NCBI RefSeq assembly: GCF_007744675.1
Contig: NZ_CP036269.1
Location: 4,071,546 to 4,135,545 of the forward strand
Direction: 5' to 3'
DNA: 64,000 nt
Source: Gimesia alba
GTDB taxonomy: Bacteria; Planctomycetota; Planctomycetia; Planctomycetales; Planctomycetaceae
The notes under the pieces are model-generated. The model worked only from the letters and a program-made list of their open reading frames with translations. It made no database searches and was not told the origin of the DNA. Below, one piece after another: positions 1-64,000 of this stretch (within the stretch, counting starts at the first letter, position 1; every line of letters begins with the position of its first letter). A program made the translations under genes and the position numbers.

Positions 1-700
1 TGTCTGTAAAGCGCGCGTAAAAGTTACGAATCGCTGCCAGCTTTTCGTTCGTCCAATCACGACGGGAAGTCCGGCTGGAAAACTCAATTCCATTCGGCAG
101 AAGCACTGCATGTTTTGCAATCCCTTTTGCCGCTTCAAGGTATTTCTGCACTAACGACGGCGACATTACCAGCGAATTTCCCACATTCGTAAAGCCCTCT
201 CCAGCAGCACTGTCCACAGGAAATTCTTTAGCCGGCTGAAGTGGGACACCGGTTAAATCTTGAATCGTATAGGTATACTCGGCATTGTTTAACCGTCGTA
301 AAACAACGGGGCCTGGATCACCGGCATTGGCTTTGGCTTCTGTATCTAATACGGCCTGAACCCATTGACGTAACGATTTGAGCTCTGCCTGAGTGGGCTG
401 CAGTTTTGCGTCCTTGGGCGGCATTTCACCATCATCCAGCATCTCTACAACGCGCTGCCAGGGAACAATATCCTGCCGAATCTGTTGCACAGTTTGAAAT
501 CGCGCCAGATCTAGCTCCCCCTGTTTTTCTGAAGGACTATGACAATCAAAACAGTATTTTCTCAGGACCGCTTTTTGACTGGTTTGAAGTTGCGCCTGTA
601 AAGCAGCAAAACGTGTCGCAGTCGATTCCTGTGCGGAAGAGGAAACCGACGCTATGGCCAGTATCACAGAAATGAAAGTAATTCGTGAGACAGATGTCAT
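1..700 (-). CDS. Planctomycete cytochrome/DUF1587-type secreted protein, partial
   Basis: The reading frame opens with ATG at 698-700 and stays open to the window edge, so the C-terminal part is missing. The first 25 or so residues form a signal peptide (MTSVSRITFISVILAIASVS). A CFDCH heme-type CxxCH follows near residue 50, then a region with MPPKDAKLQP typical of planctomycete cytochrome-like domains. The motif RRLNNAEYTYTIQDLTG near residue 127 is the usual start of DUF1587. Family members normally continue through DUF1592, DUF1588 and DUF1585 for 700-900 residues. They are exported proteins of unproven function, often linked to polymer breakdown. The family call is by recognition; the missing domains cannot be confirmed here. 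Confidence 0.85.
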   Translation of the reverse strand, partial: MTSVSRITFISVILAIASVSSSAQESTATRFAALQAQLQTSQKAVLRKYCFDCHSPSEKQGELDLARFQTVQQIRQDIVPWQRVVEMLDDGEMPPKDAKLQPTQAELKSLRQWVQAVLDTEAKANAGDPGPVVLRRLNNAEYTYTIQDLTGVPLQPAKEFPVDSAAGEGFTNVGNSLVMSPSLVQKYLEAAKGIAKHAVLLPNGIEFSSRTSRRDWTNEKLAAIRNFYARFTD

Positions 701-776
701 GCGCGTCTCCGCCTGTGATTTTTATTATGGAGTCATGATTTTCAGAACATGAGAGATTATGATCAGACCACATATT

Positions 777-789
777 GTCGACTGTCGAC
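777..789. promoter_or_regulatory. Short palindrome upstream of the cytochrome gene
   Basis: GTCGACTGTCGAC is two copies of the palindrome GTCGAC separated by one base, about 77 bases upstream of the minus-strand start at 700. It could be an operator, but this is only a positional argument. The rest of 701-947 holds no gene that I can see. Confidence 0.2.
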
Positions 790-947
790 AGGAATGTCAA
801 GTTAGTACCCTCTCATTAAAAGACGCATATGCTGTAATTCGATTCAAAGAAAAGCTTCAGACGAGGAAAACAGACCTTATCTCATTATTAAATAAGGACA
901 TACGTAGGATTCTCATCTATTAGTAGTCTCAAGAAACATAGAAATAA

Positions 948-2009
948 TCAGGGGGTTCCTGCAGGCTTGACACGAATTAAATGCAAGAATGGTTGTGCTT
1001 CCGGCCAGCTGCGAACTTCAGCCAGTTTGTCAGCGGGAACTTCAATTGAAGTGAAATAATCAATTGAAAGCTGGTCGTCAAATTTGCCTTCCAGATAACC
1101 AAATGGAATATTTGCAGCAGCCTGCTCTGGTGTTCCATTTTTAATCCGTGCTGGAATATACAGGCTCCAGAACTTTGTCGGATCTTTTTCAGTCAGCATA
1201 TCGGTAAATCGCTGTTTGACCTTCTGACTGGCGGGAGAATCATCAAGATTGCGATGCACTAGAATGGCCTGATAGGCCAGCATTTTATTCCAGTTTTTTT
1301 CTGTGACTACATAGTGAGAAAAATGCAAACGATCATCAAACCCCAAGTGGAGCGGGTTATAACGTGAAGCTGGCAGTTTTTTTCCCATCGCCAGCAGATC
1401 CTGCATCTTGCGGGCATCTTTATGGCGAATCGCATACATGAAGTGCATGCCGCTGAAAGGAGTGGCCCAGCCCTTTTCTCGAACAGAATCTTTCAGACGG
1501 ATAATCACATCACCATAGCGTGGTGAACCATGCGGCGGACCGACACTCGCAAAGACCGCATCAAAAGCACCATACAGCAGATTTTCCACTGCTGGTGTCG
1601 TATGCGTTAAGGAATCATGCTGTAATTTCTCTTCAATCCGTAATGAGACCAGCGCTTTCTCTTTCAGTACATGTCGCAGGTTTTCAAAGTGCAGGCGATT
1701 GATAATCGGGGCCGGCTTGTCTTCAATCACATTCAGCAATTCTTGTTCTTCTGCAGAAAGCGGCGAGAGAAACAGTTCAAACTCCGCCATCGTACATTGA
1801 GAACTAATCTCCAGCCATTTCTTGAGTTTTTTCTCATCCAAAGGTCGCTGAAACGGCAGCGCATTAATGGCTTTTCGCCGCGTCGCCGCCAGAGGTGCTC
1901 CTGCCCGCTGGGATTGAATCTCCACTGGTTTTTCAACGACGGACTGTGCAAAACCAGATGTATAACAGGCAGTAACAACACAAAGGAAAAATAATCCACG
2001 AACAGTCAT
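948..2009 (-). CDS. Secreted protein of unknown function
   Basis: A 353-residue protein that I do not recognise. Residues 1-21 form a signal peptide ending in SGFAQ, so it is probably exported. The rest is charged and looks globular. A histidine-rich stretch lies around residues 190-230 (MHFMYAIRHKDARK, then HLGFDDRLHFSHYVV), and there is no CxxCH motif or transmembrane helix. The start codon lies two bases after the stop of the SBBP repeat gene upstream, so the two are almost certainly co-transcribed and probably translationally coupled. The pairing suggests a shared role at the cell surface, but no function can be assigned. Confidence 0.75.
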   Translation of the reverse strand: MTVRGLFFLCVVTACYTSGFAQSVVEKPVEIQSQRAGAPLAATRRKAINALPFQRPLDEKKLKKWLEISSQCTMAEFELFLSPLSAEEQELLNVIEDKPAPIINRLHFENLRHVLKEKALVSLRIEEKLQHDSLTHTTPAVENLLYGAFDAVFASVGPPHGSPRYGDVIIRLKDSVREKGWATPFSGMHFMYAIRHKDARKMQDLLAMGKKLPASRYNPLHLGFDDRLHFSHYVVTEKNWNKMLAYQAILVHRNLDDSPASQKVKQRFTDMLTEKDPTKFWSLYIPARIKNGTPEQAAANIPFGYLEGKFDDQLSIDYFTSIEVPADKLAEVRSWPEAQPFLHLIRVKPAGTP

Positions 2010-2011
2010 AA

Positions 2012-3427
2012 TTATTGGCTCAGTTTAATCAAAAAGATGTCGTTGCTGCCGCGGCTTTTCAATTGATAACTCTGATACTGTGTGGAAGGAGAAAAGGCCC
2101 CGGAAAGGAAACAATGGTTGTTGTGATCGACGGCAATCGCATAACTTAGATCACTTTTATCACCTCCCAGCATTTCCAGCCAGTCGAGTTTTCCTTCTGG
2201 CGAGAAACGTGTGACAAATATATCACGTCCTCCCAGCTGAGTCAGGTGTTTTCCCATGAATTTCACATCATCCGTGAACTCACCCGTCACGTAACAGTTA
2301 CCGCCTCGATCAACGGCGATACCCAGACCGTAATCAATTTTTTCGCCTCCCCCGGAATATGCCCAGGCAGGAGTCCCATCGGCATTGATCCGAGCTGCAA
2401 AAATATCATACGCGCCTGTGCTCTTGAGAGTCGTTTTGCCAAACGTTGCCTCATTCTTAAACATCCCCGTCAGATAGCAGTTCCCCTGTGCATCCACGGC
2501 AACGCCTGTACTCAATCCATCTGCCTGCCCTCCAGAATTGGCAGACCAGAGCAGCTTACCTCCTGGCGATAACTTAGCAAGAAATATATCCTTCACTTTC
2601 GTATCGGTCCCCACTGTCTTCCCAGCCAATTCAATCAGACCAGTAATATAACCGCAGACATAACAGTTCCCTGTTTGATCTACGGCAATCTGGTGTCCAC
2701 TCTGGCCGAGTTTGTTTCCAGCCAATTGACTCCAGAGCACCTTTCCATCGGTATCATATTTGGCCACGAACAGAGAACGCCCCTGCTTGTTTTTGGATTG
2801 GGAATCACCAAAGGTCACTGCTCCCGCAAAGGAGCCTGCGACATAACATTCTCCATCAGGTGTTACTGCAATGCCATGTCCATAATCATATCCGGCTCCT
2901 CCTGCGCTTTGTGCCCAAAGCAACTTTCCATCAGGGTCATACTTCGCGACAAAATAATCGTAGTCTCCCTGATTTTTGAGAGTTTTATCCCCAATTTGGA
3001 ATGTCGGACTCTGAAAATGGCCCGTCACATAAGAATTTCCTGCCCGATCGACGGCCACTGCATAACCACGATCGATCTCAGACCCTCCTGCTGTTTGTAA
3101 CCAGAGCAGTTTCCCCTCGGGGCTGTATTTCGCAAGTACAAAATCCATTTTTCCCCGGCTGGTCACGCTCTGATCTGCAAATTGTGCCTGCTCAGTGAAT
3201 TCACCTGTGACGAAGCAATTCCCTGCCCCATCAACGGTGATGCCCCGTATTTTATCATGTTTGCTGCCCCCAGCTTGCTTGACCCAGAGAACAGAACGGG
3301 GAGATGTTTTAGAAACGCCCTTGTTTTCTCCCGCAACGACTGGTATCGCGAGCCACAGACTAGAGATCAGACAACACAAAACAAAAACAGACAAACGCGT
3401 AGAACTCAGAGACAAGAATGATTTCAT
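2012..3427 (-). CDS. Secreted SBBP-repeat beta-propeller protein
   Basis: 471 residues with a signal peptide (LCCLISSLWLAIPVVAG) followed by seven repeats of about 60 residues. Each repeat has a core such as GITVDGAGNCFVTGEF, then DFVLAKYSPEGKLLW. This is the SBBP (seven-bladed beta-propeller type) repeat found in secreted bacterial proteins. Seven copies fit one closed propeller that fills the mature protein, with no extra domain. It is the first gene of a two-gene operon with the unknown secreted protein downstream, and its promoter must lie in the 143-base divergent gap shared with the cytochrome gene at 3571. The ligand is unknown. Confidence 0.85.
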   Translation of the reverse strand: MKSFLSLSSTRLSVFVLCCLISSLWLAIPVVAGENKGVSKTSPRSVLWVKQAGGSKHDKIRGITVDGAGNCFVTGEFTEQAQFADQSVTSRGKMDFVLAKYSPEGKLLWLQTAGGSEIDRGYAVAVDRAGNSYVTGHFQSPTFQIGDKTLKNQGDYDYFVAKYDPDGKLLWAQSAGGAGYDYGHGIAVTPDGECYVAGSFAGAVTFGDSQSKNKQGRSLFVAKYDTDGKVLWSQLAGNKLGQSGHQIAVDQTGNCYVCGYITGLIELAGKTVGTDTKVKDIFLAKLSPGGKLLWSANSGGQADGLSTGVAVDAQGNCYLTGMFKNEATFGKTTLKSTGAYDIFAARINADGTPAWAYSGGGEKIDYGLGIAVDRGGNCYVTGEFTDDVKFMGKHLTQLGGRDIFVTRFSPEGKLDWLEMLGGDKSDLSYAIAVDHNNHCFLSGAFSPSTQYQSYQLKSRGSNDIFLIKLSQ

Positions 3428-3570
3428 GGTAGGCTTTCTTTATTCAAAACAGCTACAGAACTATTTTATAAGCATATTTAAGAATCTATCATAAACGGGC
3501 TTGTCCTCATATAAAAGAGTGCTTATTGTAAATAACAGACACTCGCTCTATAAATCCTGTTCGAACAGAA

Positions 3571-6500
3571 ATGTGGAGTCGTTCTATGCGATGGCAATGC
3601 GCCAGTACACTCTTGAGCCTGATCACACTCGCCCCTCTTTCGCTTTTCGCACAGACATCAACATCCACCGTTGATTACACAACACAAATCAAACCACTTC
3701 TGCAGGCCCATTGCTTCGCTTGCCATGGAACACTGAAACAGGAATCTGCATTGCGGCTGGATGCAGGGAAATTGATCCTTAAAGGAGGCGAAATTGGTCC
3801 TGCTGTCATCGGCGGTAAACCACAGCAAAGCCTGCTGTATCAGGTTCTGATCGAAGATGCCGATTTCGAAATGCCCCCTGAAGGCCAGGGACGCAAACTG
3901 AAGCAGGATGAAGTCCAACTCATCAAAACCTGGATTGAACAGGGAGCCCGGTTTCCAGCCGATGATCAACCTGAATCAGCTCCCTCTGACCATTGGGCCT
4001 TCCAACCAATCAAACGTCCTGCCCTTCCCACTACAAACGCAAAAGTGACCAATCACATTGACGCCTTCATCACAGCGCGTCATGAGCAGGCTGGCCTGAT
4101 TCCCCAACCCAAAACCGATCAAGCGACTTTACTCAGACGGGTCTATCTTGACCTCATTGGACTGCCTCCGACTCCCGAAGAATTGCATGCTTTTTTGAAC
4201 GATGCAAAACCAGATGCGTACGAACGTGTGATTGAGGATCTGCTTAGTCGTCCGCAATACGGAGAACGTTGGGGCAGACACTGGATGGACATCTGGAGGT
4301 ATAGCGACTGGTATGGTCGTCGTGGTGCCAAGGATATGACCAACAGTTATTCCCTGATCTGGCGCTGGCGAGATTGGATCATTCGTTCTGTGAACGAAGA
4401 CAAAGGCTACGACCGCATGATTATAGAGATGCTGGCTGCCGATGAAATTGCTCCCAACGATAGAGAGAACCTGGTGGCTACCGGCTTTATCGTTCGGAAT
4501 TTCTATCGCTGGAATTATCACACTTGGCGCAAAGACAATGTCGAACATACCGCTAAAGCATTTTTAGGACTGACAATGAATTGCTGTGAGTGTCATGACC
4601 ATAAATACGACCCGATCAGCCAGAATGAATACTTTGCCTTCCGTTCCTTTTTTGAGCCAATTGATCTGCGACACGACCGCGTCCCCGGCGAACCCGATCC
4701 CGGTATATTTCCCGATTACAAATTGAGTGTCCGCAATGGGCCTATTCGAACAGGTATGGTACGCATTTACGACAGACACCTGGATGCCAAAGCGAAATTC
4801 TACACAGGCGGCCTTGAGCAAAATATCGTCGAAGCGAAACCACCGATTGAAGCAGCCGCAATTGAGTTTCTGGGAGGGAATCAAATTCCAATCACCCCCG
4901 TTGATCTACCAGTCACCGCCTGGTATCCCGGTTTGAAGCCGTTTGTGATTAAAGAAGAAACCAAAACACGCGAAGCCGCTTTCCAGAACGCTCTAAAAGC
5001 ATGGAAACAACAGAAGTCAAAATTAAACAAGGATCTGCATCAACAGGAAACGCAACTGGCCAATGTTCTCGCAAATCGAAAAATAAGCCAGACTAAGAAT
5101 CAACCAACACAGGTCACTAATAATCAGGCGCTGCAACTCAATGCAAAACAGGGACGTCGCACATTGGCACATGAATTGTCCAATTGGAAATCGTTTGATT
5201 CAGAGATACAAGTTCAATTTCGACTCAGAATTCTGACTGACAGTCTGGTTAACTTTCAACTTTCGAACGATTTATCGGGCGGCAGAACAAATCTGTACGT
5301 AGCTTTTGAAGCCGGTAAGATTATTACGTATGCTCCCGGTACCACGGGTACAACGACCGTAGGAAATTACAAAGCAAATCAGGAGAATCAAGCATTTCAA
5401 GTCACTTTGCTTTTGAAACCTACTGAAGACATCGCAGAGTTGACTATCACAGATGCAGCGGCATCCGAAATCGTCGTGGACAAGCAGCCGATCGCCCTCA
5501 ATGGTTGGAATCCTGCCAATTCAACGAACCGTGGTCTCTTTCTGGACGCACATCCCGGCAGTGTTGCGGAGTTTGATGAAATTGTCTTTCTTGGCAAAGA
5601 CGCGCAGGAGCTAGAGCGATTCGATTTTGAATTTCCCGGCTATCGCCAGGGGGAAGATATCCCCGGAATTAAAAACTGGTCGGTCACACGTTTCAGTACC
5701 GGCACAGCAAGTTCACAAGTTATTTTGAACAAACCGCTCTCAGAAGCTGATCAAAAATGGCAGCAGAAAGTCACAGAAGCAACTCAAAATCGGGACTTGG
5801 TGAAATTAAAACAAAACTCGCTTCAGCTAACTCTCCAGGCAACCCGTGACGCGAAATCAGAATATGCGGCTCGTGTTCGCGCAGCCACAGCACGTTACAT
5901 CGAAAAAGCAAAGAATTTTGAAGTTTTAGAAAAAGCCGCCAGTCAGGCCGAATGGCGGGCACGATTGAGTCAGGCGGAGTCTGAGCACAAATCGAATGAA
6001 CTTGCCTTACTCCAGGCAAAAGCACTGCCGCTATCAGACAAGGAACGAGCCAAAAAAGTCACAACGGCACAGAAACAACTGACTCAGTCACAAGCAACGT
6101 TGACCGCCGCCCAAAAACCACTTGATGAAGGAACTACTACCTATACCAGCCTCAGCCGTATTTTTCCCCAACAGAGCACCGGAAAACGAGCCGCGCTCGC
6201 CCACTGGATCGCGAATCGTGAGAACCCCTTGACGGCGCGTGTCGCTGTAAACCATATCTGGACGAGACATTTCGGCCAGCCGATCGTAAAGTCAGTCTAT
6301 AACTTTGGACGTAGCGGCGCCTCTCCCACACATCCGGAATTGATCAACTGGCTGGCAGCAGAATTCATGGATCATCAATGGAGCATCAAGCATCTGCATC
6401 GTTTGATTCTGCTCAGCGACTCCTATCAGCGCAGTTCAAAAGGCGTTGCCCCCGACCACACGAATCTCAGCAACGATCGCGACAATCTTTTGCTATGGAA

Positions 6501-7086
6501 GTTCCCTACCAATCGCATGGAAGCAGAAGTCATCCGTGACAGTCTATTCTACCTCGCGAATGACCTCGACCCAAAAATGTACGGACAGGAACTGGAACAG
6601 GATCAGGGGCTGATCACCAACCGACGCAGTCTGTATTATTCGCATCATGGTGAAGCAAAAATGGAGTTTTTGGAATTATTCGATGGTGCCAGTGCAACCG
6701 ACTGCTATCAGCGTACCACCAGCATCATGCCGCAACAGGCACTGGCATTGACTAACAGTAAATTGACCGTTCAAAAAAGTCGTAAAATTGCGGCTCAACT
6801 CTGGACTCAGCCTCATTCTGAAACTGATAAACAACAGTCGTTTGTACAACGTGCGTTTGAATTAATTCTGTCTCGCTCTGCCACTGAAAAAGAGCTGACT
6901 GCAGCAATGCATTTTCTGACACGACAGGAACAGCTGTTTTCCAAGTCTACAATAAAACCAGTGCCAGACCAGAACCCAAAGCCTATCACCGATTTCAGTC
7001 AACCAGCCCCGCAACCGGCAGCACGTGCACGAGAAAGTCTGGTTCAGGCATTATTTAGTCATAACGATTTTGTCACCATCCGTTAA
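3571..7086 (+). CDS. PSCyt1-DUF1549-DUF1553 planctomycete cytochrome protein
   Basis: 1171 residues with a signal peptide (about 1-28). A first heme motif CFACH lies at 48-52 in a PSCyt1 domain. DUF1549 covers roughly 155-370 and contains a second CxxCH, CCECH at 338-342, followed by DHKYDP. A concanavalin/LamG-like insert lies at about 540-690 and a charged coiled coil at about 740-860. DUF1553 fills the C-terminal third (IANRENPLTARVAVNHIW). This architecture is a planctomycete hallmark. The proteins are periplasmic or surface bound and are thought to take part in polysaccharide breakdown, but no reaction is proven. The gene is followed five bases later by the DUF1501 gene, its usual partner. 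An internal ATG at residue 6 is an alternative start. Confidence 0.93.
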   Translation: MWSRSMRWQCASTLLSLITLAPLSLFAQTSTSTVDYTTQIKPLLQAHCFACHGTLKQESALRLDAGKLILKGGEIGPAVIGGKPQQSLLYQVLIEDADFEMPPEGQGRKLKQDEVQLIKTWIEQGARFPADDQPESAPSDHWAFQPIKRPALPTTNAKVTNHIDAFITARHEQAGLIPQPKTDQATLLRRVYLDLIGLPPTPEELHAFLNDAKPDAYERVIEDLLSRPQYGERWGRHWMDIWRYSDWYGRRGAKDMTNSYSLIWRWRDWIIRSVNEDKGYDRMIIEMLAADEIAPNDRENLVATGFIVRNFYRWNYHTWRKDNVEHTAKAFLGLTMNCCECHDHKYDPISQNEYFAFRSFFEPIDLRHDRVPGEPDPGIFPDYKLSVRNGPIRTGMVRIYDRHLDAKAKFYTGGLEQNIVEAKPPIEAAAIEFLGGNQIPITPVDLPVTAWYPGLKPFVIKEETKTREAAFQNALKAWKQQKSKLNKDLHQQETQLANVLANRKISQTKNQPTQVTNNQALQLNAKQGRRTLAHELSNWKSFDSEIQVQFRLRILTDSLVNFQLSNDLSGGRTNLYVAFEAGKIITYAPGTTGTTTVGNYKANQENQAFQVTLLLKPTEDIAELTITDAAASEIVVDKQPIALNGWNPANSTNRGLFLDAHPGSVAEFDEIVFLGKDAQELERFDFEFPGYRQGEDIPGIKNWSVTRFSTGTASSQVILNKPLSEADQKWQQKVTEATQNRDLVKLKQNSLQLTLQATRDAKSEYAARVRAATARYIEKAKNFEVLEKAASQAEWRARLSQAESEHKSNELALLQAKALPLSDKERAKKVTTAQKQLTQSQATLTAAQKPLDEGTTTYTSLSRIFPQQSTGKRAALAHWIANRENPLTARVAVNHIWTRHFGQPIVKSVYNFGRSGASPTHPELINWLAAEFMDHQWSIKHLHRLILLSDSYQRSSKGVAPDHTNLSNDRDNLLLWKFPTNRMEAEVIRDSLFYLANDLDPKMYGQELEQDQGLITNRRSLYYSHHGEAKMEFLELFDGASATDCYQRTTSIMPQQALALTNSKLTVQKSRKIAAQLWTQPHSETDKQQSFVQRAFELILSRSATEKELTAAMHFLTRQEQLFSKSTIKPVPDQNPKPITDFSQPAPQPAARARESLVQALFSHNDFVTIR

Positions 7087-7091
7087 AACAT

Positions 7092-8600
7092 ATGAGACCA
7101 TCCGCTTCACCAGGCAGGATTGAAATTATGAAACAAGATTTATCTATAATGCCTCAATGTAATCGCATTCGGCGTCGTGCGTTTTTAGCAGACTTGGGCT
7201 TCGGTGCGACCGGTATGGCATTAAGTACGCTTTTAGCAGATGAAAACCAGACAAAAGCTGCTGTCCCCACAAATGGCCCCCACTTTACTCCCAAAGCCAA
7301 GTCCGTGATCTGGGTGTTTCTTTCTGGTGGTTACAGTCAGATGGAAACCTTCGACCCCAAACCCGAATTGAATAAATACGGAGGAAAAACATTTTCAGAC
7401 ACGATTTATCCCGATCCCTTCAAGGATCCGCGTTACAAAGAACGGGCGCGTTCCGTAGTCAAAGTAAAGCGCGAGCATTCCAAAATTATGCCGATGCAGG
7501 TCGGATTCAAAAAGCAGGGAGAATCTGGAATTGAAATGACAGACTGGTGGCCGCATCTGTCGACCTGCGTTGATGACATTTCCTTTGTCCGTTCCATGTA
7601 TACAACCGACAACGACCATGCGGCCGAATATCAGATTCATCACGGTAGACATAAACTTGATCAGAAACAACCAGTCATTGGTTCCTGGCTCAGTTACGGC
7701 TTAGGTAGTCTTAATAAAAACCTGCCTGAATATGTATTTTTAGGTTCGTATACTGATACACGTGTGAAAGAAAACTTCAATCCCGACTATCTCGGGCCCA
7801 AATACATGGGAGTCGAACTCTCACTGGATCCGAAAAATCCACTCCCCTTCGGTAGCCGCCCCAAATCAGTGCTCGAACAGGAACAGGCTAACCAGTATGC
7901 CTTTATTAATGAGCTAAACCAAATTGCGGCTGTGGGATATCCCAGCGATGAGAAATTGCGCGCCCGCATCAATTCCTACGAACTGGCATTTCGCATGCAA
8001 ACATCGGTCCCTGAAGTGCTGGAATTGACGGATGAGACTCAGGAAACGCAAAGTCTCTACGGGATCGATGAGAAAGAGACCGCCATTTATGGACGCCGGC
8101 TACTGGCAGCGCGCCGTCTGGCAGAACGGGGCGTTCGTTTTACCCAGGTCTACTTAAGCGGCTACGGGGAGTGGGATTCCCATCAGAAGCTAAAAGAAAA
8201 TCACACACGCTCTTGCAAACGCGTTGATAAACCAATTGCCGGCCTGTTGAAAGACCTGAAACGGCGCGGAATGTGGGACGATACGGTCGTCGTTTTCTGT
8301 ACCGAATTTGGACGAACGCCGGCTGTCGAAAATCGAGGCAATGCCAAGATGCCCAGTGGGCGGGATCATCATCCGCATGGCTTTACGGTCTGGTTTGCCG
8401 GAGCAGGAATCAAACAGGGACACGTTCATGGCGCCACGGATGAGCTTGGCTTCCACGCCGTCGAATCCCCCCACTATGTGACGGACATTCATGCCACCCT
8501 GTATCACTTACTCGGGCTGGACAGCCACAAGCTGGATATCCCAGGGCGTAAACGTCTGGAAATCGATTATGGCAAGCCTATCCTGGATATCATCACCTGA
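7092..8600 (+). CDS. Tat-exported DUF1501 protein
   Basis: 502 residues from the first ATG. A second in-frame ATG at 7128 (MKQDLSIMPQ) would give 490 residues and places the twin-arginine motif RIRRRAFLADLGFG nearer the N-terminus. The rest is a DUF1501 domain of the alkaline-phosphatase/sulfatase-like fold: VIWVFLSGGYSQMETFDPKP near the start and GRDHHPHGFTVWFAGAGIKQ near the C-terminus, where aspartate and histidines would bind metal. DUF1501 genes nearly always follow DUF1549/DUF1553 genes, as here with a five-base gap, and the two products probably act together outside the cytoplasm. The substrate is unknown. Confidence 0.93.
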   Translation: MRPSASPGRIEIMKQDLSIMPQCNRIRRRAFLADLGFGATGMALSTLLADENQTKAAVPTNGPHFTPKAKSVIWVFLSGGYSQMETFDPKPELNKYGGKTFSDTIYPDPFKDPRYKERARSVVKVKREHSKIMPMQVGFKKQGESGIEMTDWWPHLSTCVDDISFVRSMYTTDNDHAAEYQIHHGRHKLDQKQPVIGSWLSYGLGSLNKNLPEYVFLGSYTDTRVKENFNPDYLGPKYMGVELSLDPKNPLPFGSRPKSVLEQEQANQYAFINELNQIAAVGYPSDEKLRARINSYELAFRMQTSVPEVLELTDETQETQSLYGIDEKETAIYGRRLLAARRLAERGVRFTQVYLSGYGEWDSHQKLKENHTRSCKRVDKPIAGLLKDLKRRGMWDDTVVVFCTEFGRTPAVENRGNAKMPSGRDHHPHGFTVWFAGAGIKQGHVHGATDELGFHAVESPHYVTDIHATLYHLLGLDSHKLDIPGRKRLEIDYGKPILDIIT

Positions 8601-8631
8601 TCGCGTTCGATGAATCGCTTCACTCTCGGTT

Positions 8632-10245
8632 CTATTTTGTAAATCGCTCAATTACATTGCGAGAAATGCACGAGATATTCTCATCCACTAACATCGATGT
8701 GATCCAGCAGATGGAACCGACAGAAAAGACTTCTCCTCCTGAAGCGGTTTGAAAATGCACCATGTCTGCCCCGCCCTGGTCTGGATTCGTGCCTTGAGCG
8801 ATCAGATGGATTTCGGGCGGTGAACTGGCAGATATTTTGTCTGTCTCATGCCCGGAAGCGCCCCCCGGAATGCGCATATGCTGGCTTTCCGTCCCAAATA
8901 GGTCGTCTTGTTTCAAGTTGGTTCCTTCAAAACACCAGTGTTGATTATCGATCACCTTGTAAGGGGCTCCCGTCATGATACCAGCAAAAGAGAACACAAC
9001 TCCCAGCAGATTCGCCTCAGATTCCTGTCGCGCGTGATAGCGGCTTTCAAAAGTCGATTCCGATTCAGGAATCGGCGGATCCATGGCGACGCCACACCAC
9101 TTGGTGCAGTCGGTATTGTGATAGACGACCCGATGATCGTCCAGAAATTCGACTTCACAGTTTAAGCCATTGCCTCCCAGATAAATCAACCGTCCCCCAG
9201 ATTCAAATACCCAGGATTTCAGCCGGTCATACATCTGCTTCGACCAGTATTCGGGGTGCGAACTCAGAATCAGAACTTTGTAGTCATCTAGCGGTAATTG
9301 ATCAAAATGAAACTGAGTTTCGCTGTAATAATCGTAAGACAGCCCCTGCTCTTCCATCCAGCCTAGTAGACGCCACTCGGAATGCAACATCCCACAACCC
9401 ATCCGGCTATAAATGGGATCACGAAGCTGCTCATTCAGGTCAATATGCAAATAAGGTTGAGGCCGTTCCAGGGATAATGGAGGATACTCCTCAACATAAT
9501 ACGCCCCGAATGATGGTTTGAGGTACCGTCTCAATTCCTGTCGGCTGTTGACCACAGGAGTCGGCGGTAGTCCTTCCGGGTTGAGATAATTACTGCGTCC
9601 CCCGAAGCTGTTATACGCATTCCAAGTAAGATCACTGGCGAGAATTGCAATATCGGATTGTGGCGTTTTCGGTGAAACGACCCAGGGATAAGTGAATACA
9701 TCCCCCGATTTGTTACTCAAATGAAACATATACAAGCCGGTTTGCTCCGGTGCAGCGACGGTCTGCTTCTGAGTGACCGTGCGATAACCTACATTGTTCC
9801 AGTCAACACCATCCTGTGTGTAGTCTCCATCGGGTGTAATCTGCAAATTCGATAACGGTGCATGATCGTCAAACGTGCCGATCCGGCGGACGTATTCTTT
9901 TTCTTTTCCATACTTCCACAATTCCAGACTGTATTCCGAAGTCGAGTGCACGCGGAACTCCGAAGACTCTCCTGCACTGACACATCGCGGCCAGGCAAAG
10001 CCATATAATTTTGTCGATAACAAACGAAACTGATAAACCTGCCCCGGCTCTACCTGCAACTGAACGCGTTTGGCACAATAATCGCGATGCTGCAAAATCA
10101 CATCATAGGCACCGACGGGAAGATCAAGAACCACAGCCCCCGATGCAGTCGACCGCGTGCTAAAGAACTGGCCATTAGCCTGAAACTCGACAGCAACATC
10201 GTAGAGGGCTCGATAATTTTCGTCGCTGACATATCCAATAAGCAT
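8632..10245 (-). CDS. N,N-dimethylformamidase large-subunit-like protein
   Basis: Resembles the large (beta) subunit of N,N-dimethylformamidase, which hydrolyses dimethylformamide to formate and dimethylamine. An N-terminal beta-rich domain (about 1-100) precedes a region with LTWNAYNSFGGRSNY, and the C-terminal half carries SSHPEYWSKQMYDRLKSWV and GGRLIYLGGNGLNCEVEF, which match the family's conserved core. I chose ATG at 10245; the frame stays open up to a TTG at 10299 with no ribosome site. No signal peptide is seen. The gene follows an acetamidase/formamidase gene in the same direction, which supports a role in amide breakdown. The true substrate could be another small amide. Confidence 0.8.
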   Translation of the reverse strand: MLIGYVSDENYRALYDVAVEFQANGQFFSTRSTASGAVVLDLPVGAYDVILQHRDYCAKRVQLQVEPGQVYQFRLLSTKLYGFAWPRCVSAGESSEFRVHSTSEYSLELWKYGKEKEYVRRIGTFDDHAPLSNLQITPDGDYTQDGVDWNNVGYRTVTQKQTVAAPEQTGLYMFHLSNKSGDVFTYPWVVSPKTPQSDIAILASDLTWNAYNSFGGRSNYLNPEGLPPTPVVNSRQELRRYLKPSFGAYYVEEYPPLSLERPQPYLHIDLNEQLRDPIYSRMGCGMLHSEWRLLGWMEEQGLSYDYYSETQFHFDQLPLDDYKVLILSSHPEYWSKQMYDRLKSWVFESGGRLIYLGGNGLNCEVEFLDDHRVVYHNTDCTKWCGVAMDPPIPESESTFESRYHARQESEANLLGVVFSFAGIMTGAPYKVIDNQHWCFEGTNLKQDDLFGTESQHMRIPGGASGHETDKISASSPPEIHLIAQGTNPDQGGADMVHFQTASGGEVFSVGSICWITSMLVDENISCISRNVIERFTK

Positions 10246-10323
10246 TAAACCGATTCCAGTGGCTGAAGAGAATTCATACTGAGACGCAACACATGTCAAA
10301 ATTGAAAGCGAGCTCTGAGAGGT

Positions 10324-11214
10324 TCAGGAAGGGTGCTCAACATATTGTTTTGCAACTTTGACTGCCAGACCGCCGCCTTCATAGTAGCCCATTGAGATTT
10401 CTGCTACATGCGTCAACAGATCATAGGCCCGCCAGCGGTTCCAACCATAGTCGGCTTCCATCCAGAGAATCATCTGGGCAAATGCCTCGGCAGTAGCACG
10501 TTCCATCGGTGTTCCACTCGCAACAGTAATGATCTCTTCAGGCGATTCAATGCGCGGCCCCGCAATATTTTTGCCTTTCACCAGGTCAATCGTCAGAGTC
10601 GTTTGAGACGCCATCTCCAGCCCCGTCGCCGAAAGTTCTCCCTGCCCCATGGCCGCATGCGCATCCCCCAGATAGAGCAATCCCCCAGTTACAAACACTG
10701 GTAAATACAACGTGTTTCCCACAGTCACTTCCCTGATATCCATATTGCCGCCATGCGGGCCGGCCGGCATTGTACTGGGCATACCATACGCGGGTGTTGT
10801 TCCAATACACCCCAGCATCGGCGTATAAGGAATTTTGATTTGCTCACTCCAATAGACGAAGCCATCCTGGATCGGGCAGACGTGTGCTCCGTCCGGCACA
10901 TCTGTCCCCAGCCATTGACAAAGTTGTTTCGGATTGCCCGTGTAAGTCGCACATTGCCCATCGCGAGACTCAATGGCTTCGATTTTGATGGCCAGCATAT
11001 CCCCCGGCTGTGCCTCTTTAACGTAGATAGGCCCTGTCACGGGATTGCTGAAAGGTACCTTGGCTTTATCTCTGCGATCGCCGGCCTTCCGAATCTGTCC
11101 TGAAAGTGCGTCTTCTGTTTCAACTTGAATCGTTTCTCCAGATTCGATATGCAATCGTGGCTCCTGCAGGCGATTGAATTCATAGTTGAATGCGTCGAGC
11201 GAAATTTGTTTCAT
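10324..11214 (-). CDS. Acetamidase/formamidase family protein
   Basis: About 296 residues covering the whole FmdA/AmdA family: FSNPVTGPIYVKEAQPGD near the N-terminus, HGGNMDIREVTVGNTLYLP in the middle and GDAHAAMGQGELSATG in the core, where the metal-binding histidine and acidic residues lie. These cytoplasmic enzymes release ammonia from formamide, acetamide or similar amides. The start is set at ATG 11214, with AAGGG about 10 bases upstream; a TTG two codons earlier is possible. It is the first gene of a pair with the dimethylformamidase-like gene. Formamide-type products of one enzyme could feed the other, which is inference from position. Confidence 0.92.
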   Translation of the reverse strand: MKQISLDAFNYEFNRLQEPRLHIESGETIQVETEDALSGQIRKAGDRRDKAKVPFSNPVTGPIYVKEAQPGDMLAIKIEAIESRDGQCATYTGNPKQLCQWLGTDVPDGAHVCPIQDGFVYWSEQIKIPYTPMLGCIGTTPAYGMPSTMPAGPHGGNMDIREVTVGNTLYLPVFVTGGLLYLGDAHAAMGQGELSATGLEMASQTTLTIDLVKGKNIAGPRIESPEEIITVASGTPMERATAEAFAQMILWMEADYGWNRWRAYDLLTHVAEISMGYYEGGGLAVKVAKQYVEHPS

Positions 11215-11284
11215 CTCCAAAGCCCTTGTTTCAAAATTACCAACAGATCAAATGAGTAAGCATTTTCAGGCATTAATCACAGCC

Positions 11285-13462
11285 TCAATCCAATTGAGAA
11301 TGCAACCAGTTTAGCAGAATTTCTTTCGCGCTTGCTGTTTGATCCGGTTTCCGATCAACGAGAGTCAGGTCCTGTCCTTGAACTAATTGTCGCGTCAGTT
11401 GATCATACTCAGGCTCAGGATTATCAGGATCAAAAACTGAGGGATGAAACACCACACAATCCCAGCCCCCTGTTCCAAAATTAAGTGAGTAGTTCATCGT
11501 CCAGATAGAACTGTGAATGAATTCTTCATGTGAATCAGATTTTGCTGCACGCGGAATCGCCAGCAAAACCAGATCCGGTTTCTGAGAACGGATCATTGCC
11601 TTGGCATCGGCTTCAATTTGTCGGCGCGTCTTGCCTTTGGTCTTCCAGCTGGTCACTTTTAGTTCAGCATCTGGAACGATTTGTTTGATTGTGGATTGGA
11701 GCATCTGATCTAAAGGAGACATCGCGATAATTCGGATGGGCTGCTTGTCTTCCAGCTTGGATTTTGTCCGTGGAATTGCCAGCACTGGTGGCTTGACATC
11801 GGCTAGAGAAACTTGTTTTTCTGTCACGGATTCAGCAATCAGCTCGGCCATTTTTTTGTGTCCGGCCATATTAGGATGAATTTCATCGCTCATGAACAAT
11901 CGCCACGCCTGGGGATTCTGATCGCGGAATGAGTTCAGCTTTTCATTGCAATCACAGACTGGCACCTGCATTTTCTTGCCGACCTCTCTAACCACTTCAC
12001 AATATTGCGCTAGTTTTTCCACGGGGCGACTCTGTGTTGTTATCACAGCATTGGGCGTACAGAGCAAGACCTCTGCTCCAATACCACGACATTGCTCAAT
12101 AATTTTCTGCAAGTTCTCTCTGTACTGATTCAAAGGTACTCGGGTCATATCATTCAACCCGAACATCACCGTGACCAGATCAGGTTGCTGCTTCAATACA
12201 TCTCGTTCGATTCGTGCTAACGCATTCGTAGTAGTATGCCCACTGATGCCTGCATTCACCATTGTCAAGTCTGCCTGGGGGATTCCCTTTTTAATTGCAA
12301 TCCCCAACATATCGGTATAAGCGCGACGACTTCCTGTGTGATAATACACTCCGGTGACACTATCCCCAAAACAGACAACTTTGACGGGCTTTCCCGACTT
12401 CAGTTTTTCCAACGTTTTCGGCAGATCTGTCTGTACAGAGACCTTGCTGTTCGAATCTTTGAACCAGTTTTTCGGGACATCCAGCGTCCAGACTTCACTG
12501 TTAAGAGGTTGCGCATGACCGCCTGCTAACCAGATTTTATCCTGAAATACAAATGCCGAATGTTCGTGCCGCGCTTTCCAGACGACATCCGATTTCAGTT
12601 CAGTCCAGTTCTTACCGTCCTTTGAATACCAGGCATCATTTTTATTTTTTGCCGGATTGTTGGACCACCCACCGATGACCCAGATCCGGTCGCGATAGAC
12701 AACGGTCGAAAACCAGAGACGTTCGTGCCAGGGAGCATGTGCTGTTTCCTGCTTCCAATGTACTCCATCTTCTGAACTCCAGACATCATTGGTCGCATGA
12801 TATTCAGGAGTATAATTGCCGCCCCCGAAGACATAGATTTTCCCGTTCAGCACGGCAGCCTGGTGATAGGCTCGCGGTGACCAGCCTGCATTTTCTGTGA
12901 CCAGAGTCCATGTTTTACCATCGGAAGAAGACCAGACATCATTTTTTAGACTTTTACTGTCTCCAAAGTAATAGTTTTCTGTTCCTCCCAGTAACCACAT
13001 TTTTCCTTTGAATTCCACAAGTGCTGCCGCCAGTCGAGGCGTCCAGCCTGCCTGCTTTGTCTCCAGATCCCACTGTTTTCCATTTTCGGAAGACCAGACC
13101 TGATTACTTGCGGAATGCCCTTTAAGCCGGCCGTTATACCAGCCCCCCATTAGCCACATTTTGTCTTTGAAAGTGATTGTCATTGGCAGATCACTGTGGA
13201 TCCAGGGTGCCTGCTTCGTCACTAGCTCCCAGTTTTTCCCGTCCGCAGACTTCCAGACATCACGTGGCGGCGCTTCGTAGGAATTGAACCAGCCACCAAA
13301 GATCCATAAGTGATCTTTAAAGACAAGTTCTCCTTGAGAATCACGAGGCTGCCACCCTGCTTTCTCAGTGACTTGCACCCAGTTTAATTCTTTTTCTTCA
13401 GCAAAAACAAAACTGGCGATATACAGAAAAGAGACTGTGATCAAGAGGGCTTGTCTAATCAT
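11285..13462 (-). CDS. Kelch propeller fused to SGNH/GDSL hydrolase
   Basis: 725 residues from ATG 13462, which has GGAG seven bases upstream; the longer frame to 13519 begins with TTG and is rejected. A signal peptide (IRQALLITVSFLYIASFVFA) is followed by six to seven kelch-like repeats with DVWKSADGKNWELV and IWVIGGW cores up to about residue 345. An SGNH hydrolase then carries block I VVCFGDSVTG, block III FGLNDM and block V DEIHPNMAGH. A last domain of about 150 residues (from RIIAMSPLDQML) looks like a worn SGNH/flavodoxin-like fold with no clear catalytic residues. A secreted esterase or deacetylase of a polysaccharide is the likeliest role, with the propeller as binding platform. Confidence 0.87.
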   Translation of the reverse strand: MIRQALLITVSFLYIASFVFAEEKELNWVQVTEKAGWQPRDSQGELVFKDHLWIFGGWFNSYEAPPRDVWKSADGKNWELVTKQAPWIHSDLPMTITFKDKMWLMGGWYNGRLKGHSASNQVWSSENGKQWDLETKQAGWTPRLAAALVEFKGKMWLLGGTENYYFGDSKSLKNDVWSSSDGKTWTLVTENAGWSPRAYHQAAVLNGKIYVFGGGNYTPEYHATNDVWSSEDGVHWKQETAHAPWHERLWFSTVVYRDRIWVIGGWSNNPAKNKNDAWYSKDGKNWTELKSDVVWKARHEHSAFVFQDKIWLAGGHAQPLNSEVWTLDVPKNWFKDSNSKVSVQTDLPKTLEKLKSGKPVKVVCFGDSVTGVYYHTGSRRAYTDMLGIAIKKGIPQADLTMVNAGISGHTTTNALARIERDVLKQQPDLVTVMFGLNDMTRVPLNQYRENLQKIIEQCRGIGAEVLLCTPNAVITTQSRPVEKLAQYCEVVREVGKKMQVPVCDCNEKLNSFRDQNPQAWRLFMSDEIHPNMAGHKKMAELIAESVTEKQVSLADVKPPVLAIPRTKSKLEDKQPIRIIAMSPLDQMLQSTIKQIVPDAELKVTSWKTKGKTRRQIEADAKAMIRSQKPDLVLLAIPRAAKSDSHEEFIHSSIWTMNYSLNFGTGGWDCVVFHPSVFDPDNPEPEYDQLTRQLVQGQDLTLVDRKPDQTASAKEILLNWLHSQLD

Positions 13463-13655
13463 GTTAGCTCCACGTACTGGATTCCCTGGAGGAAAGAAAC
13501 ATGCGAGGCGAAAATACAACAGGAGTATCTTCTACGATACCCGTTTATTTTGCGTCGTTGCAAGCCAGTGCAGCTAACAAGCTTTGAGAACGGTAATAAA
13601 TATGGCTCCCAAAAACGGACCCGCTCACCATGCAGCGTTACTCTGAACTGAAGAT

Positions 13656-14447
13656 CTAAAATTGATGACCGGGCTGAGGCCCCTTTTCGGTCAGAGTCAA
13701 GATTTCAGGACCTTCTTCCGTCATGAGAATCGTATGTTCAAACTGTGCTGACAATTTGCTGTCTTTAGTACGCACAGTCCATCCATCACTACGATCTTCT
13801 ACTGTTCTCCAGGTTCCTGCATTGAGCATCGGTTCAATAGTAAAACACATGCCTGGCAGCAGAAGATCTCGTTCTGATCCTGAAACGGGATAGTGTGGGA
13901 TGCCAGGATCGGTATGAAATTCCCGGCCGATGCCATGCCCCTGATACTGTCGTACCACTCCATAACCTAATTCTGTGGCAAAGTTGTAGATCACTTCACC
14001 AATTTCGATCACGCTGGAACCAGGTCGAATGGCATTGATGGCCAGAAACAGCGAATCGAATGTCACTTGCACCAGCTTGCGCGCTTCGTCAGTAACTTCA
14101 CCAATCAAAAACGTCTCTGATTGATCGCCATACCAGCCATCTACGATACTGGTAATGTCGACATTGACGATGTCACCTTCTTTAAGAACAGTTTCATCGG
14201 GAATGCCATGGCAGACGACTTCATTGATGCTGATACAGCAACTTTTGGGAAACCCCATATAACCCAGAGTTGCCGGCGTATGCCCATGAGAAACGGTGAA
14301 TTCGTGTACGATCTGATTGATTTCTTCTGTCGAAATGCCCGCTTTCACAAACGACCGCAGATGATCCATCAACTTTGCATTAAACTGGGATGCAATTCTC
14401 AATCGTTCCCATTCAAATGGTTTATATATGACTTGATTTCCGGACAA
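13656..14447 (-). CDS. map: Type I methionine aminopeptidase
   Basis: 263 residues, the usual length of a bare type I enzyme. It removes the initiator methionine from new proteins. All metal ligands are present: D97 (NVDITS), D108 (GDQSETF), H171 (GHGIGREFH), E205 (FTIEPML) and E237 (QFEHTI), with the substrate histidine at H80 (VCHGIPDE). The start appears to be TTG at 14447: homologues begin just here, no ATG lies before residue 27, and GAGGCGG stands a few bases upstream. The gene is divergent from the rRNA methyltransferase gene. A TTG start may hold its expression low. Confidence 0.95.
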
Positions 14448-14644
14448 AATAACCGCCTCTATGTCATTTTCAGTAATAAACTGCTACTAATTCATTATAG
14501 CGCATCAGGAGTGGTTTGTAGCTGACTTTCTCAACGAATGTTCCAGTCGGTACTCTAAGACGAACTGACACTTATGCTCAATATCAGTTAATCTACTCGA
14601 CTTTGTACTGTTTCATAGAATAATCAACTTTTAAAAGAATTCCT

Positions 14645-15430
14645 ATGGTCGGAAAGCATTCTAAGGTAAAGAAAAGCAAGCCCTTACTGGGAAACCATCA
14701 GAAATGCTGGATCTGGGGCAGAAATGCAGTGATGGAGACGTTGTCTGCCGGGTTCTGGCAAATCTGGGAATTACACCTGTCAGAACGATTAAGTGCAGAT
14801 GAAAAACAAACGGCAGAAGACCGGGCAAAACAACTTTCCATTCCCGTTGTGATCGCTACGGATCAAGATCTAACGCAAAAGTGCCGTGCCAGTGATCATC
14901 AGGGCATGATTGCGAAAATGGCGCCGTTCCCCTATTCCACCGCGTCAGATGTAATTCAACGAAACATTGCCGCACCACTATTTCTGATCCTGGATCGCAT
15001 TCAGGACCCCTATAATTTCGGAGCCATTGTTCGCTCTGCAGAAATACTGGGATCAGATGGTATTTTCGTCGGAGCAGACGAACAATGCGAAGTCACCAGC
15101 CTCGTCTGCCGTACCTCGGTAGGTGCAGTTAATCGCATATCGATTGCACAACACTCAGATCTTGTTCAATTATGTCGTGACTTGAAACGGGCAGATATTT
15201 CTATCGTCGGCACGGCGATGCAGGCGCCAGAGATTCTTCCAAGTCATAACTTCAAAGAACCAACAGCGATCATCGTTGGCAATGAAGGCTCCGGAATCAG
15301 TCAAACACTGCTCAACGAATGCACTCACCTGGTCCGGATTCCACAACAGGGAAAAACAGAATCACTCAATGTCGCGATTTCTGCCGGTATCCTGCTGTAT
15401 GAAGCCAGTCGGCAGCGCAATTTCGCATAA
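14645..15430 (+). CDS. rlmB: TrmH/RlmB-type 23S rRNA 2'-O-ribose methyltransferase
   Basis: 261 residues of the SPOUT class. A short N-terminal substrate-binding domain starts with WIWGRNAVMETLSAG. The catalytic knot has LFLILDRIQDPYNFGAIVRS (motif 1), IIVGNEGSGIS (motif 2) and IPQQGKTESLNVAISAGILL (motif 3), all intact. RlmB methylates the ribose of a conserved guanosine in domain V of 23S rRNA using S-adenosylmethionine. A role as another TrmH-family enzyme cannot be excluded without alignment. It converges with the RND pump gene, whose stop is 22 bases beyond its own. Confidence 0.92.
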   Translation: MVGKHSKVKKSKPLLGNHQKCWIWGRNAVMETLSAGFWQIWELHLSERLSADEKQTAEDRAKQLSIPVVIATDQDLTQKCRASDHQGMIAKMAPFPYSTASDVIQRNIAAPLFLILDRIQDPYNFGAIVRSAEILGSDGIFVGADEQCEVTSLVCRTSVGAVNRISIAQHSDLVQLCRDLKRADISIVGTAMQAPEILPSHNFKEPTAIIVGNEGSGISQTLLNECTHLVRIPQQGKTESLNVAISAGILLYEASRQRNFA

Positions 15431-15452
15431 ACTACGATTCTGCTTCTACTCA

Positions 15453-18400
15453 TTAAGCAGTAGGTGCCGTCGAACTAGCCGTTCCATCCGTTTCCGGAAT
15501 AGGTTTACTCCCTGAGACCCATTCACTGATTTTCTGAACGATTACATACATCACCGGTACCATGACCACGCCGAAGAGCGTAGCTGCAGTCAAGCCTGCT
15601 ACAACGGCAGTACCCAGTGCCTGTCGGCTGGCAGCCCCCGCACCGGCTGCAACCGCCAGTGGAACAGCGCCCAAAATCGCACTGAAAGCTGTCATTAAAA
15701 TGGGACGAAATCGCAGAAAACAAGCTTCAACTGCTGCATCGGTGATCGACTTTCCAGCCTCGCGTTGCAGTTTGGCGAATTCGACAATCAGAATTGCATT
15801 TTTACTGGCCAGTGCAATCAACAACACAAACCCCACCTGGGTATAAATATTATTGTCAAAGCCGCGTAACATGGTGGCAAAAATTGCGCCAAAGATTCCC
15901 AGAGGCACTGACAGAATCACCGAAAGCGGAATTGACCAGCTTTCATACTGAGCACACAAAAACAGATACACAAAAATCAGCGCCATTGCAAAAATATACG
16001 GCGCCATGTTCCCGGCTGCAATTTGCTGATATGCGATTCCCGTCCATTCATAGCCAAAGCCCTCCGGCAAAACTTCATCTGACAACTGCTCCATCCGTTG
16101 AATTGCCTGCCCCGAGCTATATCCTGCGGCCGGGTTCCCCGTAATCGCAGCAGTGGGATACATGTTGTAATGGTCGACTTCCTGAGGCCCTGCTGAATTA
16201 TTCACTTTGACCAGTGTATGCAGTGGGACCATATTCCCACGACGATCACGGACCTTCAGCCGGGTGATATCATCCACCTTACTACGATAGTCCTGCTCGG
16301 CCTGAACCATGACTTTGAAAACACGATTGAACAGGTTGAAATCATTCACATAAGTTGAACCCAATTCTGCTTGCAGAGTGTCAAAGATTGAATCGAGCGG
16401 AACCCCCATTTTGATCGCTTTTTCACGATCGATATCCAGATAAATCTGAGGTACAGTGGCACTGAAACTGGTATTTAATCCAGACAAAAGTGGATCGGTA
16501 TTTCCCTGGTCCATTAAGTCGGTCACTGCCATCTGTAGAACATCCGAACCGGCAGAAGTCTTATCCTGAACCTGGATCTGAAAACCACCCGCATTTCCCA
16601 GCCCCTGAATCGCAGGAGGGATGAACGGGAACGCAATCGATTCCTGGATCTGTGCCAGTTCCACATGCAGGCGTTTGACTAAAGCAAAGACACTTAACTC
16701 CGGGGACTGACGTTTATCCCAGTTTTCCAGGGCAATAATGGTTGTGGAATAATTGGAGGCGTTCGAGTTATTCAACATCGAAAAGCCTCCCATTGTAATG
16801 ACATTTGTGACAGCGGGGGTTGCTGCGGCAATTTTATTGATCCGGTTCTGGACTTCCCGGGTTCGATTTAATGAAGCCCCATCGGGCAACTGCGTATTAA
16901 TGAAAATATAGCCTTGGTCTTCATTTGGTAAAAAGCCCCCGGGGACTGACATGAATCCCACACCCGTTGCTCCAAAAATGACAAGCAAAGGAATCACCAT
17001 GAAAAACGCACGTCTGACAAAGACCTTAACCATGCTGATGTAGACATTTAAGGAACGATCAAAACACCAGTTGAAACCGCGAAAGAAAAATCCGCGTCTT
17101 TCCTTTGTTGGGCGGAGCATAATTCCGCACATCGCCGGGCTCAACGTCAATGCACATACCGAAGAGAACAGTGTGGCGATCGAAATCGTCAAAGCAAACT
17201 GACGATACAACCGACCTGTGATCCCGGGTAAGACCATCGTAGGCACAAATACAGCCAGTAGCACAAGTGTGGTCGCGATAACAGGCCCGGTGATTTCCAT
17301 CATCGCGAGTTCTGTCGCTTTCTTAGGAGAACACTTCTCTGTATCCAGAATTCGGGTCACATTTTCGACAACCACAATCGCATCATCAACCACGATTCCG
17401 ATCACCAACACGATTCCAAATAACGAAAGTGTATTGATCGTATATCCCATCGCCAACATGACTGCCATCGTTCCCAGTAGTGAGACGGGAATCGTCACGG
17501 CGGGAATCAGAGTCGCTCTGAAATCCTGCAAAAAGACAAAAATAGTAATAAAAACCAGACCGAGAGCAATATACAAAGTAGTCTCGACCTCATCGATGGA
17601 AGCGGTTACGAACTCCGTTGAGTCGTAGGGCACCGAATATTCCAGTCCCTGCGGAAAATCCTTCTCCAGTCGCTTTAACACCTTTCGGCACTCATCAGCC
17701 ACGTTAAGTGCATTAGCACCTGGAAGCTGATAAACGGCAATCAGAGCAGCCGGCTTTCCATCGAGCTGTGAATAACCATTATAACTTTGTGCTCCCAGCT
17801 CGACACGGGCGACATCTTTAATCTGAGTAATCTGCCCTTCTTCACCGGTCTTAATAATAATATTGGCAAACTCTTTGGGGTCTGATAAACGCCCTAGAGT
17901 GGTCACGGTTAATTGAAAATCCTGATCAACAGGACTCGGTTCCTGACCAATTTGCCCGGCAGCAACCTGCACATTCTGCTGCCGGAGTGCATTCACGACA
18001 TCAGTTGTGGAAATGTTACGAGTATCGAGCTGATTGGGGTCCATCCAGATTCGCATCCCGAAATCCAGGGCGTTGACCACATTAACGTCACTGACTCCGT
18101 TGATTCGTTTCAGCTCATCATTGATATAAATCGATGCATAGTTACTGAGATACAGACCATCAAAGGTTTCATCCGGTGAATTTAAGGCAATCACCAACGT
18201 CATATTGGTGGACTTCTTCTTTGTGGTCACCCCTTCACGCTTCACATCTTCCGGCAGTGTGGGATTTGCAATTGCTACCCGGTTCTGTACCAGCACGTTC
18301 GCCATATCCAGATCGGTTCCCACATCGAAGGTCACCGTCAAGGTCATATTGCCGTCGCTCGTACTGCTCGATGACATGTAGAGCATGTTCTCGACCCCGT

Positions 18401-18611
18401 TGACCTGCTCTTCGATCGGGGTGGCGACGGTATCTGCAACGACTTGTGCATCCGCACCACGATAAGTGGCTGTTACAGCAACAGTAGGTGGGGTAATGTC
18501 CGGAAATAATTCAACGGGTAACAGAGGCAGTGCAATCGCACCAACAATCGCAATCACTATGGAAACGACACTGGCAAAGATCGGATGATAGATAAAAAAC
18601 CGGGAAAACAT
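15453..18611 (-). CDS. RND efflux pump inner-membrane transporter (AcrB/MexB type)
   Basis: 1052 residues, the full length of HAE1-family pumps. It starts with [18 protein letters not shown], the first transmembrane helix. The proton-relay motif [12 protein letters not shown] lies near residue 405, and two further helix bundles with two large periplasmic porter regions give the normal twofold-repeated layout. The C-terminus has [20 protein letters not shown], also typical. The pump exchanges protons for drugs or other amphiphiles. It lies 71 bases downstream of its adaptor gene on the same strand. No TolC-like outer-membrane channel is encoded nearby, so that part must come from elsewhere. 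Confidence 0.97.
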
Positions 18612-18682
18612 CGTCGTCCGTTTCGTTAAAAATTATCAGAAAAACAAATCAGGATCAGTTGAAACGTCAAAGAAATCATCCG

Positions 18683-19912
18683 CTACTGGGAATCGGATGC
18701 CGGTTTTGGCTTTGCTTTCTCAGTTTTTGGCGCACCAGCGGTTTTTGCAGGATTAGTTTGTTTTTGTTGTTGAGCCGTAGATTGAGGTGGTTGATTTTTA
18801 ATCTCTACTGGTCGGCCGGGACGGGCACGCTGCAGCCCTTCATAGATGTATTTCTCACCCGGCTTGAGTCCTTTCAACACAACACGCAGGTTGTCCTGTA
18901 CCTGACCAATTTCAATCTGGCGTTTTTCTACGATATTATCTTTGCCAACAATCAGTAGATATTTACCAGCTAGATCGGTACCAATGGCGACATCGTGTAC
19001 TAGCAATGCTCCTGGTATGGGTGATCCGGGTACTCTGACTCGTACATACACCCCCGGATAGAGCAGTCCCTTTGGGTTTTTAAAAATAGCTCGAAGTTGA
19101 ATCGTACCCGTTCCCGGATCTACTTTGTTGTCCGCATAATCGAGTTCACCCTTGTGCGGATAACCTTCTTCATTGGAAAGCCCCACGTAAACTGTAAGAG
19201 TGATCTTCTCGTCAACTTTTTTTCTATTTTTGAGCGCTTCCAGAAGCAAACGCTCACTGGCATCAAAGTAAACATAAATCGGGTCCATCGTCACAATTGT
19301 GGTCAGCAGTGTATTCTCGCCAGAACCAACCAGATTCCCGGCATCAACCAGATTACGCCCGATTTCTCCGGTGATCGGTGCATTAATCCGCGTGTAATTA
19401 AGATTGATGGTTGCCTGTTCAATGTCTGCTTTCGCGGCCATAACAGCCGCTTGCGCTTTATCGCGCGCCGCTTCGGCATCATCGACATCCTGGGGAGTCA
19501 CTGCTTGTTTTTTCAACAAAAGCTGATTGCGTTCCAGAGTCACCTGGGCATCTTTCAGCTGCGCATTGCTGGCAGCCAGTTGCGCGTTGGCTTTATCCAG
19601 GATGGCCTGATACTGATCCCGCTGGATCTCAAACAGTAATTGACCTTTTTTGACTGTCGCCGATGGTTCAAAATTTACTTTCTCCAGAATCCCATCGACC
19701 CGCGCCCGAATATCGACAGAGGCGACCGAAGCAAGCGTTCCGGTAAAGTCCTGGTTGAAAACGACGGTTTTCTGAACAGGTTCCGCCACAGTCACAGCCG
19801 GCGGTTTCATCTTCGGAGGAGGGGGCGGCGAATTACAACCAGAAATGATGATAACGGGACAAAGCACGATCAGATATTTTTGACATATCCATCTCATAGA
19901 TAATACGCTCAC
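18683..19912 (-). CDS. RND efflux periplasmic adaptor lipoprotein (AcrA type)
   Basis: 409 residues. The N-terminus is a lipoprotein signal with lipobox IISGC followed by a proline stretch. A lipoyl half-motif (VDGILEKVNFEPSATVKKGQ), a long alpha-helical hairpin at about 90-170 rich in Ala/Gln/Lys, the second lipoyl half and beta-barrel (INAPITGEIGRNLVDAGNLV) and a membrane-proximal domain follow in the usual order. The last 45 residues are a low-complexity Pro/Lys/Gln tail. The start is taken as GTG at 19912 because AGGGAGAG stands just before it; ATG at 19897 has no such site. It is first in the operon with the pump gene. Confidence 0.95.
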   Translation of the reverse strand: MSVLSMRWICQKYLIVLCPVIIISGCNSPPPPPKMKPPAVTVAEPVQKTVVFNQDFTGTLASVASVDIRARVDGILEKVNFEPSATVKKGQLLFEIQRDQYQAILDKANAQLAASNAQLKDAQVTLERNQLLLKKQAVTPQDVDDAEAARDKAQAAVMAAKADIEQATINLNYTRINAPITGEIGRNLVDAGNLVGSGENTLLTTIVTMDPIYVYFDASERLLLEALKNRKKVDEKITLTVYVGLSNEEGYPHKGELDYADNKVDPGTGTIQLRAIFKNPKGLLYPGVYVRVRVPGSPIPGALLVHDVAIGTDLAGKYLLIVGKDNIVEKRQIEIGQVQDNLRVVLKGLKPGEKYIYEGLQRARPGRPVEIKNQPPQSTAQQQKQTNPAKTAGAPKTEKAKPKPASDSQ

Positions 19913-20077
19913 AGCTCTCCCTTTAAGATATCAGCCTCATTCAAGACCTGCCTGTCTTGAAGAATCAGTGAAACAGGACGACTTCCGATTCACTTTCATT
20001 AGTTTAAGTGGCATACTACAAATAAAAACCCATGAATTGCAATTCCCATTTAATGGAAAAAGAAATTGGATCGAAAG

Positions 20078-20827
20078 ATGCATGAATCTTCACTATTGCC
20101 TGCCACCTGGAATGTTCCCACAGAATTCGTCGATCGTCTTGGTAAACAGGTTGGTCGGCAACGTACCATGATCGCGGAGGGACATCTACTCATTATTCTG
20201 CACGCACCTCCACAACCGGAAGACATGTATCGTAAAGGCCGTCTTTTCTGGCGCGAACCGGATGCAAACTGGCATTCCTCGGAATTCAAAGGGGGGCCAA
20301 ATGCTCTGAATTGGCATTTGGATGAATATCAGCAACTTCTGGAAGACTTTGACGAAAAAGTAGATCAGGCAACCAGCTCGCTGGATTATCTGGAGGTGTT
20401 AAATCATCTTGGCCCCGTTTATCGCGCGTTATGTCATATGACACAAGCTTTACAAATGGCGCGCGAAGCGATTCCCAAAGATAAACTCCTGATCGACTTT
20501 CGAGACAATGCATACCGTCTAGAAAGAACAGCAGAACTTTTAATTCAGGATGCGAAAAATGCACTGGAATATGTTGTCGCCAGACAGGCTGAAGAACAGG
20601 CAAAGGTTTCTGCCCGGATTGAGCTCTCATCCCATCGCTTGAATTTACTGATCGCCTACTTTTTTCCAATCGCAACATTGAGCACCATTTTTGGCTCAAA
20701 CTTTAGACATGGATACGAAAAGTATCAGACTCCCTACCCCTTCTGGATTATGGTTGGCACCGGTCTCGCTTTAGGTTTCCTGATCCATCTGTTCTTGAAA
20801 CGAGCACCTCGAAAACAAAGGCAATAG
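20078..20827 (+). CDS. CorA-like membrane protein with GSN in place of GMN
   Basis: About 249 residues from ATG 20078 (MHESSLLPATW). A soluble helical N-terminal part (about 1-195) ends in a long helix leading into two C-terminal transmembrane segments, LNLLIAYFFPIATLSTIFGS and PFWIMVGTGLALGFLIHLF, followed by a basic tail. This is the CorA/ZntB layout with both helices at the very end. The loop after the first helix reads FGSNF, where CorA has the selectivity motif GMN, so ion choice may differ or be lost. The protein is shorter than E. coli CorA (about 316). A divalent cation transporter is likely but not sure. Confidence 0.7.
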   Translation: MHESSLLPATWNVPTEFVDRLGKQVGRQRTMIAEGHLLIILHAPPQPEDMYRKGRLFWREPDANWHSSEFKGGPNALNWHLDEYQQLLEDFDEKVDQATSSLDYLEVLNHLGPVYRALCHMTQALQMAREAIPKDKLLIDFRDNAYRLERTAELLIQDAKNALEYVVARQAEEQAKVSARIELSSHRLNLLIAYFFPIATLSTIFGSNFRHGYEKYQTPYPFWIMVGTGLALGFLIHLFLKRAPRKQRQ

Positions 20828-22000
20828 TCAACTTTGTTCAAACTCGCTGCTAAACCAACCACTTTTAAATCCACAAAGCGTTTTCAGCATTTGCTCACGC
20901 AGTAGAGGAGTCTGGCTCATTATCGGTAAGAATAGATCACGGCCCCAACCTTTCAGGACTCCCTCAGATTGAAAAAAAGGCGTTAACCAGCCAGTGATCC
21001 GTTGATAAAAGTGGAGTTTACTTTTTCGCAATTTCTCATAGTAAATACAGGCCGAACGAAAATCGCCGTTCTGCTTCAGGCATTCTGAGAACGTCCAGAC
21101 ATCTTCCAGTGCCAGGTTGGCTCCCTGCCCCAAATGCGGACTTGTCGGATGGGCGGCATCTCCCAGAAAGAGAATCCGATCTGACCACCAGGTCTGCATA
21201 GACACGTTGCGATAAGTTGTAAATGTCAAATTCTCAAACGAATCGATGGCGGTCACGATTTCCTCAGACTGTGGACAGAGTTGTAAGACTTCTTTTTTCC
21301 AGACATCAAGCCCCTGTTGTTGAAATTTCTTAAACTGAGCTGCGGTCAAGCCCCAGAAAAAACTACACTCACCATTACCAATCGGTAAAAGTCCCGCGAG
21401 TTTTTGAGTCCCTTCCACGACCTGAAACAACCGGTCTTGGACAGCGGTGCAGGCACCAGTCGTCCAGAGAGCTCCATATTTGTATTCCGCCCCGTGATGT
21501 TTGATCCCCGAAACTTTTCGTAACCGAGAACGCGCGCCATCGGTTGCAAGAATAAAATCAAAGACCTCTGCAGACTCTTTTGACTCCAGTTCCAGCGAAA
21601 CCCCAGACTGCGATACCTGATATCCGGTAATGCATGCATTTTCCTGAATCAGGGCTCCAGCCTGCCGTGCTAAAGAGAATAAGCTACTAAATAACAGACC
21701 ACGATGGACTCCCAGTCCATACAGATCGCTGCCTAATCGTTGATATTCAAGTTGAATCAGTCGTTTTCCCGTGTGTTTACGGGCTTCGATCCAGTTAAGG
21801 CGGGCTGATTTCTGGTAAATTTCTTCAAAGATGCCTAGAGAGTTTAAGACCGCTTGTCCAATGGGTTGGATGAGAATCCCCGCTCCCACAGGCCCACATT
21901 GTGCCGACTGCTCATAAATCGTCACGGCATGCCCTTGACTGGCGAGCAGATACCCTGCAGCAGCGCCCGCTATTCCACATCCCGCAATAGCAATTTTCAT
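20828..22000 (-). CDS. FAD-dependent monooxygenase (PHBH/UbiH type)
   Basis: 390 residues. The N-terminal Rossmann motif GCGIAGAAAGYLLASQGHAV and acidic end YEQ bind the ADP part of FAD. The DG motif is ILATDGARSRLRK, and the GD motif is ILFLGDAAHPTSPHLGQGAN, which is diagnostic for class A flavoprotein hydroxylases. These enzymes insert one oxygen into an aromatic or similar ring using NAD(P)H. The substrate cannot be told from the sequence. Its stop abuts the CorA-like gene on the other strand with no gap, and no ubiquinone or aromatic catabolism genes lie nearby. Confidence 0.9.
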   Translation of the reverse strand: MKIAIAGCGIAGAAAGYLLASQGHAVTIYEQSAQCGPVGAGILIQPIGQAVLNSLGIFEEIYQKSARLNWIEARKHTGKRLIQLEYQRLGSDLYGLGVHRGLLFSSLFSLARQAGALIQENACITGYQVSQSGVSLELESKESAEVFDFILATDGARSRLRKVSGIKHHGAEYKYGALWTTGACTAVQDRLFQVVEGTQKLAGLLPIGNGECSFFWGLTAAQFKKFQQQGLDVWKKEVLQLCPQSEEIVTAIDSFENLTFTTYRNVSMQTWWSDRILFLGDAAHPTSPHLGQGANLALEDVWTFSECLKQNGDFRSACIYYEKLRKSKLHFYQRITGWLTPFFQSEGVLKGWGRDLFLPIMSQTPLLREQMLKTLCGFKSGWFSSEFEQS

Positions 22001-22212
22001 AGACTGGTCCCATTAAAGGTTGCTGACAGCAAGTCACAAGTTCAATATGAAAGTCTCCACTACATAACGGATGAAGGACTCACTGAGAAGACCGATTCCA
22101 ATTTCTTAATAAGACTTTCTTTTCTGACAATGATTGCCTATCTTAATTCTTATTATGCTGATCTGCGAAATCCTGTGCTCAAAGGCAACCTTACCTTCCT
22201 GGAGTTTCAACC

Positions 22213-23715
22213 ATGAGAATTGCGACGGGCGGCGTGCTACACGAAACAAGCACTTATTCTTCTCTTCCCACAACCCTCAATGATTTCATCAACGACCGGG
22301 GTTTATTCCGTGGGCAGGAAATCATGGACACCTTTCCAGGAGCGAATGTCTGTATTGGCGGATTTATCGATGGCGCTAAAAAGCATGGCTTTGAATTAAT
22401 TCCCCTGCTCTGGACGTTTGCGTTTCCGAGCGGATTGATCGAGCGAAAAACCTATGACGACTTGCTTGAGGAGTTCCTACAACGCCTTAAACAGGCTGAA
22501 GACGAAGGTGGGCCTGTTGATGGTGTGTTACTGGATCTTCACGGTGCCATGGTCATTGATGGTATTGAAGATGGGGACGGGCATTTCATTTCCAAAGTTC
22601 GCGAGTATTTAGGTGACGACCGTTCCATACTGGTCACGCCGGACATGCATGGCAATCATTCGCCACTGCGCGTCGAACAGGCGACTGCGATATTAGGCTA
22701 TGACACTTATCCACATATCGATATGAATGAAAGAGGACAGGAAGCAGCCGACCTGATTGTGCGGATAATCAATGGTGAGGTCAAGCCGGTGATGTCCCTG
22801 TATCAAATTCCGCTTTTCTGGAGCACAGCCTGTCAGGTGACCGCGCATCAGCCGATGAAAGAGGTCATGGATTACGCACATGAAATTGAAACCCGACCTG
22901 GCATTCTGGGTGTGACCGTCTCGACCGGATTTCCCTGGGCCGACGTGCCTGATGTAGGTCCTTCCCTGATCGTAGTTGCCGACAATGACCAAGAGTTGGC
23001 AGACAAAACAGCTGAAGAGTTCGGCACCTGGATCTGGGAACGACGACGACGCTGGTACAAACTTCCATTTTCCGTCGAAGATGCGATTAAACAAGGACAG
23101 GAAATCGGCAAGTACCCGATCATTCTCGCCGATCATGCCGACAATACGGGTGGCGGCACTGCCGGAGACTCGACAGAAATTCTACAGACATTTCTCAATC
23201 AGAACTTAGACAAGGCACTCATCTTGTATATCGTCGACCCGGAAGTAGTGGCCTTGGCGCAAAAAGCGGGTGTTGGTGGAATCATTGAAACGGAAGTCGG
23301 AGGCAAGTCTGATCCGATTCAAGGTCCACCAGTCAAAATGAAAGCAGAAGTCAAAGCGCTCTCCGAAGGAAAATTCAAATACGACGGTCCAATGTACGCT
23401 GGCCTGACAGGAAACATGGGTCCTTCAGCCTGGATTCAACAGGACGGCGTTTCTGTCGTTGTTGTTACCGCGCGCGAACAACCCTTTGGTCCCGCCTTCT
23501 CGAAAACACTGGGCATTGACTGCGAATCCATGAACTATATCTCGGTCAAATCCTCGGCGCATTTCCGCGCCAGCTTTGAGCCGTTTGCCGGTTCCATCTT
23601 TAATGTGGAAGCCCGCGCAATCCATACACATGATTTTGCAAAGCTCAACCATCAGCGCCGAAAACGGGACTTTTACCCGGTCGAAATCCCCTACGACAGC
23701 GCACCAGAGATTTAG
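22213..23715 (+). CDS. M81 family metallopeptidase, MlrC-like
   Basis: 500 residues matching the MlrC family, named after the Sphingomonas enzyme that completes breakdown of the cyclic peptide microcystin. The N-terminus MRIATGGVLHETSTYS, the motifs VLLDLHGAMV and LVTPDMHGNHS and YDTYPHIDM carry the conserved metal-binding Asp and His residues. The C-terminal half has DHADNTGGGTAGDSTEIL. Most homologues are in organisms with no link to microcystin, so the true substrate is probably a different peptide or amide. The start has GGAG nine bases upstream. No signal peptide is seen. The gene stands alone. Confidence 0.92.
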   Translation: MRIATGGVLHETSTYSSLPTTLNDFINDRGLFRGQEIMDTFPGANVCIGGFIDGAKKHGFELIPLLWTFAFPSGLIERKTYDDLLEEFLQRLKQAEDEGGPVDGVLLDLHGAMVIDGIEDGDGHFISKVREYLGDDRSILVTPDMHGNHSPLRVEQATAILGYDTYPHIDMNERGQEAADLIVRIINGEVKPVMSLYQIPLFWSTACQVTAHQPMKEVMDYAHEIETRPGILGVTVSTGFPWADVPDVGPSLIVVADNDQELADKTAEEFGTWIWERRRRWYKLPFSVEDAIKQGQEIGKYPIILADHADNTGGGTAGDSTEILQTFLNQNLDKALILYIVDPEVVALAQKAGVGGIIETEVGGKSDPIQGPPVKMKAEVKALSEGKFKYDGPMYAGLTGNMGPSAWIQQDGVSVVVVTAREQPFGPAFSKTLGIDCESMNYISVKSSAHFRASFEPFAGSIFNVEARAIHTHDFAKLNHQRRKRDFYPVEIPYDSAPEI

Positions 23716-23734
23716 ATAAATGTGATAGTCGGAG

Positions 23735-24076
23735 TTAACCTTTGACCTGAAAACCCATCTTCTTCAATGCTTCGCGCACACGGTCTAACTGCTCTCCCTG
23801 AATTTCCAGTTCCTCGCCCTGCAGGGAGCCACCGGCGCCGCATTGGGATTTGAGTTGTTTCAATAGTTCCGGCAGGTCGTTTCCTTCAAGTGGCAAACCA
23901 CGGATCACCGTGACTCGTTTTCCCTTTTTGCGTTTTTCAATGGAGAGACGAGCCGTCTGCTGTTCAGGTGGAATCCGAAACGGAGGTTCCGGCGGACAAA
24001 TACATTCTTCTTCCAGTTGATCACATTTTTCGCAACGAGGCGGACGATCAAAAGGTGTCCCTTCAAATAAACGCAT
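23735..24076 (-). CDS. SUI1/YciH-family translation factor
   Basis: 113 residues. The first 35 hold a small Cys cluster (CEKCDQLEEECIC, a possible zinc site). The rest is the SUI1 domain, with RVTVIRGLPLEGNDLPELLK, KSQCGAGGSLQGEELEIQG and a C-terminal helix ending KKMGFQVKG. Bacterial YciH is related to eukaryotic eIF1 and influences fidelity of initiation. It starts 12 bases after the stop of the ABC-F gene upstream and is surely in its operon, which pairs two translation-related proteins. The Cys-rich N-terminal extension is absent from E. coli YciH. Confidence 0.9.
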   Translation of the reverse strand: MRLFEGTPFDRPPRCEKCDQLEEECICPPEPPFRIPPEQQTARLSIEKRKKGKRVTVIRGLPLEGNDLPELLKQLKSQCGAGGSLQGEELEIQGEQLDRVREALKKMGFQVKG

Positions 24077-24088
24077 GACGGTTCCTTC

Positions 24089-25882
24089 TTACGAGACGCG
24101 TGATTCCAGATCTTCCCAACGCTCCAGCAATGATTCCAGTTCCTGCTGAATCACTTCGATACGCGTGGTCGATTCAGTAATCACTTCATTGGGCTGTTTA
24201 AAGAATTCAGGAGACGCCATGGCCGAATTCAATTCAGCCTGCTCCTGCTCCAGTTCTTCGATCCGCAGTGGAATCTGCTCTAATTCACGTTCTTCTTTAT
24301 AGCTAAGCTTGGCGACTGTCTTTTTCTCTCCGGATGACTGCTCCGTCTTACTACTCGACTCAACGTCACTTTTTTGTGCAGCCTGATTGCTCGCGGACTG
24401 CCTTAAATAATCATCATACCCGCCAGCATACTCTTTGACATGCCTCCCCTCTTCAAACACCAGTGTCGCCGTCACGACATTATTCAGAAATGCCCGGTCA
24501 TGACTCACCAGTAACAACGTTCCCGGATGAGTGCAGATTAATTCCTCAAGCAGCTCCAACGTTTCTGCATCCAGATCGTTGGTCGGTTCGTCAAGCACCA
24601 TCAGGTTAGTCGGACGTTTAAAGAGTTTCGCGAGTAACAGACGATTCCGTTCTCCCCCCGAAAGATAGCGTGCTGGTCTGCGAGCACGTTCCGGCGTAAA
24701 CAGAAAGTCCTGCAGATAGCCATAAATATTTTTAGGCTTCCCATTGATGGTCAATGTTTCCTGACCTTCCCCCACGTTTTCGACAACGGTTTTCTCTTCG
24801 TCGATCTGCTCTCTAAGCTGATCAAAATACAGAATTTCCAGATTTGTCCCTAACCGTATCGAACCTGTATCCGGTTTGAGTTCACCCAGTAGCAGTTTGA
24901 GCAATGTGGTTTTTCCGGCACCATTTCTGCCGACAATCCCAATTTTATCTCCACGGGTAATTAAAGTCGAAAAGTCTTTAATGACGGGTTCATCACCATA
25001 CGAAAACGAAACGTTCTTCGCTTCGATGACCAGTTGCCCAGACCGATCTGCACTGGAGACTTCCATGCGAACGTTGCCGACTTTACTTCGTCGCTGGCTC
25101 CGTTCTTCACGCATTTTTTTCAGTGCACGCACCCGCCCCTCATTTCGAGTCCGTCTAGCTTTAATTCCCTGCCGGATCCAGACTTCTTCTTCCGCTAATT
25201 TTTTGTCAAACAACGCATTCTGTTTTTCTTCCGCTTCTAAAAAAGCTTTTTTTCGTTTGAGAAATGTTTCATAATCGCAGGTCCAGTCATAGATGTGGCC
25301 GCGATCAATTTCGATGATCCGCGTTGCCAGATTCTGCAGAAACATTCGATCGTGAGTTACAAATAATAATGTACCTTCATAAGACTGCAGAAACTGTTCC
25401 AGCCATTTGATCGCGGGAATATCCAGATGGTTCGTCGGTTCATCGAGCAATAGAATATCGGGAGACTGCACAATAGAACGAGCCAGTAACACACGGCGTT
25501 TCATACCGGACGACAATGATTCAAATGAGTCATCACCATTCAAATTCATCCGCGCTAGAATTTGATCGACCGCATGATCAATTTCCCATTCATGCTCAAA
25601 AAAAGGCTGCGCCGCCTCGGCGACAAAATCATGAATTCGCTCTGCACAACCAGAAGGAACTTCCTGCACCAGCCGAGCAATCCGTAAGTCTTTGTCGCGT
25701 CTGATTTCACCATCATCGGGCTCAAGTTCACCGGCGATGATTTTCATCAGCGTGGATTTTCCCGCGCCATTCCGGCCCAACAGACCAATCCGCTCTCCCG
25801 CGTGGATTTCCAGGCTGATCTCATCCAGTAATGGTGGACCACTCCAGGTAAACGAAATTTGATTCAGACTCATCAGCGACAT
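24089..25882 (-). CDS. ABC-F family ATPase, Uup-like
   Basis: 597 residues from ATG 25882, which has GGAAG upstream; an in-frame GTG at 25906 is a weaker choice. Two ABC domains without membrane helices: Walker A GLLGRNGAGKST and GIVGRNGAGKTT, Walker B LLLDEPTNHLD and MVLDEPTNDLD, signatures LSSGM and LSGGE. A charged linker joins them, and a coiled coil fills the last 90 residues, as in Uup. ABC-F proteins act on the ribosome, or for Uup in genome stability. Co-transcription with a SUI1 gene favours the ribosome. The gene starts just past a terminator that closes the preceding gene. Confidence 0.92.
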   Translation of the reverse strand: MSLMSLNQISFTWSGPPLLDEISLEIHAGERIGLLGRNGAGKSTLMKIIAGELEPDDGEIRRDKDLRIARLVQEVPSGCAERIHDFVAEAAQPFFEHEWEIDHAVDQILARMNLNGDDSFESLSSGMKRRVLLARSIVQSPDILLLDEPTNHLDIPAIKWLEQFLQSYEGTLLFVTHDRMFLQNLATRIIEIDRGHIYDWTCDYETFLKRKKAFLEAEEKQNALFDKKLAEEEVWIRQGIKARRTRNEGRVRALKKMREERSQRRSKVGNVRMEVSSADRSGQLVIEAKNVSFSYGDEPVIKDFSTLITRGDKIGIVGRNGAGKTTLLKLLLGELKPDTGSIRLGTNLEILYFDQLREQIDEEKTVVENVGEGQETLTINGKPKNIYGYLQDFLFTPERARRPARYLSGGERNRLLLAKLFKRPTNLMVLDEPTNDLDAETLELLEELICTHPGTLLLVSHDRAFLNNVVTATLVFEEGRHVKEYAGGYDDYLRQSASNQAAQKSDVESSSKTEQSSGEKKTVAKLSYKEERELEQIPLRIEELEQEQAELNSAMASPEFFKQPNEVITESTTRIEVIQQELESLLERWEDLESRVS

Positions 25883-25910
25883 ACGACAGGACTTCCGATC
25901 ACACACATAT

Positions 25911-25936
25911 AAAAAAACCCGACTGTAAAAGTCGGG
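25911..25936 (-). terminator. Rho-independent terminator
   Basis: On the minus strand the stem CCCGACT / AGTCGGG (25918-25924 with 25930-25936) has a five-base loop and is followed by seven T (25911-25917). It stands 108 bases beyond the stop of the GlsB-like gene and just before the ABC-F start, so it separates the two transcripts. The ABC-F promoter would then have to overlap or lie within this short gap, or the terminator leaks. Confidence 0.88.
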
Positions 25937-26043
25937 AATGATTCGAACAGTGTCATAGTATGTTCAACAGAGCAAAAATCTGCAATGCCGGTCGGGGCCG
26001 TCTCAGTTTGAATCTGGCGTTTCTGAAAACAGAAAAACCGTGT

Positions 26044-26322
26044 CTACGAGCGAGATCGCCCGGACAGCAATCCCAGGATCGCAACAAAAATGGATGCACC
26101 AATAATGGACCAGACGATTGGGTAATCTCTACCGCCAAAGGAAACGGCAAATATTTCCGGTAATCCCGCCATCTGGGCAATCTTGCCCCCCAGGAGAGCA
26201 CCGATAAAGCCTAAGGCGATTGAAACCAGGCACCCACCCCGCGCACTTCCTGCCAGTGCCCTTCCGATGCTTCCGCAAAGCCCGGCAACAATCAATAAGA
26301 TAATAAATTCTGGTAACGTCAT
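26044..26322 (-). CDS. GlsB/YeaQ/YmgE family membrane protein
   Basis: 92 residues from ATG 26322, which has GAGG six bases upstream; the longer frame to 26418 has no support. Three hydrophobic helices with Gly-rich cores (FIILLIVAGLCGSIGR, SIALGFIGALLGGKIA, WSIIGASIFVAILGLLSG) and the basic stretch between the first two are the hallmark of the transglycosylase-associated/GlsB stress-membrane family. Function is not established; members are induced by stress in several bacteria. A monocistronic unit closed by the terminator at 25911-25936. Confidence 0.85.
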   Translation of the reverse strand: MTLPEFIILLIVAGLCGSIGRALAGSARGGCLVSIALGFIGALLGGKIAQMAGLPEIFAVSFGGRDYPIVWSIIGASIFVAILGLLSGRSRS

Positions 26323-26635
26323 AAATTGCCTCGTGATTGCCTGTGTCGTCTCAGACAGGACCTGAATTAATATGATTTGAAAATGATTCGTTAAAATGTC
26401 ACTGACCAATCTACACATGAATACTCTAGGTCAGAAACGTGAGTCTGTCCAGCCGTACTTTCTGCTCGCCAAAGTGGTATTCGCAGGCATTCGCAAAACA
26501 TTTTCATATTTCTGTTTGTTTATCGGAAATACTCGCCTCTGATCTGGAATTTTGTTAGCATTACATTGGAAATCTTTGATGATAACTACTTGATATTTAC
26601 TATAGCGTCTATTGCATCTACGAAGAGGTTACACC
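26323..26635. other. Divergent intergenic region, no gene seen
   Basis: Between the GlsB-like gene and the sialidase-like gene. It must hold the promoters of both. I see no convincing ORF, hairpin or repeat. Confidence 0.5.
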
Positions 26636-27811
26636 GTGCGCTCACTCACTCTGATTTATTTCTCACTGATCACAATCACATTAATTTCCGGTTCGACGAA
26701 TTTCTGTTTCGCCACAGACAAAGACCCTGCTCTTGTCGCTCCTCCTGTGAACACGAATCCCGGTAAAGAATATGCCGATGATACCCGGATGTTTCAGGGT
26801 ATCCCCGGACTGGAACGTTCAGCCAAGGGGCGTCTCTGGGCACTCTGGTATGCGGGCGGTACGGGTGAAGGGGAATTGAACTACGTAACATTGGTCACCA
26901 GCGGCGATGATGGAAAAACCTGGTCAGGTCCCAAACTCGTCATTGATCCCCCTGGCCCGGTAAGAGCATATGACCCGACAATCTGGCACGATCCCAGCGG
27001 TCGGATGTGGGTCTTTTGGGCACAATCCTATCGCTGGTGGGATGGCCGCAGTGGTGTCTGGGCGATTACAACGGATGAATCCGACAAAGAGAATCCCAAG
27101 TGGAGTGAACCACGCCGCCTGTGTAATGGCATCATGATGAATAAGCCGACGGTGCTCTCCAACGGAGACTGGCTGCTTCCAGTGGCAATCTGGAAACAGA
27201 AAGCCAAAGATTCGATTGAACATCGATTTGACTTACCGGAAGAACGTGGCGGAAATATTTTCATCTCCAAAGACAAAGGAAAATCGTTTCAACTACTGGG
27301 ACAAACTGACGTCCCTCACCGCACCTTTGACGAGCACATGGTCGTGGAACGAAAAGACAAGAGCCTCTGGACCCTCGTCAGGACCAGTTACGGCATCGGC
27401 GAATCGATTTCCACAGACGGCGGCAAAACCTGGTCAGCCGGCGAAGAGTCGTCTATCCCTCATATCAATGCCCGGTTTTTCATTCGCAGATTAAACTCAA
27501 GAAATCTGCTGCTGGTACGTCACAATCCCAAAAACAAAAAAACACGCCGAGACCTGACGGCGTATATTTCGACCGATGATGGAAAGACCTGGCAAGGAGG
27601 CCTACTCCTGGATGAACGACCGGGAGTCTCCTACCCAGATGGCGTACAGAGTGATGACGGCACCATTTATATTATTTATGATTACTCACGCACCGGCGAC
27701 AAAAAGATCCTGATGGCAACCTTCACAGAAGCAGATGTGCTCGCTGGGAAAGCAGTTTCCGGAAAAGTCCGGCAGCGCGTGCTAATTAACCAGGCCACCG
27801 GAAAAAAATAA
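26636..27811 (+). CDS. Secreted sialidase-like BNR-repeat protein
   Basis: 391 residues from GTG 26636, which has AAGAGG eight bases upstream; an earlier in-frame TTG at 26612 is rejected. A signal peptide (RSLTLIYFSLITITLISG) precedes a six-bladed propeller with Asp-box motifs SGDDGKTWSGP, STDGGKTWSAG and STDDGKTWQGG. Planctomycete exo-alpha-sialidase-like proteins of this kind have WALWYAGGTGEGELNYV near the start, seen here. They may cleave acidic sugars from sulfated or sialylated glycans, but activity is unproven. A DUF1080 gene follows 75 bases on, with a strong hairpin between. Confidence 0.87.
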   Translation: MRSLTLIYFSLITITLISGSTNFCFATDKDPALVAPPVNTNPGKEYADDTRMFQGIPGLERSAKGRLWALWYAGGTGEGELNYVTLVTSGDDGKTWSGPKLVIDPPGPVRAYDPTIWHDPSGRMWVFWAQSYRWWDGRSGVWAITTDESDKENPKWSEPRRLCNGIMMNKPTVLSNGDWLLPVAIWKQKAKDSIEHRFDLPEERGGNIFISKDKGKSFQLLGQTDVPHRTFDEHMVVERKDKSLWTLVRTSYGIGESISTDGGKTWSAGEESSIPHINARFFIRRLNSRNLLLVRHNPKNKKTRRDLTAYISTDDGKTWQGGLLLDERPGVSYPDGVQSDDGTIYIIYDYSRTGDKKILMATFTEADVLAGKAVSGKVRQRVLINQATGKK

Positions 27812-27833
27812 TACATTTTTACCACCACACAGA

Positions 27834-27859
27834 CAGGATCGGCTTAATTACCGATCCTG
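27834..27859. promoter_or_regulatory. Perfect 9-bp stem-loop between two genes
   Basis: CAGGATCGG (27834-27842) and CCGATCCTG (27851-27859) form a perfect stem with an eight-base loop, between the sialidase-like and DUF1080 genes. No T-run follows on either strand, so it may protect the upstream mRNA end or end transcription in a Rho-dependent way. Confidence 0.55.
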
Positions 27860-27886
27860 CTGTAATAGAAGATTGGGTATGTTCGT

Positions 27887-28537
27887 ATGAGATCGCCTTT
27901 TATCACCGCCTTTGTTTTCAGTCTGATCCTTAACGCCAGCGCGCTTCATGCGGAGCATCCGCAGGCTGGATATACCCCCTTATTTAACGGTCAGGATCTT
28001 ACAGGCTGGACGCTCAAACGCGCTAACCGGAAAGGCTATCATGTTAAAGATGGGAAGCTCATCTGCCCCGCTGATGGTGGTGGATTCCTTTTCACAGAAA
28101 AAGAATATGGTGATTTCAGTCTCCAGTTCGACTTCAAGCTGACGAAAGCGGCTAATAATGGAATTGCCATTCGTTGCCCTCTGGTCGATCAGCGTCCTGC
28201 ATATGAAGGAATCGAAATCCAGGTTCTAGACAACGTCGGCTATCCTAAGAAACTCAAACCGACGCAATACCACGGTTCTGTCTACGATGTGATACCTGCA
28301 AAAAAAGGAGCACTCAAACCGGTGGGCGAGTGGAATCATGAAGAAATCATCTATCGCGGTTCTAAAATTACGGTGATCGTAAATGGGATCACAATTTTAA
28401 ACACTGATTTATCAGACATTAAAGACGCAAAAGTCCTTGCCAAACATCCCGGTTTGAAAAACAAACGCGGCCATATCGGCCTGTTGGGACATGGCAGCCA
28501 TGTGGAGTATAAAAACATTCAAATCAAAGAATTTTGA
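27887..28537 (+). CDS. Secreted DUF1080 (3-keto-disaccharide hydrolase-like) protein
   Basis: 216 residues with a signal peptide ending near ASALHA. The single domain of the concanavalin-like fold starts with PLFNGQDLTGWTLK and ends with VEYKNIQIKEF, both typical of DUF1080. Some members hydrolyse 3-keto-glycosides; many planctomycete copies are uncharacterised. It is probably in one unit with the sialidase-like gene and would act outside the cytoplasm on sugars. Its stop comes one base before the stop of the convergent ABC-F gene. Confidence 0.9.
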   Translation: MRSPFITAFVFSLILNASALHAEHPQAGYTPLFNGQDLTGWTLKRANRKGYHVKDGKLICPADGGGFLFTEKEYGDFSLQFDFKLTKAANNGIAIRCPLVDQRPAYEGIEIQVLDNVGYPKKLKPTQYHGSVYDVIPAKKGALKPVGEWNHEEIIYRGSKITVIVNGITILNTDLSDIKDAKVLAKHPGLKNKRGHIGLLGHGSHVEYKNIQIKEF

Positions 28538-28538
28538 A

Positions 28539-30317
28539 TTACTGCTCCAGAAACTCATAGAGCTCCATCCAGCGGATTTCTAGTTCGCCGATTTCATCGA
28601 CCAACGGCTGCATTTCCGCATGGAGTTCTTCTGCTCTTTCCGGATTGGTGGCTTTGAGAAACTTGTCGTTGATTTCGTTTCGTTTCTCATCCAGCTGCGC
28701 AATTTTGCGTTCAATCGCAGAAAGTTCTTTACGGGCGTTTTTGATTTTGCCCCCCAGACCTTTTTCACGCGGCCCCGAACTCTTCTGCTCCTGCTGTGCG
28801 ATCGATGCCTGGTTTTGCTCACGATGCCCGTCCGCAACTTCTTTTTTCACACGATAAAGATAGGCATCATAATCGCCTTCATAGCTTTTCACACTACCAT
28901 TGGCGACCTCAATCACATCGGTGGCCACTTTACTCATAAAATGACGATCGTGGCTGGTAAAAATCACCGTTCCCTGGAAATCAACCAACGCATTTCCCAA
29001 AGCTTCCACAGTTTCTACATCCAGGTGGTTACCAGGCTCGTCCAGAATCAGAATCGAATGTTTGCCCAGCAAAATACCGGCCAGGCACAAACGGGCTCGT
29101 TCACCCCCACTTAATACTTTAATAGGTTTGTCCAGAGCCTGTTCTTTAAACAAAAAGCTGCCTGCGACCGCAAGAATTTGCTGTGTTGTGGTACCGGGAG
29201 CCGACTCCAGCTCCAGATAGTCGCGAATCGTCTGATTATCAGGTAAAGACGTATAAACATGCTGTGCATAACAGGCAACGTTACAGTGATAACCCCACTT
29301 CAGATTCCCATCGATAGGTGGCAGCGAGTCTGTTATAGTTCGCAGAAAGGTCGTTTTCCCCTGTCCATTATCCCCGACAATCGCTGCCCGTGCTCCATGT
29401 TCAATTTCAAGTGTGATGTTCTCGGCAACACGCAAGTCCGGATACCCAATCGCCAGATCCTCACAGGACAAAGCAATACCCTGACGTTTTTCTGTTTGGG
29501 GAATAATGATATTGACCGTGGATTCCGCACCTTCAATCTCCGTTAAGGTCAAACGAGCCAGTTGCTTTTCTTTACTGCGTGCCTGTGAAGCGGTATTGGC
29601 CCCCGCTTTATTCTTTGCGATGAATGTTTCCAATTGCCGGCGTTTCGCAAGCACTGTCGCATTGGTTCGTTCATCGCGTTCCTTGAGAATCTCCTGATTC
29701 TCTAGATACTGATCGACATCCCCGTTAAACAGAGTCAATTTACCCCGCTTAAGTTCAAGCGTTTGTGTACAGATTGCTTTCAGGAATGACCGATCGTGAG
29801 ACACAACCAGGCAGGCACCACGATAGTCTTTTAAAAAGTCTTCCAGCAACAACTGCGTGCGCAAATCCAGGAAGTTCGTCGGTTCGTCCAGCATCAGAAA
29901 ATTGGGTTCATGCAGTAATAGAGCCGCCAGTTTAACACGCGTCTGCCATCCACCCGACAGTTCTTTGACCGGCCCATTCAGAAAGCGGCCTTTCAGTTCG
30001 AACTGTCCCGCCACAGCGCCGCATCGCCAGTCAGGCTGCCCGCTGTCACGCATTAAAAAATCCAAAGCACTTTCACCCGGTTTGAACGGATCGTGCTGAC
30101 GCAGGTACCCCACTCGCAGATTTGGATGACGAATAATCTGACCACTGTCAACAGTCTCTTCTTCCAGTAGAATCCGCAATAAAGTCGATTTCCCGGCCCC
30201 ATTTCGCCCAATGAAGCCGATTTTCTGCTCATCGGCGAGCGCAATCGAAGCCTCTTTTAACAGTTCCTGAGCGCCATAACTCTTTGTCACATTTGATATT
30301 TCAATCAGGGTCGCCAT
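28539..30317 (-). CDS. ABC-F family ATPase (second paralogue)
   Basis: 592 residues from ATG 30317 (MATLIEISNVTKSYG). It has two ABC domains: Walker A GFIGRNGAGKST and AIVGDNGQGKTT, signatures LSGGW and LSGGE, Walker B FLMLDEPTNFLD and LILDEPGNHLD. The second has Gly where Thr is usual in the ABC-F DEPTNHLD motif. The linker is Lys/Arg rich, and a C-terminal coiled coil starts at about 505. It belongs to the YheS/Uup side of the family and is distinct from the copy at 24089. A ribosome-associated role is likely. Confidence 0.92.
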   Translation of the reverse strand: MATLIEISNVTKSYGAQELLKEASIALADEQKIGFIGRNGAGKSTLLRILLEEETVDSGQIIRHPNLRVGYLRQHDPFKPGESALDFLMRDSGQPDWRCGAVAGQFELKGRFLNGPVKELSGGWQTRVKLAALLLHEPNFLMLDEPTNFLDLRTQLLLEDFLKDYRGACLVVSHDRSFLKAICTQTLELKRGKLTLFNGDVDQYLENQEILKERDERTNATVLAKRRQLETFIAKNKAGANTASQARSKEKQLARLTLTEIEGAESTVNIIIPQTEKRQGIALSCEDLAIGYPDLRVAENITLEIEHGARAAIVGDNGQGKTTFLRTITDSLPPIDGNLKWGYHCNVACYAQHVYTSLPDNQTIRDYLELESAPGTTTQQILAVAGSFLFKEQALDKPIKVLSGGERARLCLAGILLGKHSILILDEPGNHLDVETVEALGNALVDFQGTVIFTSHDRHFMSKVATDVIEVANGSVKSYEGDYDAYLYRVKKEVADGHREQNQASIAQQEQKSSGPREKGLGGKIKNARKELSAIERKIAQLDEKRNEINDKFLKATNPERAEELHAEMQPLVDEIGELEIRWMELYEFLEQ

Positions 30318-30659
30318 CACACTTCTCAATTGTTGAACCAGAATTTCCTCAAGCAAACCGTATACACGAGGACAGAGAAGATAACGGGATCGAGAAAAGG
30401 ATTCAATTGATCAAACGTGCCGCGTTTGCTCTGGATATATTTCTTTTGCCCCGCCTTCAATACATCGTGCCGGTTATAGCAATTATTACAGCCTGGAATG
30501 AATGGGAAACCTTCAATTCGCCCTTCATGCCCCCGGTTCCTGATCTATCTTTTACTACAGAGTGCACTTTTTGAAACAATCTCGGGAAATTCCGTCTCAT
30601 GAACCGGACTGCCCTGCGTTTGGCGTAGAAAGACTGTTTTCACAGTACTGAAATTAAAA
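30318..30659. other. Divergent intergenic region before the polysaccharide cluster
   Basis: 342 bases between the ABC-F start and the first cluster gene. It probably holds the promoter of the exopolysaccharide unit. Short frames here have no family likeness, and I see no clear hairpin. Confidence 0.5.
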
Positions 30660-32144
30660 ATGGCGAATGAAGCGAATCTGACTCAAGACGCTCCCGGTGA
30701 AACCGATCATCAACAAATGATGGGATATAGCCAGACTCTGCGCAAACCGGCCACGATCCGTTCGCCCAGACGTCGTTCTGCAGCCCCAACCTCTATCATC
30801 GGTGGAACTTCGGCCCCGAATAACGCCTATTACCTGTTCTTACTGGTGAATATTACTCTGTTTCTGAGACCAGCAGAACTGGTCCCCGCACTTGCAAATT
30901 TGCCAATCTACGAAGTGTTGATCGTGTCTTCATTTTTTCTTTCTCTCGATCAAATAAAACGTAATCTGCAAATGCCCATGTTAAAGCGCCAGCCGATCAC
31001 TTTTTGTGTCATCGGCGTTTTAGTCGCAGTCGCTCTCTCACATGCTTCGCATATGTATTTTTACGGAATCCGTACATCCACAATCGCTTTTTTGAAAACA
31101 CTCATCTATTACATGTTGCTGGTTTCAATCATCGATTCTCCCAAACGTCTAAAAGGATTATTGAAATCGGTCGCTATCGCGTCTTCAATCATGATCCTGC
31201 TCTGCGTGATCGACTACTCGGGCGTATTTGATTTTGAATTCATCAAGCATGTCAGTGACCGTGATGGCGTTTCCGATGCAGGCGAAACGATCCGCGTGTT
31301 CCGGATGCGGGGTACTGGTATTTTCCAGGACCCTAACGATTTGTCGGTCCTGATTGTCACGACGGGCATTCTCTGTCTTTTCTTTTTCAACGATCCCTCT
31401 GCCAGCCCACTCCGGTTCTTCTGGATTTTGAGTATGATCGTTCTGGGAATTGGTTTGATCTATACGCGATCACGAGGGGGATTGCTAACATTGGGTATTG
31501 CAGGCATGGTATTCGTGCTCCCAAAATATGGCAAAAAAGCGGCCATCGCCTGTGCTTTGGTCGGCATGGCAGGACTGACGATCCTTGCAGGGCGCCAGGG
31601 AAATATTGATCTGAATTCAGGAACAGGACACGACCGCATTTTACTCTGGCGAGAGGGATTGTCTGCTTTGAAATCTCCCGACTTACTTTTCGGGATCGGT
31701 CAGGGAGAATATTCAGACCTCGCAGGGCTGGCAGCTCATAATTCGTTCGTACATGCATTCACAGAACTGGGAATCTTCGGTGGTACCCTGTTTATCGGCT
31801 GCTTTTTCTTTGCCGGCCTGGGGATTTATCGCCTGGCACGATTCCAGAGTTCTAACAAAGGCAGACCCATTTTCCGAGATTCGGAACTGGAACGTTATCT
31901 GCCTTACGCTGGAGCCATCCTGGCTGCCTGGTGTGGTGGCATGATGTCGTTATCCCGCTGCTATGTTGTTCCGACCTATATGATTGTCGGTGTTTCCGCC
32001 GCTTATCTGAATCTCGCAGGAGCCAGTCTGGCAAAACCAACTCCGCTGATTTATTGGAATAAACAGCATCTATTGCAACTTGTAGGCGTCAGTCTGGGAT
32101 TACTGGCAGCCTTGTTTATCTTTGTCCGAATTTTTGCACATTAA
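30660..32144 (+). CDS. O-antigen ligase/Wzy-like polysaccharide polymerase
   Basis: 494 residues with about 11 transmembrane segments. The first 50 residues are a soluble Arg/Pro-rich N-terminus. The conserved O-antigen ligase-type core is RSRGGLLTLGIAGMVFVLP, then a periplasmic loop with HDRILLWREGLSAL and HNSFVHAFTELGIFGG, where the conserved Arg and His residues of the WaaL/Wzy group are seen. It would join repeat units of a polysaccharide on the outer face of the inner membrane. It is the first gene of a 15.6-kb unit, 35 bases before the flippase. Confidence 0.87.
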   Translation: MANEANLTQDAPGETDHQQMMGYSQTLRKPATIRSPRRRSAAPTSIIGGTSAPNNAYYLFLLVNITLFLRPAELVPALANLPIYEVLIVSSFFLSLDQIKRNLQMPMLKRQPITFCVIGVLVAVALSHASHMYFYGIRTSTIAFLKTLIYYMLLVSIIDSPKRLKGLLKSVAIASSIMILLCVIDYSGVFDFEFIKHVSDRDGVSDAGETIRVFRMRGTGIFQDPNDLSVLIVTTGILCLFFFNDPSASPLRFFWILSMIVLGIGLIYTRSRGGLLTLGIAGMVFVLPKYGKKAAIACALVGMAGLTILAGRQGNIDLNSGTGHDRILLWREGLSALKSPDLLFGIGQGEYSDLAGLAAHNSFVHAFTELGIFGGTLFIGCFFFAGLGIYRLARFQSSNKGRPIFRDSELERYLPYAGAILAAWCGGMMSLSRCYVVPTYMIVGVSAAYLNLAGASLAKPTPLIYWNKQHLLQLVGVSLGLLAALFIFVRIFAH

Positions 32145-32179
32145 CCCTTCAGAGAGATAAAAGTCTGAAAGTCTAGATA

Positions 32180-33688
32180 ATGAATCAACGCCGATCGGTC
32201 AAAACGAATCTAATCGCGAACTGGCTCAACCATGGGGTGAGCCTGTTAATCGGCGTATTTCTAATGCCATACGTCTTGCACATCCTGGGTGATGCGCAAT
32301 ACGGAAGCTGGATTTTCATCAACGCGATCGCCGGATATTCCGGATTACTCTACCTCGGTTTTGGCCAGACAATCAGTCGCTATGTGGCCCACTATCATGC
32401 GAAAGAGGACTGGACTCGGCTGAATCATGTCTCGAACGTCATCTTTGCGATCTATCTGGGAATGGGTCTACTGGCGATTCTGACAGCGGGTATCCTCGCG
32501 TGGCTGGCACCACACCTGTCAGACTGGGGTTCCATCTCTCTGTTTGAAATCCGGCTGGTAATTCTCATTCTGGGTCTGAATGTTTTTGTAGGTCTTGCGG
32601 GCAGTGTATTCGGTGGTGTGTTGATGGGAATTCAACGCTTCGATATCGAACGCAGTGTGAATCTGACCGGTGGTATCCTGCGGTTAATTTTGACGGTCCT
32701 TTTCCTCAAAGCCGAATGGGGACTGCTCACGATTGCAATCATTTTCTTCGCGATCACTTTGTTTGAGAATCTGGGGAATCTCTTTTTTGCCTTTCGACAG
32801 GTCAAGACATTCCGTATTGGCCCCAAGTACATGGACTGGACCATTCTCAAAGAATGTGGTTCCTTCAGCGGCTATGCATTCATCGATGCCATTGCCTGGA
32901 CGTTAATCGAAGCAACCGACTCCATTCTCATCGGTATCTTCTTCAGCCCGGCTGTCATTGTCCCCTACTATATCGCACTGCGGTTAACACAATTCATCAA
33001 TATGCCCATTGCACAAATCGGTAAAGTCTTTATGCCTCGCGCTGGCGAATTACATGCAAACGAAGACCATCACGCCTTACAAAAGCTGGTATTGAATGGA
33101 GTCTCGCTCTCTTTTTTATTGGTTACCGGCTTTTTCATCGGCATCTGCTTCTTTGGAAACACACTCATTACTACCTGGATCGGCCCCGGATATCCCCAAA
33201 GTCAATTGATATTAATGATTCTGCTGGGGGCTCGGATCGTCGCTCTACCTGTATCAACATTTCGATCAGTTCTGTATGGCATGGGCAATGTCAAAATACC
33301 ATCACTGATTTACATGGGAGAAGCGGTAGCCAACCTGATTCTGTCAGTGATTCTGATTCAATCTTTAGGTCTGGTGGGAGTGGCTCTGGGAACCGCCATT
33401 CCAATTCTGATTGCAGAATTGGGAATCATCCTGCCGTACGCTATGAAAAAACTGAATATCACTGCAGGACAACTCCTGCGTACTGCAATCGGACCTACCG
33501 TGGCACCATTACTAGTTTTACTGGGATACTCCTATTACCTACCTCATTTTTTCGAAATCCGAAATTCCTGGTTCACACTGGTGGGCGTGGCCGCCGGTGG
33601 GGGTGTGTTCCTGGTTGGTACCTGGTTTGTTTTTGAAAAAGGAACCATGTTACTCAACCGGTCTGTATCGAACTCTTTAAACACTTAA
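32180..33688 (+). CDS. Wzx-like polysaccharide flippase
   Basis: 502 residues with about 12-14 transmembrane helices, the MATE/MVF superfamily layout of polysaccharide exporters. It starts with a short Arg/Lys N-terminus, then VSLLIGVFLMPYVLHILGDA, the usual first motif, and YGSWIFINAIAGYSGLLYLG. It would flip lipid-linked repeat units across the inner membrane, working directly with the Wzy-like protein upstream. No Wzz, Wza or Wzc copolymerase/export genes are seen in the cluster. Confidence 0.88.
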   Translation: MNQRRSVKTNLIANWLNHGVSLLIGVFLMPYVLHILGDAQYGSWIFINAIAGYSGLLYLGFGQTISRYVAHYHAKEDWTRLNHVSNVIFAIYLGMGLLAILTAGILAWLAPHLSDWGSISLFEIRLVILILGLNVFVGLAGSVFGGVLMGIQRFDIERSVNLTGGILRLILTVLFLKAEWGLLTIAIIFFAITLFENLGNLFFAFRQVKTFRIGPKYMDWTILKECGSFSGYAFIDAIAWTLIEATDSILIGIFFSPAVIVPYYIALRLTQFINMPIAQIGKVFMPRAGELHANEDHHALQKLVLNGVSLSFLLVTGFFIGICFFGNTLITTWIGPGYPQSQLILMILLGARIVALPVSTFRSVLYGMGNVKIPSLIYMGEAVANLILSVILIQSLGLVGVALGTAIPILIAELGIILPYAMKKLNITAGQLLRTAIGPTVAPLLVLLGYSYYLPHFFEIRNSWFTLVGVAAGGGVFLVGTWFVFEKGTMLLNRSVSNSLNT

Positions 33689-33710
33689 TTTCTTGATCAT
33701 TTTTAAATCT

Positions 33711-34904
33711 ATGAGTTACCTAATGACAACGACTGACTGCCTGAATCAACCAATTGACACGAAAACTGACATCAACTATGAGCAAAATACGCACTCAGCT
33801 CTTTCAATCAGTCTCTATGACAGCAATCAGAAAGAGTATTGTCTGAAGTTGTGGAAAACATTAGAGGCACAATTTAATGATGTCCCCTTAATGTGTTCGC
33901 ATATCTGGACTTCAACCTGGTTGGAACATTATGGAGATCTGATCCCCTACTCTTTTGCGGTTGCCTTTAAAGAGGATCTTCCTTGCGGAATCTGCCTCTT
34001 AACGGAAGGTATCGACCAGTTTGATGGCCCCTTGGCGGTGAATACACTGCATCTGGGAACTGCCGGCGAGCCTGCTGCTGACAGTGTCTGTGTCGAATAC
34101 AATGCCCTGCTGGTCCAAGCCGAAGACCAACGGGCATTCATGTCGGATTTACTCAGTACGATTTCAGAAAACAATGAGTGGGATTCATTTATGTTTGATG
34201 GATTCGCCAGTGCAGAACTGGAAGCCTGGGACCTTCCACTTCAGGAAACAACAATTCGTAAAATTGAAAGCCATTATTTTGATCTGAAACAAATCAGAGA
34301 GGAAGAACGCGAAGTCATTTCGGGATTTGGATATTCTACTCGCAAAAACTTGCGAAAAAACATGAAATCCTATGGCAGCCTGACAACAGAATGGGCGGAA
34401 ACAACCGACGAGGCAGACTCCATCTTTGCTGATCTGGTTTCACTCCATCAGGCGCGCTGGCAAAAAGAAGGTCAGCCAGGTTCGTACGCCAGCACCCGTT
34501 TTACTGAGTTCCACAAAGATCTCATCCAGAAATTGATCCCCTCAAATCAGATGGGGCTGTTTCGCGTCAAAATCGAAGGCCAGGTCATCGGCTGCGTCCA
34601 GGTTTTAATGGATCGAAACCGGGTCCTCTGCTACCAGGGTGGTTCCGCCGAATACAAAGGCAAACTCAGTCCTGGTGTGATCGCCGATTATCTCTGTATC
34701 GAAGAATGCTTCATACGCGGATTCGATGCGTACGATTTTCTCGCAGGGAACACCCATCACAAACAGAAAATGAGCACACACCACAGTTACTTAACCTGGG
34801 CACAAATCAAGCGTCCCCGCTGGAAATTCACTGCATTAAACGCCTTACGAAAAATAAAACAATCAATGAACTTGATTAAAAGAGTCAATCAAAAACCGGA
34901 ATAA
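33711..34904 (+). CDS. CelD/FemAB-like GNAT acyltransferase
   Basis: 397 residues from ATG 33711 (a TTG at 33693 is the frame's earlier possible start; ATG at 33723 is an alternative). The N-terminal half contains a SHIWTSTWLEHYGD motif, typical of the BcsL/CelD group. The C-terminal half (about 205-365) is an Acetyltransf_6 domain with STRKNLRKNMKSYG, SLHQARWQKEGQPG and FRVKIEGQVIGCVQVLMD. In polysaccharide loci these proteins are thought to add acyl or aminoacyl groups to sugars. It is one of two in this cluster, the other at 36109. Confidence 0.82.
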   Translation: MSYLMTTTDCLNQPIDTKTDINYEQNTHSALSISLYDSNQKEYCLKLWKTLEAQFNDVPLMCSHIWTSTWLEHYGDLIPYSFAVAFKEDLPCGICLLTEGIDQFDGPLAVNTLHLGTAGEPAADSVCVEYNALLVQAEDQRAFMSDLLSTISENNEWDSFMFDGFASAELEAWDLPLQETTIRKIESHYFDLKQIREEEREVISGFGYSTRKNLRKNMKSYGSLTTEWAETTDEADSIFADLVSLHQARWQKEGQPGSYASTRFTEFHKDLIQKLIPSNQMGLFRVKIEGQVIGCVQVLMDRNRVLCYQGGSAEYKGKLSPGVIADYLCIEECFIRGFDAYDFLAGNTHHKQKMSTHHSYLTWAQIKRPRWKFTALNALRKIKQSMNLIKRVNQKPE

Positions 34905-34955
34905 CAACTGGTAACCAACAGGATCAAATCAATGAACTCCTGACAGGACCCCAAC

Positions 34956-36101
34956 ATGAGCACTATTGAAGCAAGCGAAATTCAAACTAAGCCAATTCCA
35001 GAGATGACAGATAGTCGTCGTCTGCGCGTCTGTCATCTTAGCCTGACTTTATGCACGGGGGGGCTGGAAAGACTCCTTGTTGATTTTGCGCGCTATCATA
35101 ATCCGGATCAGTTCGAACTCGAATTTATCGCCTTGGGAGAGACAGGACAGCCAGCAGAAGAAATTCAACGGTTAGGTTGTCCGGTATTTGATTATCCTTT
35201 AACGGCGCGCGGGAAACTGGCGCGCATCAGTCAGTTATCACACTTTCTTAAGGGAAGAAATTACGACGTTCTTCACACACATAACGCGTATCCACATTTC
35301 TATGGTAGCTTGGCGGGGCGCCGGGCGAAGATACCGGCAATCATTCACACCCGACATGGAAGGCGCTTCGGCGAAACATTCAATGAACGCTTGCAATTTG
35401 CTCTGGCCAGCCGCATCGCTGATCGTGTGGTTCCTGTTTCTGACGATACAGGAAAACGCTGTAAGCAAATTGGCTGGTTAACTGACAGAAAAGTCACTCG
35501 TATCTGGAACGGCATTGATGTTGACCGTTTTGTATTTACAGGTCCTGCTGATGATTTAACCGCCATTACCGTTTCCAGACTCTCCCCCGAAAAAGATCTG
35601 ATTACGATGTTAGAAGCAGTCAAACTGGTTATCGACACGCTTCCAGAATTTCAGTTAATGATAGTCGGAGATGGGCCCGAGCGAACAAAACTCGAGAAAA
35701 AATCAGCCGAACTGCATTTAGAGCCTCATGTGCAGTTCCTGGGAGAACGAAACGACATCCCCAACCTTCTAAGCCAGGCAGGATTCTACGTTTCATCCTC
35801 GCTAACAGAAGGAATTTCATTGACATTGTTGGAGGCCATGTCGGTCGGTCTCCCCATCGTCGCCACTGCCGTAGGCGGCAATCCGGAAATCGTACAACAA
35901 CCAGATACAGGGACGCTAGTCCCTGCCGCTGATCCAGCTCAATTAGCAGATGCCATTTTAGTAATGTGTCAGCAAAAAGCAGATTGGCAGCAAATGGGGC
36001 AACGAGCCCGTCAACGAATAGAACAGCACTTTAACATTCGAACAATGATCAAAGACTACGAAGCCCTTTATCTCAATGTCTTAACTACCACGCGTAAATA
36101 A
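34956..36101 (+). CDS. Glycosyltransferase, GT4 family
   Basis: 381 residues with the GT-B fold. The N-terminal acceptor domain starts at about 24 with VCHLSLTLCTGGLERLLVDF. HTHNAYPHFYGSLAGRRAK and NGIDVDRFVF are typical positions. The donor domain has SRLSPEKDLITMLEAVK, GDGPERTKLEKKSAEL and SSSLTEGISLTLLEAMSVG, with the nucleotide-sugar glutamate motif (E-x7-E). It would add a sugar to the lipid-linked repeat unit in the cytoplasm. The sugar is not predictable. Confidence 0.92.
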   Translation: MSTIEASEIQTKPIPEMTDSRRLRVCHLSLTLCTGGLERLLVDFARYHNPDQFELEFIALGETGQPAEEIQRLGCPVFDYPLTARGKLARISQLSHFLKGRNYDVLHTHNAYPHFYGSLAGRRAKIPAIIHTRHGRRFGETFNERLQFALASRIADRVVPVSDDTGKRCKQIGWLTDRKVTRIWNGIDVDRFVFTGPADDLTAITVSRLSPEKDLITMLEAVKLVIDTLPEFQLMIVGDGPERTKLEKKSAELHLEPHVQFLGERNDIPNLLSQAGFYVSSSLTEGISLTLLEAMSVGLPIVATAVGGNPEIVQQPDTGTLVPAADPAQLADAILVMCQQKADWQQMGQRARQRIEQHFNIRTMIKDYEALYLNVLTTTRK

Positions 36102-36108
36102 AATAGCC

Positions 36109-37374
36109 ATGAATACGAAATCAACTATCCAACAACACGAAAACCTGGATTCCTGGATCGCCGAATCCCCTGAAACGGCTGCCGGGCAGAATGACTTGCA
36201 GATTGTATTCTCTGCATTGCACAGTCTAGCGCTACAGCCTGTTTCAGAAACATATCAAAGTTGGCTAAGACTTTTCGAAGCTGATCCCAACGCAGATTTA
36301 CATCAACATCCAGACCATGTTTCACGTCTGATTTCGATTTATCACGAAATGTATCCACAGCATCCGGGTTACCTGATGCAATGCCGAAAAGAGGAAGCCC
36401 TCGTTGCCATCGGTATCTTATCACCCAAATACATTAATACCAAAACCCTGAAAGGCATTGGCCCCGCCAGAACGCTTCCTGGATATTTTTTATGCGGAAA
36501 CCGATTCCTGATACAGCAGGAGATCGGACAAGACGAATCAATCCTTTCACACCTGCTGGAATCTGCACTTACCTTTTGTCAGAAAAAAAATGCAGCATTC
36601 CTGTTAATTGAAGACTTACTTGTTAATACGCCCCTGAATCATTCCATCCAAGATGCTTCAAACCGCTTCTTGACCTACTCGCACACAGGATTCCAAAGCC
36701 GGAGCCTGATTCATTTTCCAGACAACTCTGAAGATTACTGGAATCAGTTTCGATCGAAATCAAGAAGAAAGCACCGGAGACTCTTACGTCAGAATAGTGA
36801 GATGCGCATGGTATGCATCACACAACCAGATCAGGTTGTCGGTTTCCTGGAAGCCGCACATCAAATTTCCCTGAATAGCTGGCAAACACAACGGCTGGGA
36901 CTACGGATTAAAAATGATGAAAAGGAACTGGAAGAGTTAACGTTCCTGGCACTGCAAGGTTGGTTGCGGTCTTATCTATTAATGAAAGACGACCAGCCAA
37001 TTGCATTCAAAGTGGGCAGTCAACATCGAGGAGTTTATTGCGACCTGGAATTCGGATTCGACCTCAATTTCGCAAGCGTTTCCCCAGGAGAGACACTCTT
37101 GCTGCTGATACTGGAAGACCTGATTCAGCACGATACTCCTCAAATATATGATTTTGGTGAAGGTGATGCAGAATACAAACAACGTTACAGTTCTCAACTC
37201 ACACAGAGCTGTGCCATGCTGCTACTGCCATCCACAATCAGAAACAAACTTCGCTTGCACTATTTAAAAACGTCACGATTCATCGACGATCTTGTTAGAA
37301 AATGTCTCAAAGCATCTGGTGTGTATACCGCCCTACGTCAAATCGTACGATATGGAAAATTGGGCAGCAGATAA
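36109..37374 (+). CDS. CelD/FemAB-like GNAT acyltransferase (second copy)
   Basis: 421 residues. The N-terminal half has LHQHPDHVSRLISIYHEM. The second half is an Acetyltransf_6 domain with YWNQFRSKSRRKHRRLLRQN, the region that also marks the first copy, and FKVGSQHRGVYCDLEFGFD. It lies seven bases after the GT4 gene, so it is surely co-transcribed. The two copies share layout but little exact sequence, which suggests different acceptor sites on the polysaccharide. The C-terminal 60 residues (TIRNKLRLHYLKTS) are basic. Confidence 0.8.
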   Translation: MNTKSTIQQHENLDSWIAESPETAAGQNDLQIVFSALHSLALQPVSETYQSWLRLFEADPNADLHQHPDHVSRLISIYHEMYPQHPGYLMQCRKEEALVAIGILSPKYINTKTLKGIGPARTLPGYFLCGNRFLIQQEIGQDESILSHLLESALTFCQKKNAAFLLIEDLLVNTPLNHSIQDASNRFLTYSHTGFQSRSLIHFPDNSEDYWNQFRSKSRRKHRRLLRQNSEMRMVCITQPDQVVGFLEAAHQISLNSWQTQRLGLRIKNDEKELEELTFLALQGWLRSYLLMKDDQPIAFKVGSQHRGVYCDLEFGFDLNFASVSPGETLLLLILEDLIQHDTPQIYDFGEGDAEYKQRYSSQLTQSCAMLLLPSTIRNKLRLHYLKTSRFIDDLVRKCLKASGVYTALRQIVRYGKLGSR

Positions 37375-37421
37375 ATAAATGGAGCATACGTGGTTCATTC
37401 TCAACGAACGACAGGCCTGCA

Positions 37422-38672
37422 ATGAAAATTTTATTTCTTTCAAATGTGTTTCCAAATTCGCTATACCCCGGGAAAGGTACGTTCAATTGTTCCATGATCC
37501 AGGCCTTGTCGGAATTACACCCGACGCATGTCGTCTCTCCCGTTTCATGGCTCGACGAGTCCTCACATCTAACTAAGAGTAAAACTTCATTAAATCGAGA
37601 ATGGAGTCCCATCGAAAACACAACTCGTCTGAGCGTGGAATATCCACGTTTTTATTACACTCCTAAAATACTTCACCAGCATTACGGACAATTTTTATAC
37701 TGGTCCATCAAGAAGGCGCTCCAGCAGGCAATCACACGATTCCAGCCGGACATTATCCTCTCCTACTGGTTGCATCCCGACGGAGAAGTCGCCGTAAGAG
37801 CAGCACGGGACCATGGGCTCCCCGTCGTTGTGATGACAGGGGGCAGCGATATTTTACTGCTCACCAAAAATCGCCACCGCAGGCGGGCGATCATAAACGT
37901 TCTACAACAAGCCGACGGAGTCATTACCGTCAGCGACGACATCATGTCTGCAGTCAAAAACATGAAAATCCATCCGCAGAAAATCCATACGGTTTATCGT
38001 GGTGTGAACCGATGCCTGTTTACGCCCGGAGATCAGCAATCAGCCCGACAGAGACTCGGGCTCCCTCTCGACCGAAAAATCATCGTCAGCGTAGGTCGAC
38101 TTGAACCAGTCAAAGGTCATACGGTGCTGCTGGATGCCTGTCTGAAAATAAGTAAACAGGGTATCCCTTTTACATGCTATGTTTTAGGTGATGGTTCATT
38201 AGAAGCCACATTATTACAAAAAGCCAACGATTATGGATTAGAAGGACAATTCCAGTTAAACGGATCACAACAACAATCCCGACTGGCTGACTGGTATCGT
38301 GCTGCTGACGTCATCGCACTCCCCAGTCTTTCAGAAGGCATACCAAACGTACTTCTGGAAGCCATTTCCTGCGGCAAACAATTTGTGGCCAGCCGTGTGG
38401 GAGGGATTCCCGAGATTGCAGATCCCATCTGTGATCAACTGGTTCCCCCGAATGATCCAAACGAACTCGCTGAAGCAATCAGCAGTATGTTTGGCGCACC
38501 GATTCAGAACGAAAAACGGAGTTTTGAACCGATTTCCTGGCAGGAATCTGCAGTACAAATCAGCCAGATCCTTTCTGACTGCAGTACTCGTTTTTCATCA
38601 GGATTAACAAACAAACAGAAAACAAGATCTTCATATCGGCGTAAAAAAAGAAGAATTCGACAACAGAGCTGA
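37422..38672 (+). CDS. Glycosyltransferase, GT4 family
   Basis: 416 residues from ATG 37422; the frame runs open through the end of the preceding gene, but homology starts at MKILFLSNVFPNSLYPGKGT. GT-B fold: NVFPNSLYPGKGTF N-terminus, SYWLHPDGEVAVRAARDHGL, GVNRCLFTPGDQQSARQRLG linker, then SVGRLEPVKGHTVLLDACLK and PSLSEGIPNVLLEAISCGK with the donor-binding E-x7-E. The C-terminal 25 residues are very basic (RRKKRRIRQQ), perhaps to hold it at the membrane. It would extend the repeat unit. Confidence 0.92.
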   Translation: MKILFLSNVFPNSLYPGKGTFNCSMIQALSELHPTHVVSPVSWLDESSHLTKSKTSLNREWSPIENTTRLSVEYPRFYYTPKILHQHYGQFLYWSIKKALQQAITRFQPDIILSYWLHPDGEVAVRAARDHGLPVVVMTGGSDILLLTKNRHRRRAIINVLQQADGVITVSDDIMSAVKNMKIHPQKIHTVYRGVNRCLFTPGDQQSARQRLGLPLDRKIIVSVGRLEPVKGHTVLLDACLKISKQGIPFTCYVLGDGSLEATLLQKANDYGLEGQFQLNGSQQQSRLADWYRAADVIALPSLSEGIPNVLLEAISCGKQFVASRVGGIPEIADPICDQLVPPNDPNELAEAISSMFGAPIQNEKRSFEPISWQESAVQISQILSDCSTRFSSGLTNKQKTRSSYRRKKRRIRQQS

Positions 38673-38683
38673 AACACAAAACC

Positions 38684-39409
38684 ATGAACACTATTCGCCA
38701 ACTGATCAAGAAAGCGATCCCGACAGTCATCCCACAGAGACTGTTTCTGGTTCATGGTACGCCCGGTCAACAGTCGACTGATCTTCAAGACAAACAAAAA
38801 AGACCAAATGTCAATGTTTCTTTTACATTTGACGATGGTCCCCATCCTGAATACACGCCCCGCCTGTTAGATACACTGAATCAATATCATCAACGGGGAA
38901 CATTTTTTGTAATCGGCGAAAAGGCACAGCAGCACCCGGAATTGATTGAACGCATCATTGATGAAGGTCACGAAATCGGAAACCATACTTTTTCCCATAG
39001 TGAGCCTTCTGAAACGTCAACGCGACACTTTCTGGATGAGATTAAACAAACCGATCAACTGCTGACTCAAATTACTGGACGAGCTCCGGACCTTGCTCGC
39101 CCTCCAAAAGGAAAACTGACTGTGGGGAAAATCCTGGGGCTCTGGCTCCAGAGACATACCGTGGTCCTCTGGGATACCGATCCACGTGACTATCTTATGC
39201 AAGACATCAAAGCCATTACAGACTGGTGCCAGCAGTATTGTCCTCAGGAAGGAAACATCTGCTTAATGCACGATAATCACCCCTATGCTGACGAAGCAGT
39301 GAAACAGCTTTCCGAGCGTCAGGACGTCCATATCCAATCTCATATTGTCAGTCATTGGCTGGCTCACAAAAGTTACCAATCCATCATCAATCAGCAGGTC
39401 GTCACCTGA
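38684..39409 (+). CDS. NodB-like polysaccharide deacetylase
   Basis: 241 residues of the carbohydrate esterase 4 fold. Motif 1 is FTFDDGPHPE, motif 2 HEIGNHTFSH (two metal histidines), motif 3 ARPPKGK, motif 4 LWDTDPRDY and motif 5 CLMHDNHPY, all close to consensus. It has no signal peptide, so it would act in the cytoplasm or by another route, for example on lipid-linked N-acetyl sugars. It follows the GT4 gene by 11 bases. Confidence 0.93.
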   Translation: MNTIRQLIKKAIPTVIPQRLFLVHGTPGQQSTDLQDKQKRPNVNVSFTFDDGPHPEYTPRLLDTLNQYHQRGTFFVIGEKAQQHPELIERIIDEGHEIGNHTFSHSEPSETSTRHFLDEIKQTDQLLTQITGRAPDLARPPKGKLTVGKILGLWLQRHTVVLWDTDPRDYLMQDIKAITDWCQQYCPQEGNICLMHDNHPYADEAVKQLSERQDVHIQSHIVSHWLAHKSYQSIINQQVVT

Positions 39410-39438
39410 TTGTTTCAGATTTTGAGGAATGTATTTTC

Positions 39439-40851
39439 ATGTCGACAATAATATCAAATCCTGTTGAAACACCAGTTTCTGGGGAAAAAGCATATCAGGT
39501 AACCGGTAGAAAACGCCTGCTGCTGGTCAGCTATCATTTTCCACCAGTTGGCGGTGCTGGCGTACAACGCCCCGTCAAGTTCGTGAAATACCTGCGACGT
39601 TTTGGTTGGGATGTCAGTGTACTCATGGCCGCGAACCCCTCTGTTCCTGTATTTGACAACAGTCTTTTAGTCGACATTCCGGAAGAAACACATCTGGAAA
39701 AAGCACGCACCTGGGAACCCGGCTACGCCCTGAAAAAGAACATGGGGAACCAGAATAAAACGGGGCACGCCAGCAACAGCTTGCTCGCTCCTGCAAAATC
39801 AGTCTGCCGCAAACTGGCAAAAACAGGCGCCGGGCTGCTATTGCAGCCGGATGCACAAATATTGTGGTATCCTAATGCACTGAAGGCAGGCAAGAGACTA
39901 TTGAAAAACCTGCACCACGATGCCATTCTGGCGACTGCCCCTCCCTATTCAAATTTGATTTTGGCCAGCAAATTAAAACAAAAATTCCATCTGCCTTTGA
40001 TCGCAGACTTTCGTGATGAATGGGATCTCAGCAGTAAATACCTGGAAAACCACCAGCAGGATTCCATCTCAAATCTGATTCAGACACGACTACAGAGATC
40101 TGTCATGCGGCATTCAGACGCCATCGTGGCAACAACACAAGCCAGTACGCAACGTCTTCTGGATCGCGCACATCAGTTTGGAACTGATGCAATAGGCCGG
40201 TGCATTTACAATGGATTTGACCGGGACGATTTTGAATTTCTCGATGAACCAGGTCATCAGGCACAGAAACACGGCAACCAAAAACGATTTCGCATTGTCT
40301 ATACGGGTACACTATGGAATCTGACCACAGTAGAACCACTTGTGAAAGCCATTGAAGCACTTCACCATGAGAACCCCAAGATCCTTTCCGGGCTGGAATT
40401 ACAATTCATCGGAAGAAAGACTCCCGAACAACAGGCCTTGCTAGAACGGATAACGCGAACGAAAAGCACATTGATCACTGAAGATTATTGCTCGCACCAT
40501 GAAGCATTAAAAAAGATGGCAGCCGCTGATGCTCTCTGTTTACTGTTGAGTGATGTCGAGGGAGCCGACAGAGTCGCCCCAGCAAAACTATTCGAATACC
40601 TGGCAATCAATCGTGAAATTTTATCGATCACTCCTGAGGGAGAAACAGCAGGCATACTGAAAGATTTCTGGCCTGCGGGAAATTTCCGAGCTAATGACAC
40701 TGCTGGAATCGTTAACTGGCTCAAAGCTCGACTGCAGGGAAACCCTGCGACTGAGATTGAAAACTCGGAAAAAATCAATCCATTCAATCGTGAATACCAG
40801 GCGGGCCAATTAGCAGAGCTACTAAACCAACTGGTTTCGAATCATGTTTGA
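39439..40851 (+). CDS. Glycosyltransferase, GT4-like
   Basis: 470 residues from ATG 39439; the earlier in-frame start at 39355 lies inside the deacetylase gene. RLLLVSYHFPPVGGAGVQRP near residue 24 is the strong signature of a GT4 subgroup found in exopolysaccharide loci. DAILATAPPYSNLILASKLK, LIADFRDEWDL and IYTGTLWNLTTVEPLVKAI follow. The donor domain ends with VEGADRVAPAKLFEYLAINR. It is probably part of the same transcript as its neighbours. Confidence 0.92.
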   Translation: MSTIISNPVETPVSGEKAYQVTGRKRLLLVSYHFPPVGGAGVQRPVKFVKYLRRFGWDVSVLMAANPSVPVFDNSLLVDIPEETHLEKARTWEPGYALKKNMGNQNKTGHASNSLLAPAKSVCRKLAKTGAGLLLQPDAQILWYPNALKAGKRLLKNLHHDAILATAPPYSNLILASKLKQKFHLPLIADFRDEWDLSSKYLENHQQDSISNLIQTRLQRSVMRHSDAIVATTQASTQRLLDRAHQFGTDAIGRCIYNGFDRDDFEFLDEPGHQAQKHGNQKRFRIVYTGTLWNLTTVEPLVKAIEALHHENPKILSGLELQFIGRKTPEQQALLERITRTKSTLITEDYCSHHEALKKMAAADALCLLLSDVEGADRVAPAKLFEYLAINREILSITPEGETAGILKDFWPAGNFRANDTAGIVNWLKARLQGNPATEIENSEKINPFNREYQAGQLAELLNQLVSNHV

Positions 40852-40900
40852 TGAAACTTGTTGACAGAAATGATTCAATCACAAACGAAGTGAGAACAAA

Positions 40901-41485
40901 ATGAAGTTCTGGGAAGACTTGAAAGCAAAATCAGAATGGTGTTACGGGAGTTCTTCTGCCCGCACCTTGCTGAAGACCTGCCTGACCGATGGTACAATGG
41001 CCATGCTCTGGTATCGTCTGATGCAATGGGCGAGCCGCTGGAAACTATTTCCCCTGGCGATGATATTCAATAAATGCAATGCTATTTTCTGCCAATGTAT
41101 CATCGGGCGCGGTGCAGACTTTGGACGTCGATTTGTTATCATTCACAGCCAGGGAATCGTGATTAATGGCTCCGTGAAGGCCGGCGATGATATTAAACTG
41201 GAACACCAGGTCACCATCGGTGCAGAACGAAATGTCTCTCCTGTTCTCGAATCAGATATTTTCATTGGTGCAGGCGCAAAAATCATCGGATCGGTTCAGA
41301 TCGGTTCCCATTCTAAAGTTGGCGCCAATGCCGTAGTCGTTAAAAACGTAGAATCACATACGACAGTCGGCGGCATTCCCGCGCGTGTGATCAAAGTTCA
41401 TCCAGAGAAGATTCCTGTACAACAGAACGAAATCAATCACGCTGAGCTCCCCTATAAACAGTATCAGAAAGGGCCCACACTATGA
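40901..41485 (+). CDS. Hexapeptide O-acetyltransferase (serine acetyltransferase-like)
   Basis: 194 residues. The first 70 are helical. A left-handed beta-helix then covers about 65-180 with hexapeptide steps (IIGRGADFGRRFVIIHSQG, VTIGAERN, IFIGAGAKIIGSVQIGSHSK) and the end GGIPARVIKVHPE. It resembles CysE but lacks its full N-terminal domain; in polysaccharide loci such proteins usually acetylate sugars rather than serine. Its stop overlaps the start of the family 2 glycosyltransferase (TATGA), so the two are coupled. Confidence 0.88.
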   Translation: MKFWEDLKAKSEWCYGSSSARTLLKTCLTDGTMAMLWYRLMQWASRWKLFPLAMIFNKCNAIFCQCIIGRGADFGRRFVIIHSQGIVINGSVKAGDDIKLEHQVTIGAERNVSPVLESDIFIGAGAKIIGSVQIGSHSKVGANAVVVKNVESHTTVGGIPARVIKVHPEKIPVQQNEINHAELPYKQYQKGPTL

Positions 41486-41778
41486 GTTCCCTCCCGATAC
41501 AATTTCTGTTCTGGAGCTCGATTGCTTTGATTATCTACGCCTATGCTGGATATCCACTGATTCTCTGGTTCTTGACGCGACGCCGTGAAACACAACCAGA
41601 GGATACGAAAACTTCCAGTAACAGTCCCCTGCCTCGTGTCTCGATCGTGATCGCTGCTTACAAAGAAGAAACAGTGATTCTGGAACGCCTGAATAATCTT
41701 GCCAAACTCGATTACCCCAGTGATCGACTGGAAATCCTGATTGGCTGTGATGGAAATGAAGACCTGACGGGGGAACTA
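41482..41778 (+). pseudogene. Family 2 glycosyltransferase, N-terminal piece cut by IS
   Basis: The first 99 codons of a membrane glycosyltransferase. An N-terminal helix (LFWSSIALIIYAYAGYPLIL) leads into the GT-A fold start VSIVIAAYKEETVILERLNN and LEILIGCDGNEDLTGEL. At the target TA/CTAG (41776-41779) the IS element begins, and the frame ends after a few foreign codons with TAA. The remaining 324 codons lie at 42715-43688. Joining both at one copy of the target gives an unbroken 422-residue protein, so only the insertion disables the gene. Its loss probably changes or truncates the sugar chain. Confidence 0.93.
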
Positions 41779-41787
41779 GAGGGCATC

Positions 41788-42632
41788 TCAAAACCTTTTT
41801 AATAGTGTAAATAAACACCCAAGAATTACAAAGCTTTCGTAGAGGTAATCGTGATATTCCCAGCGCGTGACAATGCGACGATAGTTGTGGAGCCAGGCAA
41901 TACTGCGTTCCACAATCCAACGTCGTTTGAAGCGTGGAAGCTTTCGACCATCTTGCGTCGGCGGTTTGACTCTCGATTTTCGATGCGGGCAGATCAGATC
42001 GATATTCTTTTCCATCAGCCGTTTGCGCAACGAGTCCGAATCGGCGGCTTTGTCATAAACAAGTCGCTCGGGTTGTCGATTTTGCAATGTGATTTTTTCA
42101 AGCAGCGGTTCGATCAGCTTGACTTCGCTACGACGGGCCGATTCTGTGTCGATCGCCACAGGTGTCCCGTGACGATCGACAAAAATCATGACCTTTGTGC
42201 CTTTGCCACGACGAGTCGGGCCAACTCTTCTACCCCTTTTTTTGCCGAGGCAAAAGTGCCATCAGCAAAGGTTTCCGAGAAATCAATCTGGCCAGCATCA
42301 TCCATTCGTTCCAAGATGATTTGCCAGGCAGATAAGAGCCGCCCTTCGATCGTCCATTGCTGGAAACGTCGATGGCACGTCGCTTTTGAGGGATACTCTC
42401 TTGGTAAATCTTTCCATCGTGCTCCTGTCACCAAAATCCAGAGAATGCCTTCCAGGCAATCTCGTGGATGGGCTTTTGGACGTCCTCCCTTTTTGGAAGG
42501 GGGAGTCCAGGGAAACAGTTTTGCGACTAAAGACCATTGTTTATCGGTCAAAACGACCGGGCGTTCCGTCCTGGACGCTGTTTTTGTGGAAACCCGTTTT
42601 CGTTTGGGCCACCAGACCAGCGTCATATACAT
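41788..42632 (-). CDS. IS5-family transposase made by -1 frameshift
   Basis: Two overlapping frames. The first (42632-42186, 148 residues) has the N-terminal domain LTDKQWSLVAKLFPWTPPSK and the first catalytic Asp in FSETFADGTFASAKK. The second (to 41788) gives GPTRRGKGTKVMIFVDRHGT with the second Asp, and the Glu in RRWIVERSIAWLHNYRR. A run of seven A on the coding strand (42237-42243, A-AAA-AAA) is a standard slippery site; a -1 shift there joins the frames into about 281 residues. The start has AGGAG eight bases upstream. All DDE residues seem present, so the enzyme may be active. Confidence 0.9.
42237..42243 (-). promoter_or_regulatory. Slippery heptamer for -1 frameshift
   Basis: Seven A on the transposase strand in frame as GCA-AAA-AAA-GGG. 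Shifting back one base reads on as AGG-GGT-AGA and enters the second frame with no stop. This is how IS5/IS427-type transposases are commonly made. Confidence 0.8.
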
Positions 42633-42714
42633 AAGAAATTCTCCTTTCAGGAGAACACTTCATGCAAAAGACGCGCCAAACCGTTCACTTTTTTTGACGT
42701 TATGAGACAACCTC

Positions 42715-43688
42715 TAGTCAAATCGTATGACAATGAGCAAATTAGACTGATTCAATTTGAACAACGCCGCGGCAAAGCATCGGTTCTGAATGACTGTGTT
42801 CCCCAAGCTACAGGAGAAATCATTGTCTTTTCCGATGCAAACACAAATATGGACCCCCAATGCATTAAACAGCTTGTCAGACATTTCCAGCACGAAACCG
42901 TCGGCTGCGTCTGCGGTCAGCTGATCCTGGAAGACCCAGCTACTGGAAAGAATGTAGATGGCCTGTACTGGAAATATGAAAATTTCCTCAAACATTGTGA
43001 AACAAAGATCGGAGCAGTTCTTGGAGTCAATGGTGCCATTTATGCACTTCGCAAGTCTCTCTATTCTCCTATACCACCAGAGACAATCATCGACGATTTT
43101 CTGATCGGCATGCGGGTACATCTGGGAGGGCACCGTCTCATTTACGATGACTCTGCCATAGCCAGAGAAGAAACTGCGACTTCCGTCCACGCAGAATTCA
43201 AGCGGCGAATCAGAATCGGGACTGGAGCCTTTCAGAGTTTAAAGTATCTCAAAGGCTTGCTGAACCCCAGATACGGATCGATCGCATTCGCATTCTGGTC
43301 GCATAAACTACTGCGCTGGCTGTGTCCGGCTTTTATGACCCTGGCACTGGTAGCCAATTTGTGTCTGCTACAGAATCCGATTTATCAAATAACACTGCTC
43401 GCTCAAGGGCTGTTCTATCTGACCGCGTTTGTTGGTATGAAATGTGTCAAAGGAAACCGTATTCTCAAACTCTGTCGGGTCCCCGGCATGTTCGTCCAAA
43501 TGAATCTGGCATTGGCAATCGGTTTCTTCCGCTGGCTCTTTGTCACACAAACGGGAACCTGGGAGCGTACCGAGCGCAGTCAAACAGTCGCATTACCGGT
43601 AGACGAGCAGGATCTGACAAATCCAGATCTTCCTCCCCACGGCTCAGAAACGCCGGAGACGGAATTTACTCAAACATCAAAAAGCTGA
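42715..43688 (+). pseudogene. Family 2 glycosyltransferase, C-terminal piece
   Basis: The rest of the split gene. It has RRGKASVLNDCVPQATGEI and VFSDANTNMD (the metal-binding DxN/DxD site), then CVCGQLILEDPATG, NGAIYALRKS, DDFLIGMRVHLGGHRLIYD and the acceptor motif RRIRIGTGAFQSL. Three to four C-terminal transmembrane helices follow (LCPAFMTLALVANLCLL onwards), as in processive membrane GT2 enzymes. The frame runs open back into the IS, so the reading-frame start seen there is not a real gene start. Any product would lack the nucleotide-binding half. Confidence 0.92.
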
Positions 43689-43694
43689 TTTATC

Positions 43695-44888
43695 ATGACC
43701 TCGCTTATAATTACGTGTATCACAATTTGCGTGCTTTTATTGATTGGCCTTACGAGCGGAATCTGGCTGGCGATTCGTGCGCGCAATATGCAGTACTGGC
43801 TACCCGCTTATTTTGTCCGGAAGAAGATCGATGAAACAATCACCTTCAGCCCAGCACAACCGCGCCATATCTTTATCGCAGTCTGCGACCATTTTGAACC
43901 AGAATGGGGAAACCCCGTAAAATCGGAAGCGCTGGCCCGAATTGATCGCTGGTGTGAAGAATACCCGGCCCGTTTTTCCCAATTTAGTGATTCTCGAGGT
44001 CAGGTTCCGCAACATACATTCTTCTTTCCACAAGACCAGTATGCTCCCGAGTACCTGGATCGACTGGCTGCACTCTGCAAACAAGGATTCGGCGACGTTG
44101 ATGTTCACCTGCATCATGATAATGATACCGCAGAAGGCCTGCGTCAGAAAATGAACGAATTTCGCCAGACCTTGTTTGATCGGCATGGTTTGCTGCGAAA
44201 AGATCCTCAGACCGGAGAAATCGTCTACGGTTTTATCCACGGCAACTGGGCGCTTTGCAATTCACGCCCGGACAGGCGTTGGTGTGGAGTCGAAAACGAA
44301 ATCGACATCCTATTGGAAACAGGCTGTTATGCAGACCTGACCATGCCCTCTGCTCCCAGTGACACGCAGACGCAAATCATTAACAGTATCTACTATGCCA
44401 AAGACATTCCGGGACAATGCAAATCTCACAATCAGGGGACACTTGCCAGCGTGGGGCATTCTCCTGAAGAGGACAGCCTGTTAATGATCCAGGGGCCATT
44501 ACGACTGGACTGGAGCAAACGTAAATGGGGATTCCTGCCCCGCATCGAAAATTCAGATTTGCACGGCGGTCGTCCCGCTACCTTGAACCGCTTCCAGCAC
44601 TGGTTGGCAGCTGATGTACACGTCACAGGCCGTCCCGACTGGACCTTCATCAAACTGCATACCCACGGCGCTAAACCTAGGAACATTGACACCTTGCTCG
44701 GTCCCGAAACGGAAGCCTTTCATGCCGCACTGCGTGACGAAGCGAAACAGCATCCCGAATGGAAATATTACTATGTCTCTGCCTGGGAGATGGCAGCTCT
44801 GATCCATCAGGCAGAACAGGGAGCTACTGCCCCAGATTTCGAAGCCATTCACGCAGGCCAGTCTCACGTTTCTGGGGTATTAATATAA
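43695..44888 (+). CDS. Membrane-anchored putative polysaccharide deacetylase-like protein
   Basis: 397 residues. One N-terminal transmembrane helix ([20 protein letters not shown]) anchors a large soluble domain. Conserved-looking histidine/aspartate clusters are [13 protein letters not shown] (about 55-67), [10 protein letters not shown] (about 136-145) and [15 protein letters not shown] (about 177-191). Their order and spacing resemble the metal site of the NodB-like fold but are not consensus, so the family call is tentative. It starts six bases after the split glycosyltransferase and is part of the same unit; the transposon may have polar effects on it. Confidence 0.6.
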
Positions 44889-45261
44889 AGAAATAAGGCC
44901 CATTTGCTGAATAAAAGTAAGGATTCCACTCTATTTTTACTGAGTTAAGCAGGGAATCCTCTTTCTGAACAGATTCGCATTGACCAAATATTTAAGTTGT
45001 GTCAATATCAGCGCTGCAGGAGAGGTATCCCAGAAGATTCTCTCTTTCATATTACTTTACTTCGAGAATCTGATGCTTCGCATCCATTCTCACTTATGAG
45101 TCCATTCTGCCTGTTGTTTGCATTGATATGTCCTATATTCAATGAAGCGATCTACAGATTTCAATTCTTAAAATACAATGCGAATCCACCGGCAAAGACG
45201 CTGCTGGCTGGTTTCAACAGGAATAAATGCAGACTCATCATCGTTTCAAGGAGGAAACAAA
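44889..45261. other. Intergenic region with weak hairpin
   Basis: 373 bases. AGGATTCC (44921-44928) and GGAATCCT (44954-44961) form an 8-bp stem with a 25-base loop, a weak terminator or processing candidate. A short frame that crosses the region has no likeness to known proteins. It may hold a separate promoter for the last cluster gene. Confidence 0.4.
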
Positions 45262-46263
45262 ATGAGTGTCACATTGGTGCATACCGGCGTATCTCATACC
45301 CGGCTTGAGTATTCTATTTGGGAAGCACTCAATCAGGCCTGGCCTCACTCATCAACCATTGCCCGCTTCGGCACCGGTTATTCTCCTGATCGGATAGTAG
45401 ACGTTGATCAGGCCGATTTAATCATCAGCACAAGTCTGGAAGCAGCGGCCTCTATTCAATGCCAGAGCCATCAGTTACATATGTGCTACCTGGAACCCCA
45501 ATCCAGCAATCAAACACCAATCAACCAGCAGTTGGTAAACTCATTAACGGATATCGAATTTGTCGTTCCCACCAAAACACTGCAGAACCTGAATCGGGAT
45601 CGATTTACTTCCTTCGTCAAGCCTCCTGTTGACACAGACTTTTTTTGTTCCGGCTTTGAAAAACGAAGCCCGTTCCTACTGCTCGTAGTCGATGGGCAAT
45701 GGTCCGCAGAAGAACAACTGGCTGTCGATGCCTGCAAAGAACTCAAGCAAAGCCTTTCAATCGTCGGGATCTCTGAAGATCAACTTCCAGCCAAGCTACA
45801 GAGCGACCCCCTCGTCGAAATTATTGGTCCGGTAGATGACGAGAAATTACGTGAACAGTATCGTCTCTGCACCGCCGTGATCTGCCCCCGTGATGTCGAT
45901 TTTGATCTCTCTGCTATTGAAGCACAAAGCTGTGGTACGCCAGTTGTGATCTATTCGAACTGTGAAGCCGCTAACTCTGTTGTCTGTTTCGAGCAGAATG
46001 GTTTGGGAAGCGGAATCTATTTCGAAAACAAGACCGTCGAATCACTGACCTCAGCAATTCAGGAACTGCAACTACGTCCTCAGCGCTGCCAGTCTGTGAT
46101 CGGCTGGTGCTGTGCCGCTCAATTTTCCTATCAACAGTTTCAGCTTTCCTTCAATAAAGCGATCGCAAAAGAAATCGCTTATCGGATTAAAACCTCCCAA
46201 CTACAAATCCAAAAGCAGGATCAGCAAGATCAAGGGCCAGCCGAGGAGCGGGCCGCGGCTTAA
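45262..46263 (+). CDS. Short GT4-like glycosyltransferase
   Basis: 333 residues from ATG 45262, with AAGGAGG seven bases upstream, the strongest ribosome site in the cluster. The N-terminal domain is short: VTLVHTGVSHTRLEYSIWEA, then ADLIISTSLEAAASI. FVKPPVDTDFFCSGF and LVVDGQWSAEEQLAVDACKE resemble the WbaZ-type GT4 linker and donor start. ICPRDVDFDLSAIEAQSCGT keeps the donor-binding glutamate pair. The C-terminal 30 residues are Gln-rich. It is separated by 373 bases from the main unit and could be regulated on its own. Confidence 0.8.
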   Translation: MSVTLVHTGVSHTRLEYSIWEALNQAWPHSSTIARFGTGYSPDRIVDVDQADLIISTSLEAAASIQCQSHQLHMCYLEPQSSNQTPINQQLVNSLTDIEFVVPTKTLQNLNRDRFTSFVKPPVDTDFFCSGFEKRSPFLLLVVDGQWSAEEQLAVDACKELKQSLSIVGISEDQLPAKLQSDPLVEIIGPVDDEKLREQYRLCTAVICPRDVDFDLSAIEAQSCGTPVVIYSNCEAANSVVCFEQNGLGSGIYFENKTVESLTSAIQELQLRPQRCQSVIGWCCAAQFSYQQFQLSFNKAIAKEIAYRIKTSQLQIQKQDQQDQGPAEERAAA

Positions 46264-46269
46264 AGGCTG

Positions 46270-46473
46270 CTATTTCGATTTCAAAGTTTGATAGTAAGCA
46301 ATCAGATCTCGCATTTCCTGACGAGTTAGTTTTTCACTCAGCTTTTCTGGCACCAGAGAAGCCTTTAAGGTAATTGCTAGCCGATATACTTCTGGAAGAA
46401 AATGCGTATTACCTTCAATGACCCAGACACGGCCGCATTCGTCGACGTCAATTCCCGTTGACGCCACAACCTA
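46270..46473 (-). pseudogene. Scar of PVC-type heme-binding/dehydrogenase protein
   Basis: A 65-residue frame that joins two far-apart parts of a big planctomycete family. ASTGIDVDECGRVWVIEGNTHFLPE matches the start of the beta-propeller of PVC-type heme-binding domain proteins, which usually read DVDxxGRVWVIExNTHF. It then passes straight into VPEKLSEKLTRQEMRDLIAY and YQTLK, which matches the extreme C-terminus of the cytochrome c domain. Most of the protein (normally several hundred residues or more) is missing. A TAG stands directly upstream in frame. It is best seen as a deletion relic, not a gene. Confidence 0.75.
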
Positions 46474-47010
46474 GGGGCTTTCCGCAAAGAGTTCTATCTG
46501 GACACAATCGTCTGATGAGTAAGGGGGGCAGCTTTACTTTCCTGCCTCTTGCGACTTTAAGCTCGTCATTCCAATTCCCATAATCATCAAGAGGAATAAC
46601 TGAGATTGCATCTGACAGCGCAGATCAGACCCTCTCAAACTCACTAGATAATAAAGAGTTACATTATTTAAAGCGTACAGAATTTTGGATAGGATTAGAA
46701 GCAGAAGTCACACTTTTCATAGAGTAGAACTCTCCAGAATTACACCGTAAAATCCAGGGCACCGACACGGACTCCACCCACTCACCCTATTTTCGCACCA
46801 CATCTTATTTTACATAACTGTATCGTATCGATTACTTCTACCAACGCATTCATTTCGACTTCTGTTGGATCTGGATTCCTGAATTGAACGGACCGATATC
46901 TAATGTAAAGAAAGATGATCCTTCAAACATCATTCCCCCATGAGCAAGCTGAACGAATCTCAGCTCTCACAAAAACGAATTAGTCGCCTTTCAAGGATGC
47001 GGGCCTGTTC
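46474..47010. other. Long non-coding stretch, no gene seen
   Basis: 537 bases between the gene scar and the histidine kinase. It has no ORF with family likeness on either strand and no obvious repeat or hairpin. It may be decayed coding DNA from the same lost gene or its neighbours. Confidence 0.45.
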
Positions 47011-47796
47011 ATGTCAAACCAAACAATCGAGTCGTTAGAGAAACGTGTTCAAGAGCTGGAATCACAGATTGAGGACTATCAAAAACAGTTGATTCATGCT
47101 CAGAAAATGAGTTCCGTCGGTGCATTAGCATCTTCAATCACCCATGAATTCAATAACATTTTGACCACTGTCATAAACTATGCGAAACTTGGTTTACGGC
47201 ATAAAGAAGAAGAACGCCGGGAAAAAGCTTTTACAAAGATTCTATCAGCAGGACAGCGTGCTGCAAAAATCACAACAGGCATGCTTTCCTATGCCCGCGG
47301 AAACGAAGGCCGACAGGAACCAGTTGATCTACAACTGCTGGTCAAAAGTGTCATCGCATTAGTGGAGAAAGACCTCTCCATGAATCGCGTGAATCTGCAT
47401 ACGCATTTCGAATCAAATCCGGAAGTTGTCTTGAATCCGAACCAGATTCAACAAGTACTTGTCAATCTGATTGTCAATGCCCGACAGGCAATGCCCTCGG
47501 GCGGCAGAATTGACCTTGCGGTACGTATCAATCCAGAATCCAACATGGCAGAAGTTATTGTCCGTGACAGCGGTGCTGGCATTCCCTCCGAGCAATTGCA
47601 CCACATCTTCGATCAGTTTTACACCACCAAAGAGGCAGATGAAAACGGCCAAGGTGGAACGGGATTGGGACTATCACTCGCTAAGGAGGTCATGGAAGCC
47701 CATAAAGGCCGGATCCGCGTTGAAAGTGCGGTCGGAAAAGGAACAGCATTTACGCTCAAATTCCCACTTTCGACCGCCGCAATTGAAGCTGCCTGA
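47011..47796 (+). CDS. Soluble sensor histidine kinase without input domain
   Basis: 261 residues. Residues 4-32 form a coiled coil (IESLEKRVQELESQIEDYQ). The HisKA dimerisation helix has the phosphorylated His45 in SSITHEFNNILTTV. HATPase_c covers about 145-255 with the N-box QQVLVNLIVNARQAMP, G1 box VRDSGAGIP and G2 GTGLGLSLAKEVMEAHKG. There is no PAS, HAMP, transmembrane or receiver domain, and no response regulator gene is near. It resembles NtrB-like kinases; its signal probably comes from a partner bound to the coiled coil. Confidence 0.93.
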   Translation: MSNQTIESLEKRVQELESQIEDYQKQLIHAQKMSSVGALASSITHEFNNILTTVINYAKLGLRHKEEERREKAFTKILSAGQRAAKITTGMLSYARGNEGRQEPVDLQLLVKSVIALVEKDLSMNRVNLHTHFESNPEVVLNPNQIQQVLVNLIVNARQAMPSGGRIDLAVRINPESNMAEVIVRDSGAGIPSEQLHHIFDQFYTTKEADENGQGGTGLGLSLAKEVMEAHKGRIRVESAVGKGTAFTLKFPLSTAAIEAA

Positions 47797-47910
47797 GCCG
47801 CTTTTTCCCATATTTCAAACGAAATCCTAAACTCAGGACATGGAACCCGAGTTTTTTCCTTGTTTCCATTGAATTCGATAAAGCGTTAGACTATATAGTT
47901 TTAATCACAA

Positions 47911-47995
47911 GCCGGAGTGGCGGAATCGGCAGACGCGCTGGATTCAAAATCCAGTGAGGGTAAACCTCGTGGGGGTTCAAGTCCCCCCTCCGGTA
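47911..47995 (+). tRNA. tRNA-Leu(CAA)
   Basis: 85 bases with acceptor stem GCCGGAG / CTCCGGT (first pair G-U), D-arm with GGCGGAATCGGCAGACGC, anticodon stem CTGGA/TCCAG and loop TTCAAAA with CAA anticodon, a long variable arm (TGAGGGTAAACCTCG) typical of Leu, and T-arm GGGGGTTCAAGTCCCCC. The discriminator base is A. The CCA end is not encoded. It reads UUG codons and is followed by a terminator. Confidence 0.97.
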
Positions 47996-48002
47996 CTACA
48001 TT

Positions 48003-48047
48003 AAAACCCGACAGAAATGGTGTCAAAACCGTTCCTGTCGGGTTTTT
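48003..48047 (+). terminator. Rho-independent terminator after tRNA-Leu
   Basis: AAACCCGACAG (from 48004) pairs with CTGTCGGGTTT (from 48035), with a 20-base loop, and the stem runs into a T-run (48043-48047). It closes the tRNA transcript. Confidence 0.85.
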
Positions 48048-48197
48048 GTATTTCAGATTTCCTGAATACAGGAGATTTGACGATACCTGAAGAAACTGAA
48101 AGTGACGACTCAACCGTAGCCCATGTTCCAGCCTTTTCAGCTCTCTTGAAATCCCCTGATCGCATTCTGGATAACATCCCCTTCATCTCTTGATTTT
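48048..48197 (+). other. Open frame tail without a start, possible gene relic
   Basis: One plus-strand frame reads ISDFLNTGDLTIPEETESDD and on to FSALLKSPDRILDNIPFIS, then stops near 48197. It looks like natural protein C-terminal sequence but has no start or ribosome site, since the terminator lies just before it. It might be a relic of a gene inserted at the tRNA; an integrase cannot be recognised. Confidence 0.25.
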
Positions 48198-48223
48198 GTG
48201 GAACTCCTATCGATGAGTAATAA

Positions 48224-49498
48224 TTAATCAACTCTTTTCGAAAGGTCAAGAAAGACAATATGCGAAGGGTTGCCGACAGCAGCATACTGATTGGTGAATT
48301 TCAACTTGCCCGTTGCCTTGTCCACCTGAAAGATGGCAACGCTATCTGCCCGTTGATTGCAACAATAGAGGAATTCTCCTGTAGGATCGAAACTGAAACT
48401 GCGTGGGTAATTTCCGCGAGTCCATTCTTCACCGATATAAGTCAACTCGCCTTTCGCGCCAACTGAAAAGATGCCGATACTGTCATGCAGACGATTTCCC
48501 GCATAAACAAACTTTCCATCATCAGAAACAAGAATCTCTGAGCAGAAGTTGCTGCCCACAAACTCGGCTGGAAGAGTAGAAAGAGTTTGCCTTGAGGTCA
48601 GCTTCCCCTCTTCAGAATCATAATCAAACAAAACAATTGTTGAGCCCTCTTCCTGGATCGAATAAAACCAACGTCCATTAGGATGAAAATGGAAATGCCG
48701 GGGACCATCACCGGGGGGGAGCGAGATGGCTGGGGGATCATTCGCGGTCAGTTTTCCCGTTTTTTCATCGAACTTCCAGATATAGATTTTATCTAAACCC
48801 AAATCGACGTGCAGCACAAAACGTCCTGATGGATCAGATTGAATCATATGTGCGTGTGTTCGATCATGGCCGCTGATGGCAAAGCTGCCTTCGGGTGCGT
48901 TCGTCGCTGTTGTAGGACCAATTTTTCCTGCGTCGTTCTTAATATCTGTCGCCTCTCCCAACTGACCATCTTGCAGAATGGGAAGTACTGCCACAGAACC
49001 ACCAAAATAATTTGCGATCAACAGAAATCGACCTGAAGGATGGATGCTCACATAAGTGGGACCTGCACCACCAGAACTAACCGTATTGAGCGGTTTCAAA
49101 CTTCCATCGTGCTTGCTGATCGTGAAAGAGCTGACTGTTCCATGTTTCTCTTTTCCGACACGATCTGTTTCATTCGTGGAATAAAGATGAGTGCCTGCTG
49201 CATTGACCGCCAGACAACTCGGACTTGTCCCCATTGCATGGATGCCCGCAGGTGTCATTGCCCCGGTCTCTCGATTAATTTGGAAAAGATGAATACCGCG
49301 TCCATTACCGGGCGGCAAGTCAACTTGAGTCTCTAACACATCTTGTAGGGGGGAACTGAATGTACCCACATAGGCCATCAGTGGTTTACTTGTATCATTC
49401 AATTTTGCTTGAGCCAAGCCAGCGACAAGTGGAATTGCCCCTGACATTGCAAAAGAAGATTTAAGAAACCAACGGCGAGATTGACGGGGAAGATTCAT
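48224..49498 (-). CDS. Lactonase-family beta-propeller protein, Tat-exported
   Basis: 424 residues. The N-terminus has a twin-arginine motif (SRRWFLKSSF) and hydrophobic stretch. A seven-bladed propeller of the YbhE/6-phosphogluconolactonase (Pgl) type follows: AYVGTFSSP at its start, GAGPTYVSIHPSGRFLLIAN, HAHMIQSDPSGRFVLHVDLG and GDGPRHFHFHPNGRWFY, with the conserved His/Arg residues, and ending in VGNPSHIVFLD. E. coli Pgl is cytoplasmic, so this exported member probably acts on another lactone or has a binding role. The gene stands alone, facing the tRNA. Confidence 0.9.
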   Translation of the reverse strand: MNLPRQSRRWFLKSSFAMSGAIPLVAGLAQAKLNDTSKPLMAYVGTFSSPLQDVLETQVDLPPGNGRGIHLFQINRETGAMTPAGIHAMGTSPSCLAVNAAGTHLYSTNETDRVGKEKHGTVSSFTISKHDGSLKPLNTVSSGGAGPTYVSIHPSGRFLLIANYFGGSVAVLPILQDGQLGEATDIKNDAGKIGPTTATNAPEGSFAISGHDRTHAHMIQSDPSGRFVLHVDLGLDKIYIWKFDEKTGKLTANDPPAISLPPGDGPRHFHFHPNGRWFYSIQEEGSTIVLFDYDSEEGKLTSRQTLSTLPAEFVGSNFCSEILVSDDGKFVYAGNRLHDSIGIFSVGAKGELTYIGEEWTRGNYPRSFSFDPTGEFLYCCNQRADSVAIFQVDKATGKLKFTNQYAAVGNPSHIVFLDLSKRVD

Positions 49499-49764
49499 GG
49501 GGAGATATTCTAAAAGAGTAAAGGTATGAGATACTATTAGTAAAACAGTTCTCTAGATTATATCAATTGCTGACATAATCTACTTGTAATATGCAAAAAC
49601 ACAGATTGCAAATCCAAGTCAGAATTAACGGATTTTTCTCAACTACTGGGGACAGTAAGGTCTATCATACAGAGTTCTCAGGCTTTAGTCTGAAGTCGCG
49701 TGACTGTCGTCATTCGTAGTTTCGTGTCACAGAACGATACTTCCCTGTCACATGTACTTGAGAC

Positions 49765-50856
49765 TTATTGCTTGATTGAGGAGACAGCTAGTTCCTTTTG
49801 AGTCCCTGCACCGAAATAAAATGCCAGGAACAAAAGAGGAGCCCATGCGATGCCCCAAATCAAAAGCCCCCACTCAGGCCACATCAAAGTAATTCCAGCT
49901 GACGGAAACAGCCAGCAGACATTTATCATAAAAATAAACAGTGTTACTTTTCGATGCGCCACACTTCGACCGTTATCAGTACCGTCTTTTAATTCCAGCC
50001 ATCGGGATACTCTTTGATACGTATGACTTTGGTGTGCTTGGTACCAGCGCTCTCCATTTGACATGCGCCTTAAAAGAGTGGTTGTTGCATCAACCCAAAA
50101 TACACCTGATAGAATAAGCCATGCCCAAGGATTTAAAGAACCATTAATGATTGTAAGCAATGCAATCATCCCTAAAACATACCCTAAAAATGTACTCCCC
50201 GCATCGCCCATAAATATTTTCGCTGGAGCCCAGTTATACCCTATAAACCCAAGTAAACTGGCGATCAATAAAAGAATAAGTACCCCTTCATTAGATAGAA
50301 TTCTTTGAAAACCAATGAGTATGATCGCCGACACCAGGATGCAAATTGATTCCAATGATGCCAAGCCATCAATTCCATCCATGAAGTTAAATAAATTGAG
50401 CCACCAGACTAAAATTAAAGTAATTAAGGTCCAGGATACCCAGGGAGAATTTAACTCGAAGCCTAACAATTGAATTGAAGGTAAAGGGGATAACACAAAC
50501 AGAGTCGTTGTTATGATCAATGTTTGAGAGAGTAGACGCAATTTTATTGACAGGTGCAGATAATCGTCAAAAAAACCAATTGCTGCAATCAATAAACTTC
50601 CGAATCCGATACCGAGGACTATGTTTCCAGAAATATAATTCCACGAGTACAAGAGGCTCGCCATAGCAAGAAAACTAATAACAAAAGCTAATCCACCGCC
50701 ATTGGGAGTTGGGTTAACATGGGCACATCGCTCAGTCGGCTCACTAATCAAACCGATTCTAGCAGCATTTTTGATAATTGTTTTCGTGCATACTATTGAA
50801 ATAATTGCAGCTAAAAATAATAGAATGCCAAGAAAAGTTAAGTCCTCATTCATCAT
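49765..50856 (-). CDS. Undecaprenyl-phosphate sugar-1-phosphate transferase, WbpL/WecA type
   Basis: 363 residues with about ten transmembrane helices. Motifs of this family are complete: NPTPNGGGLAF, FFDDYLHLS, NLFNFMDGIDGLASLESI, FMGDAGSTFLGY and the C-terminal AHQSHTYQRVSRW, which fits the WbpL subgroup. It moves a HexNAc-1-phosphate from UDP-sugar to undecaprenyl phosphate, the first step of O-antigen or exopolysaccharide synthesis. It overlaps a decayed WbpV-like epimerase gene by an ATGATG junction. The gene looks intact and could supply the priming step missing from the cluster at 30.6-46.3 kb. By eye its base composition is more AT-rich than its neighbours. Confidence 0.92.
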   Translation of the reverse strand: MMNEDLTFLGILLFLAAIISIVCTKTIIKNAARIGLISEPTERCAHVNPTPNGGGLAFVISFLAMASLLYSWNYISGNIVLGIGFGSLLIAAIGFFDDYLHLSIKLRLLSQTLIITTTLFVLSPLPSIQLLGFELNSPWVSWTLITLILVWWLNLFNFMDGIDGLASLESICILVSAIILIGFQRILSNEGVLILLLIASLLGFIGYNWAPAKIFMGDAGSTFLGYVLGMIALLTIINGSLNPWAWLILSGVFWVDATTTLLRRMSNGERWYQAHQSHTYQRVSRWLELKDGTDNGRSVAHRKVTLFIFMINVCWLFPSAGITLMWPEWGLLIWGIAWAPLLFLAFYFGAGTQKELAVSSIKQ

Positions 50857-51370
50857 TTACCAACATCATCCTTACTGAATTGAAAACCTCTTGGCTCATA
50901 TTTAAGATCATGCTTGGCATCTCGATTTGAAAAAATAAAGTTCTGATTCATTCTATCTGCCATTCCGATTGACATGTTTCTAAATCGTGGAAATAAGTTT
51001 AAGAGCGTAATAATAATGCCAAAAACCGCCAGCGGTAAGTGAAAATATTTTGGTTTCACTCTCAAAGCAGAAAATATTCTTTCGACCATTTCTTTGTATG
51101 ATCTCGTTTCTCTACCTGAATTATTATATGCTTTGTTCTCAATCTTTTCTTCAAAGTGGGCTAAAAGGCATGCCTTGGCAACATCATCAACGTGAATCGG
51201 TTGCCGTAACCCATGGCTTTTCCTGAGAGTGAAAACATTCCAAACCGCTGAATGAATCGAGCAATCATTATTATATTTTGATCACGTCCAAAGCCATACA
51301 TAGTTGAGAGTTGGTCGCATGATAATTCAGGCATTTTTCTGCACAACTAATGGCTTGCTCACAACAGAAC
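50853..51370 (-). pseudogene. WbpV-like NAD-dependent epimerase, truncated and frameshifted
   Basis: The C-terminal half of a sugar epimerase in pieces. One frame gives RQPIHVDDVAKACLLAHFEE and then KAYNNSGRETRSYKEMVERI to the end. The preceding part, YGFGRDQNIIMIARFIQRFG and then SLSGK, is in another frame; the shift falls near the AAAA at 51218-51221 on the coding strand. Further upstream, EQAISCAEKCLN and IIMRPTL are in yet other frames. The NAD-binding N-terminal half is absent. In other bacteria this gene (UDP-sugar C4 epimerase) sits with WbpL, as here. It can no longer make a working enzyme. Confidence 0.85.
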
Positions 51371-51523
51371 ATATAGATAGACTCCGATTGTTAGTTTTCA
51401 TTGATGCGTTATATATTTTTCCTAAGTGCTCAACAAACATCGAACCCTATTCAGCCTCATTTGTGAAAACGTTCTCCTTAGAACTGATATCAGATCGAAT
51501 TACATAATCAGGAGAAACTTGCC

Positions 51524-52444
51524 ATGTTGAACAAAGCCCTATACCACGCAGAAAAGAAAACAAATTTTCCCAACTGTAAACTGGTTCTGCTATTGTCAGG
51601 TATCTTCAGCTTGATGCTCCTGACGTCTGGTTGCCAGAAGCATCAGGAATTCGCCCCACAAACAGCAGATACAGCTGCCGAGAAGACACCAAAAGAAAGT
51701 AATTCCTCACAGACAGCAAATAGTGAGACGCCTGCCGCCCCACAAGTCGAAACAATCGACCCGACGATGGTGATCAAAGCAGGTCAACCAATGACGGCAA
51801 AACGTTTCAATGCTGTCAAAGCAAGGCTCAGTCAAATCGGTCTGGCTTTTCACAACTTCATTGACAAAAACCGATACTTCTTACCATCCCCTGAACAACA
51901 TCCAGAATATTACGATGAAAGCGGTCGGCTCAAAGTTAGCTGGCGCGTTCATCTTCTCCCTTTCCTGGACCAAAACCCCCTCTACGAACAATTCAAACTG
52001 GATGAAGCCTGGGATAGCCCGCACAACGCACCACTGGCGAAGAAGATGCCTGAAGCCTTCCATTCCCCTGATACGCCGATTGACTCAAACCTGACTCGGT
52101 TTCGTGTCTTTGAAGGGAAGTGGGATAAAGAGAAAAAATCGCCTAGCACGGTATTTCCAATGGGGGCCCCCACACGCATCCGAGACGTCAAAGACGGATC
52201 AAGTAATACAACCCTGGTTGTCGAAGTAGGTCCTGATAAAGCAATCGAATGGACAAAACCAGGAGGATTGAATTTTGAGCATCCAATCGAGGAATTCGGT
52301 GCTTCAGCTTCCGGTATTCCCGTTCTTTTAGTAGATGGAAGTACGAAACAAATTAAACGGGATATCACTGAGTCAAAATGGAAAGAAATTATTGGGCCTC
52401 AAGACCTTTCCAGGATCGACTGGAAAAACATTGAAGTTCAATAG
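51524..52444 (+). CDS. DUF1559-like lipoprotein
   Basis: 306 residues. The signal sequence ends in a lipobox LLTSGC near residue 37, so the protein is lipid-anchored. A Gln/Ser/Ala/Thr-rich linker (about 38-85) leads into the DUF1559 domain: RLSQIGLAFHNFIDKNRYFL, SWRVHLLPFLDQNPLYEQF and RDVKDGSSNTTLVVEVGPDK. Most DUF1559 proteins start with a pilin-like helix; this one has a lipoprotein signal instead, so it may be a surface-bound relative not built into a filament. Function unknown. The gene is divergent from the decayed epimerase. Confidence 0.88.
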   Translation: MLNKALYHAEKKTNFPNCKLVLLLSGIFSLMLLTSGCQKHQEFAPQTADTAAEKTPKESNSSQTANSETPAAPQVETIDPTMVIKAGQPMTAKRFNAVKARLSQIGLAFHNFIDKNRYFLPSPEQHPEYYDESGRLKVSWRVHLLPFLDQNPLYEQFKLDEAWDSPHNAPLAKKMPEAFHSPDTPIDSNLTRFRVFEGKWDKEKKSPSTVFPMGAPTRIRDVKDGSSNTTLVVEVGPDKAIEWTKPGGLNFEHPIEEFGASASGIPVLLVDGSTKQIKRDITESKWKEIIGPQDLSRIDWKNIEVQ

Positions 52445-53185
52445 AATTGCCTTCTCGAAACAATTATGCCCTTCAACATCGCATGAAAAAATGTGGCATG
52501 AATTACAGAGTCTGTGATGGTAAAGCCGCTTCGAAATCAATCGCCATCAACAACACACGTTTGTTCAGTTTCTGGGAGCAACCTTTCACGACGTGGATTT
52601 CATAGATCTCAAGATTCAACAACCCGTTTTCCATCTGCCTCCCCTTGTCGAAAGCAAGCCTCTCTTGCGCTGAAGCAGTCACCTGTTCTTTGTCAGATAG
52701 AGCGTTAACTCACTCAATCTACAAGCCCTTGGAATTGTCTTTTAACGTTTATTCTACAGTAACGAGTGACTCCATTCGTAACATTACTCCACACTGAACT
52801 AAACATAATACCATACTCTTTATCCAGTATCAGAACGGAAATCCTCTGTAAACTCTTTAACACCAGCAATAACATCCCGCCAATCAGAATCTATCTTCAG
52901 ACTGATAGGGGCATGTTGCCTGACACCAACCAATATATACACCCGATCTCTCCATCGCGGTAAGTCCAATAATCTTGTTTTAATCCGTAAACAATTCCTG
53001 AATAATAGTTCTGGATTGCCCCCAGCACATCGATACCCTTGTATATAGTGAAAAAGGTCTTGTATTTGGCTAAATTTGCGTTACCCTCATTACCGTTATT
53101 CCACCTATTCTAACAGTCATCTATCCACGTTTTGATCCGTCTACAAAAAACAAAACGTTAGATACACCAGAAAGATACCACCCCC
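52445..53185. other. Long intergenic region before the giant gene, no gene seen
   Basis: 741 bases with only short frames lacking family likeness. AT-rich near 52760-53110. It probably holds the promoter and leader of the Calx-beta gene. I see no strong hairpin or repeat. Confidence 0.5.
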
Positions 53186-56100
53186 ATGTTGCTGACGAAC
53201 TGGTTAAGATCGATCGCTTCTCAATTCCGACCGTCTCGCCCGCGTAATATTCGTAACCAATGGTCACACTCGAAAAATCGATATCAAGTAATTCACAATC
53301 ATCTTACAAATTCGATCGAACAGCTCGAAGATCGCACGATGCTGACATCCATTTTCAATATCGATGACGTCTCTGTAGTGGAAGGAGATGCCGGAACAAC
53401 GGATGTCATGATTACTGTTACGCGAACGGGCACAGTCGCCGGCGATCTGAATAGTATTGCCACGGTTGACTTTACTACGATTGATGGCACAGCCACGACA
53501 GCAGATTCAGATTATATCGCCCAATCAGATACAATCAGCTTTTCAGCTGATGCATCCGGGCTAACACAAACACAAACCGTCACAATTCAGGTAAACAGTG
53601 ATCTGATCACCGAAGAAGACGAAACGTTTGACATTCAGTTGAGCAACAACAGCTTGGACACGACACTCGGAGATGATTTAGCATCAGTAACAATCCTCAA
53701 CGATGACCAGTCAACCCTCTCGATCAATGATATCACGGTGAATGAATCAGATGGAACGGCAACCGTAACGGTTTCACTTGATAACCCCCTTGATGCCGCT
53801 GTCAACTTTGACTTCTCAGTTTTTGATGAAACCGCCAATGATTCAACCGACTATCTCAGTAGCTCTGGCACACTGACATTTGCTCCAGGGGAACTGTCAA
53901 AAGTCATTGAGATCCCCCTCATCGATTCCGATCTGGTAGAAAGTACCGAAACATTTCTGGTGATTCTGTCTAACATCCAGACAACCAGTTCCAGCCTGGT
54001 GACTCCAGACACACTTGCCAAAGTCCGAATTCTGGACGACGATCAGGCCAGCCTTACAATTGACGATGTTTCCCTTGATGAAGATGGAGTGTCAGCAACG
54101 ATTACCGTCTCTCTAGATAAACCGATCGACACGGCCATCAGCGTTGACTTCGCTACTGCCGACCAGACCGCAACCAGTACAGACGATTATAGCGCCATCT
54201 CGGGCACCCTGACCTTCAACCCGGAAGTGCAAACACAAACCATTACTGTCCCCATCGCAGATAATAATATCGTAGAGCTGGATGAAACATTTCTGATCAA
54301 CTTGTTTAATCTCCAGGCAAACGATGCAGATGTCATCATCGGAGATGCTCAGGCAACTGTCACGATCCAAAACGATGAACAGGCCCAGATTTCGATCAGT
54401 AATATTACTGTAGACGAAAACATGTCCACAGCGGTCTTGACCGTCTCTCTGGATCATCCCGTTGATGCCAATGTCAGTTTTGACTTTGCCACCAGCGATA
54501 ATTCGGCAGCAGATATCACCGACTATCTTGCGACTTCTGGTACTTTGACATTTACCCCAGGAATGCAATCCATTGAAATTCCTGTTTCTCTTGTCGATTC
54601 GGAACTGGTCGAGTTCGATGAATCGTTTCTAGTCGACCTGACTAATATCCAGGCCAATGGTCGCGATGTCATTTTTGCGAACACTCAGGCGGAAGTTACA
54701 ATTCAGGATGATCAGCAGGCTCATCTGACAATAGATGATATCACCGTGACAGAAGATGAAGTAACCGGGATGGCTCTACTAACGGTCTCGCTGGATAGAC
54801 CGGTCGACACAACGATCAGCGTAGACTATACCACCAACGACCAGAACGCCCTCAATACATCCGACTACAGCGCGATATCAGGTACTCTGACGTTTACCCC
54901 TGGCGAACAAACAAAAACAATCATGGTCCCCCTGATCAATGATCCAGATGTTGTAGAAGGTAACGAGACGTTCGTCGTCGACCTGCTGAACCTTGATGGC
55001 AACGGGGCCAACGTCATCATCACTGAGAATCAGGCAACCGTTACCATACTTGATGACGAAACAGCAACCATCTCGATTGACGATATCTCAATCGACGAAA
55101 ATGACCCGAGTGGTATGGCTGTACTAACTGTCTCTTTGGATCAGCCGGTCGCCACTATCGTCACCGTGGATTACACCACGGCCGACAATTCGGCCTTCGA
55201 TCCCACTGACTATACCACACAAACCGGCACACTGACCTTCAATGAGGGAATTCAAACACAAACCATCATGATTCCCATTACTGACGATATGGATATCGTC
55301 GAAGGTATCGAATCATTTCTGGTGAACTTGAGTGGTATTCTTGCCAATGGTGCCAACATTACGTTTGTGGATAGCCAGGGTGAAGTCACCATACTCGATG
55401 ACGAATCAGCAACGATCTCGATCGACGATATTTCGATCGACGAGAATGACCCAAGTGGAATGGCTGCACTGACCGTCACTTTGAGCCAGCCAGTCACCAC
55501 CACTGTTACCATCGATTATTCCACAGCAGATAATACATCCATTGACACAGCAGACTATGCCGCCAAAACCGACACACTGATGTTTGCCCCTGGTATAACG
55601 ACTCAAACCATCATGATCTCCATCATTGACGACATGGATACCATCGAAGGCGATGAATCGTTTTTTGTCAACTTAAGCAACATCCTGGCCAACGGTGCCA
55701 ACATCACATTTGCCGACGATCAGGGGGAAGTCACGATTCTCGATGACGAAGCAACCACTATTTCGATCGATAATGTGACCGTTAACGAAGACGATGGAAC
55801 CGCGACTCTCACCGTCACACTGGACCAACCGGTCGCCACCACTGTTACCGTAGATTATGCCACACAGGATCAACTCGCCCACGATGTGGACGACTATACC
55901 GCCCAAACCGGTACTTTGACCTTTACTCCGGGTACGCAGACACAAACCATTATCATCGACATCACCGATGACCTCGATGTCGTCGAGGGCGATGAATCGT
56001 TTTTCGTTAACCTGACCAATATACAAGCCAACGGTGCTAATATCGGCTTTGCTGATAATCAGGGGGAAGTCACAATACACGATAACGAAGTCGCCACAAT

Positions 56101-58948
56101 CTCGATCAACGATATCAGCGTCAACGAAGACGCAACGGCGACCCTCACCGTCACGCTGGATAAACCGGTCGAAACAGACATCAGCTTTGACTTTGCCACC
56201 AGCGATCAGACAGCCTTTAACCCCGATGACTATACATCTCAAACCAATACCCTGACCTTTTCTGTGGGACAACAGTCACTTGAGATTAATGTCCCTATTA
56301 TTGATGACAACCTTGTGGAAGACGCTGAAACACTTCTGGTCAATCTCACTAATCTTCTCGCCAATGGGGCAAATATCACATTTGCTGATGCACAAGGTGA
56401 GATCACAATTCAAGATAACGATCAGTCCAGTTTTTCAATCGACGATGTCTCTATCAATGAAGATTTGGGAACAGCAACCGTCACCGTCTCTCGGAACAAA
56501 TTAATCGACAGAACTGTCAGTATCGATTACGCCACCAGCAATGACTCTGCTCTTGAACCAGATGACTATACTTCGACATCAGGCACTCTGTCTTTTGCCT
56601 CGAACGAATTTTCAAAAACAATTACGATCCCCATCTTCATTGATGCGGTTGTGGAAGATGATGAATCTTTTGTCGTCGATCTGACGAATCTTCAGGCAAA
56701 CGGAGCCGATGTCATCGTCGGAGACAATCAGGGAACCGTCACAATCCTGAACGATGATCAGGCCACCATGTCTATCAACGACATAACCGTCAACGAAAAT
56801 GACGGGACAGCCACTCTCACTGTTTCTTTAGATCAGCAGGTTGCCACAACTGTCACGGTTGATTTCTCCACCGGCGATCTGTCTGCCTTTGATCTCGACG
56901 ACTATACCGCGCAAAGCGGCACTCTGACCTTCTCCCCGGGAGAGCAAACACAAACAATTATCATCGATATCATTGATGACCTCGACACCGTAGAAGGCGA
57001 CGAATCATTTGTCGTTAACCTGACCGGCCTTCAAGCGAATGGTTTCAATGTGATCATGGGGAATAATCAGGGAACTGTCACGATCCTGGATAATGAGAGT
57101 GCAACCATCTCCATCTCCGATGAAACCGTCAATGAAGGCGACGGAACAGTTACACTCACAGTCACTTTAGACAAACCTGTCAAAACAACGGTCGGTGTCG
57201 ATTACACGACTTCCGATCTGTCTGCCTTCAGTTCAAACGACTATACCACAATGACTGGCACACTCTCTTTTGCGGCGGACCAGCAGACCGACACCATCAT
57301 TGTCCCCATTACTGATGATCTCGATCTGGTAGAAGTAGTGGAACATTTTTCTGTTATCCTGTCAAATATTCAAGCCAATGGGGCCAATGTCACTTTTCTA
57401 GATGATCAGGCTGACGTCAGCATTGAGGATAACGACCAGGCCAGCCTCTCAATCGATGATGTTTCTATCAATGAAGATGGTGTGTCCGCAACCGTCACCG
57501 TCTCTCTGGACAAAGCTGTCGACGCGACAATTAGCGTGGACTACGCAACTGCCGACCAGACCGCATCCAATGCAAGCGACTATAGCGCAACATCTGGCAT
57601 TCTGACTTTCTCCGGCCCCACGGTTCTAACACAAACGATTACGGTTCCCATCACAGATAATAATATTGTGGAGTTGGATGAAACATTTCTCATCAATCTG
57701 ACCAACCTCCAGGCAAATGGAGCCGATGTCATTATCGGTGATAATCAGTCTACGGTGACCATTCTCGACAATGATCATGCCACCATTTCAATCAATGATG
57801 TTTCGGAAGATGAAGACAATGGGACGGTTACGCTTACAGTTTCACTAGACCAGCCGGTCGCTGCGACGATCACAGTTGACTTTGCCACAGCTGATCTATC
57901 CGCTATCGCCCCAGTCGACTATACCGCGCTCACAGGTACCCTGACCTTCGATCCGGGAGTACAAACACAAACTATCACCATTCCTCTCATCGATAATGAG
58001 CTTGTGGAAGTTGATAGAACATTTCATGTAAACCTGACGAACCTGCAAGTCAATGGTTTCGATGTTTCCCTGGGTGTCTTCCAGGCCACTGTCACGATTC
58101 TGGACGACGATCAAGCGACAATCTCAATCAACGATATTTCCATTGATGAAGATGCCGGAATGGCATTGATTGACGTCACATTAGACAAACCAGTCGAAGA
58201 AACCGTGACCGTGGAATATGCGACCGCGAATCAGACAGCATTCGACCCAGCCGACTACACTACGATGGCTGGTACGCTGACGTTCCTCGCAGGCGAAGTA
58301 TCACATCAGATCATGGTGCCCATTATCGACAATATGATTGTCGAAGGCGACGAAATATTTCTCATCAACCTGTCCAACATTCTGTCGAATGGGACAAACG
58401 TTGTATTCGCTGATGACCAGGCAGAAGTCACCATTCTGGATAACGAACAGGCCAGCTTCTCGATTGATGATATGATTGTGGATGAATCTGCAGGCACCGC
58501 TACCCTTACCGTTTCCCTTAACCTGATTGTTGATACGGACATCAGTGTGGACTTCACCACATTCAATCTGACAGCAGGCAGTCCTGACGACTATACCGCT
58601 AAAACTGAGACACTGGAGTTTCTCTCGGGTGATCTGATGAAAACCATCACCATTGATATCATTGACGACAATCTTGTGGAAGACGATGAATCATTCCTTG
58701 TCAGATTGAGCAATATTCAAAATGGGACGAATGTCACATTTGCTGATAGCCAGGGAACCATTCTGATTCGTGATAATGACGAAGCCCTGCTCTCAATCCA
58801 AGACACGACCGTAAATGAAATGGACGGGACGGTCTCCGTCACAGTTTCACTAGATAAACCGGTCGACACCACAATTAGCGTCGACTACTTTACAACACCT
58901 GGCTCTGCTCTCAATCCGGACGATTTCACGTCTCAATCGGGTTCCTAA
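53186..58948 (+). CDS. Giant Calx-beta repeat surface protein, part before in-frame stop
   Basis: 1920 residues. The N-terminus (about 1-55) is basic and ends in SIEQLEDRTMLTS, the planctomycete extracellular signature related to LEPR-XLL. After it come 16 complete Calx-beta repeats of about 113 residues and part of a 17th, each with a core such as ISIDDVSINEDxGTATLTVSLDKP, a DYTAxSGTLTF strand, an acidic VEGDESFxVNL strand and the end VTILDDxQA. Calx-beta domains bind calcium and are used in surface adhesins. The frame ends with TAA at 58946-58948 inside repeat 17 (SQSG-S-stop-TFSPSEQ), where every other copy has Leu. No sorting domain is present in this part, so the product as read would be cut short. 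Confidence 0.9.
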   Translation: MLLTNWLRSIASQFRPSRPRNIRNQWSHSKNRYQVIHNHLTNSIEQLEDRTMLTSIFNIDDVSVVEGDAGTTDVMITVTRTGTVAGDLNSIATVDFTTIDGTATTADSDYIAQSDTISFSADASGLTQTQTVTIQVNSDLITEEDETFDIQLSNNSLDTTLGDDLASVTILNDDQSTLSINDITVNESDGTATVTVSLDNPLDAAVNFDFSVFDETANDSTDYLSSSGTLTFAPGELSKVIEIPLIDSDLVESTETFLVILSNIQTTSSSLVTPDTLAKVRILDDDQASLTIDDVSLDEDGVSATITVSLDKPIDTAISVDFATADQTATSTDDYSAISGTLTFNPEVQTQTITVPIADNNIVELDETFLINLFNLQANDADVIIGDAQATVTIQNDEQAQISISNITVDENMSTAVLTVSLDHPVDANVSFDFATSDNSAADITDYLATSGTLTFTPGMQSIEIPVSLVDSELVEFDESFLVDLTNIQANGRDVIFANTQAEVTIQDDQQAHLTIDDITVTEDEVTGMALLTVSLDRPVDTTISVDYTTNDQNALNTSDYSAISGTLTFTPGEQTKTIMVPLINDPDVVEGNETFVVDLLNLDGNGANVIITENQATVTILDDETATISIDDISIDENDPSGMAVLTVSLDQPVATIVTVDYTTADNSAFDPTDYTTQTGTLTFNEGIQTQTIMIPITDDMDIVEGIESFLVNLSGILANGANITFVDSQGEVTILDDESATISIDDISIDENDPSGMAALTVTLSQPVTTTVTIDYSTADNTSIDTADYAAKTDTLMFAPGITTQTIMISIIDDMDTIEGDESFFVNLSNILANGANITFADDQGEVTILDDEATTISIDNVTVNEDDGTATLTVTLDQPVATTVTVDYATQDQLAHDVDDYTAQTGTLTFTPGTQTQTIIIDITDDLDVVEGDESFFVNLTNIQANGANIGFADNQGEVTIHDNEVATISINDISVNEDATATLTVTLDKPVETDISFDFATSDQTAFNPDDYTSQTNTLTFSVGQQSLEINVPIIDDNLVEDAETLLVNLTNLLANGANITFADAQGEITIQDNDQSSFSIDDVSINEDLGTATVTVSRNKLIDRTVSIDYATSNDSALEPDDYTSTSGTLSFASNEFSKTITIPIFIDAVVEDDESFVVDLTNLQANGADVIVGDNQGTVTILNDDQATMSINDITVNENDGTATLTVSLDQQVATTVTVDFSTGDLSAFDLDDYTAQSGTLTFSPGEQTQTIIIDIIDDLDTVEGDESFVVNLTGLQANGFNVIMGNNQGTVTILDNESATISISDETVNEGDGTVTLTVTLDKPVKTTVGVDYTTSDLSAFSSNDYTTMTGTLSFAADQQTDTIIVPITDDLDLVEVVEHFSVILSNIQANGANVTFLDDQADVSIEDNDQASLSIDDVSINEDGVSATVTVSLDKAVDATISVDYATADQTASNASDYSATSGILTFSGPTVLTQTITVPITDNNIVELDETFLINLTNLQANGADVIIGDNQSTVTILDNDHATISINDVSEDEDNGTVTLTVSLDQPVAATITVDFATADLSAIAPVDYTALTGTLTFDPGVQTQTITIPLIDNELVEVDRTFHVNLTNLQVNGFDVSLGVFQATVTILDDDQATISINDISIDEDAGMALIDVTLDKPVEETVTVEYATANQTAFDPADYTTMAGTLTFLAGEVSHQIMVPIIDNMIVEGDEIFLINLSNILSNGTNVVFADDQAEVTILDNEQASFSIDDMIVDESAGTATLTVSLNLIVDTDISVDFTTFNLTAGSPDDYTAKTETLEFLSGDLMKTITIDIIDDNLVEDDESFLVRLSNIQNGTNVTFADSQGTILIRDNDEALLSIQDTTVNEMDGTVSVTVSLDKPVDTTISVDYFTTPGSALNPDDFTSQSGS
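55394..55813 (+). repeat. Perfect 420-bp direct repeat, copy 1
   Basis: Base-for-base the same as 59447-59866 as far as I can read. It spans repeat 7 and the start of repeat 8. Near-identity continues for some 70 bases beyond. The offset is 4053 bases (1351 codons), so both copies are in one frame. Confidence 0.9.
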
Positions 58949-61900
58949 ACCTTCAGCCCAAGCGAACAGTCAAAAACGATTATCATTCCTCTCACCAATG
59001 ACATCGATATTGTCGAAGGCGATGAAACATTTCTGATCAACCTGATCAATCTTGTCCCCAACGGGGCCGCTGTCACGATTGGAGATGATCAGGCTACCGT
59101 CACCATTCTCGATGACGAAACAGCAACGATCTCCATCGACGACATGACCGTCAACGAGAACGACGGCACCGCCACACTCACCGTCTCACTCGATCAGCCG
59201 GTCGCCACCACCGTCACTGTCGACTATGCCACTCAGGATCAACTCGCCCTCGATCCCGACGATTACACTGCGCAAACCGGAACGCTGACCTTTAACGAGG
59301 GAGTCCAGACCCAAACGATTATCATCGACATCACCGATGATCTCGACATTGTCGAAGGCATCGAATCGTTTTTCGTCAACCTGACCAACATCCAGGCCAA
59401 CGGTGCCAACATCACGTTTGCTGACGCGCAGGGAGAAGTCACCATTCTCGATGACGAATCAGCAACGATCTCGATCGACGATATTTCGATCGACGAGAAT
59501 GACCCAAGTGGAATGGCTGCACTGACCGTCACTTTGAGCCAGCCAGTCACCACCACTGTTACCATCGATTATTCCACAGCAGATAATACATCCATTGACA
59601 CAGCAGACTATGCCGCCAAAACCGACACACTGATGTTTGCCCCTGGTATAACGACTCAAACCATCATGATCTCCATCATTGACGACATGGATACCATCGA
59701 AGGCGATGAATCGTTTTTTGTCAACTTAAGCAACATCCTGGCCAACGGTGCCAACATCACATTTGCCGACGATCAGGGGGAAGTCACGATTCTCGATGAC
59801 GAAGCAACCACTATTTCGATCGATAATGTGACCGTTAACGAAGACGATGGAACCGCGACTCTCACCCTCACACTGGATCAACCGGTCGCCACCACTGTTA
59901 CCGTAGATTATGCCACACAGGATCAACTCGCCCACGATCCCGACGATTACACCGCCCAAACCGGAACACTGACTTTTATACCTGGGGTACAAACTCAAGA
60001 AATTATCATTTCGATCACCGACGACATGGACATCGTTGAAGGCATCGAAACTTTTTTCGTCAACCTGGCCAACATCCAGGCCAGCGGCGCCAATATCTCC
60101 TTTGCTGACGACCAAGGGGAAGTCACCATTCTCGATGACGAAACGGCCACCATCTCCATCGACGACATGACCGTCAACGAAAATGACGGCACCGCCACAC
60201 TCACCGTCTCACTGGACAAACCGGTCGCCACCACCGTCACCGTCGATTATGCCACACAAGATCAACTCGCCCTCGATCCCGACGACTATACCGCTCAAAC
60301 CGGAACACTGACCTTCGCGCCGGACGTCCAGACGCAAACCATCACCATCGACATCACCGATGATCTCGATATCGTCGAAGGCATCGAATCGTTTTTCGTC
60401 AACCTGACCAACATCCAGGCCAACGGTGCCAACATCACGTTTGCTGACGCGCAGGGAGAAGTCACCATTCTCGATGACGAAACGGCCACCATCTCCATCG
60501 ACGACATAACCGTCAACGAGAACGACGGCACCGCCACACTCACCGTCTCACTGGACAAACCGGTCGCCACCACCGTCACCGTTGATTATGGCACACAGGA
60601 TCAACTCGCCATCGATCCCGACGACTATACCGCGCAAGCCGGAACACTCACCTTCGCTCCGGACGTGCAGACGCAAACCATCATCATCGACATCACCGAT
60701 GACCTCGATATCGTCGAAGGCATCGAATCGTTTTTCGTCAACCTGACCAACATCCAGGCCAACGGCGCCAACATCACGTTTGCTGACGCGCAGGGAGAAG
60801 TCACCATTCTCGATGACGAAACGGCCACCATCTCCATCGACGACATGACCGTCAACGAAAATGACGGAACCGCCACACTCACCGTCTCACTGGATCAACC
60901 GGTCGCCACCACCGTCACGGTCGACTACACCACCCAGGATCAGCTCGCCGTTGAGACCGACGATTACACCGCGCAAGCCGGAACACTGACTTTCACCCCT
61001 GGGATACAAACTCAAGAAATTATCATTTCGATCACAGACGACATGGACATCGTCGAAGGCATCGAAACGTTTTTCGTCAACCTGGCCAACATTCAGGCCA
61101 GCGGCGCCAACATCTCCTTTGCTGACGACCAAGGGGAAGTCACCATTCTCGATAACGAAACTGCCACCATCTCCATCGACGACATAACCGTCAACGAAAA
61201 TGACGGAACCGCCACACTCACCGTCTCACTGGACAAACCGGTCGCCACCACCGTCTCGGTCGACTTTGCCACACAGGATCAACTCGCCATCGATCCCGAC
61301 GATTACACTGCGCAAGCCGGAACACTCACCTTCGCTCCGGACGTGCAGACGCAAACCATCATCATCGACATCACCGATGACCTCGATATCGTCGAAGGCA
61401 TCGAAACGTTTTTCGTCAACCTGGCCAACATCCAGGCCAGCGGCGCCAACATCTCCCTTGCTGACGACCAAGGGGAAGTCACCATCCTCGATGACGAAAC
61501 TGCCACCATCACTATCGACGACATGACCGTCAACGAGAATGACGGAACTGCCACACTCACCGTCTCACTGGATCAGCCGATTGCCACCGTAGTCATGGTA
61601 GATTTTGCCACTGCAGATCAGACGGCCGTCGGCCCGGACGATTACACATCTCAGTCTGGCACCCTGACTTTCAACCCGGGAATACAAACTCAAACCATTA
61701 CGATCGACATCATTGACGACATTCTGGTCGAAAGCGATGAATCGTTTTTTGTCAACCTAGCCAACATCCAGGCCAGCGGCGCCAACATATCCTTTGCTGA
61801 CGACCAGGGGGAAGTCACCATTCTTTTCAGCGAACAGGCCCGTTTTTCAATCAATGACATGACTGTCAATGAAAACGCAGGCACTGCCACCCTCACAGTT

Positions 61901-64000
61901 TCGTTAGATCAACCCGTTGAGATTTCCGTCAGCGTGGATTATACCACTGTAGATCTGACCGCCGCTGATCCAGATGATTATACATCCCAGTCTGGTACCC
62001 TCACCTTCAATGCGGGTGAACAAACAAAAACAATCACCGTTTCCATCGTCGATACGAATCTGGTGGAAAGTACAGAATCATTTTTCGTAAATCTATCCAA
62101 CATTCAATCTGACACGGCTAATGTCATATTTACCGATTCACAGGCAGTCGTCACGATTCTGGATGATGATCACGCCAACTTAACCATTAGTGATTTGACA
62201 GTGGATGAAACGGATGGAACAGCTGCAATCACCGTCTCCTTGGACAATCCGGTCTACACCGAAATCAGCGTTGATTTTCTTACAGCTGACCAGACTGCAT
62301 TAAACTCCATTGATTATCTCTTTCAATCGGGAAGCTTGACATTCAATCCGGGAGAGCAAACGAAAACGATATTCATCACCATTCTGGATAATTCCATTGT
62401 CGAATTTACCGAAACATTTCTGGTTAGCCTCAGCAATCTGCAAACCATCAGTCCTGATGTAACCCTGGCAGACAATCTGGCAACCATCACTATTATTGAT
62501 AATGATTCCGCGGCATTTTCGATCAATGACCTGACTGTCAATGAAGACGCAGGCACTGTCACCCTTACCGTCTCCCTGGATCATGCAGTTCATACCACAG
62601 TTACTGTCGATTACTATACCGCCGATAATTCCGCAGCAAATCCTTCCGATTATCTGTCTCGAACAGGCACTTTGATTTTCACCTTGGGAGAACAACCACT
62701 CACCATTACCATTCCCATCGTAGATTCTGATCTGGTGGAATCCACAGAAAGCTTTTTCGTCAATCTGACCAACATCCAGGCCAGCGGACTTGATGTCACT
62801 TACGCGGATGCTCAGGGAGAAGTCACCATTCTGGATGATGACCAGGCCACTTTAACGATAGATGATATGATCGTGGATGAAGCCGCGGGAACGGCAAGTA
62901 TTACAGTCTCTCTCGATCAACCCGTGCAAACCAATGTCTCCGTCGATTTTGCCACCGCCGATCAAACGGCCGTCGATTCAGACGATTATCTGGCAACAGT
63001 CGGCACCGTCACTTTCAATCCGGGCGAGCAATCTCAAACGCTCACTGTGGACCTTGTTAATACGGATCTGGTCGAACCCGATGAAACGTTTCTTGTCAAC
63101 CTGACGAATCTGCAGGCGAATGGGCATAATGTCATTTTAGGAGATAGTCAAGCCACCGTCACGATCACGGATGACGACCAGGCCAGCCTCACAATCAACG
63201 ACGTTACAGTCAACGAAAACGAGGGGACCGCCATGATAACCGTGTCGCTGGACAAACCTGTCGACACGACAATTAGTATAGACTTCGCCACCGCCGATCA
63301 AACCGCCTTTGCTCCAGACGACTATCAGTCTATGTCTGGCTCGCTGACGTTCAATCCGGGAGAACAATCAAAAACGATCACCGTTTCCATCGTCGATTCG
63401 ATTCCATTGGAACAGGATGAAACGTTTCTGGTAAATCTGACTAATTTGCAAGCGAACGGCTACGACGTGATACTGGCCGATAACCAGTCCGTAGTTACCA
63501 TTATTGACGATGTTATTGCTTCTGCAGAGATTAATGTGCGTGTGGTCAATGCTCCCACAAACACCCAACCCAACGGGGAAGCATCCACGCTTCCGGCAAA
63601 CAATAACTGGGTCAGCGAATGGTCTTCGTACTGGGTCGAAATCTGGGTCAGTGCCAACAGCCCTACCGGCCAGGGAGTGTACTCAGCAGATATCGATTTC
63701 AATTATATCACAGAATATACCTCAGCCACCGCGATCCAATTTGGAGCTGCCTTTACTCAAAATCAAGCTGGTATCATCAACGATCAGACGGGAACCATCA
63801 GAGGACTCTCTGCGGAAACGAACGCCTCTGGCCTGGGAATCGACCACCAGCTCCTCTTTGCAAGAATCAAATTCGAACCACTGGCCGAAGATCAGGTTGC
63901 GTTGGATCTTCCAGGAAAAAGCATCGGTCCTTACGATTTGGGGCTTAGCGTCAGTTCGTCTCAAGTTAGTTTAGAAGCCGATATACCTGTCACGACTGAT
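58949..64000 (+). CDS. Giant Calx-beta protein, continuation after the stop, open at the window edge
   Basis: The same frame continues with no further stop seen for 1684 codons to the window end. It finishes repeat 17 and carries repeats 18-30. After the last repeat near 63510 a non-repetitive domain starts with SAEINVRVVNAPTNTQPNGE and has GVYSADIDFNYITEYTSA and QLLFARIKFEP. It resembles the cohesin-like domain that precedes dockerins in planctomycete secreted proteins. The conserved frame shows this was one gene of well over 3600 residues. No start codon with a ribosome site follows the stop, so it is probably untranslated unless read through or restored. Confidence 0.82.
59447..59866 (+). 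repeat. Perfect 420-bp direct repeat, copy 2
   Basis: Second copy of 55394-55813. The first difference after it is at 59867 (C for G). The in-frame stop at 58946 lies between the two copies. Confidence 0.9.
60140..61834 (+). repeat. Homogenised tandem 339-bp Calx-beta units
   Basis: Five units start at 60140, 60479, 60818, 61157 and 61496, exactly 339 bases (113 codons) apart, with only scattered differences. The codons are richer in C-ending forms than in the older repeats upstream. A second-level match 1017 bases apart (three units; ctcaag at 59994 and 61011) shows exchange of blocks. This points to recent duplication or gene conversion. Confidence 0.88.

Follow-up and report, generated by a model that had tools for sequence, protein, structure and literature searches.

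Planctomycetes are rich in genes longer than 5 kb, and giant genes are reported to encode mostly surface proteins or PKS/NRPS (PMC5177795). In Apilactobacillus kunkeei, internal stops have been described in giant surface-protein genes, one of which was confirmed and one of which was a sequencing error (PMC12863079). Our search of the literature found no paper on Calx-beta giants of planctomycetes. Here we describe a member of this protein family in Gimesia alba (genome G000) that is interrupted by a stop codon. The gene lies in a window of 64,000 nucleotides, the whole stretch of DNA that was analyzed (contig NZ_CP036269.1, positions 4,071,546 to 4,135,545 of the forward strand). Coordinates of the gene refer to the window unless given for the contig (G000:C1), and its features all lie on the + strand.

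Structure of the interrupted gene

The Calx-beta gene is 11.6 kb long. It starts at ATG 53186, the first start of an open reading frame of 1920 aa, and in the same frame the window bases 58937-58957, read directly as TCG GGT TCC TAA ACC TTC AGC, place a TAA stop at codon 1921 (58946-58948). From 58949 the frame runs on without a stop to the end of the window and then to a TAG at G000:C1:4136361 (L006 position 11862), the true end of the gene, 816 bases past the window. The tally of the gene is 1920 codons, the stop, and 1955 further codons, with no second stop or frameshift in 3875 codons. An open run of 1955 codons with matching repeats is not a product of chance. Translation and Pfam uphold the original prediction that the frame stays open with matching repeats after the stop, but the TAG lies beyond the window and the gene does not end inside it. 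Annotation calls for caution here, as the separate Calx-beta open reading frames of 1920 and 1619+ aa in the window are one gene.

The N-terminal part (53186..58945) joins a conserved planctomycete N-terminus (MLLTNWLRSIAS...IEQLEDRTMLTS) to about 16.5 Calx-beta units, as delineated by the open reading frame and its translation, Pfam, and the orthologues of genomes G016, G002 and G003. The C-terminal part (58949..64000, open to the TAG) holds about 14 units followed by a unique C-terminus, as delineated by translation, the L006 open reading frame and Pfam. Both halves are Calx-beta repeat proteins by their matches to Pfam PF03160, which cover 17 stretches in the first (4e-285, 927 bits) and 14 stretches in the second (5e-267, 869 bits), against a curated cut-off of 27 bits. 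With units of about 113 aa, the array comes close to the 30 repeats originally claimed.

The unit cut by the stop has approximate boundaries 58790..59116, taken from an ungapped 222-aa alignment to G016 and G002 and from the unit ends. It is the only unit in the gene with a stop at the position of the Leu in the G-T-L-T-F motif; at the equivalent position of other units we found Leu in 25 (CTG in 18, CTC in 4 and TTG in 3) and ATC in one. The position had been correctly recognized, but the interrupted unit itself reads G-S-(stop)-T-F and not G-T-(stop)-T-F.

The unique C-terminus starts at approximately 63510 with a cohesin-like region (63510..64000), and a dockerin-like pair and a domain with an HExxHxxGxxH motif follow beyond the window; these assignments draw on weak Pfam matches and on an alignment of the C-terminal 196 aa to eight relatives. 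The dockerin-like pair scored 22.5 bits against a cut-off of 22.9. In the final domain, residues H135, E136, H139, H145 and M151 are invariant in all nine aligned sequences, so that the HExxHxxGxxH motif and the Met-turn are both present, with the G of the motif replaced by D in two of the nine. Matches to Peptidase_M10 were weak (16.7-20.4 bits, cut-off 24), a match to karilysin (E 0.005) covered only 24 positions, and the structure model was of low confidence (pLDDT 54) and matched no known fold significantly. The resemblance of the final domain to a metzincin zinc peptidase is one of motif only. Relatives of the C-terminal region are present in all 17 genomes of the genus. The protein is probably secreted and probably surface-exposed, and its architecture points to a surface or matrix role.

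Orthologues, paralogues and origin of the stop

Syntenic orthologues are uninterrupted in three genomes of the same genus, G016 (3220 aa), G002 (3211 aa) and G003 (3645 aa), and have in common with the gene of G. alba both the N-terminus and the C-terminal tail. Beyond the locus, a kinase-like gene, identified from sequence only, is found in G000, G016 and G002. Local G+C was 48.5% over 780 kb of G000 and 43.9-45.0% in the G002 and G003 loci. The 222 residues that hold the stop can be aligned gap-free among G000, G016 and G002, and the codon opposite the stop is TTA in G016, the closest relative, and CTG in G002. Since both codons specify Leu, the stop arose on the lineage of G. alba. The global alignment pairs a GTG of G003 with the stop, G003 being less clearly orthologous there. 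These comparisons bear out the proposals that one in-frame stop splits one Calx-beta gene, that it is one base change away from a Leu codon, and that it falls inside a domain. When GTDB genomes were scanned for the exact pattern of the stop region, its middle base being left free, no match was returned, and a scan there for relatives likewise returned none.

Two intact paralogues are encoded in the same genome: one of 2691 aa directly downstream of the gene, which G016 lacks at this locus, and another of 5197 codons at 2.55 Mb. Paralogues at G000:C1:4143253-4144677 and 2554022-2555491 are almost identical in their C-terminal sequence (ENEGVMQDGLAPGVRNLPTWGEDLDDFFSDLT) and have repeat hits that match, although 1.59 Mb separates them, which suggests gene conversion between the two. 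In another species, a member of the C-terminal family (L126, G004:C70:53121-54464, from a draft assembly) carries an in-frame TAG inside a conserved domain. Two apparent stops in family members of G000 (7254630 and 5584236) were the natural terminators of these genes and were rejected.

Selection and age of the stop

Comparison of G000 with G016 gave dN/dS values of 0.12 in the unique C-terminus (432 codons) and 0.14 in the N-terminal 419 codons, estimates that are rough given that synonymous sites are near saturation. When changes in the C-terminus were assigned to branches with G002 and G003 as outgroups, we counted 68 silent and 51 replacement changes on the G000 branch and 46 and 52, respectively, on the G016 branch. 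The G000 branch appears, at this rough resolution, to have no excess of amino-acid changes and no sign of relaxed selection. Purifying selection is evident at both ends of the gene; at the C-terminal end it would be just as visible if that part were still translated in some way.

There are 847 single-base changes in the gene that would give a further stop, none of which is present. Consequently, if the gene is dead, the neutral divergence accumulated since its inactivation (95% bound) is below about 0.011 when both halves are taken as free to change and about 0.020 when the second half alone is. The neutral divergence of the whole G000 branch is about 0.63 (half of the dS of 1.26 against G016). 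Because both ends bear the mark of purifying selection and no second stop or frameshift has accumulated, the stop appears to be very young, with less than about 1-2% neutral divergence in a dead gene, or at most a few percent of the branch dating from the divergence of G000 and G016.

Translation beyond the stop

Selection downstream of the stop is what would be seen if the TAA were read through at some level and the full protein of 3876 aa were still made. We consider this option of the original prediction poorly supported and highly unlikely. TAA is a normal terminator, ending 186 of the 359 conserved open reading frames longer than 200 aa in the compared region of G016 (122 end in TGA and 51 in TAG), and it is also the commonest in the G000 set (185 TAA, 125 TGA, 51 TAG). 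Reassignment of the code was ruled out, given that TAA, TGA and TAG all act as terminators. Programmed read-through calls for a stop kept in relatives and for a suppressor tRNA or downstream RNA structure. However, no relative keeps the stop at this site, where orthologues carry Leu or Val codons; none of 62 tRNA matches (Rfam search, read with ARAGORN) has a stop-codon anticodon; and in the 100 nt downstream of the stop, RNA folding does not surpass that of shuffled sequences (z -0.4). Furthermore, other stops in G000 include TGA and do not belong to one codon class.

The 1955 open codons and the conserved C-terminal motifs, including HExxH...H...M, are also compatible with two functional genes, the C-terminal part now being translated separately by re-initiation. 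The original prediction had treated a start codon with expression directly after the stop as evidence against its reading. No start lies directly after it: the nearest, and the only in-frame one within 400 nt, is ATG 59144 (59144..59146), located 196 bases past the stop by the start-codon scan and lacking a Shine-Dalgarno sequence, and no promoter-like site was found on the + strand. Moreover, the C-terminal fragment would lack the conserved N-terminus and begin inside a repeat, with a boundary inside a domain. We consider separate translation very unlikely.

Other broken genes and the reality of the base

A 780-kb stretch of G000 was compared reciprocally with its syntenic counterpart of 780 kb in G016 (about 410 orthologous open reading frames, 181,500 codons). 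Only stops with conserved sense flanks were kept, and start-extension and antisense open reading frames were left out. In G000, a PQQ-domain gene (L044, G000:C1:4159525; 94.8% identical to G016) has AAA changed to TAA at codon 144 and is otherwise undamaged; a Pec_lyase-domain gene (L092, G000:C1:4696333 and 4697200; also 94.8% identical to G016) has two stops, TGG to TGA and CAA to TAA; and a DUF1559-like gene, named from sequence only (L077, G000:C1:4397602), has GGA changed to TGA near the C-terminus. Two more genes of G000 in this comparison are split by identical 941-bp IS copies. No clear mid-gene stop was found in the syntenic 780 kb of G016, and no frameshift in any clear protein-coding gene in the 780 kb of G000. 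About 4 stops per 181,500 codons give a chance of about 8% of one in a gene of 3877 codons, and the gene is therefore a likely victim by length alone and its stop unsurprising. Note that the scanner missed the giant gene itself through its repeats, and similar stops could therefore hide in other repeat genes.

Within the window, a glycosyltransferase-like gene that G016 has in one piece is interrupted by a 941-bp IS element (IS5-like by sequence; 41777-42717). Its transposition was recent, since the 780 kb of G000 contain two more copies with 100% identity.

This census bears on whether the stop is an error of base calling or assembly and the gene intact in the living strain. All the sequence surrounding the stop has the look of a living gene, repeats are able to mislead assembly and polishing, and of the two internal stops in giant genes cited above one was an error and one was confirmed (PMC12863079). 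However, the genome is a single closed contig of 7,769,723 bases, and frameshifts, the usual long-read error, are absent from clear protein-coding genes in the 780 kb. A stop results from about 2.4% of the single-base changes possible in the gene, and to explain all stops as errors would need a rate near 4 in 10,000. The unit with the stop is no near-copy of another unit, and the gene with two stops and the IS insertions speak for real gene decay in this strain. An error is accordingly improbable, and the pattern of broken genes is likelier to reflect real recent decay than poor assembly.

Recent inactivation as the probable explanation

The locus has the attributes of a nonsense pseudogene, with a stop deep in a conserved frame, intact syntenic orthologues in G016, G002 and G003, and little or no further decay. 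A recent nonsense mutation has quite probably inactivated one long, probably secreted member of the Calx-beta family in this strain; of the three options originally offered, a recently killed gene best fits the patterns of selection, the lack of further lesions and the other broken genes. A Leu codon would have changed to TAA very recently and in one strain. Ribosomes would then stop after 1920 residues, releasing a short product that still has the N-terminal export region and roughly half of the repeats, whereas the cohesin-like, dockerin-like and metzincin-like C-terminus is missing; the second half of the gene would go untranslated, and the change would be too young for further decay to have followed. 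We infer that the base is genuine, that the short product fails to fulfill the role of the gene, and that neighboring paralogues soften the loss. The intact paralogues, including the one immediately downstream, may provide compensation.

The longest exact repeat in the gene is a direct repeat of 420 bp, with an upstream copy at 55394..55813 (near-identity extends to about 55885, with two mismatches) and a downstream copy at 59447..59866. The copies are 4053 bp apart, in frame, and flank the stop, and therefore homologous recombination could delete it. Such an event, which is speculative, might take out 12 units along with the stop, so that about 2525 codons would form one open frame. In relatives, too, there are exact repeats of considerable length (239, 191 and 359 bp), and the orthologues vary in size, which is what recombination between units would be expected to produce. 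If the stop were reversible, cultures might mix interrupted and shortened open forms, but that it represents a reversible off state at the population level strikes us as very unlikely. The most likely reading is a gene loss of the ordinary kind that happened very recently, and not a new mechanism. The gene would thus offer a clean example of young inactivation, in which the orthologues are intact and decay has not followed; unless the stop is reversible or read through, it adds little beyond this example and the caution for annotation.

Comparison with known systems

The Ca2+-dependent adhesin MpAFP of Marinomonas primoryensis (PMC4083281) is likewise a long chain with extended arrays of Ig-like repeats, which are near-identical and about 100 residues each. 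The protein of G. alba differs in its Calx-beta units and its C-terminus, the comparison being one of sequence architecture. Among planctomycete giant genes, the Calx-beta gene with its 11.6 kb passes the 5 kb mark and falls short of the 15-kb threshold used for Gimesia (PMC7716864). The interrupted genes of A. kunkeei (PMC12863079) belong to another phylum and to other protein families, and a stop was confirmed there while that of G. alba is known from the assembly; in both cases, however, single strains carry a termination codon inside the gene of a giant extracellular protein.
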